Origin: an uncultured Porphyromonadaceae bacterium
Lineage (GTDB): Bacteria > Bacteroidota > Bacteroidia > Bacteroidales > Muribaculaceae
DNA length: 64,000 nt
Direction of reading: 5' to 3'
NCBI GenBank assembly: GCA_946414395.1
Contig: CAMKOE010000003.1
Span: 46,347 to 110,346, forward strand
Shown: positions 1 through 64,000 of the stretch, piece by piece
How the letters are laid out: every line of letters begins with the position of its first letter
Position numbering within the stretch: position 1 is the first letter of the stretch
Position numbers and translations under genes: made by a program
Notes under the pieces: generated by a model
Seen by the model: the letters and a program-made list of their open reading frames with translations, nothing else
Told to the model about the DNA's origin: nothing
The model's database searches: none

Positions 1-584
1 TAGATGATAAAGGCCAGTATCATGCCCAGGGCCATCGCGGCATCGGTCGAGGCTTCCTGCTCGTTGCCGTCCTGCTGCCACGTGACATTGCGCACATTCA
101 GGTTGATGTGGGTCTCGTCGATGATCTGCTGCAGGTTAGGGATGCCTGCAGCGGCGAGGCGCGCCTTCTGGATCGTGTCGGTCAAGGCGTTGTCCACGCT
201 CATGACCAGCGCCGGCGGAATGGTGCCCTCGCTATAGATGTTGACCTGGGCACTCGTCTCCACATCCCGCGGGATGACGATGATGGCTGTGATGCTGCCG
301 TTGGCCTTGTCATAGAACTCACGCGCGTCGGTCACCGTGTCGCCCTTGATGGCGACAAAATTGTACAGGTTATCGCTCTGCAGGGCCGAGGCATACTTCC
401 CCGTCTCGTCGATAACGGCGATCTGCTGCGTCTGGTTGCCGCTGTTGTTCAGATACTCCATCAGGATGGGAATCGCACCGATAAAGACGATGAGGAACGG
501 CAGCAACAAGGTCAGGATGATGAATGACTTGCGCCCGACAATCGACATGTATTCACGGGCGATGATGAGGCGAAGTTTATCCAT
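1..584 (-). CDS. ABC transporter permease, NatB-like (truncated by the left window edge)
   Basis: Minus-strand reading frame starting MDKLRLIIAREYMSIVGRKSFIILTLLLPFLIVFIGAIPILMEY..., with an N-terminal TM followed by a soluble loop; overlaps the ATPase stop by a few bases. The ORF track does not list it because it is open at the edge. Confidence 0.8.
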   Translation of the reverse strand, partial: MDKLRLIIAREYMSIVGRKSFIILTLLLPFLIVFIGAIPILMEYLNNSGNQTQQIAVIDETGKYASALQSDNLYNFVAIKGDTVTDAREFYDKANGSITAIIVIPRDVETSAQVNIYSEGTIPPALVMSVDNALTDTIQKARLAAAGIPNLQQIIDETHINLNVRNVTWQQDGNEQEASTDAAMALGMILAFII

Positions 585-1491
585 TGTTCTCGTTGTTTTT
601 AGATTTGACAGTCTCGATAAATATTTCATTCATGCTGGGCAACACCTCGGTGAAGCCGGTCAGCCTGTAGTGCTCATTGAGCCATGAGATGGCGTCGCGC
701 ACCTGCACGCCCTGGGCGAGTTTGATGCGGGTGTCATGCTTGACGGGATCGGGGGGCAACAAGGTGAACAGGGCGGCGTTGGGCTCGATTGTGTCGGGCG
801 ACTGCACGGCAATGATGTTCTTCTTGTGCTGCTGCTTCACCTCGTCCACGCTGCCGGTGAGGACCACATGGGAGTGGTTGAGCAGGGTAATCTGCTGGCA
901 GACCTCCTCGACCGACGCCATGTTGTGGGTCGAGAACAGGATGGTGCTGCCCTGGTCGCGCAGGGCCAGGATCTCGACCTTCAACTGCTCGGCATTCACG
1001 GGGTCAAATCCCGAGAACGGCTCATCAAAGATGAGCAACGGCGGGCGGTGGATGACGGTCGCGATGAACTGAACCTTCTGCTGCATGCCCTTGGACAGGG
1101 CCTCCACCTTCTTGTTTTCCCACTCCTTGAGGTCAAAGCGGTCGAGCCACCAGTGCATCGAGGCCACTGCATCGGCCTTGGTCATGCCCTTGAGGCGACC
1201 CAGATAGACGATGTGGTCGCCCACCTTCATCTTCTTGTACAGTCCCCGTTCCTCGGGCAGATAGCCGATGTGGACAATGTCATCATCGGTCATCGCCTTG
1301 CCATTGAGGGTGACAGTGCCCTCGTCGGCAGCGATAATGCGGTTTATGATGCGTATGAGCGTGCTCTTGCCGGCACCGTTGGGCCCCAGCAGGCCATAGA
1401 TGCACCCTTGGGGCACCTGCATGGAAACGCCAGCCAGGGCGGTATGGCCCTCATACCGTTTCACTACATTATTTATATCCAAAAATGCCAT
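577..1491 (-). CDS. ABC transporter ATP-binding protein (NatA-like)
   Basis: Walker A GPNGAGKST, signature LSKGMQQK, Walker B LLIFDEP; start taken at MAFLDINN. Confidence 0.92.
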   Translation of the reverse strand: MAFLDINNVVKRYEGHTALAGVSMQVPQGCIYGLLGPNGAGKSTLIRIINRIIAADEGTVTLNGKAMTDDDIVHIGYLPEERGLYKKMKVGDHIVYLGRLKGMTKADAVASMHWWLDRFDLKEWENKKVEALSKGMQQKVQFIATVIHRPPLLIFDEPFSGFDPVNAEQLKVEILALRDQGSTILFSTHNMASVEEVCQQITLLNHSHVVLTGSVDEVKQQHKKNIIAVQSPDTIEPNAALFTLLPPDPVKHDTRIKLAQGVQVRDAISWLNEHYRLTGFTEVLPSMNEIFIETVKSKNNENNG

Positions 1492-1686
1492 AAACAAATA
1501 ATTTTGTTAGTCAATTCCTGCAATCGGTTACCGCATGAAGCGGTCCATTGCAAAGGTAATCCTTCTTTAACATATAGACGCACCACAATGGCAAAAAACT
1601 ACACCACAGTCTCTTTTTATTCACCTTTTTCATCAGGCGATGAGTAAAAAAAACAATTATTTGGCCCAAATGCCACACTTTTATTA

Positions 1687-1694
1687 TATATTTG
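1687..1694 (+). promoter_or_regulatory. Bacteroidetes -7 promoter element TATATTTG
   Basis: Match to TAnnTTTG, with an upstream TTTG at 1660-1663, ahead of the DUF4923 gene. Confidence 0.5.
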
Positions 1695-1738
1695 CGGCAA
1701 ACAGCAACGAATTCTTATCAATAAAAACTGAAGAAATG

Positions 1739-2434
1739 ATGAAAAAACTACTATGCATGATGTTGACAGCGGTGATGCTGTTGTGTTCAGGTTGCACGAC
1801 CGGTCTGCTGGGCGGACTGGGCGGAGAGAATACTGGCAACGGGGGTGTGAGCAGCGGGGGCGGACTGGGAGACATCCTGGGAGGCGTCCTGGGAGGTGTA
1901 CTCGGCACGCTGGGCTCGCAGAACACGGTTGACGGCCTGCTGGGACTCGTCATCGGCAGTATCAAGATCCAGGAGAGCGAACTCTACGGCACCTGGTATT
2001 ACACCCAGCCCACCTGTGCCTTCACCAGCGAGAACCTGCTGGCCAAGGCTGGCGGCGCCATCGCCGCCGAGAACTGCAAGGAAAAACTGCAGCCCGTCTA
2101 TAACGCCGTGGGCATCAGTTCCCAGAACACCCAATTCCAGTTTACCCAGGATCACCAGTTTGCCGGCAAGGTCAAGGGTATCCCCCTGAGCGGCACCTAC
2201 ACCTATGACGCCTCGACAGGCACCCTCAGGCTCAAGACCATGCTCTTCTCGACCAATGCCTACGTCACCCGCACGACCCACGGGCTGGGACTCACCTTCG
2301 AGAGCAAGAACCTCTTGAAGGTGCTTCAAGTGGCTGCTGCCATGAGCGGCAACAGCACGCTCCAGACGGTGGGTGACCTGAGCAAGCAGTATGACGGCGT
2401 GCGCCTCGGCTTTGACATTGCCCGGGCCAACTGA
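1739..2434 (+). CDS. DUF4923-like lipoprotein
   Basis: Lipobox MLLCSGC; C-terminal pattern F...GTYTYDASTGTLRLK...LTFESKNLLKVLQ shared with 50476..51084. Confidence 0.75.
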   Translation: MKKLLCMMLTAVMLLCSGCTTGLLGGLGGENTGNGGVSSGGGLGDILGGVLGGVLGTLGSQNTVDGLLGLVIGSIKIQESELYGTWYYTQPTCAFTSENLLAKAGGAIAAENCKEKLQPVYNAVGISSQNTQFQFTQDHQFAGKVKGIPLSGTYTYDASTGTLRLKTMLFSTNAYVTRTTHGLGLTFESKNLLKVLQVAAAMSGNSTLQTVGDLSKQYDGVRLGFDIARAN

Positions 2435-2543
2435 GCAGAGTAACACCGCCCAGCCTCACGCCACGGCGCCAGGACACGCAGGTTTTTCTAACAACTAATC
2501 AATCTTGATTGCCCTGATTGGCGTCCGCTGCCGAACTGTAACA

Positions 2544-3467
2544 TTATTTCTTAATGGAGAAATCGAAGCGCAGTCCGCCCCCCTCGGCGGGTTGCGCCTT
2601 GATTGTTCCGCCATGCAGGACAATGGCGTTCTTGACGATGGCAAGTCCCAGTCCAGTCCCGCCCAGGGAACGGCTGCGACCCTTGTCGAGCCGGTAAAAG
2701 CGCTCAAAGATGCGGGAGAGGTGTTCTTCCCCCACCCCATTGCCGTTGTCGGCAAACGTGAAATGCCACTCGTCAACACCTTCTTGAGCCCTGATCTCGA
2801 TGGATTTGTGCATTCCGGCATAGTTGATCGCATTATCCATCAGGTTGCGGAAGACACTATATATCAACGACTTGTTTCCATCGACGATAATACCTTGGGG
2901 CAGATGATTATACACCGTCATGTGCCTGCGCTCAGCCGACAGGGCTGTCTCCTGGACGATGTCGGCCACGATGCGTGACACATCCACGCGCTCCATCGTT
3001 ATCATGTCGGCGGCATAGTCCATGCGGTTCAGTGTCGAGAGGTCTTGCAGCAGGGCCGTGAGGCGCCGGGCCTGGGACTGTGCCCGTTCCAGGAACTGCC
3101 GCTGCACGCCGGAGTCCATGTCGGGGTGCTCGAGCATTGTGTCGGTGTAGCCCAGGATGCTGGCCACGGGAGTCTTGAGTTCGTGGGCGATGTTCTGGGT
3201 GAGTTCACGGCGCATCTGGTTTTCCTTATCGGCCTGCTCGCGGCTGATGCGGTCGTCCATGCGCCGGGCATAGCGGTGGAGCATCACTCCCAGGACGGCC
3301 ATCATCACGGCAGAGAACAGCAGCAGGTGCCAGTCGCTGGTTTCCTCCAGCGGGCGGATGAAATAGCGGTCATAGTCCTCAAACAGGACAAAGATACCAG
3401 CGTAGATGATGAAAATCACCATCACGCTGATAAACATCTTGTTGCCTTCGGACAATTTTCTCATCAC
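2544..3467 (-). CDS. PhoR-like sensor histidine kinase
   Basis: H-box NIAHELKTPVASILGYTD; N-box FRNLMDNAINY; G-boxes DNGNGVG and GGTGLGLAI; two N-terminal TM segments. Confidence 0.93.
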   Translation of the reverse strand: MMRKLSEGNKMFISVMVIFIIYAGIFVLFEDYDRYFIRPLEETSDWHLLLFSAVMMAVLGVMLHRYARRMDDRISREQADKENQMRRELTQNIAHELKTPVASILGYTDTMLEHPDMDSGVQRQFLERAQSQARRLTALLQDLSTLNRMDYAADMITMERVDVSRIVADIVQETALSAERRHMTVYNHLPQGIIVDGNKSLIYSVFRNLMDNAINYAGMHKSIEIRAQEGVDEWHFTFADNGNGVGEEHLSRIFERFYRLDKGRSRSLGGTGLGLAIVKNAIVLHGGTIKAQPAEGGGLRFDFSIKK

Positions 3468-4147
3468 ACGACAAACAAGTAGCCAAACCCATGACGGGTG
3501 ACGATACAGGACGAGTAGCGCCCGATCTTCTTGCGCATGCGGGTGATGTTCACGTCCACCGTGCGGTCGGTGACAACGACCTCACGCGGCCACACCCTGT
3601 CGAGCACATCCTGGCGTGAGAACACCTGCCCGCGGTTGCCCAGCAACAGGTGCAGCAGGTCAAACTCGGTCCTGGTCAGCGACACGGGTTCGCCATCGAC
3701 GGTCACCGTCATCTTGCTCAGGTCCATCACCAGTCCCTCATAACTCAATCGCGTGGCCTCGTTGCCGGCATCAGGGCTAGTGCGGGCCAGCACCGCCTTG
3801 ACCCTGGCCATCACCTCGCGCACCGAGAAGGGCTTGGAGATGTAATCATCGGCTCCCAGGTCAAAGCCATGCAACTTGTCCTTCTCGTCGCCCAGGGCGG
3901 TGAGAAAAATGATGGGGATGGAGGCCGTGTCGTCACTGTTCCTGAGGCGGTCGGCGAGTTCAAAGCCCGACATGCCAGGCATCATCACGTCGAGCAGGAG
4001 CAGGTCATAGCGTGACACGCCCTTCTCGAGGGCTTCCTGGCCCGAATAGGCGACATCGGCCTGATAACCAGCCGCCGAGAGGTTGAACTGCAGGATCTCG
4101 CACAGGTCGCGCTCGTCATCTACTACTAATATCCTTTGCTTCATCAT
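3464..4147 (-). CDS. PhoB/OmpR-family response regulator
   Basis: Receiver domain (DDERD, LLLDVMMPGMSG, TALGDEKDKLHGFDLGADDYISKPF) plus winged helix; ATGA overlap with the kinase gene. Confidence 0.94.
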   Translation of the reverse strand: MMKQRILVVDDERDLCEILQFNLSAAGYQADVAYSGQEALEKGVSRYDLLLLDVMMPGMSGFELADRLRNSDDTASIPIIFLTALGDEKDKLHGFDLGADDYISKPFSVREVMARVKAVLARTSPDAGNEATRLSYEGLVMDLSKMTVTVDGEPVSLTRTEFDLLHLLLGNRGQVFSRQDVLDRVWPREVVVTDRTVDVNITRMRKKIGRYSSCIVTRHGFGYLFVV

Positions 4148-4197
4148 AACAGGTGCAAATATACAAAAGATTCACTAATTGGCAATCACAAACCTGA

Positions 4198-5889
4198 TTA
4201 CATCTGTCCAAAACGGGCCTCGACCACGTTGATGACATAGTCGCCGAGTTTTTCCAGTTCACCGACCAGGTCACTGTAGGCGGTGCCCAGGGCGTAGTCA
4301 TACTTGCGCTCATTGACGGCCCGGGTGTTGTCGCTCTTCAACTGGTCACGCATGCTGTTGATGTTGTTCTCGTAGTAGTAGGACTGTCCCAGGTCGTGAG
4401 AGTCAAGAGGCTCGCCCAGCACGAGGTTCATCTGGGTCAAGGCATTGTTGCACATGCCGACCATCTCGCCCAGGTGCCGCTGCTGCTCCTCGTCAAATTG
4501 CCTGCCCTGCTGCTCGCGCCGCTGTATCGTGCGTGCCATGCGGTAGCACGAGTCGCCGATGCTCTCGATTTCACCTATCTCACGCAGCATCTGCCTGACC
4601 TTCATCTTGGAGTCATCGCTCAAGTGGCCGTCGCTCACCTGCTCGAGAAAGCGGGCGATGGAAATCTCGGCCTGGTCGGTGACGTCCTCCTCACGCTCGA
4701 GGTCCTGGTGCAACTGTTCGATGCGATCGGCATCCCGCTCGTTGATCATGTCCTGCACCTTGGCAAACATGTCCTGCACGCGCTTGCCATAGTGGGCAAT
4801 CTCCTTCTGGGCCTGCATGACGGCAATCTCGGGCGTCTGTATCAGGTTGGACTTGATGTACAGCAACTTGAATTCCTCGTTGCTATCACTCTCCTTGCCT
4901 GGCAATATCCAGCGCACGACTTTCTCCATCTGGGGGATAAAACCGATGAGCAGGGCGGTGTTGGCCACATTGAAGCAAGTGTGGAACATGGCCAGCACTA
5001 CCGGCAGGCGCTCACGCTGTCCGCCAACCTCGGGGTCATACCCGACAAAACCGCACACCATGTCGACAAACGGATAGAAGACGCACAGCACCCATATCAC
5101 GCCGAAGACGTTGAACAACAGATGGGCGAGAGCGGCACGACGCGCTTCAGTGTTGGCCCCCAATGCAGCAAGATTGGCTGTAGCGGTCGTGCCTATGTTC
5201 TCTCCCATCACCAGGGCGATGCCCAGATAGATGGGCAACACACCTGTTGAGCATAGCAATATCGTTATCGCCATCACGGCTGCCGACGACTGCACGATGC
5301 AGGTGATGACGGTGCCGATGGCCAGAAAAGCGAGGATGGACAAGTGGCTGCTTGTGTCAAAGGACGAGAAGAACCTCATCACCGCCTCGTTGTGCTCCAG
5401 GTCCAGTTCCTTGCCAGCGCTGCTGAGCAACACCAGCGAGAAGAACATGAAGGCGATGCCAAACAGGAAGTCGCCCTTGTAGCGGTGGCGCTTGTGATAG
5501 ATGAGCAGGATGCCCACCAGGAAGGCCGGAAACACAAAGTTGGTCAAGTCCACATTGTAACCCAGCGACATGATCCATGCCGTGAGCGTGGTGCCGATGT
5601 TGGCACCCATGATGACGCTGATGGCTTGTCCGAGGGTCAGCAGTCCTGCCGAGACAAACGATACGGTCATTACCGTCGTTGCCGATGACGACTGCACGGC
5701 ACAGGTCACCCCGGCACCAGTGAGCATGCCGGTGAAGCGGTTGGTGGTCATGCGCCCCAACACGTGGCGCAGTTGGGGACCAGCCATCTTCTGCAACGCG
5801 GTACTCATCATGCGCATACCAAAGATCAGTAACCCCAGTGTACCCAATATCTTGAGTGTAATATTCAGATAATCATGTGTCATGTTCAT
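4198..5889 (-). CDS. Na/Pi cotransporter family protein with C-terminal PhoU-like domain
   Basis: Duplicated QSSSATTVMTVSFV / QSSAAVMAITILL repeats and GANIGTT / GENIGTT motifs; helical C-terminal domain. Confidence 0.93.
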   Translation of the reverse strand: MNMTHDYLNITLKILGTLGLLIFGMRMMSTALQKMAGPQLRHVLGRMTTNRFTGMLTGAGVTCAVQSSSATTVMTVSFVSAGLLTLGQAISVIMGANIGTTLTAWIMSLGYNVDLTNFVFPAFLVGILLIYHKRHRYKGDFLFGIAFMFFSLVLLSSAGKELDLEHNEAVMRFFSSFDTSSHLSILAFLAIGTVITCIVQSSAAVMAITILLCSTGVLPIYLGIALVMGENIGTTATANLAALGANTEARRAALAHLLFNVFGVIWVLCVFYPFVDMVCGFVGYDPEVGGQRERLPVVLAMFHTCFNVANTALLIGFIPQMEKVVRWILPGKESDSNEEFKLLYIKSNLIQTPEIAVMQAQKEIAHYGKRVQDMFAKVQDMINERDADRIEQLHQDLEREEDVTDQAEISIARFLEQVSDGHLSDDSKMKVRQMLREIGEIESIGDSCYRMARTIQRREQQGRQFDEEQQRHLGEMVGMCNNALTQMNLVLGEPLDSHDLGQSYYYENNINSMRDQLKSDNTRAVNERKYDYALGTAYSDLVGELEKLGDYVINVVEARFGQM

Positions 5890-6090
5890 TAATAATGTTA
5901 ATTAACCATTTCAAGAATACTGCAAAGTTACAAACTACATGTCGGCCTACCGTTTGCGATATCATTACAAAGCGGTTACTATTCTGTTACAATGACATCG
6001 GCATTATCATTTTGGTTGAACAATAATAATAATTGGTTGATTTTTGGTTTAAAAAACACAATTCACATATCCAATTTGCGTTAAATATTA

Positions 6091-6098
6091 TATATTTG
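6091..6098 (+). promoter_or_regulatory. -7 promoter element TATATTTG 7 nt before the start codon
   Basis: TAnnTTTG match immediately upstream of ATG 6106. Confidence 0.5.
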
Positions 6099-6105
6099 CG
6101 CTTTG

Positions 6106-6906
6106 ATGGACAGCATAATCAGGACATATGACCCTATCACCCTCGACGAGATGAGTGGCATCAAGTTGATGAACCGTACCGACACCAAGTTTGTCACGAC
6201 GGTTGACCGGTTGCGCCTGCTTTTAACGCTTGCCCACGACGCTTACCGCGCCCAAGATATTGACGGACAGCGAATTGCATCCTATTACACGGCCTACTTT
6301 GACACGCCGGACAACAACATGTACATCGTGCACCAGAACGGGCACGCCGGACGTCAGAAACTGCGCATCCGCTCCTATGTGGATTCAGGGCTGAATTTCC
6401 TGGAAGTCAAGACCAAGAACAACCATGGACGCACCAAGAAGAAACGGGTCGACATGGTCGGTTTTGACCCCGCCCGGCCCGACCACGGCATCCGCTTCCT
6501 GCGCCAGGACGAGCAGTACAGGCGCTATGACGAGTTCCTGCGCAAGCACTTGCGCTATGACCCCACGGTGCTCACCGAGCATCTTGAGAACAACTTCAAC
6601 CGCATTACCCTGGTCAACAAGGCCAAGACCGAGCGGCTGACCATCGACATGAACCTGAAGTTCCACAACCTCAAGACCGATAACCGCGCCGACCTCACTG
6701 GGCTGGTCATCATCGAGTTGAAGCGCGATGGCCTGCAGCCGTCACCCATCCTGCACATGCTGCGCGACCTGCGCATCAAGCCCAGCGGCTTCAGCAAGTA
6801 CTGCATGGGGACAGCCCTGACCAATCCCACACTCAAGCGCAACAACTTCAAGGAACGTCTTCACATGATAGACCGCTTAATGGCACAATACAACAATAAT
6901 AATTAA
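6106..6906 (+). CDS. Polyphosphate polymerase (VTC) domain protein
   Basis: TTM-fold signatures: MNRTDTKFVTT, YYTAYFDTPDNNMYIVHQNGHAGRQKLRIRSY, FLEVKTKNNHGRTKKKRV, IELKRDG. The listed ORF starts at a TTG; ATG is at 6106. Confidence 0.88.
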   Translation: MDSIIRTYDPITLDEMSGIKLMNRTDTKFVTTVDRLRLLLTLAHDAYRAQDIDGQRIASYYTAYFDTPDNNMYIVHQNGHAGRQKLRIRSYVDSGLNFLEVKTKNNHGRTKKKRVDMVGFDPARPDHGIRFLRQDEQYRRYDEFLRKHLRYDPTVLTEHLENNFNRITLVNKAKTERLTIDMNLKFHNLKTDNRADLTGLVIIELKRDGLQPSPILHMLRDLRIKPSGFSKYCMGTALTNPTLKRNNFKERLHMIDRLMAQYNNNN

Positions 6907-6939
6907 ACACATACACGGCTTATTTAATCAGATATAATC

Positions 6940-7680
6940 ATGATGATGCTACTACTTCAAGACCTAGGACTAGAGAACGGCGTTGATGCTGTTCAAGAGA
7001 TTGCCAAGAGTGGCATGAACTTCAGGTGGATTGATCCCGCCGGCGTCACCGAGATGCTGGCGCGCTTCGGCTTTTTCTTGCTGGTAGTGTGGTTTATCGT
7101 GTATTTCCTCTACTACCGCAAGACCCACCGCCGCGACTACTTTTTCACTCTCGTACTGCTCAGTGTGAGCATCTTTTTCCTGATCTACCTGCTGGGAAGC
7201 GTTAAGGTCAAGATCGGCTTTGCACTGGGACTGTTTGCCATCTTCGGCGTGCTGCGTTATCGCACCGAGACGATACCCGTGCGCGAGATGTCATATATGT
7301 TTGGCGTGATCAGCCTTTCGGTCATCAACGCGCTGGCCGACTCGCTGAGTTTTGTCGAGTTGCTGCTGCCCAATGTGGCGATAGCCGCTCTCATCTGGTT
7401 GTTTGAGCGGTTTGTCCTGCGAGCCAACCTGTCGAGCAAGTTGGTGCTCTATGACCGCATCGAACTCATCACCCCCGACCGCCGCGAGGAACTGCTCGAA
7501 GACCTGCGCAAGCGCACGGGCCTGAATATAACCAAGGTCAACGTGGGGTCGGTCGATTTTCTCAAGGATACCGCTATACTCAAGATTGAATATGAACACG
7601 ATGGCGGCGATCGCAGTCACATCAATGACACATTAAAAATACCGAAATACGAATGGCAAGACGTAAAAGAAAACAACTAG
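6940..7680 (+). CDS. DUF4956 membrane protein
   Basis: Multiple TM helices, FGVLRYRTETIPVREMSYMFGVI motif, cytosolic C-terminal domain; directly follows the VTC gene. Confidence 0.85.
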   Translation: MMMLLLQDLGLENGVDAVQEIAKSGMNFRWIDPAGVTEMLARFGFFLLVVWFIVYFLYYRKTHRRDYFFTLVLLSVSIFFLIYLLGSVKVKIGFALGLFAIFGVLRYRTETIPVREMSYMFGVISLSVINALADSLSFVELLLPNVAIAALIWLFERFVLRANLSSKLVLYDRIELITPDRREELLEDLRKRTGLNITKVNVGSVDFLKDTAILKIEYEHDGGDRSHINDTLKIPKYEWQDVKENN

Positions 7681-8411
7681 CCATCGCGCTGCTGGCATTG
7701 TGCGCCGCATTCATCCCGACACCGTCCCATGCCGACGATGCCGGGCTTGTGCTTAGTGCCGAGGCTTCACACAAGTTTAACAAGAAACTGAGTATGGGCA
7801 TCGAGGCCGAATTCCGCTCCCGCAACAACTTCCGCACCGCCGACCGTGTCAGCCTGGGAGCCGACGTGAGTTACAAGGTGCTGCCGTGGCTCAAGGCCAG
7901 CGGCGGCTACTGCCTGCTCATCGACAACAACCGCGAGGACCTCACCTACCAGGATGATGGCGTGTCCTACAATAACTGGCGTCCCAGTTACTGGGGCGTG
8001 AGGCACCGCTTCAACGTGTCGCTCACGGGCAGTTACAAGATCCAGCGCGTGGAGGTGAGCCTGCGCGAGCGTTGGCAATACACTTATCGCCGCACAAGGG
8101 TTATCGACAACTTCGACTTTGACGAGGGCGTGTGGGAAGACCACAACGTCCGCGGCAAGGGCAAGAACGTGCTGCGCAGCCGCCTGCAGGCCGAGTGGGA
8201 CATCCCCAAGTGCAAGTTTGACCCGTTTGCCAGCGTGGAGTTCCACACGACCGACATGCTCGAGAAGACGCGCTTCATCGCCGGTGTGGCACACAGCATC
8301 AAGAAGACACATGAGTTCAAACTCTATTACCGCTTCCAGTTGACCAACAGACATGCCAGCGATGAGCCCAACATCCACATGCTGGGCATGGGATACACTT
8401 ACAAGTTCTAA
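7653..8411 (+). CDS. DUF2490-like outer-membrane beta-barrel protein
   Basis: Signal peptide, alternating beta strands, terminal aromatic (GMGYTYKF); overlaps the DUF4956 gene by 28 bp. Confidence 0.8.
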   Translation: MARRKRKQLAIALLALCAAFIPTPSHADDAGLVLSAEASHKFNKKLSMGIEAEFRSRNNFRTADRVSLGADVSYKVLPWLKASGGYCLLIDNNREDLTYQDDGVSYNNWRPSYWGVRHRFNVSLTGSYKIQRVEVSLRERWQYTYRRTRVIDNFDFDEGVWEDHNVRGKGKNVLRSRLQAEWDIPKCKFDPFASVEFHTTDMLEKTRFIAGVAHSIKKTHEFKLYYRFQLTNRHASDEPNIHMLGMGYTYKF

Positions 8412-8414
8412 AAG

Positions 8415-9647
8415 ATGATGGAGAGCAACAAGATGAGAAAAATATTGTTTGGATTGCTGATTGCTGCAATGGGAGGCGGACTGGCGTCCTGTGTGAACGA
8501 CGACACCGACATGGACGACATCATCGCCCAGTACCAGATTGAGCCGGCCAGCATCGAGTTGGACTTCTCGGACCTCGCCGAGGCGGCCGATGTCCCCGTT
8601 ACCGACGAGAACGACTCGGCCTATAACGACTATGTCGAGAACACCGCCTGGACAAGGGTGATCGAGATTGAGTACAGCAATGATGGCGCCACGGTGACGG
8701 GAACTGTCCCCGGGGTCACTGTATCGACCGATGGCGCACATGTCACAGTGTTGAACATGTCGTCGGGGCCCGTCAAGTTTGTCCTCAACGGATCGACAGC
8801 CGACGGGTCATTGAAGTTCTATGGAGACAAGCGCATCCAGGTGCTGCTCAATAACGTTGACATGACCAATCCCCACGGCGCAGCCATCAACAACCAGGGC
8901 GGCAAGTCGATGTATGTCGTTGTGGCCGATGGCACGACCAACAGCCTGAAGGATGGCCCCGAATACACGATGGTTGACGAGGAGGACCAGAAGGCGGCCC
9001 TATTCAGCGAGGGACAGATCATCTTCAGCGGCAAGGGACGGCTCAACGTCACGGCCAACGGACGCGGCGGCATCCGCAGTGATGACTACATCCGCATCCG
9101 CCCGGGAGCGGACATTTATATCCAGAGCAATGCCCAGGACGGGCTGCGGTCCAACGACGGCATCATCCTGGATGGCGGACGCATCAATATCCAGACCACG
9201 GGAAGCGGCGCCAAGGGTGTGCGCAGCGAGGGCCCCATGACCGTCAACGGAGGGCGCCTAGTGGCCATCAGCGACGGTGACACCCGCATCACCACCACCG
9301 ACGGCATCGCCGACACGACCGCCTGTGCCGCCTTGCACTGCGACACCTTGCTCACGGTCAATGCTGGCGTGATCAGGCTCAAGGCCACCGGCGACGGCGG
9401 CAAGGGAGTGAACGCCAAGCAGGACGTGAAGGTGGCGGGCGGCAGGTTCCAGGCTGTGGCCACCGGCACGCGTAAGATCAAGAAGCCCAAGGGCGTGAAG
9501 ATTGACGGCAACTTTGCCATCTCGGGGGGCTACTTCTACAGTTACAGCCGCCGCAGCGACCCGATGGACGTCTCGGGACAGACATCGGTTGCCACGGGCT
9601 ACAAGACCTATGAATTGACGCCCAAGGTCATCACGATAGAATATTAA
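8415..9647 (+). CDS. Carbohydrate-binding (DUF4353 / Cthe_2159-like) beta-helix lipoprotein
   Basis: Lipobox GGGLASC; repeated G-rich beta-helix rungs; GAAINNQGGKSMYVVVADGTTNSLKDG...DQKAALFSEG. Confidence 0.8.
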   Translation: MMESNKMRKILFGLLIAAMGGGLASCVNDDTDMDDIIAQYQIEPASIELDFSDLAEAADVPVTDENDSAYNDYVENTAWTRVIEIEYSNDGATVTGTVPGVTVSTDGAHVTVLNMSSGPVKFVLNGSTADGSLKFYGDKRIQVLLNNVDMTNPHGAAINNQGGKSMYVVVADGTTNSLKDGPEYTMVDEEDQKAALFSEGQIIFSGKGRLNVTANGRGGIRSDDYIRIRPGADIYIQSNAQDGLRSNDGIILDGGRINIQTTGSGAKGVRSEGPMTVNGGRLVAISDGDTRITTTDGIADTTACAALHCDTLLTVNAGVIRLKATGDGGKGVNAKQDVKVAGGRFQAVATGTRKIKKPKGVKIDGNFAISGGYFYSYSRRSDPMDVSGQTSVATGYKTYELTPKVITIEY

Positions 9648-9665
9648 TCTCGAAGATATCACAAC

Positions 9666-11015
9666 ATGAAGAAATTATTGCTTGCTTTATTCACGATGTT
9701 ACTGTGCCTGACCGCCAGCGCAACGACGGGTGACGTCAACCATGATGGCGAGGTGAACATCAGCGATGTGAGCGTGGCCATCAACGCCATTCTGGGCGGT
9801 AGCGATGACGGCAGCATCGACGTCAATGGCGATGGTGAGTTGAACATCAGCGACATCAATGTCATCATCAACATCATCCTGGGAGGCGGCACCGATGACA
9901 AGATCACGCCCAAGGAAATCGAACTGGACTTCAGCACCCTGGACGAGGGCACCGAGAGGATCCAGCAGGATGAGGACGCTGTGGACTATGGTGACTATGT
10001 CGAGAACACCACCTGGTCCACGACAGTGAGAATCAACTTTGACGGCGAGACGGCCACGGTGACAGGCCAGCCCAGTTCGGTCGCTGTGAGCATCGATGGA
10101 GCCCACGTGACAGTCAGCAGCGCGGCCAAGCGCGTGCGTTACATCGTCAGCGGCACCACCACCGACGGTTCGATCAAGTTCTACAGCGACAAGAAGTTCC
10201 AACTGCAACTCAATGGCGCTGACATCACCAATCCCCACGGCGCCGCCATCAACAACCAGTGCGGCAAGTCGTTGTATCTTGTCCTGAACGAGGGGACCAG
10301 CAACACACTGCGCGACGGCACCGACTATACCATGGTCGATGGCGAGGACCAGAAAGCGGCCCTCTTCAGCGAGGGACAGATTCTGGTGAGCGGCAAGGGC
10401 CAACTGAGCATCTACAGCACGGGCCGTCACTGCATGGCCAGTGATGACTACGTGTTTGTGCGCCCCGGTTGCCAACTGTACCTCAACAGCAGCAGCGGCC
10501 ACGGCATCAAGGCCAAGGACTATGTCCACATCAAGGGCGGTGTAATCAACATGGAAATCAATAGCGACGGCTCTAAGGGCATCAACTGTGACAGCCTCGT
10601 GTATATCACCGGTGGGCGCACCACCATCATCAACAACGGCACCTCCAAGGTGGAGACCGATGCCGACGGCTTGGCCATTTCGACGGGCGCTGCAGGCGTC
10701 AAGGCCGACTATAACATGACGATGACCGGCGGAACGCTCAACATCAAGTGTACGGGCAATGACGCCAAGGGCATCAACGTAGCCCAGCCGTTCCTGTTCG
10801 GCGGCGGCACGCTCAACGTGGTCGTCACGGGCAATCAGACGACGGTCGCCCCCAAGGGAGTGAAATGTGACACCGATTGCAACATCGGCGGCGGCTCGTT
10901 CTACAGTTGCGCCCCCAACGGCAAGGCCCTTGACGTGGACGGAACGCTTACCATTGCCAGCGGCTACACGTCGATCAACAACAGCGACGCCCGCCTGGTC
11001 GAGGTCATCTATTGA
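9666..11015 (+). CDS. Secreted DUF4353-like beta-helix protein with N-terminal dockerin-like module
   Basis: Signal peptide, then two Ca-binding repeats GDVNHDGEVNISDVSVAINAILGG and IDVNGDGELNISDINVIINIILGG; the remainder parallels 8415..9647. Confidence 0.85.
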   Translation: MKKLLLALFTMLLCLTASATTGDVNHDGEVNISDVSVAINAILGGSDDGSIDVNGDGELNISDINVIINIILGGGTDDKITPKEIELDFSTLDEGTERIQQDEDAVDYGDYVENTTWSTTVRINFDGETATVTGQPSSVAVSIDGAHVTVSSAAKRVRYIVSGTTTDGSIKFYSDKKFQLQLNGADITNPHGAAINNQCGKSLYLVLNEGTSNTLRDGTDYTMVDGEDQKAALFSEGQILVSGKGQLSIYSTGRHCMASDDYVFVRPGCQLYLNSSSGHGIKAKDYVHIKGGVINMEINSDGSKGINCDSLVYITGGRTTIINNGTSKVETDADGLAISTGAAGVKADYNMTMTGGTLNIKCTGNDAKGINVAQPFLFGGGTLNVVVTGNQTTVAPKGVKCDTDCNIGGGSFYSCAPNGKALDVDGTLTIASGYTSINNSDARLVEVIY

Positions 11016-11087
11016 TTTGATCTCGCGGCAGTGATCGACAGGCGCCACCATCAGGCGGCCCTAACTCCTGCCGTGTTAACAGCAAAT

Positions 11088-11131
11088 TTCGCTCTTGACG
11101 CCAATTTAACGACTTTGGCGTCAAGAGCGAA
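11088..11131. repeat. 17-bp perfect inverted repeat, 10-nt loop
   Basis: ttcgctcttgacgccaa - tttaacgact - ttggcgtcaagagcgaa. Confidence 0.85.
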
Positions 11132-11204
11132 TTTAGCGTTTAAATCAACTATAAAAAGAATGGCTTAGTTTTGCGGCTCGGTGCCGTAGCGGGAAACACC
11201 GGGA

Positions 11205-11801
11205 CTACACGGCGGGCTCGATGTTCAAGCCTGCGATGATAATCCACACGAGAATGGCCAGCAAGATGAAGATTGCGGCATAGGCGATCAACTTGAACCG
11301 GGGACTCGGCATGGTACCGTGCTGATGCAGGCGCGGGTGCATGCTGGTGTAGGGGCGGTTCATCGTGCGCAGTTTGTCCTCCATGAGGTTGGCCTGCTCC
11401 TGCCTGCTGACTGCGGGCTTGGGTTCCCGGGGGACGACGGGCTCGGGCTGCTTTTTCTTTTCAACCGGCTTTTCCACAATGGGCTTGGGGTTGTCGTCGG
11501 GCTTGGGGCCGTCGAGCGACACTTTCAGGTCTGCGCCGCAATAGGGGCAGAAACTGATGCCACTGGGCAGTTGCTTGCCACAACTGTGGCAGAACTTTGC
11601 CTGGGTGTGATGGCTTGGGGCACCCACATTGGCCGTGCGGCGCGACGTGGTCTCTGAATCGATGCCGCCGACTACCAGGGCACCATTCTCATACTGGCAC
11701 ACCGCCAAGCACTGTGGACACACCACCTGGCAGTCATGTATCACAAGTTCCTCTTGTGACACCTCCATCCATTTTCCGCACTGTGGGCACTTTAGTTCCA
11801 T
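11205..11801 (-). CDS. Zinc-ribbon membrane protein
   Basis: MELKCPQCGKWMEV..., second CHSCGKQLPSGISFCPYCGADL zinc ribbon, C-terminal TM; start trimmed to MELKCPQC. Confidence 0.75.
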   Translation of the reverse strand: MELKCPQCGKWMEVSQEELVIHDCQVVCPQCLAVCQYENGALVVGGIDSETTSRRTANVGAPSHHTQAKFCHSCGKQLPSGISFCPYCGADLKVSLDGPKPDDNPKPIVEKPVEKKKQPEPVVPREPKPAVSRQEQANLMEDKLRTMNRPYTSMHPRLHQHGTMPSPRFKLIAYAAIFILLAILVWIIIAGLNIEPAV

Positions 11802-12022
11802 AATTTCTAGTTCATTAATGTCGTCACGTGGCCACAAAGGTACTGCTTTAGTGTCAATGTTGCAAATTAAATTTTTAACAAAAGTGGGCCATGCTACCCG
11901 TTTTTGGGAGCCAAAAAGGCCAAAAAACAAAAATTGTTGCCTTTTTGCTTTTACATTTTAAGAATAACTATTACTTTTGCACCCGCTAAACTGTCGAAAT
12001 CACTAAAATTAACGCAATAGAA

Positions 12023-12703
12023 ATGGCAAAAAAACAAGATCAAGGTGCCCGCACGACCCTGGAAGAGGTGAATGACTCCCTCTCGAGTGCAGCACAACGC
12101 ATTGAAGACAACAAGAAGTACATCAATTGGGCCCTCATCGCTATCGCAGTCCTTGTACTGCTGGCAGTGGGCTACATCTATGGAATCCGCAACCCGAATC
12201 TCCAGAAGGCTAAGGATCAGATCGGCAAGGCCGACCTCGAGTTGATGCAGGGCAATCAGGATGAAGCATTGAAGGACTACGAGAAGGTGGCCAGTGAGTT
12301 TGGCAACAAGCCCGCCGAGCGCGCCCACCTCAACGCCGCCATCATTCTCTACCAGAAGGGTGAGTATGAGAAGGCTGCCAAGCATCTCGAGGATTATTCT
12401 CCCGCCGGTAACCTCATCGGTCCCGCTAGCCAGTCGCTGCTGGGTGACTGCTATGTGAACCTCAAGAAGTATGACCAGGCCATCGCTGCCTTTGACAAGG
12501 CTATCAGCATGGCTGGCGACAACGAGGCCTATGCTCCTGTCTTCATGATGAAGAAGGCTACCGTGCTCCACGCGCAGAAGAAGTATGCCGACGAGGCCGC
12601 CATCTTCCAGACCATCAAGGATAACTATCCCGTGTTCGGCCAGAGCAACGGTATCAATATCGACAAGTATCTCGAGCGTGCTAACGCACTTGCTGGCAAG
12701 TAA
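12023..12703 (+). CDS. Tetratricopeptide repeat protein, single TM
   Basis: TM at INWALIAIAVLVLLAVGYIYGI followed by TPR units. Confidence 0.85.
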   Translation: MAKKQDQGARTTLEEVNDSLSSAAQRIEDNKKYINWALIAIAVLVLLAVGYIYGIRNPNLQKAKDQIGKADLELMQGNQDEALKDYEKVASEFGNKPAERAHLNAAIILYQKGEYEKAAKHLEDYSPAGNLIGPASQSLLGDCYVNLKKYDQAIAAFDKAISMAGDNEAYAPVFMMKKATVLHAQKKYADEAAIFQTIKDNYPVFGQSNGINIDKYLERANALAGK

Positions 12704-12724
12704 ATCATGACTTGATACAAGATA

Positions 12725-12765
12725 GAGGGTTGGACAAAACTTAGTTTTGTACCAACTCTTTTTTT
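12725..12765 (+). terminator. Rho-independent terminator
   Basis: gttggacaaaac-tta-gttttgtaccaac stem, then an 8-9 T tract. Confidence 0.8.
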
Positions 12766-12794
12766 AACATTAACCACAATACAATCTTTAAATT

Positions 12795-13508
12795 ATGAAA
12801 CCAATCTATCATCGCATATTGCTCAAACTCAGCGGCGAGTCACTGGCTGCCGAGCAGAGTAGTGGCATCGACCCGCAGCGCGTGGCCGACTATGCCACCC
12901 AGATCAAGGAAATCGTCGATGCCGGCGTGCAGGTCGCCATCGTCGTGGGCGGCGGTAACATCTTCCGCGGCCTCAAGGGCGCCGCCCAGGGCTTTGACCG
13001 CGTCAAGGGTGACCAGATGGGTATGCTCGCCACCGTGATCAACGCGCTGGCGCTCTCATCGGCACTCGAGGCCATCGGCCAACCTGCCCAGGTGTTCACC
13101 GCCATCGGCATGTTCCCCATCGGTGAGCACTACAGCAAGTGGCGCGCCATCGAGGCCATGCAGGCCGGCAAGGTCGCCATCTGCTCCTGCGGCACGGGCA
13201 GTCCCTTCTTCACCACCGACACGGGCAGCACGCTGCGTGCCATCGAGGTCGAGGCCGACGTCATGCTCAAGGGCACCCGCGTGGACGGCATCTACACCGC
13301 CGACCCCGAGAAGGATCCCACGGCCACCCGGTTTGACCGCATCACCTATGACGAGATCTACAACCGCGGCCTCAAGGTCATGGACATGACTGCCACCGTC
13401 ATGGCCCGTGACAACAAGTTGCCCATCCACGTGTTCAACATGGATGTGTACGGCAACCTCAAGAAGGTGATGAGCGGCGAGCCCATCGGCACCGTCGTTA
13501 CCTTGTAA
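12795..13508 (+). CDS. pyrH: UMP kinase
   Basis: YHRILLKLSGESL, VVGGGNIFRG, GTGSPFFTTDT, VDGIYTADPEKDP motifs. Confidence 0.97.
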   Translation: MKPIYHRILLKLSGESLAAEQSSGIDPQRVADYATQIKEIVDAGVQVAIVVGGGNIFRGLKGAAQGFDRVKGDQMGMLATVINALALSSALEAIGQPAQVFTAIGMFPIGEHYSKWRAIEAMQAGKVAICSCGTGSPFFTTDTGSTLRAIEVEADVMLKGTRVDGIYTADPEKDPTATRFDRITYDEIYNRGLKVMDMTATVMARDNKLPIHVFNMDVYGNLKKVMSGEPIGTVVTL

Positions 13509-13552
13509 CCGACGTACCGAGTACCCACAAGCCGTCAAGGACACAAAACAAC

Positions 13553-13617
13553 AACAATAAGTACAATAAATACAAAGTCTTAATCAACAGGCAATTGTAT
13601 TTGTTGTACTTATTGTT
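13553..13617. repeat. Inverted repeat, copy A of the dispersed intergenic repeat family
   Basis: aacaataagtacaataaatacaa (13553-13575) versus ttgtatttgttgtacttattgtt (13595-13617), 22/23 complementary. Confidence 0.85.
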
Positions 13618-13642
13618 TTCCTTTTCTCGTTGACGATGTTTT

Positions 13643-14065
13643 CTAGAAGAGTCCTGATAGCCATCGGGCCAGCAGCCCGTCGAGGTGCAGTGGTACGACA
13701 AGGAACTTGATTGTCAGTATCATCGAGCAGATCACGTAGATGATTTCCAGCGGCAGAATGATAGCCCATGCCAGTGTGGTCATGGACATCTTGTTGAGTG
13801 CCTTATAACGTTGTGGCGGGCGATAATGCTTTGAGGTCTGCTTGATGTGATGCTCAACAGCCAGTGTCAGGGCAAAGTAAATCACACCTGCTATAATCAA
13901 GGTGAAAGTATTATAATCGAGGATTGACATGATCAGTATTCCTACGGGCGTGAAGAGAAACATGATCAACCCGTAATAGAATCTGCTCCACTGCAGGTCA
14001 ATCTTGTTCTCTCGCTTGCCTTTCTCGTGATGCTTGCAACACCGGTAATAGATGTATCGTAGCAT
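13643..14065 (-). CDS. Hypothetical membrane protein
   Basis: 140 aa with about three hydrophobic segments; no shadowing CDS. Confidence 0.65.
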   Translation of the reverse strand: MLRYIYYRCCKHHEKGKRENKIDLQWSRFYYGLIMFLFTPVGILIMSILDYNTFTLIIAGVIYFALTLAVEHHIKQTSKHYRPPQRYKALNKMSMTTLAWAIILPLEIIYVICSMILTIKFLVVPLHLDGLLARWLSGLF

Positions 14066-14132
14066 AATACCTTGTCATTGGCTTCAATAAAGAACTCTCC
14101 AGCAACAACTGTGCCAATTGGTGGGGAGGGTC

Positions 14133-15092
14133 TTATTGGTCTTGCTGACGGCTGAACTGTTGCAGGATGTCGACGGCTTCGTCGATGTCGTCGGTGAGGG
14201 TGAGCAGCAGGTTCTTGTATTTGCCTGTTGCCATGAGGTGCTGTAGCAGGGGATAGACCGGTATCTCCTCGGTCCAGAAGCGCTTGCCCAGGAAAATCAT
14301 GGGGCTGGCATAGCCGTAGGACAGGTAGTGGTCCTGTACCGCTTCCTGGAATATCTCTTGCAGGGTGCCCGCGCTGCCAGGAGCGTAGATGGTGCCGCCA
14401 AAGGCTAGAGTGAGAATGTTGTCCTCGCGGATGCTGTTCTCAAAGAATTTGGCAATGTGAGTGGCAAACGGCGTTGAAGGCTCGTGCCCATATAGCCACG
14501 TGGGGATGCCCAGGCTCACGTATTCGCCCTGCGGATATTGCTTCATTACCTGGAATGCGGTGCGCAACCAGCCGTCATCCCGATAGGATGGCGCAATCGT
14601 CATCGCCTGGATGGCATCATCCAGTTCACTGGGGGTGCGACCGGCCATCCAGGCTCCCAGGTGGGCCGCCTCCATGGCCCCGGGACCGCCACCGCTCAGC
14701 ATGACAAAGCCTTCCCGGGTGAGCCGCTGGCACAATAGCGCTACCTCGCTAAACATCTTGTCGGTCCTGAGCAGGGCATGGCCGCCCAGGATGCCCACGC
14801 AACGACGATGGTCATACTCCTTAAAGAATCGGGCGAGTGCCGCATGGATGCAGTGGTCGTGCAGGGTGCGTGCCAGCAGTTCCTTCACGTTGCGGGCATG
14901 CTGCCCCAGTGAGCGATAGCGCTGATACACCTTGTGGTCATAGCAGGAGTCATAACTGCTCTCATCGTCGGGGCAGTAGCCCTCGTAGAGTTCGGCCGAC
15001 GAATACAGCGACTTGCGGGTCACGTCAAATGGGGCCTGCTCCAGGTAGGCCATCACGTCCTTCAGTTCTTCATATCCCGTGGCGGTAATCAT
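14133..15092 (-). CDS. LOG-family / TIGR00730-like Rossmann-fold protein
   Basis: VGILGGHA, SGGGPGAMEAAHLGA, and APGSAGTLQEIFQE (variant of PGGxGTxxE). Confidence 0.8.
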   Translation of the reverse strand: MITATGYEELKDVMAYLEQAPFDVTRKSLYSSAELYEGYCPDDESSYDSCYDHKVYQRYRSLGQHARNVKELLARTLHDHCIHAALARFFKEYDHRRCVGILGGHALLRTDKMFSEVALLCQRLTREGFVMLSGGGPGAMEAAHLGAWMAGRTPSELDDAIQAMTIAPSYRDDGWLRTAFQVMKQYPQGEYVSLGIPTWLYGHEPSTPFATHIAKFFENSIREDNILTLAFGGTIYAPGSAGTLQEIFQEAVQDHYLSYGYASPMIFLGKRFWTEEIPVYPLLQHLMATGKYKNLLLTLTDDIDEAVDILQQFSRQQDQ

Positions 15093-15329
15093 CTGACAAG
15101 TCTTTTAAGGAGATTAAGTTCATGAATGACAAAATTACTAATAATTTGGCTTGAAAACCAGCGATTTTAACAGTTTGGGACTGTTAAAAAGTGTAACAAA
15201 GTGGTGATATGGGGCAAAATGTCCATTTTTTGTGACTTTTTGCCCATTTAATTATCGTCATGGTTGTAATTTTGTCGAACGAAAAAATCTCCACTTCAGG
15301 TTTGGTTACTACTAATTAATGTGATAGCA

Positions 15330-16778
15330 ATGAAAAGAATTACAACATTAGCCCTCTTGCTGACCATCGTCAGCATGACCGCCCTGGCAGGTGGTCTCCT
15401 CCACAACACCAATCAGCACATCGCATTCATGCGCATGATGGCCCGTGGTGCCAGCCATGAGATCGATGCCGTCTATACCAACCCCGCTGGTCTGGCCTTT
15501 ATGGACCATGACGGCTGGACCCTGTCGCTCAATATCCAGAGCGCTTCTCAACGTCGTGACGTGCTCACCACGTTTGCCCTCTTCCCCGAGGCCGACCACA
15601 CCCGCCTGTACAAGGGCAAGGCCGAGGCTCCGGTTCTCCCGTCACTCTACGGTGCCTACAAGAAGAACCGCTGGACGTTCTCTGGTTTCTTTGGCATCAC
15701 TGGTGGCGGCGGCAAGTGTGACTTTGACAGCGGCCTGCCCATGTTTGACGCCGCTGTGATGGCCGGTGTAGCCGCACAGACCAAGCCGCTCATCGCCAAG
15801 TTCCCCCAGGCAGCCCCCTTGTTCCCCCAGGGCTATGTGGATCCGTCATTCTATGACATCGAGTCGGCAATGAAAGGCCGTCAGTATATCTTCGGACTGC
15901 AATTGGGTGGTACCTACAAGATCCTTGACTGGATGAGTGCCTATGCCGGTTTCCGCATGAACTATTTTAACGGCAACTATTCCGGCCACATCACAGCAAG
16001 TGCCAATGACAAATTGAAGAGCGCGGTCGGTCAGATAATGCCCCTGGTGCAACAGTATGCACCCGAGTATGTGCCCGTGCTCTCAAGTATGTCAGGTGAA
16101 GGCGGATTGGCCAAGGTCGCACTCGACTGCTCCCAGACCGGTTGGGGAGTGACACCCATCATCGGTGTAGATCTGGTATGGAAAGGCTTTACCCTGGCTG
16201 CCAAGTATGAGTTCAAGACCAACTTGAACATCGAGAACGATAACAAGACGTTTGAGACCGATGTACCTGATGCGTTCAAGGAGAAGATGGCCGACTACAA
16301 GCACGGTGTGAACACGCCCAGCGACCTGCCCGCAGTGTTCTATGCCGCTCTGGGCTATGAGTTCATCCCCAACAAGTTGCGCGCCACTGTCGAGTATCAC
16401 TACTATGACGACAAGCACGCCGAGATGGCCCATGACAAGCAGAAACACCTGCGCCACGGCACCCACGAGGTGCTCGCCGGCGTGGAGTGGGACATCAACA
16501 AGACGTTCACCGTGAGCGCCGGTGCCCAGAACACCGACTACGGCCTGAGCGACGCTTACCAGACCCACACCTCGTTCTCCTGCGACAGTTACTCGATCGG
16601 CCTGGGTGGCGCTGTCAACCTGAGCGAGAAGGTGAAACTCAACGTGGGCTACTTCTGGACAACCTACAAGGACTATGACCGCAGCGAGACCGACTACTTC
16701 GGCACCACGCTGCCCGGCAAGGACACCTACAGCCGCACCAACAAGGTATTCGGTGCCGGTATCGACTTCAAGTTCTAA
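15330..16778 (+). CDS. OmpP1/FadL/TodX-family outer-membrane transport protein
   Basis: Signal peptide, N-terminal hatch-like NPAGLAF motif, beta-barrel with terminal F (GIDFKF). Confidence 0.85.
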   Translation: MKRITTLALLLTIVSMTALAGGLLHNTNQHIAFMRMMARGASHEIDAVYTNPAGLAFMDHDGWTLSLNIQSASQRRDVLTTFALFPEADHTRLYKGKAEAPVLPSLYGAYKKNRWTFSGFFGITGGGGKCDFDSGLPMFDAAVMAGVAAQTKPLIAKFPQAAPLFPQGYVDPSFYDIESAMKGRQYIFGLQLGGTYKILDWMSAYAGFRMNYFNGNYSGHITASANDKLKSAVGQIMPLVQQYAPEYVPVLSSMSGEGGLAKVALDCSQTGWGVTPIIGVDLVWKGFTLAAKYEFKTNLNIENDNKTFETDVPDAFKEKMADYKHGVNTPSDLPAVFYAALGYEFIPNKLRATVEYHYYDDKHAEMAHDKQKHLRHGTHEVLAGVEWDINKTFTVSAGAQNTDYGLSDAYQTHTSFSCDSYSIGLGGAVNLSEKVKLNVGYFWTTYKDYDRSETDYFGTTLPGKDTYSRTNKVFGAGIDFKF

Positions 16779-16817
16779 AGAAAAAAACGATATATAAAAA
16801 TCTTTATCCTATGGGCA

Positions 16818-16852
16818 ACACCGCCGTCCGATATCATGTCGGGCGGCGGTGT
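16818..16852. terminator. Strong hairpin between convergent genes
   Basis: acaccgccgtccga - tatcatg - tcgggcggcggtgt, 14-bp stem with one G-U pair; no clear T tract. Confidence 0.6.
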
Positions 16853-16874
16853 CGTATCAATAAGTGTCAAACTG

Positions 16875-17423
16875 TTAATTCTCCCTCAGCAGGTTGGTCA
16901 TCATGGTGTTCCAGTCCTGGGCATCCGAGATGCTGCCCAGCATGCCCTGGTGGACAGGGAAGGCCAGGCTGTCGTTGAGCGTGTAGGTCACCTGCGGGAT
17001 TTTGACATACAGTCCCAGCGTGTTCAGCGTCTGGCCCGACTGGTACTGCTGACCCAGTTGCTTGAAGTCCTCGGCATTGATGTAGTACAGGCGGTCACCC
17101 TTGTTACACAGATAGATGCGCGAGAAATCGCGATTTTCCAGTTCCTGGGCACACTGCAGCAGGCAACGGGTGACGTCAAAGCGGTCAAAGTTGCGCTCAT
17201 CGGCCTCGCCCACGTTAAAGGACAGTTCCTTCCTGGGGTTGTACCACGGCTGTGTCACCTCGATGTTGATGCCATTGTTGGCGGGGTCCAGGTTCTTGAG
17301 TTCGACCCTAGAAATGACCTTCTTGCCGCCTCGAACGACGTTGCCCGACACCACCGCATGAACGCCGACAAGGGCCAGCACCGCGATAATGGCCACCAGT
17401 AGCAGTTTATCGTTGCGTGTCAT
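16875..17423 (-). CDS. Hypothetical membrane-anchored protein
   Basis: N-terminal TM and 182 aa; ATGA overlap with the upstream S66 peptidase gene. Confidence 0.7.
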   Translation of the reverse strand: MTRNDKLLLVAIIAVLALVGVHAVVSGNVVRGGKKVISRVELKNLDPANNGINIEVTQPWYNPRKELSFNVGEADERNFDRFDVTRCLLQCAQELENRDFSRIYLCNKGDRLYYINAEDFKQLGQQYQSGQTLNTLGLYVKIPQVTYTLNDSLAFPVHQGMLGSISDAQDWNTMMTNLLREN

Positions 17424-18460
17424 TGTTTCTCAAATGTCAAGGTCACACCCTCGGGGGCGACGGTGAGCATGGCGGGACAGCCTTCGATCATGGGATAATT
17501 CCAGTCCTCGTCATGGCTGGCGGGGAAGTCATAGCACACCGGGATGTTGTAGCCGTTCAGTGTCTCGGCCAGCATCTCGTTCATGTCGGTGTAGTCATGG
17601 CTGGGCTCATACTCGGTGAATCGGCCCACGATGATGCCCTTCACATGCTTGAGCACACCCTTGAGACGCAAGGCCTGCAGCATGCTGTTGACGCGGGCCA
17701 TACTCTCACTCACGTCCTCAAAGAACAGGATGATGTCCCTGCCGCGGATGTTGTCGCGGTCCAGGAAGTCCCAGCCGCGGCTGCCGCCGATATTGGTAAA
17801 CACGGCCATATTGCCGCCGATGACGATACCCCGTGCCGTGCCCATCTTGTTAAGCGGGTGGGCAGGAACGCTGTAACTGGGCAAGTTGCCTAGGAGCACG
17901 TCTCGCAGCATCAGGTTGATACTGTCGTTAGCGCCGCGGCTGCCCAGGGCGCCGCCCATGTTGGCATGCAGGCTCATCACGCCGCTGCACACCATGGCGC
18001 TGTGCAGCGCGGTGATGTCACTATAGCCCACAATCCACTTGGGATTGCGCCTGAAGTCCTCGTGGGTCATCGGGTCGAGCAGCATGGCCGAGCCATAGCC
18101 GCCGCGCGTGCACACGATGGCCTTGATGTCGGGGTCGTTGAGCGCCCAGCGCAGGTCGGCCACGCGCTCCTCGATGGTGCCGGCATACATGTGGCACTTG
18201 GCCAGCACATGCTCGGCAATGACGGGCTCAAAGCCCCATGCGCGCAGCGTGGCCGCGGCCTTCTCGGGATTGTCGTTGCCAGGCGTGCTGGCGGGTGAGA
18301 TGATGGCAATCTTGTCGCCGGCCTTGAGCGGAGCGGGCATCTTCAAGGCGGCGGTATGATGCGGTCTGGGCTTGGAGTGGCGACGCGGCGCCCTATCGGC
18401 AGCCAGTGTAGTCATGGAAAACAACAACGTGAGAAAAGCCAAAAAAACAATACGTTTCAT
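17420..18460 (-). CDS. S66-family LD-carboxypeptidase
   Basis: GDKIAIISPAS, CTRGGYGSAMLLD, VGYSDITALHSA, IGGNMAV, LFFEDVSES motifs; signal peptide. Confidence 0.92.
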   Translation of the reverse strand: MKRIVFLAFLTLLFSMTTLAADRAPRRHSKPRPHHTAALKMPAPLKAGDKIAIISPASTPGNDNPEKAAATLRAWGFEPVIAEHVLAKCHMYAGTIEERVADLRWALNDPDIKAIVCTRGGYGSAMLLDPMTHEDFRRNPKWIVGYSDITALHSAMVCSGVMSLHANMGGALGSRGANDSINLMLRDVLLGNLPSYSVPAHPLNKMGTARGIVIGGNMAVFTNIGGSRGWDFLDRDNIRGRDIILFFEDVSESMARVNSMLQALRLKGVLKHVKGIIVGRFTEYEPSHDYTDMNEMLAETLNGYNIPVCYDFPASHDEDWNYPMIEGCPAMLTVAPEGVTLTFEKQ

Positions 18461-18487
18461 ATCACTAAAAAAACTCCTAACTTCTAA

Positions 18488-19600
18488 TTATAATTTAACT
18501 CCTAACTTCATCAGTCTCTCATGCGACTCCTGCATGCGCTGCCAGGGGATGCGTCCCTCTTTCACCGAGTTGACAATCATCTCCACCAGTTTGAAGGGGC
18601 GGTCGGCCTCAAAGCCCGTGTTGATGTTGTTGCCCACGCAGATGAGGTCGGCACCCGCATTGATGGCCAGTTCGAGGGCCGTGGGAATGCTGTACTGGTC
18701 GCGGATGGCCTTCATGTACAGGTCATCGGTCACCACCACGCCATCATAGCCCAACTCGCCGCGCAGCAGGCCGTTGATGGTCTTGGCCGACAGCGTTGCG
18801 GGATAATCCTCGTCGATCTGGCGGTTAAACAGGTGGGCGGTCATGACCAGGTCAACCTGCCCGGCATCAATCAGCGCCTTGAAGGGCTCGAGTTCGGCCC
18901 GCGTCCAGGCATTGGTCACATCCACAAAGCCGTAGTGCGAGTCATCGATGGCGTTGCCGTGGCCGGGGAAGTGCTTCAACGTGCACAGGACGCCCTGCTT
19001 GTGGCTCTCATCGATAAACCAGCCTGCATGACGGGCAATCGCCTGAGTGTCGGTCGAGAAGCAGCGCAGGAAGTGGCCCACCGCAGCACAGTCGTGGTTG
19101 AGCACATCCACCACTGGGGCCAGATTGACGTTCACCCCTGCCTCGCGCATCTCGCGGGACAGGCGTGAGGCATAGTAGCGCGTCGTGTCCTCGTTATCGA
19201 TGGTGCCCAGGTACTCGGCCGTCACCGTGGGCAGGAAACCATATTGGGGCTTGAGGCGGGCCACCTTGCCGCCTTCCTGGTCGGTGGCGATGAGCAGGGG
19301 ATAGTCGGCCCAGGCCTGCAGTTGGGCGGTCATGCGTGTGAGGCGTTCCTTGCTGGTGATGTTGCGTGACCCCAGCGTGGCGGCGCCCGTCATGTCGATG
19401 TCAAACAGCACGATGGCGCCCACCTTCAGGTCGCGCACATATCGCGCCGCGTCACAGTCCCCGGTCACACTGTCGCCCTTGAAGCCCACCATGAGCATCC
19501 CGGCGGCATAGCGGCGGATGACCGAGTCGGGCGGCAGTTGCGCAAAAATGCTACCCGCCGTCATCAGCAAGGCAGCCAGTGTCAATAATATACGCTTCAT
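18488..19600 (-). CDS. Glycoside hydrolase family 3 N-terminal domain protein (beta-N-acetylhexosaminidase-like)
   Basis: IATDQEGGKVARL, NLAPVVDV, KHFPGHGNAIDDSHYG, VMTAHL, VVVTDDLYM. Confidence 0.93.
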   Translation of the reverse strand: MKRILLTLAALLMTAGSIFAQLPPDSVIRRYAAGMLMVGFKGDSVTGDCDAARYVRDLKVGAIVLFDIDMTGAATLGSRNITSKERLTRMTAQLQAWADYPLLIATDQEGGKVARLKPQYGFLPTVTAEYLGTIDNEDTTRYYASRLSREMREAGVNVNLAPVVDVLNHDCAAVGHFLRCFSTDTQAIARHAGWFIDESHKQGVLCTLKHFPGHGNAIDDSHYGFVDVTNAWTRAELEPFKALIDAGQVDLVMTAHLFNRQIDEDYPATLSAKTINGLLRGELGYDGVVVTDDLYMKAIRDQYSIPTALELAINAGADLICVGNNINTGFEADRPFKLVEMIVNSVKEGRIPWQRMQESHERLMKLGVKL

Positions 19601-19699
19601 AGTCGCATCATCAAAAAAAGGAAGACAATAAATACAATCAAAACAAAATAATCTATTGTCAGTGACCAGTTTGCATTAATTGTATTAATTGTTTTCCTT

Positions 19700-20134
19700 T
19701 TATTGTTTGTCAAAGAAGTGGAAGAAATAATAGCAGGCAATCCAATCGACGCGAACGCCACGGGCAAAGCCGATGGTCTTCTTGGCGGCGTCGGTCACCT
19801 TGCCGTCGGTGATGTTGATGTAGCCCACCACGTTGCTCTCACCGTCGCGCACGGTGCCGTCGGTGTTGATATAGCCGATGCGGTCCCCGTTGGTGTCAAA
19901 GATTTCCAGTTGCTTGATCGTGCCCACGGCCTTGTCGGCCTTGTCGCGCACGGTGCCGTCGGCCTCAAACGTGCCGATCGAGCGCATGTTCTGGTCCCTG
20001 ACCACACCGTTGCCGTTGATGCGGCCGATGCTGTTGAAGTCGGCGTCACGCAGCACCTGTGCGCTCGCCCCGGTCGCCATGATGCCAGCCAGTGCCAGCA
20101 CCGCAACCGCCATGTATAATCTAATCCGTTTCAT
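19700..20134 (-). CDS. Secreted repeat protein (5-fold beta-flower-like)
   Basis: Signal peptide plus about 17-aa repeats RDxxxxxIGxIxxDGTV; start trimmed to MKRIRLYMAV. Confidence 0.7.
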   Translation of the reverse strand: MKRIRLYMAVAVLALAGIMATGASAQVLRDADFNSIGRINGNGVVRDQNMRSIGTFEADGTVRDKADKAVGTIKQLEIFDTNGDRIGYINTDGTVRDGESNVVGYINITDGKVTDAAKKTIGFARGVRVDWIACYYFFHFFDKQ

Positions 20135-20411
20135 AGTTGTCTCCTCCTTGTAAACTTCAATAAAGTCATTTCTTGTAACCCTTAGACTCACAATGAGCCA
20201 CAAAGTTAAAAACATTTTCCAAAATAACCAAATACCCACACTTCACCACAGGGCATTTTTATTAGCCCTTTCTATCTATATTAGCAGGAAAAACGTTACC
20301 CTTGTCAATCCCCTCATCGGAGATGGGTGATGGTACCACATGCTCATTGGCGGTGCACTGCCGGCCTGGTAGGGGCAGCGTACCGCCAATGACCGTGTTG
20401 GGGAAAGGGTA

Positions 20412-21182
20412 CTAATCTTGAGTGACGCGCACAGCACGGACGGCGAGCCCGCTGTAGCGTTCGCCATTGCTCCCACTGTACAGATTCTCATCATAGAAAC
20501 CAAAGAACAAGGCGTAGAAGGGAAAGTTTGCAGTGAGTGTGCGTGACCAAAAGAGACCCCCAGGCTTGCCATCGTTGAGCGAACCGCCCTTAACGGGCAA
20601 GAAGAGAGTGTTACCATTGGGACCAGTGACCAATTGTCCTTTCACGCCGTTCAGTTGGGTCATAGTCCAGGTGCACTCTTGACAAAGTTCGTCAAACTGC
20701 CTGATGGTCGGCATGCGCCACGACGCGCCCCAGTTGACATAGGCTGCATCATCCTCAGGATCCAACTCGGTCTTACCGTCGGTAAAGCCGTTGAAACCGT
20801 AATCGCTTTTGGTGCAGTACTTCATGAACGAGAATTCGTCACTTTCGCACCACTTGTAGGTGCTCCAATCATACACTTCCTTGGGCTCAGTCTCGCCCCA
20901 GGCGAAGAAGTCGCCGCCTTCCTCGGGGCTGTTAGCACCCACGTTGCAGGTCGCCCACAGCGTGCCGCTGGACAAACCCAGGTCAACCCACTCGTGATCT
21001 TGGGGAGGAGTAACCGGTTCGTCATCCCAAGTTCCATTCAACAAGTAATCTATCAAGCAGGTCACATCGCTGATATTCACATTACTATCCAAATTCACAT
21101 CACCGCGCGGATACTGGGTTCCTACCGTGAACGACGTCAACATCAGCAGTAATACAACTAAGAATGAACTGATTTTTTTCAT
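20412..21182 (-). CDS. Fibrobacter-major-paralogue-like (FISUMP) secreted protein with one dockerin-type repeat
   Basis: RGDVNLDSNVNISDVTCLIDYLLNG after the signal peptide; EWVDLGLSSGTLWATCNVGA...FFAWGETEPKE...WRMPT. Confidence 0.8.
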   Translation of the reverse strand: MKKISSFLVVLLLMLTSFTVGTQYPRGDVNLDSNVNISDVTCLIDYLLNGTWDDEPVTPPQDHEWVDLGLSSGTLWATCNVGANSPEEGGDFFAWGETEPKEVYDWSTYKWCESDEFSFMKYCTKSDYGFNGFTDGKTELDPEDDAAYVNWGASWRMPTIRQFDELCQECTWTMTQLNGVKGQLVTGPNGNTLFLPVKGGSLNDGKPGGLFWSRTLTANFPFYALFFGFYDENLYSGSNGERYSGLAVRAVRVTQD

Positions 21183-21668
21183 AACAATTATAGTTTTAAA
21201 GGTTCATAATTCAACACTGCAAATATACTAATAATTAATTGATTTCGGCTCCAAATAAGGTTAATTTCATGGGATGGGCACACACGCCTGTGAGCATGCC
21301 ACCACTTTGAACCGCCTGATTGCCCCTAACAGGACGGACATGGAAATTGATTAAGAAGGCGATTGTTTTGATATGAAGGCATATATGGGTCATGAATGGC
21401 TTGATTTATGGGGATGGTTATCGTGCCATGAGACGCAAGATTTGGATAAACCTGGCTGCACTCAGTAATTAGAAAGCGGTTTTTCATAGCCAACGACTTG
21501 CATCGTTTTTGCGTCTCCACACTGACAACATTCTTAAAATGCCGTTAAATTTGGTCAATTTCGGGGAAAAGGGCACCTTGTTTTAAAAGATTATGAGTAA
21601 CTTTGCCGTTTAGTATGCGTTAAACCAACAAAAAACGAAATAAAACCATATTTTTTACAAGAGAAACG

Positions 21669-24600
21669 ATGAAGAAGTACAAACTCATCAACAACACGCT
21701 GGGATGGCTCATCTTTATTGTGGCATCGGCGACCTATCTGCTGACCATCGAGCCCACCGCCAGTTTCTGGGATTGCCCGGAATTTATCGCTCAAGGTTTT
21801 AAGACAGAAATCGGCCACCCGCCTGGCAACCCGATCTTTATCCTTGCCGCCAACTTCGCGAGCAAGTTTGCCGGTGGTGACGTGATGGCCGTGGCCAAGT
21901 GCGTCAACGCGATGTCGGCCATCTTCAGCGCGCTGACCATCCTGCTGCTCTTCTGGTCTATCACCCATCTGGTGAAGAAACTCGTCGTCAAGGATGGCGA
22001 GGAGGACAGCATGACGCTGGCCCAGTACCTGGTGGTGATGGGCAGCGGCATCTGTGGCGCCCTGGCTTACACGTGGAGCGACACCTTCTGGTACAGCGCC
22101 GTCGAGGCCGAGGTGTATGCCTTCTCATCGTTCTGCACCGCACTGGTGTTCTGGCTCATCCTCAAGTGGGAGAACCGCGCCCACCTGGAAGGCAGTGACC
22201 GCTGGATCATCTTGATTGCCTACGTCTTTGGCGTGTCGCTGGGCGTGCACCTGTTGAACCTGCTGTGCATTCCCGCCATCTCGCTGGTGTTCTACTACCG
22301 CCAGTGCCGCCTCAACGGCAAGGACTCGACATTGAAGGGCTCATGCCTGACGCTGCTCGTGTCGTTTGTCATCGTGGGCCTGATCCTCTATGGCCTGGAG
22401 CCTGGTTTTGTGGAGTGGGGACAGAAGTTTGACCTCTTCTTTGTCAACACGCTGGGCATGTCCTTCAACACGGGCGTGCTGGTCTATGCCATCTTGCTGC
22501 TGGCCGTCATCGGCTGGGCGCTGTGGGAACTCTACAGCAACAAGAGCGCCCTGCGCATGAAGTTGTCGTTTGCCCTGGCCTTGCTGCTGTCGGGCGTGAT
22601 GTTCATCGGCGACAGCATGTTGATTCCCCTGGTGCTGCTCATCGCCCTGTGCGTCTATCTGTTCAAGTTCTGCAAGAAGGTGCCCGTGCGCTTGTTCACC
22701 AACATCGTGACCAGTGTGCTGGTGATCTTCATCGGCTTCAGTTGCTACGCGCTGATTCTCATCCGCAGTTCCCAGAACACCCCGCTTGACGAGAACTCGC
22801 CCAACAACACCTTTGCCCTGGCCAAGTACTTGAGCCGTGAGCAATATGGCGAGACCCCGCTGCTCTATGGCCGCACGCTCTATAGCGACATCATGTACCA
22901 GCCCAGCAGCAACGGCACCATGCAGCCCGTCACCAAGGACGGTCCCATGCAGTATGCCCCCGAGGTGAAGACCTCGCCCGACCAGCCCGACCGCTACAAG
23001 GAACTGGGTTACAAGAAGATTTATCAGTATAGTCCCGAGCAGAACATGGTATTCCCGCGCATCCATGACGACAAGCATGAGCGCGAATATGTCGAGTGGC
23101 TGGGCCTGCAAGGCACCACGGTCGAGGCGACCACCCAACTCGACGGCAGCGGCAATGCCATCAAGGAGACCAAGATGAAGCCCACCATGATGGAGAACCT
23201 GCGCTTCTTCATGGACTACCAACTCAATTACATGTACTGGCGCTACTTCATGTGGAACTTCGCCGGCCGTCAGAACGACATGCAGGGCATGGGTGAGATC
23301 ACCCATGGCAACTGGATCTCGGGCTTCTCGTTCATCGATAATCCCCGACTGGGTGACCAGAGCCTGCTGCCCGACGACCTGGGCAAGGGCAACAAGGGCC
23401 ACAACGTGTTCTACCTGCTGCCGCTGCTGATGGGTATCATCGGCCTGCTGTGGCAAGCCTATCGCGGCCGCCGCGGCATCGAGCAGTTCTGGGTAGTGTT
23501 CTTCCTGTTCTTCATGACGGGTATCGCCATCGTGCTGTACCTGAACCAGACCCCCAACCAGCCGCGTGAGCGTGACTATGCCTACGCCGGTTCGTTCTAT
23601 GCCTTCAGCATCTGGATCGGAATGGGTGTTGCCGGCTTGTGGAGCCTTGTAATGTGGGCCCTCAGGAAGAAGGGCACGAAGCAGGCCAAGGGCGAGACTG
23701 CCCCGGCTACCGACAACAGCAACCGTGGCGCTATCGCCACCGCAGTTGCTGCCTGTGCCGCCGTCGTGGGCCTTATCGTGCCCCTGCAGATGGTGAGCCA
23801 GACGTGGGACGACCATGACCGCAGCGGACGCACCGCGGCGCGTGACTTCGGCCGCAACTACCTGTCGAGCGTGGCCCCCAACGGCATCATCTTCTGTAAC
23901 GGTGACAACGACACCTTCCCCCTGTGGTACCTGCAGGAGGTGGAGGGCTACCGCACCGACGTGCGCGCCGTCAACCTGAGTTACCTGGCCACCGACTGGT
24001 ACATCAGCCAGATGCAGCGTGCTGCCTATGAGTCGGCACCGCTGCCCATGCAGGCCGGCAAGGAGACCTTTGCCTATGACAAGCGCCAGTTCTGCTACTT
24101 CATGCAGCCCGATGACACGCCTGTTGACGCCTATACTTCCCTGGCTCACATCTATAGCGAGGAGAGCGGCAAGAACGCCTACGGGCTGAACGAGATCCGC
24201 TACCCCAAGGTATATATCCCCGTCAATGCCGACCAGGCCATCAAGGCCGGTGTCGTGCGCGAGGAGCAGCGTGACTTGATCCATGAGACCATCAATGTTG
24301 ACCTGCAGCGCATGGGCGGCGGCATGACTGCCAGCCAGATCATGTCGTTTGACGTGATTGCCAACAGCATCGCCCAGGGCTGGAACCGTCCTTGCTACTT
24401 TGCCATGACGGTGCCCGACAGTTATTATCTGGGTCTGAATCCCTACCTGCGCCTGACCGGTCTGGCCTATCAGGTGACCCCGCTGCTGGGCAACAGTTCC
24501 CGCAGTGATTACAGCGTCTCGACCGATGTCATGTATGACAACGTGGTCAACAAGTTCAAGTGGGGCGGCCTGGATACCGCCAAGCCCGGCACCATCTATC

Positions 24601-25217
24601 TCGACGAGACCGTCAGCCGCATGGTGACCACCATGCGCAGCGCCATGATCGACCTGGCCAGCAGCCTGTCCGACGAGGGCACCCTTGCCAAGCAGGGCCA
24701 GCAGGCCATACCCGCCGGCATGACCCAGGAGGCCTATGTCGCCGACCGCTACAAGAAGGCCCGCACCATCCTCGACCTGATGATGGAGAAACTCCCCGTT
24801 GCCAATTGCCCGTTCACCGTCCAGATGGGTGAGCAGGTGGCCCGCATCTACTACACCCTGGGCCTGGCAAGCGGTGACCAGGAGTGTGCCCAGAAGAGCA
24901 AGCAGATCCTGGAAAGCGAGATCATGCGCTATGCCGGCTACCTGCGCTTCTACCAGTCACTGGATGCGTCGCAGTATGAGAGGCTGACCGCTAGCGACAA
25001 GTTTATCGACCAGCAGTACATGATGTACATGATCAGCGATTATGCGCAGCAATTCGGTGAGGATAAGGGTAACGAAATCATGGGCAAATTGTCGGCCGCT
25101 GGCGTGAATATGGAGCGGTTGAAGTCCTATCAGCAGGCCTACCAGCAGGCGGTCGCTCAACAAGCCTACCAGCAGGCCCAACAGGCCCAACAGGAGAAGC
25201 AGGAATCTGCCGAGTGA
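21669..25217 (+). CDS. DUF2723 / GT117-family membrane protein
   Basis: 1182 aa; N-terminal ASATYLLTIEPTASFWDCPEFI...KTEIGHPPGNP signature, multiple TMs, NQTPNQPRERDYAYAGSFYAF, FCNGDNDTFPLWYLQEVEGYRTD. Confidence 0.92.
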   Translation: MKKYKLINNTLGWLIFIVASATYLLTIEPTASFWDCPEFIAQGFKTEIGHPPGNPIFILAANFASKFAGGDVMAVAKCVNAMSAIFSALTILLLFWSITHLVKKLVVKDGEEDSMTLAQYLVVMGSGICGALAYTWSDTFWYSAVEAEVYAFSSFCTALVFWLILKWENRAHLEGSDRWIILIAYVFGVSLGVHLLNLLCIPAISLVFYYRQCRLNGKDSTLKGSCLTLLVSFVIVGLILYGLEPGFVEWGQKFDLFFVNTLGMSFNTGVLVYAILLLAVIGWALWELYSNKSALRMKLSFALALLLSGVMFIGDSMLIPLVLLIALCVYLFKFCKKVPVRLFTNIVTSVLVIFIGFSCYALILIRSSQNTPLDENSPNNTFALAKYLSREQYGETPLLYGRTLYSDIMYQPSSNGTMQPVTKDGPMQYAPEVKTSPDQPDRYKELGYKKIYQYSPEQNMVFPRIHDDKHEREYVEWLGLQGTTVEATTQLDGSGNAIKETKMKPTMMENLRFFMDYQLNYMYWRYFMWNFAGRQNDMQGMGEITHGNWISGFSFIDNPRLGDQSLLPDDLGKGNKGHNVFYLLPLLMGIIGLLWQAYRGRRGIEQFWVVFFLFFMTGIAIVLYLNQTPNQPRERDYAYAGSFYAFSIWIGMGVAGLWSLVMWALRKKGTKQAKGETAPATDNSNRGAIATAVAACAAVVGLIVPLQMVSQTWDDHDRSGRTAARDFGRNYLSSVAPNGIIFCNGDNDTFPLWYLQEVEGYRTDVRAVNLSYLATDWYISQMQRAAYESAPLPMQAGKETFAYDKRQFCYFMQPDDTPVDAYTSLAHIYSEESGKNAYGLNEIRYPKVYIPVNADQAIKAGVVREEQRDLIHETINVDLQRMGGGMTASQIMSFDVIANSIAQGWNRPCYFAMTVPDSYYLGLNPYLRLTGLAYQVTPLLGNSSRSDYSVSTDVMYDNVVNKFKWGGLDTAKPGTIYLDETVSRMVTTMRSAMIDLASSLSDEGTLAKQGQQAIPAGMTQEAYVADRYKKARTILDLMMEKLPVANCPFTVQMGEQVARIYYTLGLASGDQECAQKSKQILESEIMRYAGYLRFYQSLDASQYERLTASDKFIDQQYMMYMISDYAQQFGEDKGNEIMGKLSAAGVNMERLKSYQQAYQQAVAQQAYQQAQQAQQEKQESAE

Positions 25218-25251
25218 TTGACTCCACGATTCAGGCTAGACATGTTTCACC

Positions 25252-25869
25252 ATGTTAGTTGAACGTCCACCGCTCATCTACCGAATGATATTTCCCGAGA
25301 CCGTGTGGCGCATCCACAAGCGCGACCACACGGTCTATTTGACCTTTGACGACGGGCCCATTCCCGAGGTCACTCCATGGGTGCTCAACACGCTCGACCG
25401 CTATGGCGTCAAGGCCACGTTCTTCATGGTCGGGGAAAATGTGCAGCGGCATCCCGAATTACTGGAGGAGGTGCGCCGCCGGGGGCACTCGGTGGGTAAC
25501 CACACGATGAGTCACCTGCAAGGGGCTCACGTGGGCACCAAGCACTACCTGCACAACGTCTTCCGTGCCAACGAACTCATCGGCAGCACGCTCTTCCGTC
25601 CGCCCCACGGCCTGCTGCGCTGGGGCCAGTCCCGGGTGCTGCGCTCGCGCTTCACGATCATCATGTATGACCTGGTAACGCGTGATTATAGCCGCAAACT
25701 CACCGGCGAGCAGGTGCTCAACAATGTCAAGCGATATGCCCGCAACGGCTCGATCATCGTCTTCCACGACTCGCTCAAGGCCGAGAAAAACATGAAATAT
25801 GCCCTGCCGCGCGCCATCGAGTGGCTCCAGAGCAAGGGTTACAAGTTTGATGCCATCCCCGAGTCATGA
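25252..25869 (+). CDS. Polysaccharide deacetylase family protein (NodB/CE4)
   Basis: VYLTFDDGPIPEVT, GHSVGNHTMSH, FRPPHGLLRWGQ. Confidence 0.93.
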   Translation: MLVERPPLIYRMIFPETVWRIHKRDHTVYLTFDDGPIPEVTPWVLNTLDRYGVKATFFMVGENVQRHPELLEEVRRRGHSVGNHTMSHLQGAHVGTKHYLHNVFRANELIGSTLFRPPHGLLRWGQSRVLRSRFTIIMYDLVTRDYSRKLTGEQVLNNVKRYARNGSIIVFHDSLKAEKNMKYALPRAIEWLQSKGYKFDAIPES

Positions 25870-26803
25870 CATATCATCACTGATCAAATCCCAGGCCATG
25901 AGCCTGGGATTTGATGCTTGTGGCTTTGCCGCAGCAGTGCCCGTCGATGATGAGGCCGAGGCACGCTATGAGCACTGGCTGGAGCAGGGACACCACGGCT
26001 GCATGAAGTGGGCTGCGGGACACCGCGACCTGCGCCACGACCCGTCGATGCTGCTCGAGGGGGCCAGGACGGTCATCTCGCTGGCAATGAACTATTATCC
26101 AGCCCAATTTCAGCCCGCTGGCGCCTTGCGTGTCGCCTATTACGCCTACGGACGCGACTATCACGAGGTGTTAAGGGAAAAATTGACCGGATTGGCCCGT
26201 TTCATCGAGCAAATCACCCGATGCACGACCCGTCCATGTGTCGACTCGGCGCCCATCCGCGAGCGCTATTGGGCCCAACGGGCCGGACTTGGATTTATCG
26301 GCCGCAACAACTGTCTGATTATTCCTGGCAAGGGCTCCTTCTTCTTCCTGGGGGAAATCGTCACCACGGCCCAGTTGCCGCCCGACGCGCCCTGTACTGC
26401 GACCTGTGGCGACTGCGGCAAGTGTGTCGATGCCTGTCCGTCGGGAGCGCTCAATGTGGAGGGTGCCGCCGATGCTTCGCGCTGCCTCTCGTGCCTGCTC
26501 ATCGAGAATCACGATGACGAGTTGCCCGAGTGGGTGCATGACGTGGCCGGGGATCGGGTTGTGGGCTGTGATGAATGCCAGTTGTGTTGCCCTCACAACA
26601 GCCATGCAGTGGCCACACAGGAGGCCGACTTTGCGCCCACCGATGCCGTGCTGACCTTGACGCCCGCACGTATCGCAGCGATGACAGGCGGCGACTTCAA
26701 GCGCACCTTTGCCCACAGTGCCATCTCCCGCCTGCGGCTCAAGACCCTGCGCCGCAACGCCGCGCTGGCCAAGCCTAAATTAATGTCGCCGCTGGAACCA
26801 TAG
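25850..26803 (+). CDS. queG: Epoxyqueuosine reductase
   Basis: DSAPIRERYWAQRAGLGFIGRNNCLIIPGKGSFFFLGEI and two 4Fe-4S motifs (CGDCGKCVDACPSGAL; CDECQLCCP); start trimmed. Confidence 0.94.
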   Translation: MPSPSHDISSLIKSQAMSLGFDACGFAAAVPVDDEAEARYEHWLEQGHHGCMKWAAGHRDLRHDPSMLLEGARTVISLAMNYYPAQFQPAGALRVAYYAYGRDYHEVLREKLTGLARFIEQITRCTTRPCVDSAPIRERYWAQRAGLGFIGRNNCLIIPGKGSFFFLGEIVTTAQLPPDAPCTATCGDCGKCVDACPSGALNVEGAADASRCLSCLLIENHDDELPEWVHDVAGDRVVGCDECQLCCPHNSHAVATQEADFAPTDAVLTLTPARIAAMTGGDFKRTFAHSAISRLRLKTLRRNAALAKPKLMSPLEP

Positions 26804-26869
26804 TCTAGCGGAAAAATTGTAACTTTGCCAAGTATTAATTGATCAATCAACCAAATCATTCAATAAACT

Positions 26870-28414
26870 ATGATCACTTTTATTATTAGCCTTGTGGCCT
26901 TGGTGTTGGGTTATCTGGTATATGGTGCCGTCATGGATCGCGTGATGCGCCCCGACGACCGTGAGACGCCCGCTGCGCGCCTTGCCGACGGCGTGGACTA
27001 TGTGGTCCTGCCCACGTGGAAAGTGTTTATGATCCAGTTCCTGAACATTGCAGGTACGGGGCCGATCTTCGGTGCCATTATGGGCATGTGGTTTGGTCCT
27101 GCATCCTACCTGTGGATTGTGCTGGGCTGCATTTTTGCCGGTGCGGTGCACGACTTCATGAGCGGCATGCTCTCGCTGCGCCACGATGGCGCCAACCTGC
27201 CCACGCTCATCGGCAAGTACCTGGGTGGCAGCGCGCGCAACGTGATGCTCGTCTTCACCGTCATGCTGCTGCTGATGGTGGGTGCCGTGTTTGTCTATAG
27301 TCCCGCGCTCATCCTGTCTGGCATGTGGGGCAAGCCCATTGTCTGGATCATTGTGATATTCTGCTACTATATCATCGCCACCCTGCTGCCCATCGATAAG
27401 ATCATCGGCAGGATTTACCCGCTGTTTGCCATTGCCCTGCTGGTGATGGCGGCCGGCCTGCTGGTGGGCTTGTTCATCAAGATGCCCCACCTGCCCGAGT
27501 TGTGGAACATGGGTGACATGTCACAGTGGACCCAGAGTCAGATTGTGAACGGCAAGGACACCCTGGGCATCGCGGCCTACTTGCAGAAGAATCCCACCTT
27601 CCCCTGCCTGTTCATCACCATCGCCTGTGGCGCCATCAGCGGTTTCCACGCCACCCAGAGCCCCCTGATGGCCCGCTGCCTGAAGAGCGAGCGCCTGGCA
27701 CGGCCCGTGTTCTATGGCGCGATGATTACCGAGGGTATCGTGGCGCTCATCTGGGCCACCGTCTCGTCCTATTTCTTCTACTATGGCGGCTGGAAAGAGG
27801 TTGTCAGCCCTGAGGTGGTCAACGACTTCATGGCACAGGTGCAACTGGCCGATGGCAAGACGCTCGTCCAGTATTTCACGGCCCCGCAGGTGGTTAACCT
27901 CGTCTGCAGTAGTTGGCTGGGCATCTTTGGCGGCACGCTGGCCGTGCTGGGTGTTGTGGCCGCCCCGATCACGAGCGGTGACACGGCCTTCCGCAGCGCG
28001 CGCCTCATCATCGCCGAGTGGCTGCACTTTGAGCAGAAGAGCATGGCCCGCCGTCTGATAATCAGCGTGCCCCTGTTCATCGCCTCACTGCTGCTGCTCA
28101 TCTGGCAGATGGCAAACCCCAACGGCTTTAATGTCCTGTGGCAGTACTTCGGCTGGTTCAACCAGGCCCTGTCGGTATTCACCCTGTGGATGATTACCGT
28201 CTATCTGGCCCGCAACGGCAAGCCCTATATCATCACGCTGATTCCGGCCCTGCTCATGACGGTGGTGTGCACCACCTTCCTCGTGGCATCTCCTCAAGCC
28301 ATAGGCCATGACGAATTGACGCCGTGGGTTGTGCTCGCAGTTATTGTTGTCGCTGTCGTGTGGTTTGCCGCATGGCTCAAGGAGGACCGCAACGCCCGCC
28401 GATTGACGGCCTGA
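26870..28414 (+). CDS. cstA: Carbon starvation protein A family transporter
   Basis: FLNIAGTGPIFGAIMGMWFGPASYLWIVLGCIFAGAVHDFMSGMLSLRHDGANLP; many TMs. Confidence 0.94.
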   Translation: MITFIISLVALVLGYLVYGAVMDRVMRPDDRETPAARLADGVDYVVLPTWKVFMIQFLNIAGTGPIFGAIMGMWFGPASYLWIVLGCIFAGAVHDFMSGMLSLRHDGANLPTLIGKYLGGSARNVMLVFTVMLLLMVGAVFVYSPALILSGMWGKPIVWIIVIFCYYIIATLLPIDKIIGRIYPLFAIALLVMAAGLLVGLFIKMPHLPELWNMGDMSQWTQSQIVNGKDTLGIAAYLQKNPTFPCLFITIACGAISGFHATQSPLMARCLKSERLARPVFYGAMITEGIVALIWATVSSYFFYYGGWKEVVSPEVVNDFMAQVQLADGKTLVQYFTAPQVVNLVCSSWLGIFGGTLAVLGVVAAPITSGDTAFRSARLIIAEWLHFEQKSMARRLIISVPLFIASLLLLIWQMANPNGFNVLWQYFGWFNQALSVFTLWMITVYLARNGKPYIITLIPALLMTVVCTTFLVASPQAIGHDELTPWVVLAVIVVAVVWFAAWLKEDRNARRLTA

Positions 28415-28457
28415 CGGCGACAGCCGCTGGCGATACAAGCCTTATTCATACCGATAG

Positions 28458-28492
28458 AGCCACTGGGGTAATTTTGACCCTGGTGGCTTTTT
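28458..28492 (+). terminator. Rho-independent terminator after cstA
   Basis: agccactggggt...accctggtggct stem (two G-U pairs), then TTTTT. Confidence 0.65.
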
Positions 28493-28551
28493 GGATAATT
28501 AAAAACTTTGTACTACCTTTGTAGGTTACAAGAATAAAACCTCTAACGACG

Positions 28552-30018
28552 ATGGCAAAACAGGGACTCACACTGGAGCAGAAGCAGACACAACGTCTGG
28601 CACTGGAGCAGCAACGCATGCTGGGACTCGTGCTGGAAAAGAACGATGCCGAGATGGCCGAATTCATTGACAATAAGGTGAATGAGATTCAGGCCCTCGA
28701 GAAGAAATCGGACAACGATGATGAGTATGACGCCGGCGAGGGCTCGGGCAACGACCGCAACGAGGCCAACGACCGCCCCAACGGTGACGACGCGACTGTG
28801 GACAACAGCGGCGATGACGACACCGTCGCGTGGTACCGCTACTTTGCCAACAACCGCAGCCGTGACGACGAGTACTATGCCCCGACGGCGGTGAGCGAGA
28901 AAACCCTGCAGGAATACCTCATGGAACAGTTAGGCGAGTTGGAACTCAACGAGACCCAACAGGTGATTGCCAGCACGATTGTGGGAAACCTCGACGATGA
29001 CGGCTACTTGAGGCACAGCACGGCCGAAATTGCCGATGACGTGACCTTCAACGACGGATATGTCGTCGATGTCAACGAGGTTGAGGAGATGCTTGCCACC
29101 GTCCAGTCACTCGACCCGCCGGGCATTGCGGCACGCAACCTGCGCGAGTGCATCTTGATCCAACTCAAGCACAAGCCCGCCAGCGACGACGTCAACCTTG
29201 CCATCACGATGGTGGACAAGTACTTTGACGAGTTTGCGGCAATGCACTTTGATGCGATCGGTCGCAAGATGGGCGTCGGCAAGGAACGCCTTGAGGAAGT
29301 CTTCAAGCACCAGATCAGGCGCGGATTGAACCCCTTCCCCGGCAATGCCTATGGCTCACGCGCTGACGGCAGCCAGCAGGTGACCCCCGATTTTGACGTC
29401 GAGATCGATGAGGAGGATGGCCGCTTGACGGTCACGCTGCGCAACAATATCCCCGCATTGCAGATCAGTGAGAGTTATGCCATGATGAATGAGCGCTACA
29501 AGAGTGCCGATGCCGTGTCGGTGCAGGAGGCCAAGCAGAAGAAGCAGATTCAGGATGCCTACCAGCGTGCCAGCATGTTCATCGAGGTGCTCAAGCAGCG
29601 GCAGGAGACGTTGTTCAACACGATGAGCGCCATCGTCAAGTGCCAGCATGACTATTTCACGAGCGGTGACGAGAGGGACCTCAAGCCCCTGGGCCAGCAA
29701 CAGATTGCCGACATGATAGGCAAGGATGTGTCGGTCGTTTCCAGGGCGGTGAACAACAAGTATGTGCAACTGCCGTGGGGTGTCAAGAGCCTGAAGTCTT
29801 TCTTCTCGGAGGACATCAACGGCGCGTCCAGGCATGAGGTCTATGACGACCTCAAGAAAATCGTCGAGGCCGAGGACAAGGCCCATCCCCTGAGCGACGA
29901 CGCGCTGTGTGAACGACTCAAGCAGATGGGTTACAAACTGGAGCGCCGCACCGTGGCCAAGTACCGCGAGGCCCTCAAGATACCCAGCAGCACCGTGCGC
30001 CGCAAGATGGCCAAATGA
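28552..30018 (+). CDS. rpoN: RNA polymerase sigma-54 factor
   Basis: N-terminal Q-rich region I, acidic linker, C-terminal RpoN-box-like ERRTVAKYREALKIPSSTVRR. Confidence 0.95.
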   Translation: MAKQGLTLEQKQTQRLALEQQRMLGLVLEKNDAEMAEFIDNKVNEIQALEKKSDNDDEYDAGEGSGNDRNEANDRPNGDDATVDNSGDDDTVAWYRYFANNRSRDDEYYAPTAVSEKTLQEYLMEQLGELELNETQQVIASTIVGNLDDDGYLRHSTAEIADDVTFNDGYVVDVNEVEEMLATVQSLDPPGIAARNLRECILIQLKHKPASDDVNLAITMVDKYFDEFAAMHFDAIGRKMGVGKERLEEVFKHQIRRGLNPFPGNAYGSRADGSQQVTPDFDVEIDEEDGRLTVTLRNNIPALQISESYAMMNERYKSADAVSVQEAKQKKQIQDAYQRASMFIEVLKQRQETLFNTMSAIVKCQHDYFTSGDERDLKPLGQQQIADMIGKDVSVVSRAVNNKYVQLPWGVKSLKSFFSEDINGASRHEVYDDLKKIVEAEDKAHPLSDDALCERLKQMGYKLERRTVAKYREALKIPSSTVRRKMAK

Positions 30019-30059
30019 GATAACGTGTTTTTTTTAATTAAGCCCACACTACAACATAC

Positions 30060-30704
30060 ATGCCCGTCAATAGATTCTTCATCAACAAGTTCATAGCCGG
30101 AGTGGCCAATTTCCTGTCCACAGCGTTGAGCCCGCTGTTGATGCCCACCTATGGCATTTTCTTTGCCTTCTGGGTCTCGGTATTGTGCCTGCTCACCTAT
30201 GGAACCCGCATCTCGCTGCTGCTGGTGTGCATGGGCATCACCTGCATCTTGCCGCTCATTTTCCTGAGCGTCTTGAGGCACTTCAAGATGATCAGTAGCC
30301 TGCACGTCGAGGAGCGCGAGCAGCGCCTCATCCCCTACCTGTTCACGGCCCTGTGCTATATTGTGGCCGCCTATTACCTGTATTACAGGCATTCGCCCCA
30401 GTGGCTCACCATGTTCCTGGTGGGCTCGGCGGTGACGGTGGCCATCGTGGCGGCCATCAACCTCAAGTGGAAGATCAGCGCCCACATGGCAGGCATTGGC
30501 GGTGTGATAGGCCTCATTTACCAGATCCACGTGATGGGACTGAGCGCGTTTGACCTCTTCTGGCTGATGTGCGCCTCCATCCTGGTGGCGGGCTTTCTGG
30601 GTACGGCCCGGCTGGTGCGCAAGCGCCACGACCTCTGGCAGGTGCTTGCCGGGGCGGTACTGGGCTTCACATGCGTGTCACTGACCATGAGATTTTTCGG
30701 TTAA
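30060..30704 (+). CDS. PAP2-like membrane protein with degenerate motifs
   Basis: Six or so TMs; ISAHMAGIGG and RHDLWQVLAGAVLG resemble PAP2 motifs 2 and 3. Confidence 0.65.
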   Translation: MPVNRFFINKFIAGVANFLSTALSPLLMPTYGIFFAFWVSVLCLLTYGTRISLLLVCMGITCILPLIFLSVLRHFKMISSLHVEEREQRLIPYLFTALCYIVAAYYLYYRHSPQWLTMFLVGSAVTVAIVAAINLKWKISAHMAGIGGVIGLIYQIHVMGLSAFDLFWLMCASILVAGFLGTARLVRKRHDLWQVLAGAVLGFTCVSLTMRFFG

Positions 30705-30764
30705 TGGCGGACATAGGCACGAGACTACCATCATTCACTACTAGGACTATCAGTTATAATACTA

Positions 30765-32588
30765 ATGAATACATTCAACTATAAACGCCGTCCCACAGTG
30801 AGCGTTAACGTGGGAGAAATTGCGATGGGCAGCGAGTGGCCCATCCGTGTGCAGACGATGACCAACACGGCTACCGACGACGTGGAGGCTAGCGTGGCGC
30901 AGTGCCAGCGGGTCGCCTATGCCGGCTCCGACTACGTACGCCTCACGGCTCAGGGTGTGAAGCAGGCCCAGAGCATCGGCGAAATCGCCCGCTTGTTGAA
31001 GGCCAACGGCTGCAATATCCCTGTCATCGCCGACATCCATTTCAACCCCGCAGCGGCCATCGCGGCGGCGGCTGTGTGCGAGGGTGTGCGCATCAATCCG
31101 GGAAACTTTGTCGATCCAGCCCGCACCTTCAAGCAACTGGAATATACCGACGAGCAGTACCAGGCCGAGTTGGACCGCATCCACGAGGCCCTGTTGCCCT
31201 TCATCGCCGTGTGCCGCGAGCACAAGACGGCGGTGCGCCTGGGCGTGAATCACGGCTCGTTGAGCGACCGCATCATGAGCCGGTATGGCAACACTGCCGC
31301 CGGCATGGTCGAGAGCGTGATGGAGTTCCTGCGCGTGTTTGTCAAGGAACAGTTCCTGGATGTGGTCATCTCGATGAAGGCATCCAATGTCGTTGTCATG
31401 GTCGAGGCTGTGCGCCGCCTGGTGGACGCCATGGACCGCGAGGACATGCATTTCCCCCTGCACCTGGGCGTGACCGAGGCCGGATTTGGCGAGGATGGCC
31501 GCATCAAGAGTGCCGTGGGCATCGGCGCCCTCATGGCCGAGGGGCTGGGCGACACCATCCGTGTCTCGCTCAGCGAGGAACCCGAGATGGAGGTGCCCGT
31601 CGCCCGCAAGTTGGTGGATTACATCTCGCAGCGCGACGGCCACGAGCCCATCATGGGCGAATATTGTGAGGGTTATGACCCCTTGTGCCCCACCCCGCGG
31701 CCCACAGTCGAGGTGGCTGGCCGCATCGGCGGCACACTGCCCCCTGTGGTCATCGCCAGTTACCGGCCCGACGAGATTGACGGCGCCGAGTTGCAGCCCG
31801 ACTACTACTATAGCGCCGATGGCCTCATCGACGGCATGCACCAGTTCCTGGTGCCCCTGGACTGCTGGAGCGGCGAGCGCAATGTGTTCCCGCTCATCAC
31901 CCTTGGCGAGTGGGACCGCTGCCCCACGTCACGCCTGCGTTTCCTGCAATTGCCCGCAACCACACCGGCCCATCGCCTGGAGTTCCTGCGTGGCCGCAGC
32001 GACACCGTGCTGGTAATCACACCGGTGGGAGTGAATATCCCGGGCGAGGAGCAGGCCCTGATCCATGCGCTCGACAGGGCGGGTATCAACTGTCCCGTGA
32101 TCCTGCGCAACACCTACACCGACAGTTCCAACGAGTGGCTGCAGGTCAAGGCGGGAGCCGACATGGGCGCCGTGATGCTCAATGGCCGCGCCAACGGCAT
32201 CTGGCTCGAGGCCCCCAACTGCCACAGCGGCGGCGAGGTGGTGCGTTACGCCTTTGCCATCATGCAGGCGGCGCGCCAGCGCATGAGCAAGACCGAGTTC
32301 ATTTCCTGCCCTGGATGCGGCAGGACGATGTTTGACCTGCAGACGACCGTCAAGCAGGTCCAGCAGGCGACGGCCCACCTGTCTCACCTCAAGATAGGCG
32401 TCATGGGGTGCATCGTCAACGGCCCTGGCGAGATGGCCGACGCCGACTATGGATATGTGGGCGCCGCTGCAGGCCGCATCAGCCTCTACAAGGGCAAGCA
32501 GTGCATCGAGATGAACATCCCCGAACAAGAGGCCATCGACCGCCTGATCGACCTGATCAAGCAGAATGGCGACTGGCGTGAGCCCTGA
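30765..32588 (+). CDS. ispG: (E)-4-hydroxy-3-methylbut-2-enyl-diphosphate synthase, long insert-containing form
   Basis: VRVQTMTNTATDD, GVRINPGNF, C-terminal FISCPGCGRTMFDLQ...KIGVMGCIVNGPGEMADADYGYVGA. Confidence 0.96.
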   Translation: MNTFNYKRRPTVSVNVGEIAMGSEWPIRVQTMTNTATDDVEASVAQCQRVAYAGSDYVRLTAQGVKQAQSIGEIARLLKANGCNIPVIADIHFNPAAAIAAAAVCEGVRINPGNFVDPARTFKQLEYTDEQYQAELDRIHEALLPFIAVCREHKTAVRLGVNHGSLSDRIMSRYGNTAAGMVESVMEFLRVFVKEQFLDVVISMKASNVVVMVEAVRRLVDAMDREDMHFPLHLGVTEAGFGEDGRIKSAVGIGALMAEGLGDTIRVSLSEEPEMEVPVARKLVDYISQRDGHEPIMGEYCEGYDPLCPTPRPTVEVAGRIGGTLPPVVIASYRPDEIDGAELQPDYYYSADGLIDGMHQFLVPLDCWSGERNVFPLITLGEWDRCPTSRLRFLQLPATTPAHRLEFLRGRSDTVLVITPVGVNIPGEEQALIHALDRAGINCPVILRNTYTDSSNEWLQVKAGADMGAVMLNGRANGIWLEAPNCHSGGEVVRYAFAIMQAARQRMSKTEFISCPGCGRTMFDLQTTVKQVQQATAHLSHLKIGVMGCIVNGPGEMADADYGYVGAAAGRISLYKGKQCIEMNIPEQEAIDRLIDLIKQNGDWREP

Positions 32589-32650
32589 CGGGCGGTAACA
32601 GGACATTCCTCGCGGGAAAGTAAACGAGAAAGAAACCATAACAGATTGAC

Positions 32651-33643
32651 GTGATGAAAAAGTTCCATCTCCTCTATTGCCTCATGTTGCTGGCGGCGCT
32701 TGCCTCGTGCAGCAATAGTGATTTCAAGATCGAGGGCAATCTCGTGAACCTCAAGGCGACCCAGGTGAGGGTTGTCTTCCGCGGCGACTCGGGCGTCGTG
32801 GACGGCTGGACAGGCGTGGACAAGAAGGGGCATTTCTCCTTCAAGGGGCAGGCGGCACAGCCCGTTGTCGTGACGCTATATGGCACCTCGGGCACCCCCC
32901 TGGTCAACGTGGTGGCCGTCAATGGCGACCACTTGAAGGTCAAGGCAGACATGGCCAGTGCAGGCACTGTCAAGGTCAAGGGCAACAAACTCAACGAGGC
33001 CTGGCAACTCTTCCGCGACGAGCATGCCGACTTCTATGCCGACGCTAACCGCAGCCGACTGGATGCCGCCATCGAGAAATATGTGCGCGAGCACCCCGAT
33101 GACATGCTCTCAACGGTCCTGCTCATGGTGGATTACAGCGATTACAGCAACCGCCAGAAGGTGCAGCGGCTCCTCAACGGCATCAATATCACGGCGCGCC
33201 CCCAGTCCCTTGTTCCATCCATCCTGAGCCAGAAAGGGCACCAAACCCCCTTGCCGCGCTTGATGTCGGTCACGCTCATGAAGCACAATGGCGCATTTGA
33301 GGAAATCGACCTCACTCACCGCATCACGTTGATCAACTTCTGGGCCAACCCACAGAAAAACCGCAGCGCACTCCTGGCCACACTCGACAACCTGGACGAG
33401 GGCATCCGCGTCCTTGACGTGCTCGCCGAGAGCGACACCCTGCGCTGGGACAAGACCATTGCCGCCGACCCCACGCGCTGGCAGCACTATTGGGCACCTG
33501 GCGGGCCTCTAGAGCCGGGCGTGCAGTTGATGGGCATCACGTCGCTGCCCTGGTATGCCGTGACCGACAGCACCGGCATGGTGACCTATAGCGGGCCCAG
33601 CATCGACAGTGCCATCAACGCTGCCACCACAGCCCTCAAGTGA
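32651..33643 (+). CDS. DUF4369-domain lipoprotein with thioredoxin-like C-terminal domain lacking CxxC
   Basis: Lipobox LAALASC; DUF4369-like N-terminus; ITLINFWANPQKNRSALLATL at the TlpA-type active-site position. Confidence 0.7.
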   Translation: MMKKFHLLYCLMLLAALASCSNSDFKIEGNLVNLKATQVRVVFRGDSGVVDGWTGVDKKGHFSFKGQAAQPVVVTLYGTSGTPLVNVVAVNGDHLKVKADMASAGTVKVKGNKLNEAWQLFRDEHADFYADANRSRLDAAIEKYVREHPDDMLSTVLLMVDYSDYSNRQKVQRLLNGINITARPQSLVPSILSQKGHQTPLPRLMSVTLMKHNGAFEEIDLTHRITLINFWANPQKNRSALLATLDNLDEGIRVLDVLAESDTLRWDKTIAADPTRWQHYWAPGGPLEPGVQLMGITSLPWYAVTDSTGMVTYSGPSIDSAINAATTALK

Positions 33644-33735
33644 CCCCCATTTTTCCTTACTGAGAGATACAACAATGGCCGTGTGTCATCATCGGCATCG
33701 ACACGCGGCCCATCGTCTATATCATTGCCTCATCA

Positions 33736-35211
33736 TCACTCGCCCCATTGCGATTGCAGCCAGTCCACCTTCCTGTGGAAACTGGGTATGGCATAGGCTC
33801 GAACGCGCGCGGTGATGCCTTTGCTGTTGTATTGTGGCCAGCGCTTGAAGTCACAGTTGCCGGCTATCTCGATCTCGGCGGCAAAATCCTCCATGAATCG
33901 GTCCATATCAGGAAAAACCTCGTCATAGAACTGATGCCAATAATGACGGACACGTTCCTGGAACCGCGGGTATTTGGCGATTTCGCCTATCCATCTAGAA
34001 TACCAGTTAGAAGGCACATCCTCATAGATGAACTTCTCGTAACCGGTATCCAGATAACAACGCCAAAACGTGTGGTCACAGTCCCACAAGGGGCCAAAGA
34101 TCAGTTTGGAGCCTTGACCCCGGTCCTTGTGCATATAGCAACTGCCGGAAAAGGCCTCCAGGTTATCGGCTACTTCCTGAACCAGGTAGTAGATGGCCAG
34201 AGAATCGATATCAATGTAGTGCTCCCAGTCAAGGCTCTGCTTGTCGACCTGATATATGGCTCTGTCGGCCTCTTGAAGCAATTGGGTGATGTACGACTTC
34301 TGCTCACCGCTCAGCGCTTCTGGTGAATGGGGCATGACATAGAATGGCTTGCCGTTTCCCTCGGTAAAAACGATATTGTCTGGCTCATTATAGTTGTTGA
34401 TTTCCAGCAACCAGCCACCTGTGACCTTGTCGGGGTCGGTCTCGCCGTCTCGCTGTTCTTGAATATCCACGCGATGCTTCTCTACTCTTATTTTCTCATA
34501 GAGAAAATACAACCCGATGTATTCACCGTTCATGACGACTTCAATCGGCTTGATGTGGGGATTCCATGACATGCCCATCCTCCGGCCCATCTCAAATGGC
34601 AGAGGATCCTCAATATTACCCTTCCAGTTATAGGCATTCGCCTTGATGACCCAGTGGCGACTGGCAGGCAACCCCATGAGGCCGCATTTATCATCGAGTT
34701 TCAGCCTGAAAGACTTCTTGTCACAATAATCCCAGGTATAGTTGCCGCGGCCCTTGATCAGCATACTCAGTGGATTGGACTTTGACCCAAACGCTTCCAC
34801 ATCCTGCCCCATCGGGTCTAGCCACCACTGCGCTTGCAGGTATTCCTCCTTGCTGACGATGTCGCGGTGACCGGCGGTGTTGATAAATAGCACGGGCAGC
34901 GTGCCCGAGTAGCACGGCATCGGGGCCAACTGACCCCTCAGGATGCCGTCAACCATCATGTTGATGTCGGCGATGTTGATTTCCTGGTCGCCGTTCACGT
35001 CAAGGCAATAGGTGTAAAAACTGTGATACTTTGTCCCCTTGATCACTGCATCGACCAGCACATTGACATCGGCGATGTTCACGTCCCAATCGCAGTTCAC
35101 ATCCCCGCGCGGACGCAAGCCATCCTGCCCCGACATCGGCATGGTCAGGCAGCACATCAGCACAATTACCAATTGCCTGATTGCAAGATGCATTCCTGCA
35201 TTATTCGTCAT
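33736..35211 (-). CDS. CotH kinase family protein with N-terminal dockerin-like module
   Basis: RGDVNCDWDVNIADVNVLVDAVIKG and LDVNGDQEINIADINMMVDGILRG, followed by CotH motifs MLIKGRGNYTWDYCDKKSFRLKLD, NGEYIGLYFLYEKIRVEKHRVDI, GGWLLEIN, GPLWDCDHTF. Confidence 0.9.
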   Translation of the reverse strand: MTNNAGMHLAIRQLVIVLMCCLTMPMSGQDGLRPRGDVNCDWDVNIADVNVLVDAVIKGTKYHSFYTYCLDVNGDQEINIADINMMVDGILRGQLAPMPCYSGTLPVLFINTAGHRDIVSKEEYLQAQWWLDPMGQDVEAFGSKSNPLSMLIKGRGNYTWDYCDKKSFRLKLDDKCGLMGLPASRHWVIKANAYNWKGNIEDPLPFEMGRRMGMSWNPHIKPIEVVMNGEYIGLYFLYEKIRVEKHRVDIQEQRDGETDPDKVTGGWLLEINNYNEPDNIVFTEGNGKPFYVMPHSPEALSGEQKSYITQLLQEADRAIYQVDKQSLDWEHYIDIDSLAIYYLVQEVADNLEAFSGSCYMHKDRGQGSKLIFGPLWDCDHTFWRCYLDTGYEKFIYEDVPSNWYSRWIGEIAKYPRFQERVRHYWHQFYDEVFPDMDRFMEDFAAEIEIAGNCDFKRWPQYNSKGITARVRAYAIPSFHRKVDWLQSQWGE

Positions 35212-35557
35212 AATAGTCTGCAAATATATTGTTACTATGAATGGCACGTATATTATCAACAATCTGGAAGTTATTGAACATGGAAGAGGAGTACAACAGA
35301 TTATCAAAAATATTACCACAGCAAACAAATCTCATCGATTGGATATTACTTGTGGAATTCGTTTTCCCTGTATAAAAGATCTGCAAGAAATTCCAGTCGA
35401 GTACATACGGATTATCGTCGGTTGTCTCGTTCAGTTCAATGACGATTTCTTTGTCATCAATACTAAAACCGTATGGATTAAAGCCTTGCGCATCATTCTC
35501 GAGGAATGTGGGTAGAGCATGATATAGATCAATATTATTATTCCAGTGTGATGCCAT
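35201..35557 (-). CDS. Possible small hypothetical protein or gene remnant
   Basis: 118-aa ORF in an AT-rich region; slight overlap with the CotH start; no family recognised. Confidence 0.3.
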   Translation of the reverse strand: MASHWNNNIDLYHALPTFLENDAQGFNPYGFSIDDKEIVIELNETTDDNPYVLDWNFLQIFYTGKTNSTSNIQSMRFVCCGNIFDNLLYSSSMFNNFQIVDNIRAIHSNNIFADYYDE

Positions 35558-35618
35558 GAGATTTAGTTTTTTAAATAATTGATATTATAGTTGTGGTAAT
35601 AACGGATTTTTAGACATT

Positions 35619-35990
35619 TTAGTATGTGTCGAAGTAGCCCTCGTAGGTATTGCCCAGGGGCGTGTCGATGGTGATGAGGTAGTCATCGGCCGCAAGCGAC
35701 GAGATGTCGATGGTGTCATAGGAGCCGCCCACCTGCGTCGTCAGCACCGTTGCCGACGTGCTCATGGACGTGATCTCCACATCATAGTAACTCACAAACC
35801 CCATGCCGTCAATGATGATCTCCTGGGTTTCACTGTCATAATACACCTCAGGCTCATCAGCCGGAATCGGGATGCCCGAATGATCGACAGGTCCATTGTG
35901 TTGTAAATTGATTGGCGCCTTACTATCGTCATCAGCAAACGATATCAGGAAACAAGAAAAACAAAATAAAATTGAAAATAATCGTTTCAT
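35619..35990 (-). CDS. DUF3244-domain small secreted protein
   Basis: Signal peptide; ISYY-type Ig-like segment IIIDGMGFVSYYDVEITSMSTSATVLTTQVGGSYDTIDISSLAADDYLITIDTPLGNTYEGYF. Confidence 0.7.
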   Translation of the reverse strand: MKRLFSILFCFSCFLISFADDDSKAPINLQHNGPVDHSGIPIPADEPEVYYDSETQEIIIDGMGFVSYYDVEITSMSTSATVLTTQVGGSYDTIDISSLAADDYLITIDTPLGNTYEGYFDTY

Positions 35991-36066
35991 GCAGTTTAGA
36001 ATAATTGTTATTTCACTTTTTCATTTCCTGCAAAATTACGACTATTAACCCAATAAGGCCAAAAAT

Positions 36067-36089
36067 AACTAGTCACTTTTTGACTAGTT
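36067..36089. promoter_or_regulatory. Perfect palindrome aactagtca-ctttt-tgactagtt (candidate operator)
   Basis: 9-bp perfect arms upstream of the DUF3244 gene. Confidence 0.5.
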
Positions 36090-36101
36090 AATAAACTGAT
36101 A

Positions 36102-36115
36102 TACAATATATTGTA
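36102..36115. promoter_or_regulatory. Perfect 14-bp palindrome tacaatatattgta (candidate operator)
   Basis: Self-complementary, in the same intergenic region. Confidence 0.4.
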
Positions 36116-36159
36116 AAAAATAATTTTCACTTTTGGGAAAAACGCCCCATTTTGAGGTC

Positions 36160-37863
36160 TCAAAATTCGCCTCTCATGTACGCTTCAAGGAATTCCTTTA
36201 AAGACATCTCAAGCCCCATCTTTTTCCTAATAACAATATTAATCCTGTTATATACAGTTTTTACATTTGTGTAATTCATGCACAACTTAATGATTTGAGG
36301 GGGCACATTTGCACATAGTAAACAGAACAATTCCCGCTCCTTTATTGTAAGATCGGGATACTTTTTCTCGATGAAAGAAATGATACCATCATATTCTCCG
36401 TTTACCGAGAGTTTTATCTTTTCCCAAAAATCATCGGACAATTTAATATCCATCGCCTGATAATCCTCACTAAGTCCCATAATGACACTGGACAAGGGGA
36501 TAATAGTTCTCTTTCTCTTGTTCGCTTGGTCTTTTGACTTGAACTTGAGGTTATCATACAATTCCATTAAGGCATCAATCCTATGTCCAAATAGTTCAGA
36601 AACAGATCCTTGTAATTGCTCCTTTTCTTTTAATTCAGCAACAGTTGCAGCCAAGATTCGCTCCATCTCTTTTCTTTCTTCAATACTACTCTTGACTGCT
36701 TGCTTCTGACGAACGATAAGCCAAACCAGGATAAATGACAAGGCCAACACGACAGACAAAACCAATATCAAAAGATGGTTTCTACGATTGACAACAGACT
36801 GTTGTTGCTTGGCTTTGAGTCTTTGGAAATCAGATTCGGTGTCTTTCAAGCGTCCGATTTGGCTGCTAGATCTGATTTGGATCTCTTTCTCTCGCGATTT
36901 CAGCAAGTTTGAATGATAGGCCAATGCATCGTTCTCAGCCTGAGAAATTTCGGCTTCAAGTTGGAGCCTGTTCATGCTATCCACGGCATCCTTGGGCAAG
37001 GGGGTATTTTTAAATACATACTTTGCCGAATCCAGCATTCCCATTCTGATATAAGTCCAAGCCGCATAATAAAAGTACTGGTTTTCACAGCAGTAACCGC
37101 GACCATGACGGAAAACATCCATGGCCAACTCATTGGCTCTTTTATGATTATGATAGCCATAATAATATAATCCGGCCAGTTTGGACTTGTAGGTGTATTG
37201 CATTGAGGGCTTGAACTGCTGGGCCAACTTGATGGCATAAGTCAAATAGTACTCGGTGGAGTCGGGATGTTTCACGCCACATACGGCTCCCAAGCCACCA
37301 TAGCAGGATATGAGATAAATGGTGTCGTTAAGCGCCGTGAAATAACTGATGGCCTCTTTATATTTATTTATGGCAACGCTGTCTTGAGACACTTGATCCT
37401 TATATAACGACGCTATCCTGAGTTTGGCGTAACCCAGGTTGAAGTAGTCGTCGGGGGCGGCGGTGGCCTCCGCGGTCTTGTAGTGGAACATCGCGCTGTC
37501 CACCTGGCCCAGTTCGCCCATGACAGCGCCCTTGTAGAGGTAGCAGCGGGTGAGTTTCTCGCGCTCGCCGTCGTGGGCACGGTAATAGGCCAGCGCGCGG
37601 TTGATGGCGCTGTCGCTGGTGGCCGCGATGTAGCAGCGGTAGCGCGCCTGGGTCAGCAGCAGGTCACGGTAGGCCCGGTCGCCGTCGGTCGTGAGGCTGC
37701 CCGCGTCGATGGCCTCGACCAGCGCCAAGGCGCTGTCCGGGTCGTCGAGCATCAGGCTGTCGGCCGCCGCGAGCCGCCCATCATAGCGGGACGTGCCTCC
37801 ACAACCCGTGACCATCGCCACGAGCCCCGCCGTCAACACTATGAGCCACAACAGCCGCTTCAT
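36160..37863 (-). CDS. TPR-containing membrane regulator with C-terminal HTH
   Basis: Lipoprotein-like N-terminus, TPRs, TM HLLILVLSVVLALSFILVWLIV, C-terminal LuxR-like LTIKERELFCLLCANVPPQIIKLCMNYTNVKTVYNRINIVIRKKMGL. Confidence 0.85.
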   Translation of the reverse strand: MKRLLWLIVLTAGLVAMVTGCGGTSRYDGRLAAADSLMLDDPDSALALVEAIDAGSLTTDGDRAYRDLLLTQARYRCYIAATSDSAINRALAYYRAHDGEREKLTRCYLYKGAVMGELGQVDSAMFHYKTAEATAAPDDYFNLGYAKLRIASLYKDQVSQDSVAINKYKEAISYFTALNDTIYLISCYGGLGAVCGVKHPDSTEYYLTYAIKLAQQFKPSMQYTYKSKLAGLYYYGYHNHKRANELAMDVFRHGRGYCCENQYFYYAAWTYIRMGMLDSAKYVFKNTPLPKDAVDSMNRLQLEAEISQAENDALAYHSNLLKSREKEIQIRSSSQIGRLKDTESDFQRLKAKQQQSVVNRRNHLLILVLSVVLALSFILVWLIVRQKQAVKSSIEERKEMERILAATVAELKEKEQLQGSVSELFGHRIDALMELYDNLKFKSKDQANKRKRTIIPLSSVIMGLSEDYQAMDIKLSDDFWEKIKLSVNGEYDGIISFIEKKYPDLTIKERELFCLLCANVPPQIIKLCMNYTNVKTVYNRINIVIRKKMGLEMSLKEFLEAYMRGEF

Positions 37864-37995
37864 CGCCCACAAAGGTAACACTTTTTCCCGACAGCAACAT
37901 GCACCCGCCCCCAGCCTGATCCTCATTCTCACGCAAAGTCGCGAAAACGCGAAGTCTTTTATATTGCTTGCGAGCCCTTGGGAGCAACCAAGATA

Positions 37996-38165
37996 AAAAA
38001 CTTCGCGCCCTCGCGTCTTAGCGTGATATTTGTCGCGACGAGCGCGGATGCCATAGTACTTTATTGTACTTATTGTTTTCCTTTTATAGAGGGGGAAGAC
38101 AAGAAATACAAGAAAGACAATTGTTTTTTAAAAAAACTTCGCGTCTTAGCGTGATATTCAGTGTG
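37996..38165. repeat. Copy C of the dispersed intergenic repeat family (composite)
   Basis: Contains ttgtacttattgttttcctttt (38064-38085), acaagaaagacaattgtt (38108-38125) and two copies of cgtcttagcgtgatatt. Confidence 0.8.
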
Positions 38166-38188
38166 CGGAAGCCGTCAGAAAACTCGGC

Positions 38189-39592
38189 TTATCTGTTGGC
38201 AGCCATGAAGTCCTCGACATCCTTGGGATGATAGGGAATGCGCTTCTCGCCCAGGAAACGGCAGCCGTCGGCAGTGATGAGGATATCGTCCTCGATGCGT
38301 ATGCCGCCAAAGTCCTTGTAGGTCTCCAACTTGTCAAAGTTCAGGAACTCGGCGCAGTGGCCACTGGCACGCCAGTCTTCGATGAGAGCGGGGATGAAGT
38401 AGATGCCAGGCTCATCGGTAACGACAAAGCCCTCCTGCAGGCGACGGCCCATGCGCAAGGCATTGGTGCCGAACTGGTCCAGTCGGGGACGGGTCTCGGC
38501 GTCAAATCCCACGTAGATCTGTCCCAGGCCTTCCATGTCATGCACGTCCATGCCCATCATATGTCCCAGGCCGTGAGGCAGGAACATGGCGTGAGCTCCG
38601 GCGGCTACGGCCTCGTCCACGTCGCCCTTCATCAGGCCGAGTTCCTTGAGGCGCTCGGTCATCAGGCGGCAGACGGCCATGTGGACGTCCATATACTTCA
38701 TGCCCGGCTTGGAAATCTGCAGAGCCAGGTCATGACATTCCTCAACGATGCTGTAGATCTCGAGTTGACGCTGGTCATACTTGCCGGTCACTGGCATCGT
38801 GCGTGTGTTGTCGCTGCAATAAAACTCCATGGTCTCGGCACCGCAGTCACACAGTGCGAGCCTGCCGGCCTCGAGCGGCGCCATCGAGGGGTTGCCATGC
38901 ATGATCTCGCCATGCTGCGAGAAGATGGTCGCGAAACTTACCTTTGCGCCATAACTCTCGGCAATGCCATCGATCTGTCCACCAATGTATTTCTCGGTCA
39001 CACCCGGCTTGATGAGGCGCATGGCGGTGGTGTGCATCAGGTAGCCCACCTCGGCAGCACGCTCCAGTTCGGCAATCTCCTCGGCAGTCTTGACCGAGCG
39101 CATGTTGATGACTGCCATGCGCAGGTCATGGGACACGGCCTCGGCCTGCTTGTCGGGATGGATGCCCAGCAGATCCATGATCTGGATCTTGGTATCATGG
39201 CGATAGGGAGGCAGGAAGTGGATGCGACGGCCACGCTCGCGGGCCTCGCCACACATCTGCTGCAGTTGCTTCATGGGAGCGGAATGCTCAACGCCCACCT
39301 GGGCTGCCATGTCGGCGACGCTATCGACCGAACCATACCACACAATATCCTCAATATCAATGTCATCGCCCACCAGGGTCTCGACGTTGTTGTCAATATC
39401 AATAACGCCCACCAGGCCATCACGCTGCTGGCCGAAGTAGTACAGGAAAGAGGAATCCTGACGGAAGGGATAATAGGCATTGTTGGGATAATTACACGGT
39501 GACTCATTGTTGCCAAAGAGCAGAATCACGCCATCGTCCACGAGTTTCTTGAGTTGGTTGCGGCGATCGATGTAGGTCTGTTTGCTAAACAT
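38189..39592 (-). CDS. pepP: Xaa-Pro aminopeptidase (M24B)
   Basis: ALCDCGAETMEFYCSDNTRTMPVTGKY, LPHGLGHMMGMDVHD, VVTDEPGIYFIP, GIRIEDDILITADG. Confidence 0.95.
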   Translation of the reverse strand: MFSKQTYIDRRNQLKKLVDDGVILLFGNNESPCNYPNNAYYPFRQDSSFLYYFGQQRDGLVGVIDIDNNVETLVGDDIDIEDIVWYGSVDSVADMAAQVGVEHSAPMKQLQQMCGEARERGRRIHFLPPYRHDTKIQIMDLLGIHPDKQAEAVSHDLRMAVINMRSVKTAEEIAELERAAEVGYLMHTTAMRLIKPGVTEKYIGGQIDGIAESYGAKVSFATIFSQHGEIMHGNPSMAPLEAGRLALCDCGAETMEFYCSDNTRTMPVTGKYDQRQLEIYSIVEECHDLALQISKPGMKYMDVHMAVCRLMTERLKELGLMKGDVDEAVAAGAHAMFLPHGLGHMMGMDVHDMEGLGQIYVGFDAETRPRLDQFGTNALRMGRRLQEGFVVTDEPGIYFIPALIEDWRASGHCAEFLNFDKLETYKDFGGIRIEDDILITADGCRFLGEKRIPYHPKDVEDFMAANR

Positions 39593-39802
39593 AATATTAT
39601 TTCCTCAGTTTTAAAGTTTGTTGATAGTATTCCATATTAATAACGCAAAGATAGTGTTTTTCATGCAACAATGCACCTCAAAAAGCGCTTTTTCTTGGAC
39701 CTGGCAACGCGATTTGGGTCAAAACCGGGTACTCAACAACACAGAAAATTCGATTTTGGACTATTTTTTTTGCCAAATTGCTTGCGTATTAAAAAAAAGT
39801 AT

Positions 39803-39810
39803 TACCTTTG
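39803..39810 (+). promoter_or_regulatory. -7 promoter element TACCTTTG for tRNA-Leu
   Basis: TAnnTTTG match 20 nt before the mature tRNA 5' end. Confidence 0.55.
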
Positions 39811-39830
39811 CAGTCGCAAAACCAAAAAAT

Positions 39831-39915
39831 GCCCAGGTGGCGGAATTGGTAGACGCGCACGTTTCAGGTGCGTGTGCCGCAAGGTGTGCGGGTTCGAGTC
39901 CCGCCCTGGGCACCA
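39831..39915 (+). tRNA. tRNA-Leu (anticodon CAG) with encoded CCA
   Basis: gcccagg/cctgggc acceptor stem, anticodon loop ttCAGgt, long variable arm, ggttcgagtcc T arm, then A + CCA. Confidence 0.96.
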
Positions 39916-39919
39916 CAAG

Positions 39920-39960
39920 AAACCCTTGATAACCAAACGGTTATCAAGGGTTTTACTTTT
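39920..39960 (+). terminator. Rho-independent terminator after tRNA-Leu
   Basis: aaacccttgataacc-aaac-ggttatcaagggttt perfect stem, then T-rich tttactttt. Confidence 0.85.
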
Positions 39961-40009
39961 ACTCCCCCACCCCACTGCAATAGATTCTTCGTGAGGTGCG
40001 CCTAGACGT

Positions 40010-41164
40010 TTACTGCAGGATTGACACATCGTCATCGGGAGGTGTATCAACATTGATAACAGGTTCGTTATCAAGCAGATGACGATAGAGGTCGGTCATT
40101 TTCTTATAGAAAGCGGGATAGTCAAGGCTCTCCTTGAAGTCACGTTGAGCCTGGGTGCCCATGCGCGAGCGTGAGGCGGTATCGTTCAGTAGCACATTGA
40201 TGGCAGTCGTCAACGCATGCTCATCGCCTGGAGGCACGAGCAGGCCGTTCACGCCATCGTGGACATATTCGGGCTGCGCGCCATTGTTGCTGCAGATGTG
40301 CGCCTTGCCAGCCATCATATACTCCAGATTGCTGATACCCAGCGCCTCGGGCTGAATCGATGGCAGCACGCCAAAGTCGGCTTGACGCAGGTACTCGAGA
40401 ATATTGTTCCTGAATCCGAGCAACGACACATTGTTAACCATGCCCGCCGCAACGATAAAGCCCTTGATTTTGGCCTTATATTTGGCCTGTCCGTCGCCGA
40501 TGACAACCAGGTGATACTTTGACTTATCTACATGAGTCAAGGCTCCCAGCAGCGTGTCAATGCCCTTCTCGGCCGCCAGTTTGCCATGATACATGATGAG
40601 CGCCTGGTGGCTATCCAGCCCCAACTCACGCCTCAAGTCGGGCACAGATGTACCTAACTGGCTGTCACACACGCTATCACGCAGGACCACGGCGCGGTCA
40701 GCATACTGTTTCTTGGCCTTGCCGACAAAGGCGTCCTTAGCCATCTGGGAAGAGAACACAAAGCAGTCGATGGACTTGTACAACTTGGTGTACATGTAGT
40801 TGCTCTTGGGCTTGTACACGCCATGCACACTCACGACAACGCGGGTGTCGCGGTTCTCGCTGATGCGCCGCGCCATCACGGCCATGAAGGCGTCCTTGAA
40901 ACTGTGCACATGGATGATGTTCTTGCCCTTGCGCAGCAGGCGGGCGAACCTCACCGGACTATCAATATCGGTAACCCCCTTGAGCGGCAGGATGGAGATG
41001 GGAATCTCCAGGCGGCGGTATTGAGTGAGCACTACGGGATACTTGCGGCAAACGACCTCGGCATAGAAGTCGTCATCGTTGCGCAGGCGTTCCACCAGGT
41101 CATAGGTGTACTGCTCCGCTCCCGTCCAGTGCTTATTGGAAACAATATGGAAAACGTTGATCAT
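40010..41164 (-). CDS. Glycosyltransferase family 4 protein
   Basis: IVSNKHWTGAEQYTYDLVERL, MYHGKLAAEKGIDTLLGAL, VIGDGQAKYK, PSIQPEALGISNLEYMMAG; start trimmed to MINVFHIV. Confidence 0.9.
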   Translation of the reverse strand: MINVFHIVSNKHWTGAEQYTYDLVERLRNDDDFYAEVVCRKYPVVLTQYRRLEIPISILPLKGVTDIDSPVRFARLLRKGKNIIHVHSFKDAFMAVMARRISENRDTRVVVSVHGVYKPKSNYMYTKLYKSIDCFVFSSQMAKDAFVGKAKKQYADRAVVLRDSVCDSQLGTSVPDLRRELGLDSHQALIMYHGKLAAEKGIDTLLGALTHVDKSKYHLVVIGDGQAKYKAKIKGFIVAAGMVNNVSLLGFRNNILEYLRQADFGVLPSIQPEALGISNLEYMMAGKAHICSNNGAQPEYVHDGVNGLLVPPGDEHALTTAINVLLNDTASRSRMGTQAQRDFKESLDYPAFYKKMTDLYRHLLDNEPVINVDTPPDDDVSILQ

Positions 41165-41360
41165 CTTTTCAAGATTTTTGCATGGCTGAATCATTGCCAT
41201 CCAGTCACGGCACGAAGATAGTCATTTTTTTTCGCATAATTGCAATAAATACTAGAAAAAGTTCACTCTCCCCTACCCTGCAACAGCAATGCGCGGCGTG
41301 ACTGCCTAGACAGCCACACTGCGCATTGATTTCCTGGACGGGGCACTATCCCCTACTCCA

Positions 41361-42326
41361 TCACTCCTTATTGCCGTCGGAGCCGAAGAGTTCCTTGATT
41401 CCACCGATCGAGCCAAGCAGATTGGTAGCCTCATAGGGCAGATAGACCGTCTTGGTCTTGTCGCCGCTGGCCACGGTGTCGAGCATCTGGATGTACTTCT
41501 GTGCCAGCAGGTAGTTGGCAGGATTGGTGCTCTGCCCCACTGCCTGGGTGATCTTGTCGATGGCGATAGCCTCGGCCTCGGCCTTGCGGATGCGTGCCTG
41601 AGCCTCACCCTCGGCGCGCAGGATCTCAGTCTGCTTGTCGGCCTCGGCCTGGTTGATGCGAGCGGTCTTCTGGCCCTCGGACTGAAGGATGGCGGCCTGT
41701 TTCTGACCCTCACTGGTCAGGATGGTGGCACGCTTGTTGCGCTCGGCCTGCATCTGCTTCTCCATGGCCTGGAGAACGGTTTGAGGCGGCTGGATGTCCT
41801 GCAACTCAACGCGGTTGACCTTGATACCCCACTTGTTGGTAGCGTCATCAAGGACGGCACGCAGTTTGGAGTTGATGGTGTCACGCGACGTCAGCGTCTG
41901 GTCTAATTCCAGTTCGCCGATGATGTTACGCAGCGTGGTCTGGGTCAATTTCTCGATTGCGTTAGGCAGATTATTGATTTCATACACAGCCTTGAACGGG
42001 TCAACGATCTGGAAATACAGCAGTGCATTGATCTGGGTGAGCACGTTATCCTTGGTGATCACGTTCTGCTTGTCAAAGTCATAGACTTGTTCACGCAGGT
42101 CGATGGAATTGGTGGTACGATAACGGCCGTGCTCATAGGCTATAATCGTCTTGGGGCGGTCGATAAACGGGATAATCAGGTTGATACCAGGCTTGAGCGT
42201 GGCATAATACTTTCCTAGGCGCTCGATGATTTTGGTCTCGCTCTGTGGGATAATCACGAGTGCGCTCTTGACAAGAATCAAGGCCAAGAGAATAATGACG
42301 ATGAGAAAAATTGATAATGCTGACAT
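41361..42326 (-). CDS. SPFH/band 7 (paraslipin/QmcA-like) protein
   Basis: N-terminal TM, IIPQSETKIIERLGKYYATLKPGINLIIPFID, AERNKRATILTSEGQKQAAILQSEG. Confidence 0.93.
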   Translation of the reverse strand: MSALSIFLIVIILLALILVKSALVIIPQSETKIIERLGKYYATLKPGINLIIPFIDRPKTIIAYEHGRYRTTNSIDLREQVYDFDKQNVITKDNVLTQINALLYFQIVDPFKAVYEINNLPNAIEKLTQTTLRNIIGELELDQTLTSRDTINSKLRAVLDDATNKWGIKVNRVELQDIQPPQTVLQAMEKQMQAERNKRATILTSEGQKQAAILQSEGQKTARINQAEADKQTEILRAEGEAQARIRKAEAEAIAIDKITQAVGQSTNPANYLLAQKYIQMLDTVASGDKTKTVYLPYEATNLLGSIGGIKELFGSDGNKE

Positions 42327-42418
42327 ATCGTTATAGTGTTACACAGTTAATAAAATCATTAAAAAAAACAGTTTCATGCAGTTGATTATGCCATGATAAC
42401 CGGCACTGGGGACAAGAT

Positions 42419-42871
42419 TCAGTCGATAGGCTCGACAGTGAGGATGATGCTGTCCATCTTGACGACGCGCACTCGCGTGCCTTTATCAATGGCGACGCCG
42501 TCCACACTGGTCGATTTCCAGTCATCGCCATCAATGGCGACGCGCCCATAGCCTCCAGCCTCGATGGGCTCACTCACACGACCCACCTGGCCAATCATGG
42601 CATCGGCATTGCTGAGGCGCTCGCGCTGGGGTTTGTGCAACTTCCTGATGAGCGCGGGACGCACCAGCAGCAGACTAAGGGCCGAAACAACGGCAAAGGC
42701 GACAATCTGCCACGTGAGCGACAAGCCGCAACCAGCCAGGATAGCCGAAACAGCAGCGCCAATGGCAAAACACAAAATGAAGAAATCACCCGAAGATAAT
42801 TCCAGGATTAGACACAAGATGGAAATAATTACCCAAATGAGCCATAAGTTAGATGTGAAATACTCAATCAT
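42419..42871 (-). CDS. NfeD family protein
   Basis: Three TMs plus C-terminal OB-fold (GQVGRVSEPIEAGGYGRVAIDGDDWKS); adjacent to the SPFH gene; start trimmed. Confidence 0.9.
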   Translation of the reverse strand: MIEYFTSNLWLIWVIISILCLILELSSGDFFILCFAIGAAVSAILAGCGLSLTWQIVAFAVVSALSLLLVRPALIRKLHKPQRERLSNADAMIGQVGRVSEPIEAGGYGRVAIDGDDWKSTSVDGVAIDKGTRVRVVKMDSIILTVEPID

Positions 42872-43342
42872 AATATAACCTGTTTTTAAAGTTCTGTTTT
42901 CTGTTATCTGAATGATGTTCGATACCTTTTCTCGTCTAGGAGACATACTAGGTTAAGATTTCCCCAAAGGTAGGACTTTGTCTTTAAATCTGCAAATTTT
43001 ATGCCAAAAATCACGCAAAAAACTCTAGCAATTGGCCGAATGCTCCAGGATTTTTAATTCTCAGCGGGTTAAAATAGCGTTTTGGGCTGTTTTTCAGCGA
43101 TTTTTGTGTTTTTGGAAAAATCTCAGAAAAATTCGGGTAGGGGAGAGATGGCCTCATATTCCGCCAAAACGCCATTCAACACCTCCCATCGCTCAAGAGC
43201 GCCCTCAACCAGGCGATCATGACAGGCAAGAGCACCTCTCAATCCCACTGGCACATTTCAATCAAGAACGCGTGACCAGGGCAACGAGAATCAAGGCGCA
43301 TAATTATTGGCGTAATATGTTCATTTTATAAAAATAAAGTGC

Positions 43343-43350
43343 TATCTTTG
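43343..43350 (+). promoter_or_regulatory. -7 promoter element TATCTTTG
   Basis: TAnnTTTG match upstream of ybeY. Confidence 0.45.
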
Positions 43351-43378
43351 TCTCCCGTTTTTGAAACGCATCAGTGAA

Positions 43379-43819
43379 ATGACAGAAATCAATTACATGA
43401 CCCAAGGAACAGCCGAGATGCCACGCCTCAACCAGGACGCGGTGCGCGACTGGATTATCGAGGTGGCCCGTCAACATGGCCAGAAGGTGGGGTGCTTGAC
43501 CTACGTCTTCTGTGACGACGAGTATATCCTCAAGACCAACCGGGAGTTTCTGGGACATGACTACTACACCGACATCATCACCTTTGATTACACCAACTCG
43601 AGGCACATCGCCGGTGACATGGTCATCTCGCTCGACACGGTAAGCAGCAATGCCGAGATGTTGAAGGCTCCCTACCAAACTGAACTCATGCGCGTCATCA
43701 TCCATGGCGTGCTGCACCTGTGCGGCATCAATGACAAGGGGCCCGGTGAGCGCGAAATCATGGAACAGCACGAGAACGACGCACTGGCCCTGCTCCCCGA
43801 AAACGTATTCCAGAAATAA
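43379..43819 (+). CDS. ybeY: Endoribonuclease YbeY
   Basis: VIIHGVLHLCGINDKGPGEREIMEQHE (HGxLHLxGxD-type metal site). Confidence 0.93.
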   Translation: MTEINYMTQGTAEMPRLNQDAVRDWIIEVARQHGQKVGCLTYVFCDDEYILKTNREFLGHDYYTDIITFDYTNSRHIAGDMVISLDTVSSNAEMLKAPYQTELMRVIIHGVLHLCGINDKGPGEREIMEQHENDALALLPENVFQK

Positions 43820-43824
43820 TTTAA

Positions 43825-45702
43825 ATGAGAAGCAACTATGATGTCATAGTGGTTGGGGCCGGTCATGCCGGTTGCGAGGCAGCATGTGCTGCGGCCCGCC
43901 TGGGTTCAACGACCCTGCTCATCACTATAGACATGAACAAGATTGCCCAGATGAGTTGCAACCCTGCCGTGGGCGGCATCGCCAAGGGGCAGATCGTCCG
44001 CGAAATTGACGCCCTGGGCGGACAGATGGGCATTGTCACCGACCGCAGCAGCATCCAGTTCAGGATGCTCAACCGCAGCAAGGGGCCCGCCATGTGGAGC
44101 CCGCGCTCACAGAGCGACCGCCAGCAGTTCATCCTGGAGTGGAGACAGATACTCGAGAACACGCCCAACCTGTTCATGTGGCAGGATTCGGTCGTTGAAT
44201 TCATCATCGAGGGTGGGGTAGTGAAGGGTGTCAAGACAGCCCTGGGCATCCAATTAGAGGCAAAGGCTGTCGTTCTCACCGCCGGCACGTTCCTCAACGG
44301 ACTGATGCATGTGGGGACCGTTAAGACACCCGGCGGACGCGTGTCGGAGCCTCCCGCAAGAGGCATCACCGAGCAGTTATCGTCGCTAGGATTCACCGTG
44401 GGCCGCATGAAGACCGGCACACCGCCGCGCCTCGACGAGCGCAGCATCGACTTCTCGCAATGCATCAAGCAGGAAGGGGAGAGCGATTTCCACCATTTTT
44501 CTTTCTTGCCTGGCATCAAGAGCCAACTGCCGCAACGTCCATGCTGGATCGTCCACACCAACGAGCAAGTGCATCAAGTGTTGCGTGAAGGCCTGCCCCA
44601 ATCACCGCTCTATAACGGGCAAATCACCAGCATCGGGCCTCGCTACTGCCCCAGTATCGAGACCAAGATTGTGACATTTGCCGACAAGACATCCCACCAA
44701 CTGTTCATCGAGCCCGAGGGCGCGAACACCCACGAGATGTACCTCAACGGTTTCTCGTCGTCGCTGCCGTGGGAAGTCCAGATCGAGGCCCTGCGCCACA
44801 TCCCCGCACTGAGGGACGTGCACGCCTTCAGGCCCGGATATGCCATCGAGTATGACTTCTTTGACCCCACCCAGTTGACCCACACTCTGGAGTCAAAACT
44901 CGTCAAGAACCTGTTCCTCGCCGGTCAGGTCAATGGCACGACAGGATATGAGGAAGCAGCAGGACAGGGGCTCATCGCAGGCATCAACGCCCACCAAAAC
45001 GTGTCAGGCGGCGAACCGTTCACCCTGGCGCGCAACGAGGCCTACATCGGCGTCCTCATCGACGACCTTGTGACCTGTGGAGTGGACGAACCATACCGCA
45101 TGTTCACATCGCGAGCCGAGCACCGCATCCTGCTGCGGCAGGACGATGCCGACATGAGACTCACCGAGAAAGGCTACAGACTGGGGCTGGCCAGCAGAGA
45201 GCGCTATGAACTCATGGTGTCCAAACGCCAACAGATTGACAACCTCAGCGCCTTCTGCCGCGACTATACCGTCAAGGCCGCGCTCATCAACCCCACGCTC
45301 CAAGCCCTAGGCATGCAGCCCTTGACACAGGGTCAGCGGCTGCACGACCTGCTGCTGCGCCCCCAACTCAACATGGCCATTCTCGCCGACGCGCTGCCCG
45401 ACTTGCAGGCGCACCTCGACTCCATCGAGGCCGCACGCCGCGAGGAAATCATCGAGGCCGCCGAGATAGCCATCAAGTACCGTGGCTATATCGAGCGAGA
45501 GACCCTCATCGCCGAGCGCGTCGCACGGCTCGACAACGTGACGCTCAAGGGCAAATTTGACTACAGCCAGATACACCAGATATCCACCGAGGCACGACAG
45601 AAGTTACAGGCCATCGACCCCGAAACAGTAGGGCAGGCTTCACGCATCCCTGGCGTGTCTCCCAGCGACATCAACATCCTGCTCGTCCTGCTGGGCAGAT
45701 AA
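43825..45702 (+). CDS. mnmG: tRNA uridine-5-carboxymethylaminomethyl(34) synthesis enzyme MnmG
   Basis: DVIVVGAGHAGCEAACAAARLG, MSCNPAVGGIAKGQIVREIDALGG, FLAGQVNGTTGYEEAAGQGLIAGINA, RAEHRILLRQDDADMRLTEKG. Confidence 0.98.
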   Translation: MRSNYDVIVVGAGHAGCEAACAAARLGSTTLLITIDMNKIAQMSCNPAVGGIAKGQIVREIDALGGQMGIVTDRSSIQFRMLNRSKGPAMWSPRSQSDRQQFILEWRQILENTPNLFMWQDSVVEFIIEGGVVKGVKTALGIQLEAKAVVLTAGTFLNGLMHVGTVKTPGGRVSEPPARGITEQLSSLGFTVGRMKTGTPPRLDERSIDFSQCIKQEGESDFHHFSFLPGIKSQLPQRPCWIVHTNEQVHQVLREGLPQSPLYNGQITSIGPRYCPSIETKIVTFADKTSHQLFIEPEGANTHEMYLNGFSSSLPWEVQIEALRHIPALRDVHAFRPGYAIEYDFFDPTQLTHTLESKLVKNLFLAGQVNGTTGYEEAAGQGLIAGINAHQNVSGGEPFTLARNEAYIGVLIDDLVTCGVDEPYRMFTSRAEHRILLRQDDADMRLTEKGYRLGLASRERYELMVSKRQQIDNLSAFCRDYTVKAALINPTLQALGMQPLTQGQRLHDLLLRPQLNMAILADALPDLQAHLDSIEAARREEIIEAAEIAIKYRGYIERETLIAERVARLDNVTLKGKFDYSQIHQISTEARQKLQAIDPETVGQASRIPGVSPSDINILLVLLGR

Positions 45703-45746
45703 TTTGTTCCACGTGAAACATTTTAAACATAAAATATTGATTTACA

Positions 45747-46280
45747 ATGAATAAGCAAGAATTAGAGAAAGTAAAAAGTGTGGTGCGCAACGTGCCAGAC
45801 TTTCCCGTGCCAGGCATCCAGTTCAAGGACCTGACCACTGCATTCAAGGACCCCGAGGCACTACAGATTATGACCCGAGCCATGACCGACCTCTATAAGG
45901 ACAAGGGCATCACCCGCGTGGTGGGCATCGAGGCCCGCGGCTTCATCGGCGGCGCCATCCTGGCCACACAGTTGAACGCCGGTTTCGTCCCCCTGCGCAA
46001 GCCCGGCAAACTCCCTGCCGAAGTCATCCAGAAGTCCTACAGCAAGGAATATGGAACCGACACCATCGAGGTTCACAAGGACGCCATCACGCCCGACGAC
46101 GTTGTGGTCATCCATGACGACCTGCTTGCAACGGGCGGAACCATGCTGGCTGCCTACGAGTTGGTGAAGTCGATGAACCCCAAGAAGATCTACATCAACT
46201 TCATCTGCGACCTTGAAGTCCTGCACGGCCGCGAAGTCTTCCCCGACGACGTCGAAGTCACCTCACTGTTCACGTTCTAA
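45747..46280 (+). CDS. apt: Adenine phosphoribosyltransferase
   Basis: FPVPGIQFKDLTTAFKD, GIEARGFIGGAILA, VVVIHDDLLATGGTMLAAYELV. Confidence 0.97.
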   Translation: MNKQELEKVKSVVRNVPDFPVPGIQFKDLTTAFKDPEALQIMTRAMTDLYKDKGITRVVGIEARGFIGGAILATQLNAGFVPLRKPGKLPAEVIQKSYSKEYGTDTIEVHKDAITPDDVVVIHDDLLATGGTMLAAYELVKSMNPKKIYINFICDLEVLHGREVFPDDVEVTSLFTF

Positions 46281-46301
46281 CAAGGCAATGCCGACCGAAA
46301 G

Positions 46302-48140
46302 ATGAATGACAAACTGAAACTCAAACTGTCGCTGCTCCCCGATGAACCGGGCGTTTACCGCTACCGTAATCGGGAGGGCACCATCATCTACGTCGGCAAG
46401 GCCAAGAACCTCAAGCGACGCGTCAACTCCTACTTCAACCGTGAGCACTCCTCGCTGCGCACCACCATGCTCGTGCGCAATATCGCCGACATGGAGTACA
46501 CCGTGGTCAACACCGAGGAGGAGGCCCTCGACCTCGAGAACGCACTCATCAAGGAGTACCAGCCGCGTTACAACGTCCTGCTCAAGGACGACAAGAGTTA
46601 TCCCTGGATATGCGTCTCGGGCGAACTCTATCCTCGTGTCTATATCACCCGCGATGCCCGCGCCAAGGGCGACCGCTACTACGGTCCCTATCCCAAAAGC
46701 GAAGTCGCCAAGGTGCTTATCGACACCATGCGCCAGATTTACCCCCTGCGCACATGCAGGCTACATGTTTCACGTGAAACAATCGAGCAAGACAAGCACC
46801 GCCTGTGCCTGCAATACCACATCCACCGCTGTGAGGGATGCTGCAAGGGGCTCGTCTCGCCCGAGCGATACGGACAATACATCAGCGAGATACGCCAGAT
46901 ACTCAACGGCGACACCCACGTGCTCATGGATGTGCTCATGCAGCAGATGCAGGAACTCGCCAGCGAGTTGCGCTTTGAGGAAGCCGAGGTCATCAAGCGG
47001 CGATACAAACTGCTGGAGCACGTGCGCCGGCGCTCGGTCATCGTCAGCCCAGGCATACACAACATCGACGTGTTCGGCCTGCTGCGCGACGACGACGCGG
47101 CGTGGGTCAACTTCATGCACGTGCGGGGTGGGGCAGTGGTGCAGTCCCTGACGCTGGAGTACCGCCTCTCGACGCGTGACGAAACCGATGCCGAGATCAT
47201 GTCGATGGCCATCGCCGAGGTCCACCAGCGCTTTGCCGAGACCTACAAGCGCGACCGCGTCACCGAGGCCATGGTCAACGTCATCCCCGATGTCGAGTTC
47301 ACAGGACTCGCGTGCTCGATCCCGCAGCGCGGCGACAAGAAGAAACTGCTCGATATCGCCGTCAAGAATGCCCTGCAGCACCGCACCGACCGCCTGCGCA
47401 TGATGGAGAAACTCAACCCCGAGCAACGCACCACGCGCACGCTGACGACCATGCAGCGCGACCTCAGGCTCAACGTGCTTCCACGCCACATCGAGTGCTT
47501 TGACAACAGCAACATCAGCGGTTCAAGTCCTGTGGCCTCATGCGTCGTGTTCCGCAATGCCAAGCCCTCCAAGAAGGAGTACCGCCACTTCAACATCAAG
47601 ACCGTGGAGGGTGCCGACGACTTCGCCTCGATGCGTGAAGTTGTCACACGGCGCTACAGCCGCCTAGTGCAGGAGGGCGAGGAACTTCCCCAACTACTCA
47701 TCGTGGACGGTGGCAAGGGGCAGGTGACGTCGGCCATCGAGGCCCTGGACGCCATCGGCCTGCAGGGCCAGATAGCCGTTGTGGGCATCGCCAAGCGCCT
47801 CAACGAGGTCTATTTCCCGGGTGACAGCCTGCCGCTGTTCATCGACAAGAACAGTGAGACGCTACACGTCATCCAGCGCCTGCGCGACGAGTCCCACCGC
47901 TTTGCCATCACCTTCCACCGCAAGCAGCGCAGCAAGGGGCAAGTGCACAGCGCCCTGGACGACATTCCCGGCATCGGACCCAAGACCCGCACAACGCTGC
48001 TCAAGCACTTCAAGTCGCTCAAGCGCATCCGCGAGGCCAGCGAGCAGGACCTGGCCACCGTCATCGGCCCAGCCAAGGCCCAGCAACTCATCCAGGCCCT
48101 ACATCAAGCCGACGCGCCTGCTGGCAGCGACAACGCCTGA
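46302..48140 (+). CDS. uvrC: Excinuclease ABC subunit C
   Basis: GIY-YIG domain (PGVYRYRNREGTIIYVGKAKNLKRRVNSYF), CFDNSNISGSSPVAS, C-terminal HhH (LDDIPGIGPKTRTTLLKHFKSLKRI). Confidence 0.98.
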   Translation: MNDKLKLKLSLLPDEPGVYRYRNREGTIIYVGKAKNLKRRVNSYFNREHSSLRTTMLVRNIADMEYTVVNTEEEALDLENALIKEYQPRYNVLLKDDKSYPWICVSGELYPRVYITRDARAKGDRYYGPYPKSEVAKVLIDTMRQIYPLRTCRLHVSRETIEQDKHRLCLQYHIHRCEGCCKGLVSPERYGQYISEIRQILNGDTHVLMDVLMQQMQELASELRFEEAEVIKRRYKLLEHVRRRSVIVSPGIHNIDVFGLLRDDDAAWVNFMHVRGGAVVQSLTLEYRLSTRDETDAEIMSMAIAEVHQRFAETYKRDRVTEAMVNVIPDVEFTGLACSIPQRGDKKKLLDIAVKNALQHRTDRLRMMEKLNPEQRTTRTLTTMQRDLRLNVLPRHIECFDNSNISGSSPVASCVVFRNAKPSKKEYRHFNIKTVEGADDFASMREVVTRRYSRLVQEGEELPQLLIVDGGKGQVTSAIEALDAIGLQGQIAVVGIAKRLNEVYFPGDSLPLFIDKNSETLHVIQRLRDESHRFAITFHRKQRSKGQVHSALDDIPGIGPKTRTTLLKHFKSLKRIREASEQDLATVIGPAKAQQLIQALHQADAPAGSDNA

Positions 48141-48219
48141 GCCCGTCCCAGAGCGCCCAAAATGGCCTACAAGGATTAAAAACAAGAGATTAACCACTGG
48201 AAACCCGAAACTATTTTCC

Positions 48220-48227
48220 TATCTTTG
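48220..48227 (+). promoter_or_regulatory. -7 promoter element TATCTTTG 5 nt before the nadK start
   Basis: TAnnTTTG match. Confidence 0.5.
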
Positions 48228-48232
48228 CAGGC

Positions 48233-49099
48233 ATGAAACGAGTGGTCATCTTCGGAAACAACTTTCAGCAGGACGAAGCCAGCAAGGTCTTGTCGCTGCT
48301 GGAATACCTGCGGCAACGGGGCTTGAGTGTTGCCGTTGAGCAGCAGTACCTCCAATACCTTGTCGGACAGCGGGACGATGACGGCTATGCCTCATTTGAC
48401 CCCAACCACGTCCCTGATGCCGACATGGCCCTGTCGCTGGGAGGCGACGGCACGTTCCTCACCACCGTGATGTGGGTATCGCGCCAGGGAATGCCCATCC
48501 TGGGCATTAATCTGGGGCACCTGGGCTACTTGACCGCCGGCCGCCTGGACGAGAACAGCAACGTGATTGACGACATCCTGGCGGGCAATTACCGCATCGA
48601 GGAGCGCACGATGCTGCAAGTGACGTGCGACATGGTGGATATCCAGCACCCGTGGGCACTCAATGAAGTCGCCATCCTGCGACACGACACATCATCGATG
48701 CTCGACATGCAGACGCGCCTGCGCAGCCACGACTTGACGACCTACCGCGGCGACGGCCTCATCGTGAGCACCCCGACAGGCTCCACCGCCTACAACATGA
48801 GCGTGGGCGGCCCCATCCTGGAGCCCACCACATCGTGCCTGGTGCTGTCGCCCATCTCGCCCCACTCGCTGACGATGCGCCCGCTGGTGGTGAGAGACGA
48901 CAGCGAGATCGTGATACGCACCCTCTCGCGGGCCTCACACTACGAGGTGAGTATCGACGGCGAGGTGACGTTGTGCCCCACCGGCTCGACGTTGACCATC
49001 GCCCGCTCGCCACATTGCGCGCGAGTCGTCCAGCGACAGAGCAACAACTTCGCCAACACATTGAGGCAGAAACTCCTTTGGGGCACCGACCAGCGCTAA
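48233..49099 (+). CDS. nadK: NAD kinase
   Basis: LSLGGDGTFLTTV, INLGHLGYLTAG, GDGLIVSTPTGSTAYNMSVGGPI. Confidence 0.97.
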   Translation: MKRVVIFGNNFQQDEASKVLSLLEYLRQRGLSVAVEQQYLQYLVGQRDDDGYASFDPNHVPDADMALSLGGDGTFLTTVMWVSRQGMPILGINLGHLGYLTAGRLDENSNVIDDILAGNYRIEERTMLQVTCDMVDIQHPWALNEVAILRHDTSSMLDMQTRLRSHDLTTYRGDGLIVSTPTGSTAYNMSVGGPILEPTTSCLVLSPISPHSLTMRPLVVRDDSEIVIRTLSRASHYEVSIDGEVTLCPTGSTLTIARSPHCARVVQRQSNNFANTLRQKLLWGTDQR

Positions 49100-49120
49100 G
49101 GACCTGCCAGGGCAAAAATA

Positions 49121-49165
49121 CAAGAGAGAGGGCAACGGCGTGACTGTTGCCCTCTCTCTTGTGTT
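49121..49165. terminator. Bidirectional terminator between convergent genes
   Basis: caagagagagggcaac - ggcgtgact - gttgccctctctcttg, 16-bp perfect stem, followed by tgtttt. Confidence 0.8.
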
Positions 49166-49184
49166 TTGATTACTTCAGGCCTTG

Positions 49185-50324
49185 TTACTTATCATAAAGC
49201 CTGCGGTGGGTCAATACCGAGCGATAGATGTGGATCATGTGATCGGCAAGAATCTTGCCCGTGAACCGTTCGGTGTTGGCACGCGCGGCCTTGAGCAAGG
49301 CATTACGCTTGTTCTCGTCTTCAAGCACGTCGCTCAGGCGGTCAGCACCGTCGCTGAAGTTGTCATAGTAGATCACACCATCGCCGCCAAACTCGCGAGC
49401 CCTGGGCGAGTCCTTGCAGATGACAAGCGCACCGCTGCGCTGAGCGTTCAGGATCTTGTAATTGTCGCGCATGCGGTCGGTCCTGGGGATGATGACCGCC
49501 TGGGCCATGGCGACAACAGCCGTGAGTTCGGACTGGTGGACCTTGTCAATCTGCTTGAAGCGGTGGAAGATGTGCAATTCATGAGCCTGCTCCTTGATCA
49601 CGTGATCAAAGTGGTCGGTGCGGTAGCCGAGCATGACAAAGGAAATCTTGGAATTGCGCAACTCGTGAATCAGTTCCATGGCTTCCTTGATATTGTCTTC
49701 CTCATTAAAGCGTCCCTTGTAGAGGACAAAGCGCTCGGGAAGGTGATACTTTTCGCGCAGGATCTCATACATATTCTTGGGCACAGAATCATCACAGCCA
49801 TCATAGAAGCAAGGGTGAACGACCTCCACATTGTCGGGAGAAACGTGATAGTGGTCAATGATCGTCTGGCGATCCACCTCGTTAAGGGCAATCACGCGCT
49901 TGGCAATCTTGCAGGAACGGCGCGCACTGCGCTGCAGCAGCATGCGCTTCCACCAGTTGGCGCGACGATACAGGGGATCGGTCATGGTGAAGACCGTCGG
50001 GAAATTACTGCCGTCAAATCCCGAAGGCACACCGTCATCAATCGCGTGGAACGTGTTCACACCATGGGCCTTGGCCGAGCGTACGACGCCCTTGCCCGTG
50101 TACCACCGCCTCTTGTTGTGGATGTAACTGCGAGGATACTTTACCCTCACGCTATCCTCATTGTACAACGCGGTGAGTCGTTTATTCTGTTCATGTTGAG
50201 GGGAATACAGAATATAATAGTTGTCAGGATAATTTGTAGCCAGTGCCTTGATCAGGATACGTCCATAGTAGGATGTATCGTTATTGTCCATGATGATACG
50301 GTGGCCACTGTAACCTACTACCAT
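49185..50324 (-). CDS. Glycosyltransferase family 1/4 protein
   Basis: RVIALNEVDRQTIIDHYHVSPDNVEVVHPC, RFVLYKGRFNEEDNIKEAMELIHEL. Confidence 0.88.
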   Translation of the reverse strand: MVVGYSGHRIIMDNNDTSYYGRILIKALATNYPDNYYILYSPQHEQNKRLTALYNEDSVRVKYPRSYIHNKRRWYTGKGVVRSAKAHGVNTFHAIDDGVPSGFDGSNFPTVFTMTDPLYRRANWWKRMLLQRSARRSCKIAKRVIALNEVDRQTIIDHYHVSPDNVEVVHPCFYDGCDDSVPKNMYEILREKYHLPERFVLYKGRFNEEDNIKEAMELIHELRNSKISFVMLGYRTDHFDHVIKEQAHELHIFHRFKQIDKVHQSELTAVVAMAQAVIIPRTDRMRDNYKILNAQRSGALVICKDSPRAREFGGDGVIYYDNFSDGADRLSDVLEDENKRNALLKAARANTERFTGKILADHMIHIYRSVLTHRRLYDK

Positions 50325-50475
50325 AAGTCGTCTTATTAATTATTTGTTAATAATATTCGTTTTAGTTGGTATCGTTTTAAACATGCAAATTTACTATTTT
50401 TTTCTTTTCCATGCCTTATTTTCCATCTTTTTTCTCAAGAAACACTAACTTTGCAGCAAAAAACAATATCACATC

Positions 50476-51084
50476 ATGAGACATCTGCTTACCATAGCCA
50501 TCGCCATGACCCTGCTCGTGTCATGCTCGACAAGCCGCAACAACGCCCAACAGGGCGGCAGACTCAACCCCGACCAGGTCTTCACCATCACCGACGATGA
50601 CATCGCGCGAGAGACCCTCAGCATCAACTCGACCATCAAGGGCCAGTGGACCTATAGCGGCCCCAGTGTTGACGTGAGCGGCAAGAACGTGCTGGCAGGC
50701 ATCGGCAAACCCATTGCCAAGGGCAAAATCAAGAAGAAACTCAAGAACGCCTTCAAGAAAATCGGCCTGGACAAGGCGAGACCGCAATTCACCTTCAACG
50801 AGGACGGCACCTGTGCCGTCACGCTGCTGGGCAAGAGTCTCAAGGGAACCTACAACTACAACCCCTCCCAAGAAAAGATCTCCATCAAGTGGCACGGCGT
50901 GCCCGTGACCGCGCGGCTCAAGCGCGACGGCAAGAAGAAACTCCACCTCACCTTTGACGCCGACAAACTGCTCTCGATCCTGACGCTCGCCGGCAACTTC
51001 ACCGACAGTTCCACCATCAAGGCCCTGTCCTTCCTCATGGACCACTACGACGACGTGATGGTGGGCTTTGAACTCAAGAAGTGA
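50476..51084 (+). CDS. DUF4923-like lipoprotein
   Basis: Lipobox TLLVSC; ISINSTIKGQWTYSGPSVD...LKGTYNYNPSQEKISIKWHG...LHLTFDADKLLSIL. Confidence 0.75.
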   Translation: MRHLLTIAIAMTLLVSCSTSRNNAQQGGRLNPDQVFTITDDDIARETLSINSTIKGQWTYSGPSVDVSGKNVLAGIGKPIAKGKIKKKLKNAFKKIGLDKARPQFTFNEDGTCAVTLLGKSLKGTYNYNPSQEKISIKWHGVPVTARLKRDGKKKLHLTFDADKLLSILTLAGNFTDSSTIKALSFLMDHYDDVMVGFELKK

Positions 51085-51235
51085 CCCCACGTCATCAAAT
51101 CAATCCGCAGGCTTCATTTAACAACTGAGCAGTCAGAGTATCTGAGGGAATCCGCCTCCCTTGCCTCATGCTGAGGCGCATAGAACAACAATCAATACGA
51201 TAATCACAGATTACTGGTTGTCAGGATTTTTTGAG

Positions 51236-51320
51236 GGGGTAAAAAACAAGAAAGACAATTGTTATCTTTCTTGTCCTTCTTGTCTTTAAAATCCTAGAAC
51301 TTCGTGCCCTAGCGTGAGAC
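51236..51320. repeat. Copy D of the dispersed intergenic repeat family
   Basis: acaagaaagacaattgtt (51246-51263) identical to 38108-38125; acaagaaaga/tctttcttgt hairpin; then cttcgtgccctagcgtga. Confidence 0.75.
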
Positions 51321-51333
51321 AAAGTGTGGCAGG

Positions 51334-51936
51334 TTAGCGGCGGGGAGGCTGGCTCATGTTGCGCTTGCCCTGATTGACGGCCTGCTTCTTGGTCATCAAG
51401 GGCTGGCTCTTGCTGCCAGGCTGGCTCTTGGGGGTGCCCATACCGCCCATTCCGGGCTTGGGCTGTGACTTGCTCTCGGGGGCGCCAAAGGTGCGTCCGT
51501 TGTAAGCGCTGTGGTCAAAATAGCGGTTAGAACCCTTGTACACCTGGTATCCGGGAGGAGCGGCGCGATAGAAGCGGTCCTTGGGATAGCGGTTATAGAT
51601 GGTGAACACAAACCTCTTGTTCTGCCACGACACGGGACGATAGAAATATTCCATCTGCATGTACATCTGGTACTGTGCCGGTGAGAGCACAAACCTCAAC
51701 TCGTTGTTGCGACGGGTCCAGAAGGTGCCGAAGATGTCATCATACACGTCCAGACACATGATGTAGTCCATGTTGATCTCAAACACAGCGTTATACTGGT
51801 CATCGCTTAGTGCGAGTTCATAGGCCATCTTGTCGGTCAGGAAGAAGGCCTGATCGCGGGCCGACTTGTAACTCATCGCGCTGGCGGCCGACGCGAGGGT
51901 CAGCACTGCCACCATTGTCAAGATAAAGCGTTTCAT
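51334..51936 (-). CDS. Hypothetical secreted protein with basic low-complexity C-terminus
   Basis: Signal peptide, repeated aromatic QYxMYMQMEYFYRPVSW segment, K/S/Q/P/G-rich tail. Confidence 0.7.
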   Translation of the reverse strand: MKRFILTMVAVLTLASAASAMSYKSARDQAFFLTDKMAYELALSDDQYNAVFEINMDYIMCLDVYDDIFGTFWTRRNNELRFVLSPAQYQMYMQMEYFYRPVSWQNKRFVFTIYNRYPKDRFYRAAPPGYQVYKGSNRYFDHSAYNGRTFGAPESKSQPKPGMGGMGTPKSQPGSKSQPLMTKKQAVNQGKRNMSQPPRR

Positions 51937-52192
51937 AGTGCGTATGTTTTTAAACTGTTGATAATGTTTGTTGCCTCAAATTTAGCCTTATTGATGAAAA
52001 GTTGCAAATTTTTTAGACAAATATTCATAAATAATCGACTAATCACAGCACTACACGGCACATTCCATGCCATCCGCCCCGCCACCGGGCGTTGATGGCC
52101 CCACGTCGGGACAACGGGGCGGAAAACCTAGACAAAATGGCTCGTTTCCACGATTTTCAAGAATTTGTAACTCCTGTTTTGACGTTTATTTG

Positions 52193-52200
52193 TATTTTTG
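52193..52200 (+). promoter_or_regulatory. -7 promoter element TATTTTTG 5 nt before the GH3-family start
   Basis: TAnnTTTG match. Confidence 0.5.
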
Positions 52201-52205
52201 CCGAC

Positions 52206-53720
52206 ATGATAGACTTCACACCTCTTGTCCGTAATCGTTTCCTGGGGCGCCTGCAACAGCAGGTGCGCTACATTGACCATGCCGACGCCGTTCAACAGGG
52301 TGAACTGGTACGGCTCATCGAGAAAGCGGCATTGACACGCATCGGCCGCAAGTATGATTTCTCATCCATCAGGACCTACCAGCAGTTTGCGTCAACCATG
52401 CCGCTGCACACCTATGAGAACCTGCGTCCCCACATCATGCGCATGGTCAACGGCGTCAAGGACGAGTTGTGGCCCGGACGGTGCTACAACTTTGCCCAAT
52501 CGTCGGGCACGAGCGACGGGCGCAGCAAGTATATCCCCATCACGCGAGAATCCTTCACCTGGAACCACTATCAAGGGGCCAGCGATGTCGTGTCCCACTA
52601 CTTGAACCTGAATCCCGCGAGCCGCATCTTCTCGGGCAAGGCGTTCATCCTGGGCGGCAGTTTCGCCAACAACCTGCAACTGCAGCGAGGCGTGAGGGTG
52701 GGGGACTTGAGCGCCAATCTCATCGAGAACATGAACCCGCTGGCCAATCTGGCGCGCATTCCCAGCAGGCAGGTGGCCCTGATGGAAGACTGGACACGCA
52801 AGTTGCCGTTGCTGGTCGAGTCCAGCATCGGGCAGAACGTGACCAACCTGAGCGGCGTGCCCTCGTGGTTCCTGACCGTGCTGCGCCATGTGCTCGAGCG
52901 CACCGGCAAATCGTCTATCCACGAGGTGTGGCCCAATCTGGAAGTTTTTTTCCACGGCGGCATCGCGTTTGGGCCCTACCGCAAGCAGTATGAGGCCCTC
53001 TGTGACATGAGCAAGATGCACTTTCTGGACACCTATAACGCCAGCGAGGGATTCTTTGCCGTGCAGAGCGACTGGAGCAGCGAGGCCATGCTGTTGCTGC
53101 TTGACACGGGTGTATTCTTTGAGTTCCTGCCCGTGGAGGAGAGCGACAGCGAGACGCCCGAGGTCTATCCCATCTGGGAAATCGAGGCCGGCCGCACCTA
53201 TGAACTCATCATCACCGCCCCCAACGGCCTGTGGCGCTACCGCCTGGGCGACACGGTGACCGTCGAACAACTCAACCCCGTCAAGATCACTATAGCGGGC
53301 CGCACGCGCAGTTTCATCAATGCCTTTGGCGAGGAACTGATGGTGCACAATGCCGACCGCGCCATAGCCCTGACCGAGCAGGAGACCGACACCGAGGTGC
53401 TCAACTACACGGCAGCGCCCGTTTATGCCGAGGGCAACCGTCAGGGTCACCACCAGTGGCTCATCGAGTTTGCCACCCGGCCCACCGATGAAGTACGCTT
53501 CATGCAGTTGCTGGATGAGCACCTGCGCGAGGTCAACAGCGACTATGACGCCAAGCGCACGGGCGACATCTTCTTGACAGCCCCGACGCTGGTAGTCGCC
53601 CCCACAGGGCTATTTGACCGCTGGCTGGCCTCCACGGGCAAGTTGGGCGGCCAGCGCAAGATCTCCCGCCTGAACAACAACCGCATCGTCATCGACCAGA
53701 TGCTCGCGATGATGGATTAA
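52206..53720 (+). CDS. GH3 auxin-responsive-promoter family (acyl-adenylate-forming) protein
   Basis: FAQSSGTSDGRSKYIPIT, FHGGIAFGPYRKQYEAL, TYNASEGFFAVQ, YELIITAPNGLWRYRLGDTV, GRTRSFINAFGEELMVHNADRAI; start trimmed. Confidence 0.92.
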   Translation: MIDFTPLVRNRFLGRLQQQVRYIDHADAVQQGELVRLIEKAALTRIGRKYDFSSIRTYQQFASTMPLHTYENLRPHIMRMVNGVKDELWPGRCYNFAQSSGTSDGRSKYIPITRESFTWNHYQGASDVVSHYLNLNPASRIFSGKAFILGGSFANNLQLQRGVRVGDLSANLIENMNPLANLARIPSRQVALMEDWTRKLPLLVESSIGQNVTNLSGVPSWFLTVLRHVLERTGKSSIHEVWPNLEVFFHGGIAFGPYRKQYEALCDMSKMHFLDTYNASEGFFAVQSDWSSEAMLLLLDTGVFFEFLPVEESDSETPEVYPIWEIEAGRTYELIITAPNGLWRYRLGDTVTVEQLNPVKITIAGRTRSFINAFGEELMVHNADRAIALTEQETDTEVLNYTAAPVYAEGNRQGHHQWLIEFATRPTDEVRFMQLLDEHLREVNSDYDAKRTGDIFLTAPTLVVAPTGLFDRWLASTGKLGGQRKISRLNNNRIVIDQMLAMMD

Positions 53721-53786
53721 GGCTGAGATACAAACAGCAACAAGAAATAGGAACTTATGATTGAAACCAAATAAGAAAAAATCATC

Positions 53787-54599
53787 ATGGCTAAAATCAA
53801 AGTACAGAACAAAGAGATTACAATCCTGAAGCAGAACGAGAAAGACTACATTTCTCTTACAGATATGGCCAACGCCAAAGAAAATGAAAGCCGCGCCGCT
53901 GATATCATAAAGAACTGGATGAGAAATCGTTACACGATTGAATTTCTCGGAACTTGGGAAATGATTCATAACCCCAATTTTAAAGTGGTCGAATTTGACC
54001 ACTTTAGAAGACAAGCCGGTCTACCAAGTTTTGTATTGAGTGCCAGTGAATGGATTGAAAAGACTAATGCCATTGGTATAATCGTAAAGAAAGGGCGATA
54101 TGGTGGTACATATGCATTCAAAGACATTGCTTTTGAATTTGGCACAGCAATTAGTGTAACGTTCAAGTTATATCTCATTGAAGAATTCCAGCGCCTCAAG
54201 GAAGAAGAGCAGAAACTTATCGGATGGACAGCAAAGCGCGAACTCTCAAAAATCAACTATCGCATTCACACTGATGCCATCAAGGCCCATCTGATTCCCC
54301 TTGAAATCACGTCGGTTCAAGCGAGCATTATTTATGCCGAAGAGGCCGATGTGCTCAATGTTGCATTGTTTGGTATGACCGCTAGACAGTGGCGTAATGC
54401 TAATCCTGAATTGAAGGGGAACCTACGAGACTATGCCACCATCAACGAACTGATATGTCTCTCTAATATGGAAAACATCAATGCAATGCTCATTAATGAA
54501 GGGATGCCTCAAAGCGAACGCTTGATAAAACTCAATCAAATTGCCATTCAACAGATGCAGGTACTTGAAGGCATTAGGGGACGAAATTTATTGAAATAA
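53787..54599 (+). CDS. KilA-N domain protein
   Basis: YISLTDMANAKENESRAADIIKNWMRNRYTIEFLGTWEMIHNPNFKVVEFDHFRRQAGLPSFVLSASEWIEKTNAIGI...GRYGGTYAFKDIAFEFG. Confidence 0.88.
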   Translation: MAKIKVQNKEITILKQNEKDYISLTDMANAKENESRAADIIKNWMRNRYTIEFLGTWEMIHNPNFKVVEFDHFRRQAGLPSFVLSASEWIEKTNAIGIIVKKGRYGGTYAFKDIAFEFGTAISVTFKLYLIEEFQRLKEEEQKLIGWTAKRELSKINYRIHTDAIKAHLIPLEITSVQASIIYAEEADVLNVALFGMTARQWRNANPELKGNLRDYATINELICLSNMENINAMLINEGMPQSERLIKLNQIAIQQMQVLEGIRGRNLLK

Positions 54600-54669
54600 T
54601 GGAAAAGTCTGAAATAAATTGAGTGATAATGAAGTTTGAATTAATGCATTATAAACTCCCATTCCGCTG

Positions 54670-56622
54670 ATGCTTAAAAGATTGATTCATAGCAATATCG
54701 GGGCCGCAGTGCTCAATATGCTGGTGGCCTATCTCGTGTGGATGCTCTCTAGAGTGGCCTTCTTTGCCGAGAACTGGTCCACCTTTGCCCCCTACATGTC
54801 GTGGTCGCTGCTGTGGAGCATGGTGCGCGGCGCTCTGGTGTTTGACACATCGGCGCTGCTCTATGTCAACAGCCTCTACCTCGTGCTCATGCTGCTGCCC
54901 CTTCACATCAAGGAACGTGCGGGCTTCCACAAGGGCCTCCGGTGGCTCTTTGTGGCAAGCAATGCCATCGGACTGGCCATGAACCTGATGGACGCCGTCT
55001 ATTTCCAGTACACAGGCCGCCGCTCGACGGTAACGGTGTTCACCGAGTTTGCCGCCGAGGGCAACATCACGTCCATCATCCTGACCGAATTTCTACGCCA
55101 CTGGTACCTGGTGCTGGCCTTCATCGCGCTGGTGTTCATCCTGTGGCGGTGCTACACCAGACCTCGTCTTGAGGTATATCGCTTCGGTTCCCACTACTAT
55201 ATCTCCCAGGCCATAGCCCTACTCGTGATGATACCGCTGGCCATTGTGGGCATCCGCGGCAGTGTCACGGCAGGCACGAGGCCCATCACCATCAGCAACG
55301 CCAACCAGTTTGTCAACCGCCCTGTAGAGTCCTCGGTGGTGCTCAACACGCCATTCTCGATGATACGCAGCATCGGCAAGAAAGCCTTTGTCACACCCGA
55401 TTACATGCCTGCAGGGCAGATGGAGGCCATTTATAGCCCCGTACACGGCCATCCCGTGACCGATGAGTTGAGCCACAAGGGCAAGAACGTGGTCATCCTC
55501 ATTGTCGAGAGCATGGGCAAGGAGTACATCGGGGCGCTGAACCGCGACCTGGACGGTGGCCAGTACAGGGGGTACATGCCCTTTGTGGACAGCCTGGTGG
55601 AGAAATCGCTGACTTTCAAGTACAGTTATGCCAACGGTCGCATCAGCATGGACGCCATGCCATCGATACTGTCGGGCCTGCCCATGATGGTGGAATCTAT
55701 TTTCCTCACCCCGGCGTCGCTCAACGACGTGGACGGCATCTCGTCGATACTGGGACGCGAGGGCTACGGCACAGCCTTCTTCCACGGCGGCCACAACATC
55801 TCGATGGGCTTCAGCGCCTATGCCCACAGCATCGGCTACAAGGACTACTACGGGCTTGACGAGTACTGCCAGTCACCCAAATATGGCGGCATGGACGACT
55901 TTGACGGCAAATGGGCCATCTGGGACGAGCCTTTCCTGCAGTTCACCCTTGACAACATCGGGCAGATGAGCCAGCCCTTCCTGGCCACCGTGTTCACGGC
56001 CTCGTCCCATCACCCCTATAACGTGCCCGAGCAATACCGCGACTCGCTCAAGGACGAGGGCGGACGTCCCATCCACAAGTGTGTGCGCTACACCGACCTG
56101 GCCCTGCGGCGCTTCTTTGAGCGCGCCAGCCATGAGCCGTGGTACCAGAACACCGTGTTTGTCCTCGTGGCCGACCACACCAACCAGAACAGCCACGACG
56201 TGTACAAGACCGATCTGGGCCTGTACAGCATCCCCATCATTTTCTTCACCCCCGACGGCTCCATCAAGCCCGCAATGCGCGATGACGTCATCGCCCAGCA
56301 GACCGACATCACGCCGACGCTGCTGCACCTGCTGGGCTACGAACGGCCCTATCTGGCCTTCGGCAACGACCTGCTGGGAGAGGATCCGGGGCAGACGTGG
56401 GCCTTCAACTACAATGCCGGCATCTACCAACTGATCAAGGGTGACCTGATGCTGCAGTTCGACGGCGAGAAGACCACCGCACTGTACCGCTACAAGACCG
56501 ACCGACTGCTCAAGGACAACCTGGTGGGCCAGTTGCCCCAGCAGCAGGAGATGGAGCAGTTCGTCAAGGCCCTGATACAGCAATACATGTCGCGCATGAA
56601 CGAGAACCGCCTCAAGCCCTGA
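54670..56622 (+). CDS. LTA synthase family sulfatase-fold membrane protein
   Basis: Five N-terminal TMs; VVILIVESMGKEYIGALN, DAMPSILSGLP, FFHGGHNISMGF, FVLVADHTNQN. Confidence 0.93.
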   Translation: MLKRLIHSNIGAAVLNMLVAYLVWMLSRVAFFAENWSTFAPYMSWSLLWSMVRGALVFDTSALLYVNSLYLVLMLLPLHIKERAGFHKGLRWLFVASNAIGLAMNLMDAVYFQYTGRRSTVTVFTEFAAEGNITSIILTEFLRHWYLVLAFIALVFILWRCYTRPRLEVYRFGSHYYISQAIALLVMIPLAIVGIRGSVTAGTRPITISNANQFVNRPVESSVVLNTPFSMIRSIGKKAFVTPDYMPAGQMEAIYSPVHGHPVTDELSHKGKNVVILIVESMGKEYIGALNRDLDGGQYRGYMPFVDSLVEKSLTFKYSYANGRISMDAMPSILSGLPMMVESIFLTPASLNDVDGISSILGREGYGTAFFHGGHNISMGFSAYAHSIGYKDYYGLDEYCQSPKYGGMDDFDGKWAIWDEPFLQFTLDNIGQMSQPFLATVFTASSHHPYNVPEQYRDSLKDEGGRPIHKCVRYTDLALRRFFERASHEPWYQNTVFVLVADHTNQNSHDVYKTDLGLYSIPIIFFTPDGSIKPAMRDDVIAQQTDITPTLLHLLGYERPYLAFGNDLLGEDPGQTWAFNYNAGIYQLIKGDLMLQFDGEKTTALYRYKTDRLLKDNLVGQLPQQQEMEQFVKALIQQYMSRMNENRLKP

Positions 56623-56655
56623 GTCGGGCTACAGCACACACAGGGGTCATAATAA

Positions 56656-56696
56656 ACCATCAGCCGCAGTGGGACAATCCCATTGCGGCTGACGGT
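56656..56696. terminator. Strong hairpin between convergent genes
   Basis: accatcagccgcagtggga - caa - tcccattgcggctgacggt, 19-bp near-perfect stem. Confidence 0.7.
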
Positions 56697-56750
56697 ATCT
56701 GAAGGGCAGCGCCCGGCCATGAAAAGGTCATGGCCGTCGCTGGAAAATGC

Positions 56751-57641
56751 TTACTCGATCACGAACTGATAGAGCGTGCAGCGGATGGTACTGCTGCCAC
56801 AGTTGCCGGCGGCCATCTGGCGATAGGCGCGGCCGATGTACCAGGTCCAGTAGTCGGTGAAGTCACCCATCGAGCCGTTGGACTTGGTGTACTGCAACTT
56901 GCCCAGGTTGGCACCCGTCTGAGCATCAATGCGATAGAGGCAAACCTCGCGGCGCTGGCTACCGCTACTGTTATAGACGGTCTTGCGGATGTTGCAGGTG
57001 AACCACGGTGTGCACTCGCCGAAGGCAACAGGCTGGCCCACGGGCTCATACTCCTTGGTATCCAGGTTCTGAACACCATACTGCACCTTGTCGGTGATGG
57101 GCGTGCCATCGGCCTCATAGAGCAGGTTGATGAACTGGACGCGGCACAGCGAGTCGGTGTCCAGGGCGGGATTGAACTCGGGAGCGGGATTCATCTCGAT
57201 GGGTATGGGATCCTTGTCAAGGTCGTGAACAAAGATGACATAGCGCTTGCCAGCCTCGACATTCACGTTCTTGTCATAGACCACAGGGTACTCATAGATG
57301 GGCTCGCCAGTGGGCGTTTCACCCACCTTAACCCTGCTGTGGAGTTTCACGTTGACCGAGCCGGCATCAACGACATAGAAGCGGTTGGTGCCACCCGAGG
57401 GTACCGTGTTGAACGTGGCCAGGAATGTGGCGCCATCATTGCCGTACTCAATACCATTGAGGTCGATAAAGTACATATAATTGGCTGCGCCAGCGGTCAC
57501 GGGAGCATAGTAGCCCACCTGAACATAGGCCTTGGACGACTCGTCAACAGGCTCGGCCATGTAGGAGACATCCTTCTTCTCGCAGGAGCCCATTGTGACT
57601 GCCACCAGCAGCAATAATGCTATATATTTGAAATATTTCAT
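56751..57641 (-). CDS. DUF4397-like surface lipoprotein
   Basis: Lipobox TMGSC; repeated YVQVGYYAPVTAGAANYMYFIDLNG / YVIFVHDLDKDP Ig-like pattern; co-directional behind susD. Confidence 0.65.
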   Translation of the reverse strand: MKYFKYIALLLLVAVTMGSCEKKDVSYMAEPVDESSKAYVQVGYYAPVTAGAANYMYFIDLNGIEYGNDGATFLATFNTVPSGGTNRFYVVDAGSVNVKLHSRVKVGETPTGEPIYEYPVVYDKNVNVEAGKRYVIFVHDLDKDPIPIEMNPAPEFNPALDTDSLCRVQFINLLYEADGTPITDKVQYGVQNLDTKEYEPVGQPVAFGECTPWFTCNIRKTVYNSSGSQRREVCLYRIDAQTGANLGKLQYTKSNGSMGDFTDYWTWYIGRAYRQMAAGNCGSSTIRCTLYQFVIE

Positions 57642-57676
57642 AATCATTGATTTTTATTGGATCATTAAATAATATA

Positions 57677-59563
57677 TCATAATGAAGTGGGCATGTCACC
57701 GGGATAGCAGAACCACATGATCGAGCACTGATAGTCAAGCGCGTCGCCCGGTATGGGCAACAGAGCCTGCAGGTTGTTGAGGTTCCACATGTACTCGGAG
57801 TTGTAACGCGGGCGCAGGCGGAAGCAAGGTGAACCGTTGTTGTCCTCGTTGTAGGCACTCTTGCGGCCCTGCACCTGGGCGGGTTGCAGCCAGAATCCCT
57901 TGTAAACCTTGGTGGGGTCGGTGTCAAGTTTCTGGTTGAGGGTCGTCTTGTCCCAGCCGTTGAGGTACTTGGGATAATCGCCCGTGTAGTCGATGTCATA
58001 GAAGTTCTTGCGCAGGTCAACCCAGGCCTCGATAGCGCCCCAGGGATAGAGGGCAAGATACTTCTGCATCATGATGTGGGACAGTGAGAAGTCACTCATG
58101 GGCAGACCGGCCACATAGGGGCCGTTGAGGTACTCGGCAGCCAGCGAGTTGAAGGTGGCCTTGGTCACCTTGTCGCCCTGGTGGTAATTGCCGTTGACGG
58201 TGCCTGCCACGATGTAGGAAGAGGTGAAGTCCATATCGGCCCTCAGAGCCTTCTTCCAGGTCTCAAAGGCGTCGCTCTTGCTGCCATACTTGAACTGAAC
58301 CTCGGCCAGGTCAAACAGCAACTCGCTGTAGGTTGCCATGATGTAGGGGGCGTCATTGTGATAAATCCAGTGGCCATCGCCGTCATAGGTCGTGTTGGAC
58401 ACGGCATTGCGACCCCAGAACGAGGGAGCGGTGCCGATGGGACCCGTGGCACCGGTGAAGCCCGAGCCCACATAGTAGAGGCTGCGCAGGACTTCCCTGT
58501 TGGTGATCGTGGCGTAGTTATTGCTGTCGGTGGTCGCCAGTTTCACGAGTCGGCGCGGGTCAAAGTGGCCGGCGTCGGGCAGGGTGTCGCTGGTGATCTG
58601 CTTGTCGAGCAACTGGTAGGGATAGTGCTGACGGTTGATGGCATTGGTATCCTCGGTCTGGATGTAGTTGCCCTGCTCGTCATACTTGCGGATCGTTCCC
58701 GTGAACAACTGCACGGCATAGTCGTGCTGGAAATAACTGTAACTCAAGTTGCCGCGATAGGGACCCCAGAAGTTGTTATAGCCGCTCTCGGCAGCATCGG
58801 CGCCACCGCCGGCAATCTTGAGGGTCGCGTTGTCATCGTTGCTGGCAAAGGCCTTGCCCACGGCAGTGATGAACTCGTCATAGTACTTCTCCTTGAAGTC
58901 ACGCTTGTTGGTCAACGAGACCAGGTTGCGTGCAATCACCGCATAGCAGAACTTCACCCACTTGTCCTTGTCGCCACCGTAGATGTAATCGTTGTTGATG
59001 ATGCGGTTGCCATAGGCCGAATTATCCTCCCTGGTCAGGTAGTCGATAGCCTGATAGGCCCACTCGCGCACCTGGGGATAGATGTCGGACTGATAGTCAT
59101 ACTCATGCGAGAGGCGACCGGCCTCATAGGCCTGCTTCATGGGGGCCTCACCGTTGACCTTGGTCAACAGGTCCCATGAGAAAGCCTTCATGGCCAGACC
59201 GATGCCGGCAAGCGTCCAGTTCTCGGCCTCAACGCTCTGGTTGATCATGTTCTCCAGGTTCATGCCCTGGTTCCAGTAAACCATGCGCCATGCCTCGCCA
59301 CCGGCATCACTACCCTTGGAGTAATAGTGGTTGGCAAATGACGTGTAACTCGATGTACCCATCATCTGGGTGAGCGGCGCGATGGCACGCAGGTCCCAGT
59401 AGATGCCCTGATAAGCCTGCTGGATACCGGCCAGGTAGAGGTAACCCTCCACATAGTCGGGCGCGTCGGTGTTCTTGTTCACATCCAGATAGTCGTCACA
59501 GGATGTCAGCCCCAACGTCACGCAAGCCAGCGCACACAGTATAATTGATTTCAATGATTTCAT
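57677..59563 (-). CDS. SusD/RagB-family nutrient-binding lipoprotein
   Basis: Lipobox GLTSC, DDYLDVNKNTDAPDYVEGYLYLAGIQQAYQGIYWDLRAIAPLTQMMG; pairs with the upstream susC. Confidence 0.93.
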   Translation of the reverse strand: MKSLKSIILCALACVTLGLTSCDDYLDVNKNTDAPDYVEGYLYLAGIQQAYQGIYWDLRAIAPLTQMMGTSSYTSFANHYYSKGSDAGGEAWRMVYWNQGMNLENMINQSVEAENWTLAGIGLAMKAFSWDLLTKVNGEAPMKQAYEAGRLSHEYDYQSDIYPQVREWAYQAIDYLTREDNSAYGNRIINNDYIYGGDKDKWVKFCYAVIARNLVSLTNKRDFKEKYYDEFITAVGKAFASNDDNATLKIAGGGADAAESGYNNFWGPYRGNLSYSYFQHDYAVQLFTGTIRKYDEQGNYIQTEDTNAINRQHYPYQLLDKQITSDTLPDAGHFDPRRLVKLATTDSNNYATITNREVLRSLYYVGSGFTGATGPIGTAPSFWGRNAVSNTTYDGDGHWIYHNDAPYIMATYSELLFDLAEVQFKYGSKSDAFETWKKALRADMDFTSSYIVAGTVNGNYHQGDKVTKATFNSLAAEYLNGPYVAGLPMSDFSLSHIMMQKYLALYPWGAIEAWVDLRKNFYDIDYTGDYPKYLNGWDKTTLNQKLDTDPTKVYKGFWLQPAQVQGRKSAYNEDNNGSPCFRLRPRYNSEYMWNLNNLQALLPIPGDALDYQCSIMWFCYPGDMPTSL

Positions 59564-59572
59564 AATTTATCT

Positions 59573-59679
59573 AAGTTTTTAGTTTTAAGTTTTTAGTTTT
59601 AAGTAGGATTTGTATCGCCTAGAAACGTTTGTCAAGAGGTAATATTACTTACAACTTAAAACTTACAACTTAAAACTCA
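59573..59679. repeat. Imperfect AT-rich inverted repeat between susC and susD
   Basis: aagtttttagttttaagtttttagttttaagta (left) versus acttacaacttaaaacttacaacttaaaactcaa (right), about 40-nt spacer. Confidence 0.7.
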
Positions 59680-59687
59680 ATTAATCC

Positions 59688-62600
59688 TTACTTCACGATG
59701 ATTTCACAGATAGAAACGCGGTTCCAACTCAGTTCGTCAAACATGTTGCTGATACCCTGGCCACCGGCATTGATGCGGTTGGCGGCGATACCGTACTTGT
59801 TGACGAGCATGTCCTTAACGCTAGCGGCACGGCCGTTAGCCAACTTGATGTTATTGTCCTGGTTGCCCTCGGGCGAAGCATAACCCTTGATCTCGCAGGT
59901 TGCCTCGGGATGGCTCTTCAGGTAGGCTGCCACGCGCTCAACGTTGGCACGCTGGTCGGCAGCGATACCGGTCTTGTTGACGGGGAAGTGAACGAGCACG
60001 TTCATGTACTTGGCGCTGTTGTCAACCACCTTGGGGGCGGCATTCTTGGCAGCGTTCAGGTCGTTGCGGCAGTTGGCCAGGGCGCGGTTGGCGGCGTCAA
60101 GGTCGCTCTGCATCTGGGCCAGGCGGCTGTTGTAGTCATTCTGTGCATTGGCCAGTTGAGCACGCAGGTCATTGATCTGGTCATTGAGCGCGGTCGTGTT
60201 CTGGTAGGCGGGCTTGGGAGCCTCGTCGTTGGAGCCGAAGGTCACACTCAGGCCCACCGAGTAGGTGCGGGGGCTGGGCAGCGACCAGCAGTCATAGCCT
60301 TCACCACCGGTACCACCGGCAGCGGCCGACATGGTGTTACCGGCAACGTCGGTTCCCGTGTAATTGGTGATGGTGAACAGGTCGTTGGCCGACGCATAGA
60401 CGCTCGCATTCTGGATGGTGCCGCGGGTCACGTTGCGCAGCCAGTTCTGCGGCAAGATGTAGGCCAAGCGCAGTTCCTGGCAACGGATGTAGTTGACCTT
60501 GTGCTGGATCCAGTCCTCATCACCACCGGTGTAGGTGTACTGACCATACTCGCCCAGGTTGACGGCGATGGTGTTCTTGGTGGGATTGTCGGTATCCTGC
60601 TTGCCGTCGTAGAGCACGCCGTCAAAGACCACGAAGCCCTTCTCGCGCATGTCAACCGAGAGCCAGTTCAGACCAGTGCCCAGCATGTCGCGCATGGTAG
60701 CGTTGACAACGTCGGCATGGTAACGGCCCTGGAACATGGCGCTCAAGCGCCAGTTCTTGACGCTCAAGGCGGTGGTGAAACCGAAGCGCAGTTTAGGCTC
60801 ACGGTTACCGATGATGCTCCAGTCGCTGGAAACGCGGGGCAGACCCGTGGTGGGGTTGATCAGAATCTGACCAGCCTCGTTGCGCTCATAGGCCTGACCG
60901 GTCACGGTGCTGATGGGGTGACCCTTCATCACACCGTTGCGGATGCCACCCGAGTTCCAGGTGTAAGCGTTATAGAACTCCTTGAGGTTATCGGGCAGGT
61001 AAACGACCTTACTGTTGGTGTGCGACACGTTCACGCCCACATTCCAGCGGACGTCATTGGTGCGCACGACGTCAACGTCGGCGTGACCTTCCCAACCCCA
61101 AGTGTTAAACGTGCCGACGTTCATGTTGTTCAACACAAAGCCGGTTGCATAACTCATGCGGAAGCCGGTCACGATCTGGTCGGCACAGTGGGTGCGGAAC
61201 CAAGTGAAGTCGGCATTGATGCGGTCGTTCCACATGCGGGCCTCAACACCAGCCTCATAGGAGGTGGTCATCTCGGGCTTGAGGCTGCGGTTGGGACCAG
61301 TGTAGCCATACTTGTAACCGCCACCTGTCAGGCCAGTAGGCTCGAGTTCGGGATCGATCGAGAGCACGGGGGCATCCTTACCCACCTGGGCAATAGCGCC
61401 ACGCAGTTTCAAGTAGTTGATGAAGCCGACGCGCTTCATGAAGCCCATCTCGCTCAACACGATTGAGAGTTCACCGGCGGGATAGAAATAGTGGTTATTG
61501 TCCTTGGGCAGGGTCGAGGACCAGTCGTTACGGAAGCGGCCGGTCAAGAAGATCATGTTGTTGTAGCCCAACTCCAACTGGCCCGAAACGGCCTGCACGC
61601 GACGCTTGGTGGAGCGCTTCTTGCTGGTCACGGTGCTCTCGGTACAGTTGTTGATGCTGTAGAAGTCGATCACCTTGAAGTTGTAACCATAGGACGACAG
61701 GCTGGTCACGCCGTTCTCCAACTGGTGGTAACCCACCTGCACGCCCAGCGAGTACTTGTTGTCCTTCCAGGAGTTGTTATAGCCGGCGAGCACGTTGAGC
61801 GTGGGGTCGCTGGTGTTATACTTGGTGATGTGGTAGGTACCGCGGTTGTTGCTGTCGTCAACACTCTGGTTAGCGCTCACATAGTAGGGGTGGGTACCGT
61901 TCTCATAGGATGAGGTGCTCACGTCCCAACCCATCTGCAGGCGCAGGTAGGTGTGGGTGATGGGCGTGAAGTTCAACGAGAAGGCGCTGATGATGCGGTC
62001 GGTCTCGTCGTGCATCAGGTTCTTGTTCAAGCCGAACAGCGGGTTCAGCAGGTCGGTGTCGGTATAGAAGGCGGGATACTTCATGTGGGAACCGTCCTCG
62101 GCCAAGTACTGGCTCATGTCATCGACACTGGGCCAGCGGTAACTGGCGCGCACGGGACCGTTGGTACCACGCATGGCCTTGTCGTTCTTGGCGTTGACAT
62201 ACTGCATGCTACCTTCCATCGACAACCACTTGGTCAACTCGGCACGGCCAGCCAGCGAGAGGTTGGTGCGGGTCAGGTTAGTGGTCTTGATGACACCATC
62301 CTGGTCAAAGTAGGATGCACTGGCGCGGATCGACATCTTCTCGTTACCGGCCTCCAGCGACACGTTGTGGCGGTGCATGAAACCAGTCTGCAGCACGGCT
62401 GCCGTGTTGTCAAAGAAGGGCAGCGAGTGGTCATACAGTGAACCATAGCGGCTCGTGAAGTAGAAGTTGGCGGCACCATAGGCACCATTGATGTACTTGT
62501 CCTGGATCTCGGGCCAGCCATAAGCCTTGGACCACGAAATCTGGTTGCTGTAGGTCACGCGGGCGCGGCCCGAGCGGCCCTTCTTGGTGGTGATGATGAT

Positions 62601-63386
62601 GGCACCGTTTGACGCGTCGCTACCATACAGAGCGGCGGCAGCGGCACCCTTCAGCACGGTCATCGACTCGATGTCCTCGGGGTTGAAGTCGTTACCACGC
62701 GACGAGTAGTCGGTCGTGCGGGGAGTCAGGCCCGTCAAGCCACCGTCGGCGGCTGCCAGACCCGTCGTGGGGTTAAACGAGGTGTTGTTCATGGGAATAC
62801 CATCGATGACATACAGCGGCTGGTTGTTACCGCTCAGCGACGTGGCGCTGCGCAGCACAACAGTCGTCGATGCACCAGGGGCACCACCCGAACTAACGAC
62901 GCTCATACCCGACACACGGCCTTGAAGGGCCGTGATAAAGTCGGTGCGGCCCGACTCGATAATGTCCTGGGCCTTGACATTCTGCACCGAGGAACCCACG
63001 GTGCGGGCAACACGTTTCATACCGAACTCGGCCGTCACCACTACGTCTTGCAGGGTGTTGGCTCCCTCGGCCATGACAACGTTGGCGGCTTGGGACGCGG
63101 GAACTTCCATCGCGTCATAGCCCACAAAGGAGAAGACGAGCGTCTGGTTGGGGTTGGCCTTAATCGAGTAACGGCCATCGATGTCGGTGGTCGTGCCCGT
63201 ATTAGTGCCCTTTACCCTCACATTAACGCCAATCATCGGCTCTCCGTTGGCGTCCTTGACGACGCCCTGAACTCGGTTGCTCTGGGCTGTAGCTGTGAAT
63301 CCCGTGCTGAATTGGCTCGGCGCCAGTCCGGCAGGGGCACCCATGGCTATGGCCAGTGTGCAGAGCAGTGCTAATTGTTTTTTCAT
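59688..63386 (-). CDS. SusC/RagA-family TonB-dependent receptor with C-terminal coiled coil and OmpA-like domain
   Basis: CarboxypepD_reg-like domain (VQGVVKDANGEPMIGVNVRVKGTNTGTTTDIDGRYSI), plug (LQGRVSGMSVVSSGG..., GAAAAALYGSDASNGAIIITTKKG), barrel ending TYSVGLSVTFGSND, then LNDQINDLRAQLANAQNDYNSRLAQMQSDLDAANRALANCRNDL and VHFPVNKTGIAADQRANVERVAAYLKSHPEATCEIKGYASPEGNQDNNIKLANGRAASVKDMLVNKYGI. Confidence 0.92.
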   Translation of the reverse strand: MKKQLALLCTLAIAMGAPAGLAPSQFSTGFTATAQSNRVQGVVKDANGEPMIGVNVRVKGTNTGTTTDIDGRYSIKANPNQTLVFSFVGYDAMEVPASQAANVVMAEGANTLQDVVVTAEFGMKRVARTVGSSVQNVKAQDIIESGRTDFITALQGRVSGMSVVSSGGAPGASTTVVLRSATSLSGNNQPLYVIDGIPMNNTSFNPTTGLAAADGGLTGLTPRTTDYSSRGNDFNPEDIESMTVLKGAAAAALYGSDASNGAIIITTKKGRSGRARVTYSNQISWSKAYGWPEIQDKYINGAYGAANFYFTSRYGSLYDHSLPFFDNTAAVLQTGFMHRHNVSLEAGNEKMSIRASASYFDQDGVIKTTNLTRTNLSLAGRAELTKWLSMEGSMQYVNAKNDKAMRGTNGPVRASYRWPSVDDMSQYLAEDGSHMKYPAFYTDTDLLNPLFGLNKNLMHDETDRIISAFSLNFTPITHTYLRLQMGWDVSTSSYENGTHPYYVSANQSVDDSNNRGTYHITKYNTSDPTLNVLAGYNNSWKDNKYSLGVQVGYHQLENGVTSLSSYGYNFKVIDFYSINNCTESTVTSKKRSTKRRVQAVSGQLELGYNNMIFLTGRFRNDWSSTLPKDNNHYFYPAGELSIVLSEMGFMKRVGFINYLKLRGAIAQVGKDAPVLSIDPELEPTGLTGGGYKYGYTGPNRSLKPEMTTSYEAGVEARMWNDRINADFTWFRTHCADQIVTGFRMSYATGFVLNNMNVGTFNTWGWEGHADVDVVRTNDVRWNVGVNVSHTNSKVVYLPDNLKEFYNAYTWNSGGIRNGVMKGHPISTVTGQAYERNEAGQILINPTTGLPRVSSDWSIIGNREPKLRFGFTTALSVKNWRLSAMFQGRYHADVVNATMRDMLGTGLNWLSVDMREKGFVVFDGVLYDGKQDTDNPTKNTIAVNLGEYGQYTYTGGDEDWIQHKVNYIRCQELRLAYILPQNWLRNVTRGTIQNASVYASANDLFTITNYTGTDVAGNTMSAAAGGTGGEGYDCWSLPSPRTYSVGLSVTFGSNDEAPKPAYQNTTALNDQINDLRAQLANAQNDYNSRLAQMQSDLDAANRALANCRNDLNAAKNAAPKVVDNSAKYMNVLVHFPVNKTGIAADQRANVERVAAYLKSHPEATCEIKGYASPEGNQDNNIKLANGRAASVKDMLVNKYGIAANRINAGGQGISNMFDELSWNRVSICEIIVK

Positions 63387-63773
63387 ACGCACTTTGCTTT
63401 TAATTGATTTGAAGTTAATGAATTGGTGTATATATTATTGCTTTCTGTTATAATAGTTTTTATTAGGTTAAACCATCGTCAAGATCCCTTACTGTGCGCT
63501 TTCAGCATGGTCTTGGAGGCTTTGAAGTGGCAAATTTGCAAAAAAAGTTTAATTCAAACAATTTTTTCGCAAAAAAAATACCTTTTTTCTACTAGAATAG
63601 ACACATCTTTTGCATTTATGTATCAAATCGTTATGTGTTATCTTCTTTTTTTCAATAAAATTAACATCACCCTGCTGCCATGTAACTCTTCATCCAAAAC
63701 ACATAATCACACATTCACGCCCTTAGTCGCGCAGTATTTTTTAATTCAGATTGTCTTTGTTGTCTTCCAAACC

Positions 63774-63850
63774 GAAAAAGGAAAATAAGTACAATAAACA
63801 CTATGGCATCAGCGCGCGGCATTCAAAATCTCACTCTAAGCCGCGAAGCG
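63774..63850. repeat. Copy E of the dispersed intergenic repeat family
   Basis: aaaaggaaaataagtacaataaacactatggcatcagcgcgcgg...tcactctaagccgcgaag aligns to the reverse complement of copy C. Confidence 0.75.
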
Positions 63851-63883
63851 ATATTATTCTTTACCAGACACCAGTACCCCCCC

Positions 63884-63908
63884 AAAAAAACAGCCGCCGG
63901 GGCTGTTT
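63884..63908 (-). terminator. Rho-independent terminator (minus strand)
   Basis: aaacagcc-gccgg-ggctgttt stem; followed on the minus strand by a T tract (63884-63890). Confidence 0.7.
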
Positions 63909-63948
63909 GGTAGCCTCGGCGGTCGTTATTACGGAATAGGGTAGAGGA

Positions 63949-64000
63949 TTACTCCTGGTCGCTGTCCCACCATACGGGGATGGTCCAGGCGTCGTCCTGA
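63949..64000 (-). CDS. C-terminal fragment of a CDS cut by the right window edge
   Basis: Minus-strand frame ...QDDAWTIPVWWDSDQE stop, followed by a minus-strand terminator. Confidence 0.45.
   Translation of the reverse strand, partial: QDDAWTIPVWWDSDQE

Follow-up and report, generated by a model that had tools for sequence, protein, structure and literature searches.

The gene at 59688..63386 on the minus strand of the window (the whole 64,000-nt stretch of DNA that was analysed) raises the question of how a SusC-type importer came by the C-terminal part of an OmpA protein, and what this tail may be doing there. The gene encodes a SusC/RagA TonB-dependent transporter of 1232 amino acids that includes a coiled coil and an OmpA_C domain; the ATG at 63386 is the start of the ORF, and the reading frame is open across 59688-63386, with the stop codon within these coordinates.

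A complete SusC continued by a stalk and an OmpA_C domain

The profile TIGR04056 (SusC/RagA) matches residues 38-1050 over model positions 2-981 of 981, i.e., in full, with a score of 644 bits versus a cut-off of 368, and the SusC/RagA signature is present. From the N-terminus onwards (all coordinates on the minus strand), Pfam assigns a CarboxypepD_reg-like domain (CarbopepD_reg_2, PF13715; residues 39-117, 63036..63272), the TonB receptor plug (PF07715; residues 128-262, 62601..63005) and the TonB_dep_Rec barrel; the limits of the latter (residues 263-1050, 60237..62600) were set using TIGR04056 and the ends of unfused orthologues. The terminal Phe of the last barrel strand is usually (albeit not strictly by definition) the C-terminus of a SusC protein, whereas here the barrel ends in ...RTYSVGLSVTF at F1050 and 182 further residues follow. 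They include a helical stalk, or coiled coil (residues 1064-1115, 60042..60197), delimited by helix 25-76 of an AlphaFold2 model of the C-terminus and by a 15-row alignment, and an OmpA_C-like domain (residues 1128-1232, 59691..60005), recognised by its fold and by PF00691 at residues 1134-1214 (45.8 bits versus a cut-off of 27.2). The small N-terminal barrel of OmpA proteins is absent, the barrel of the fusion being of the SusC type. The initial annotation had described a complete SusC followed by a coiled coil and an OmpA-like domain, and Pfam, TIGR04056 and AlphaFold2 agree with this description.

Structure prediction of the C-terminus, a check proposed at the time, yielded for the last 193 residues (mean pLDDT 77.5) a helix of 52 residues and, behind it, an OmpA_C fold that matches solved peptidoglycan-binding domains: the Foldseek matches are led by those of OprF (5u1h, E 2.5e-11) and A. 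baumannii OmpA (3td3-3td5) and include PorE (6top). When residues 118-1232 were modelled (mean pLDDT 71.8), the barrel was followed by the helix and then by the OmpA_C domain. The best structural match of this model is the SusCD complex BT2261-2264 of B. thetaiotaomicron (5fq6), which is likewise the best PDB match by sequence. The linker after F1050 is modelled with low confidence and, directly behind the barrel, is the least conserved part of the tail in the 15-row alignment.

The transporter gene heads an operon on the minus strand. As expected for the SusC/RagA family, it is adjoined by the gene for a SusD-like partner lipoprotein (628 amino acids; 57677..59563, PF12771). The third gene (56751..57647) specifies a putative surface lipoprotein of 298 amino acids without a Pfam match, and is also kept beside unfused orthologues of the window's transporter. 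Degradative enzymes were not noticed next to the fusion operons.

Occurrence of the fusion in part of one genus

SusC-OmpA fusions are present in at least 38 of the 101 genomes of the window's genus, a lower bound counted from the search table, with up to four copies per genome; every genome with a fusion is a draft assembly, in most cases a MAG. Most of the relatives that bear names are MAGs from ruminant guts, classified as Muribaculaceae, Prevotellaceae or Bacteroidales. With a profile of the barrel end plus tail, fusions were retrieved from the window's genus only, both in the family (297 genomes from 30 genera) and in the phylum sample (396 genomes). With the tail as the query in a sample of the order (295 genomes), no fusion emerged from the other 294, the best matches being OmpA proteins of 380-430 amino acids. 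These distribution searches covered samples in which a few best candidates were scored per genome; in the order search, OmpA-containing frames of 800-970 amino acids were left aside. Within the samples searched, proteins with the SusC-OmpA architecture form a family that recurs in part of one genus and nowhere else; that the architecture would be a common architecture is rejected for the 297 family, 295 order and 396 phylum genomes, and its earlier characterisation as unusual is upheld. We found no published SusC-OmpA fusion in the openly accessible literature searched.

The fused SusCs sort into four groups: A, to which the window's protein belongs, B, C and D, the last including a second fusion in the window's own genome (contig C33, a frame of 1235 amino acids). 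Group B adjoins A and has a SusD of its own, while group C is divergent and measures 1280-1310 amino acids. The fused paralogues A-D usually lie within tens of kb of each other on the same contig: in genome G376, they occur on one contig at 34.6 (C), 42.2 (B), 48.4 (A) and 81.2 kb (D). Barrel identity between the groups is 26-33%, and the OmpA domains within one genome are 76-90% identical.

Fused and unfused importers coexist. Two of the 10 SusC matches above cut-off in the window's own genome are fused, as are four of 12 in G310. At locus L104, A (about 74% identity) and B are both unfused, and L107/L108 combine an unfused A (66%) with an unfused C in the same divergent arrangement; within the genus, unfused A orthologues at 68-72% are found in G298 (on a single contig), G367, G350, G371 and G382. 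All unfused A orthologues stop after ...GLSVTF, where the fused versions read on (...GLSVTFG), and in all four groups the join is directly behind the terminal Phe of the barrel. At L138:7995-11246, a B-type SusC without the OmpA domain adjoins a fused C-type gene in the same species; it either lost the module later or never gained it.

The contig of the window ends some 600 bases upstream of the start of the fusion gene, which might raise the suspicion that assembly or sequencing has joined two genes. However, the identical join recurs in 38 genomes and in four paralogues, on contigs as long as 345 kb that stem from independent projects, and this cross-genome comparison refutes the artefact, the likelihood of which we consider negligible. 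The frameshift or assembly join near the barrel end against which the initial annotation had cautioned is ruled out by the C33 fusion and by those in 37 other genomes of the genus. Three fused SusC genes are each split into two overlapping frames (L124:1252-4906 and L140:7995-11710, both of type B, and L147:7947-11688, probably D); these are sequencing errors or broken copies.

Origin and spread of the module

The window's own genome also encodes a standalone OmpA of 420 amino acids (G000:C24), 67% identical to the fusion tail over the coil and the OmpA_C domain. In a phylogeny of the module, every fused module falls in one clade (100/99), the sister of which is formed by the standalone OmpA proteins of the fusion-bearing species and close kin. 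The SusC tree, inferred with a quick method and including long branches, distributes the fused copies over four separate clades with unfused relatives, and its starred branches force at least five state changes. With the SusC tree needing at least five changes and the modules constituting a single clade, the economical reading is that the module was captured once, from the OmpA of the genus itself, and afterwards copied at the DNA level among SusC genes. A single ancient fused SusC that was later duplicated was rejected by the SusC tree, within the limits of its quick method and long branches. In a separate tree of the A clade, fused A forms a single 100/100 clade nested among unfused A, which favours gain over loss for this group.

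Modules have been exchanged between groups as well. Two B-type SusCs (L134:7995-11777 and L096:1345-5142) carry a C-type module, while the C-type protein L063 has an A/B/D-like one. In RUG401, the dS between the OmpA domains of A and B is 0.26, as compared to 0.30 between the B orthologues of two species and 0.40 or more between A orthologues, consistent with a recent module exchange between A and B in that genome. The tract of shared DNA opens close to where the coil begins and, for several pairs, extends 70-200 nt beyond the stop codon; for the window's A and the D gene of the same genome, identity is 84% over 628 nt. We lean, if slightly, towards the view that an OmpA-derived wall anchor has spread as a DNA cassette, through recombination within the genome, onto at least four different nutrient importers of the genus, which would themselves have become tethers between the outer membrane and the wall.

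Sequence comparison and folding identified an AT-rich inverted repeat of ~115 nt between the SusC and SusD genes (about 59564-59690, minus strand), which contains the palindrome GTAATATTAC. It is 87% identical to the sequence after the D fusion of the same genome, and its folding beats 200 out of 200 shuffles (z -3.9). The genome contains scattered partial copies, with 73 matches when both strands of the palindrome are counted, and an Rfam search with the element gave no match. That the inverted repeat served as a vehicle of module spread is not proven because it is missing after some of the fusions.

A putative tether between the outer membrane and the cell wall

TonB-dependent transporters experience a pull from within, and the usual view has them moving freely in the plane of the membrane. 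Both ends of their barrel are periplasmic, and OmpA_C domains bind cell-wall peptides. In Flavobacterium johnsoniae, the protein that anchors the outer membrane to the wall is OmpA; no other outer-membrane components are as abundant as OmpA and a SusCDE complex (PMC12611786). Taken together, the periplasmic barrel ends, the wall binding of OmpA_C domains and the anchoring by F. johnsoniae OmpA imply that the fusion most probably is a wall tether. In the explanation we propose, the SusC importer of a SusC-SusD-lipoprotein operon has gained the stalk and peptidoglycan-binding domain of OmpA after its last barrel strand, the module having been captured once from the OmpA of the genus before at least four SusC paralogues received copies of it as a DNA cassette. 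The barrel would fold normally, with its end in the periplasm, and a helix of ~50 residues (about 75 angstrom if straight) would bring the OmpA_C domain closer to the wall. Non-covalent binding of this domain to the peptide stem would then make the importer an outer-membrane-to-wall tether as well. Possible benefits are immobilised importers, a larger number of wall anchors, retention out of vesicles, and a barrel held in place while TonB pulls. The gene, its architecture and fold, its conservation, the single origin of the module and the multiplicity of its recipients are shown directly, while binding to peptidoglycan, tethering and any benefit to the cell are inferred. We put the probability of this explanation as a whole at roughly 0.7.

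The ligand site lends itself to comparison with PorE, which contacts DAP via Asp576, Asn584 and Arg591 (PMC7192894). The predicted DAP-ligand positions of the fusion, S1171, N1179 and R1186 (59829..59876, minus strand), have the same spacing (8 and 7), and none of the three varies in the 15-row alignment: Asn and Arg have been preserved, but Asp has become Ser in all the aligned fusions. The initial annotation had remarked that the Asp of the GHTD motif is replaced (GYAS) and the downstream Arg kept; this is confirmed, and Asn, the third ligand, is retained as well. Serine also occupies the Asp position in the standalone OmpA of the genus, the GYASPEG motif being common to OmpA and the fusion, and motif scoring of 46 standalone OmpA proteins gave 25 with Ser and 21 with Asp. 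Since Ser was already present in the genus's own OmpA, the Asp-to-Ser change is inherited rather than specific to the fusion. It nevertheless counts against strong wall binding because the D268A variant of A. baumannii OmpA, used as a peptidoglycan-association mutant, lost several phenotypes (PMC6572160).

Does the tail have a function at all? Comparison of A orthologues gave dN/dS ratios of 0.08-0.13 in the barrel, 0.11-0.15 in the coil and 0.11-0.17 in the OmpA domain; on these figures, which may have been depressed by gene conversion, purifying selection acts on the tail. The module could in principle be a passive rider, largely or wholly functionless, that gene conversion has carried from one SusC gene to another, as the paralogues do exchange modules, the A/B dS in RUG401 is at or below the values between orthologues of different species, and the shared tract includes non-coding DNA. 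The low dN/dS, the invariant residues and the retention of the fusion in at least 38 genomes, with few disrupted copies, make such a rider quite improbable.

If the tail is functional, the coiled coil and the OmpA_C domain may instead work by protein–protein contact and no longer bind peptidoglycan strongly, either by holding the two SusCs of a dimer together or by attracting OmpA or an assembly factor. Crystals of SusC proteins contain dimers, the long heptad helix is retained, and the Asp-to-Ser change at the DAP site would fit this alternative too. We deem it unlikely, since that same Ser occurs in the genus's standalone OmpA, a protein that has presumably kept its role as a membrane anchor, the N and R ligands are invariant, and the globular OmpA domain is better conserved between paralogues than the coil. 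The flexible linker behind F1050 would further suit a precursor, the tail of which is cut off to act on its own in the periplasm as an OmpA_C protein. A conserved cleavage motif was not apparent, short of a systematic scan, and the segment right behind the barrel is the very part that is least conserved; hence, we give a precursor very little credence. The wall-tethered transporter is the best-supported reading of the architecture, its peptidoglycan binding being putative.

The components of such a tether are known from other systems. With the SusC/RagA family (TIGR04056; nearest solved member BT2264, 5fq6), the fusion shares the domain order, the signature, a 22-strand-type barrel and the neighbouring SusD, but in known SusCs the chain stops with the last barrel strand, whereas the window's protein adds its stalk and OmpA_C domain there. 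With Bacteroidales OmpA, it shares the barrel–stalk–domain order, but OmpA has a small barrel, while the fusion has the large barrel of a TonB-driven importer. In PorE, from the type IX secretion system, and in Pal, an OmpA_C domain with the same ligand spacing links an outer-membrane machine to peptidoglycan; both are lipoproteins that keep the Asp and are not fused to a transporter barrel. In Rhodospirillum rubrum, porin channels are likewise held to peptidoglycan via a binding domain, that of the separate porin-binding lipoprotein PapS, so channels can be organised in this manner (PMC11369160); in SusC-OmpA, the anchor domain is part of the same chain.

Orthologues of one importer that occur naturally with and without the putative anchor would allow a direct test of whether anchoring alters import, mobility, vesicle loading or envelope stiffness. 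The module also offers a clear example of a single domain that was captured on one occasion and afterwards copied onto several paralogues of ancient divergence, a history seldom so plain in protein-family trees.

Convergent with the SusCD operon, 54670-56622 (plus strand) encodes a sulfatase-domain membrane protein resembling LTA synthase or OpgB. A KilA-N domain protein is encoded at 53787-54599 (plus strand), and at 36160-37932 (minus strand), there is an ORF of 590 amino acids without a Pfam match. A block of mnmG, apt and uvrC lies near the fusion operon both in the window (43825-48140) and in G376 (L072:5708-10105), which suggests that synteny around the A locus is conserved.
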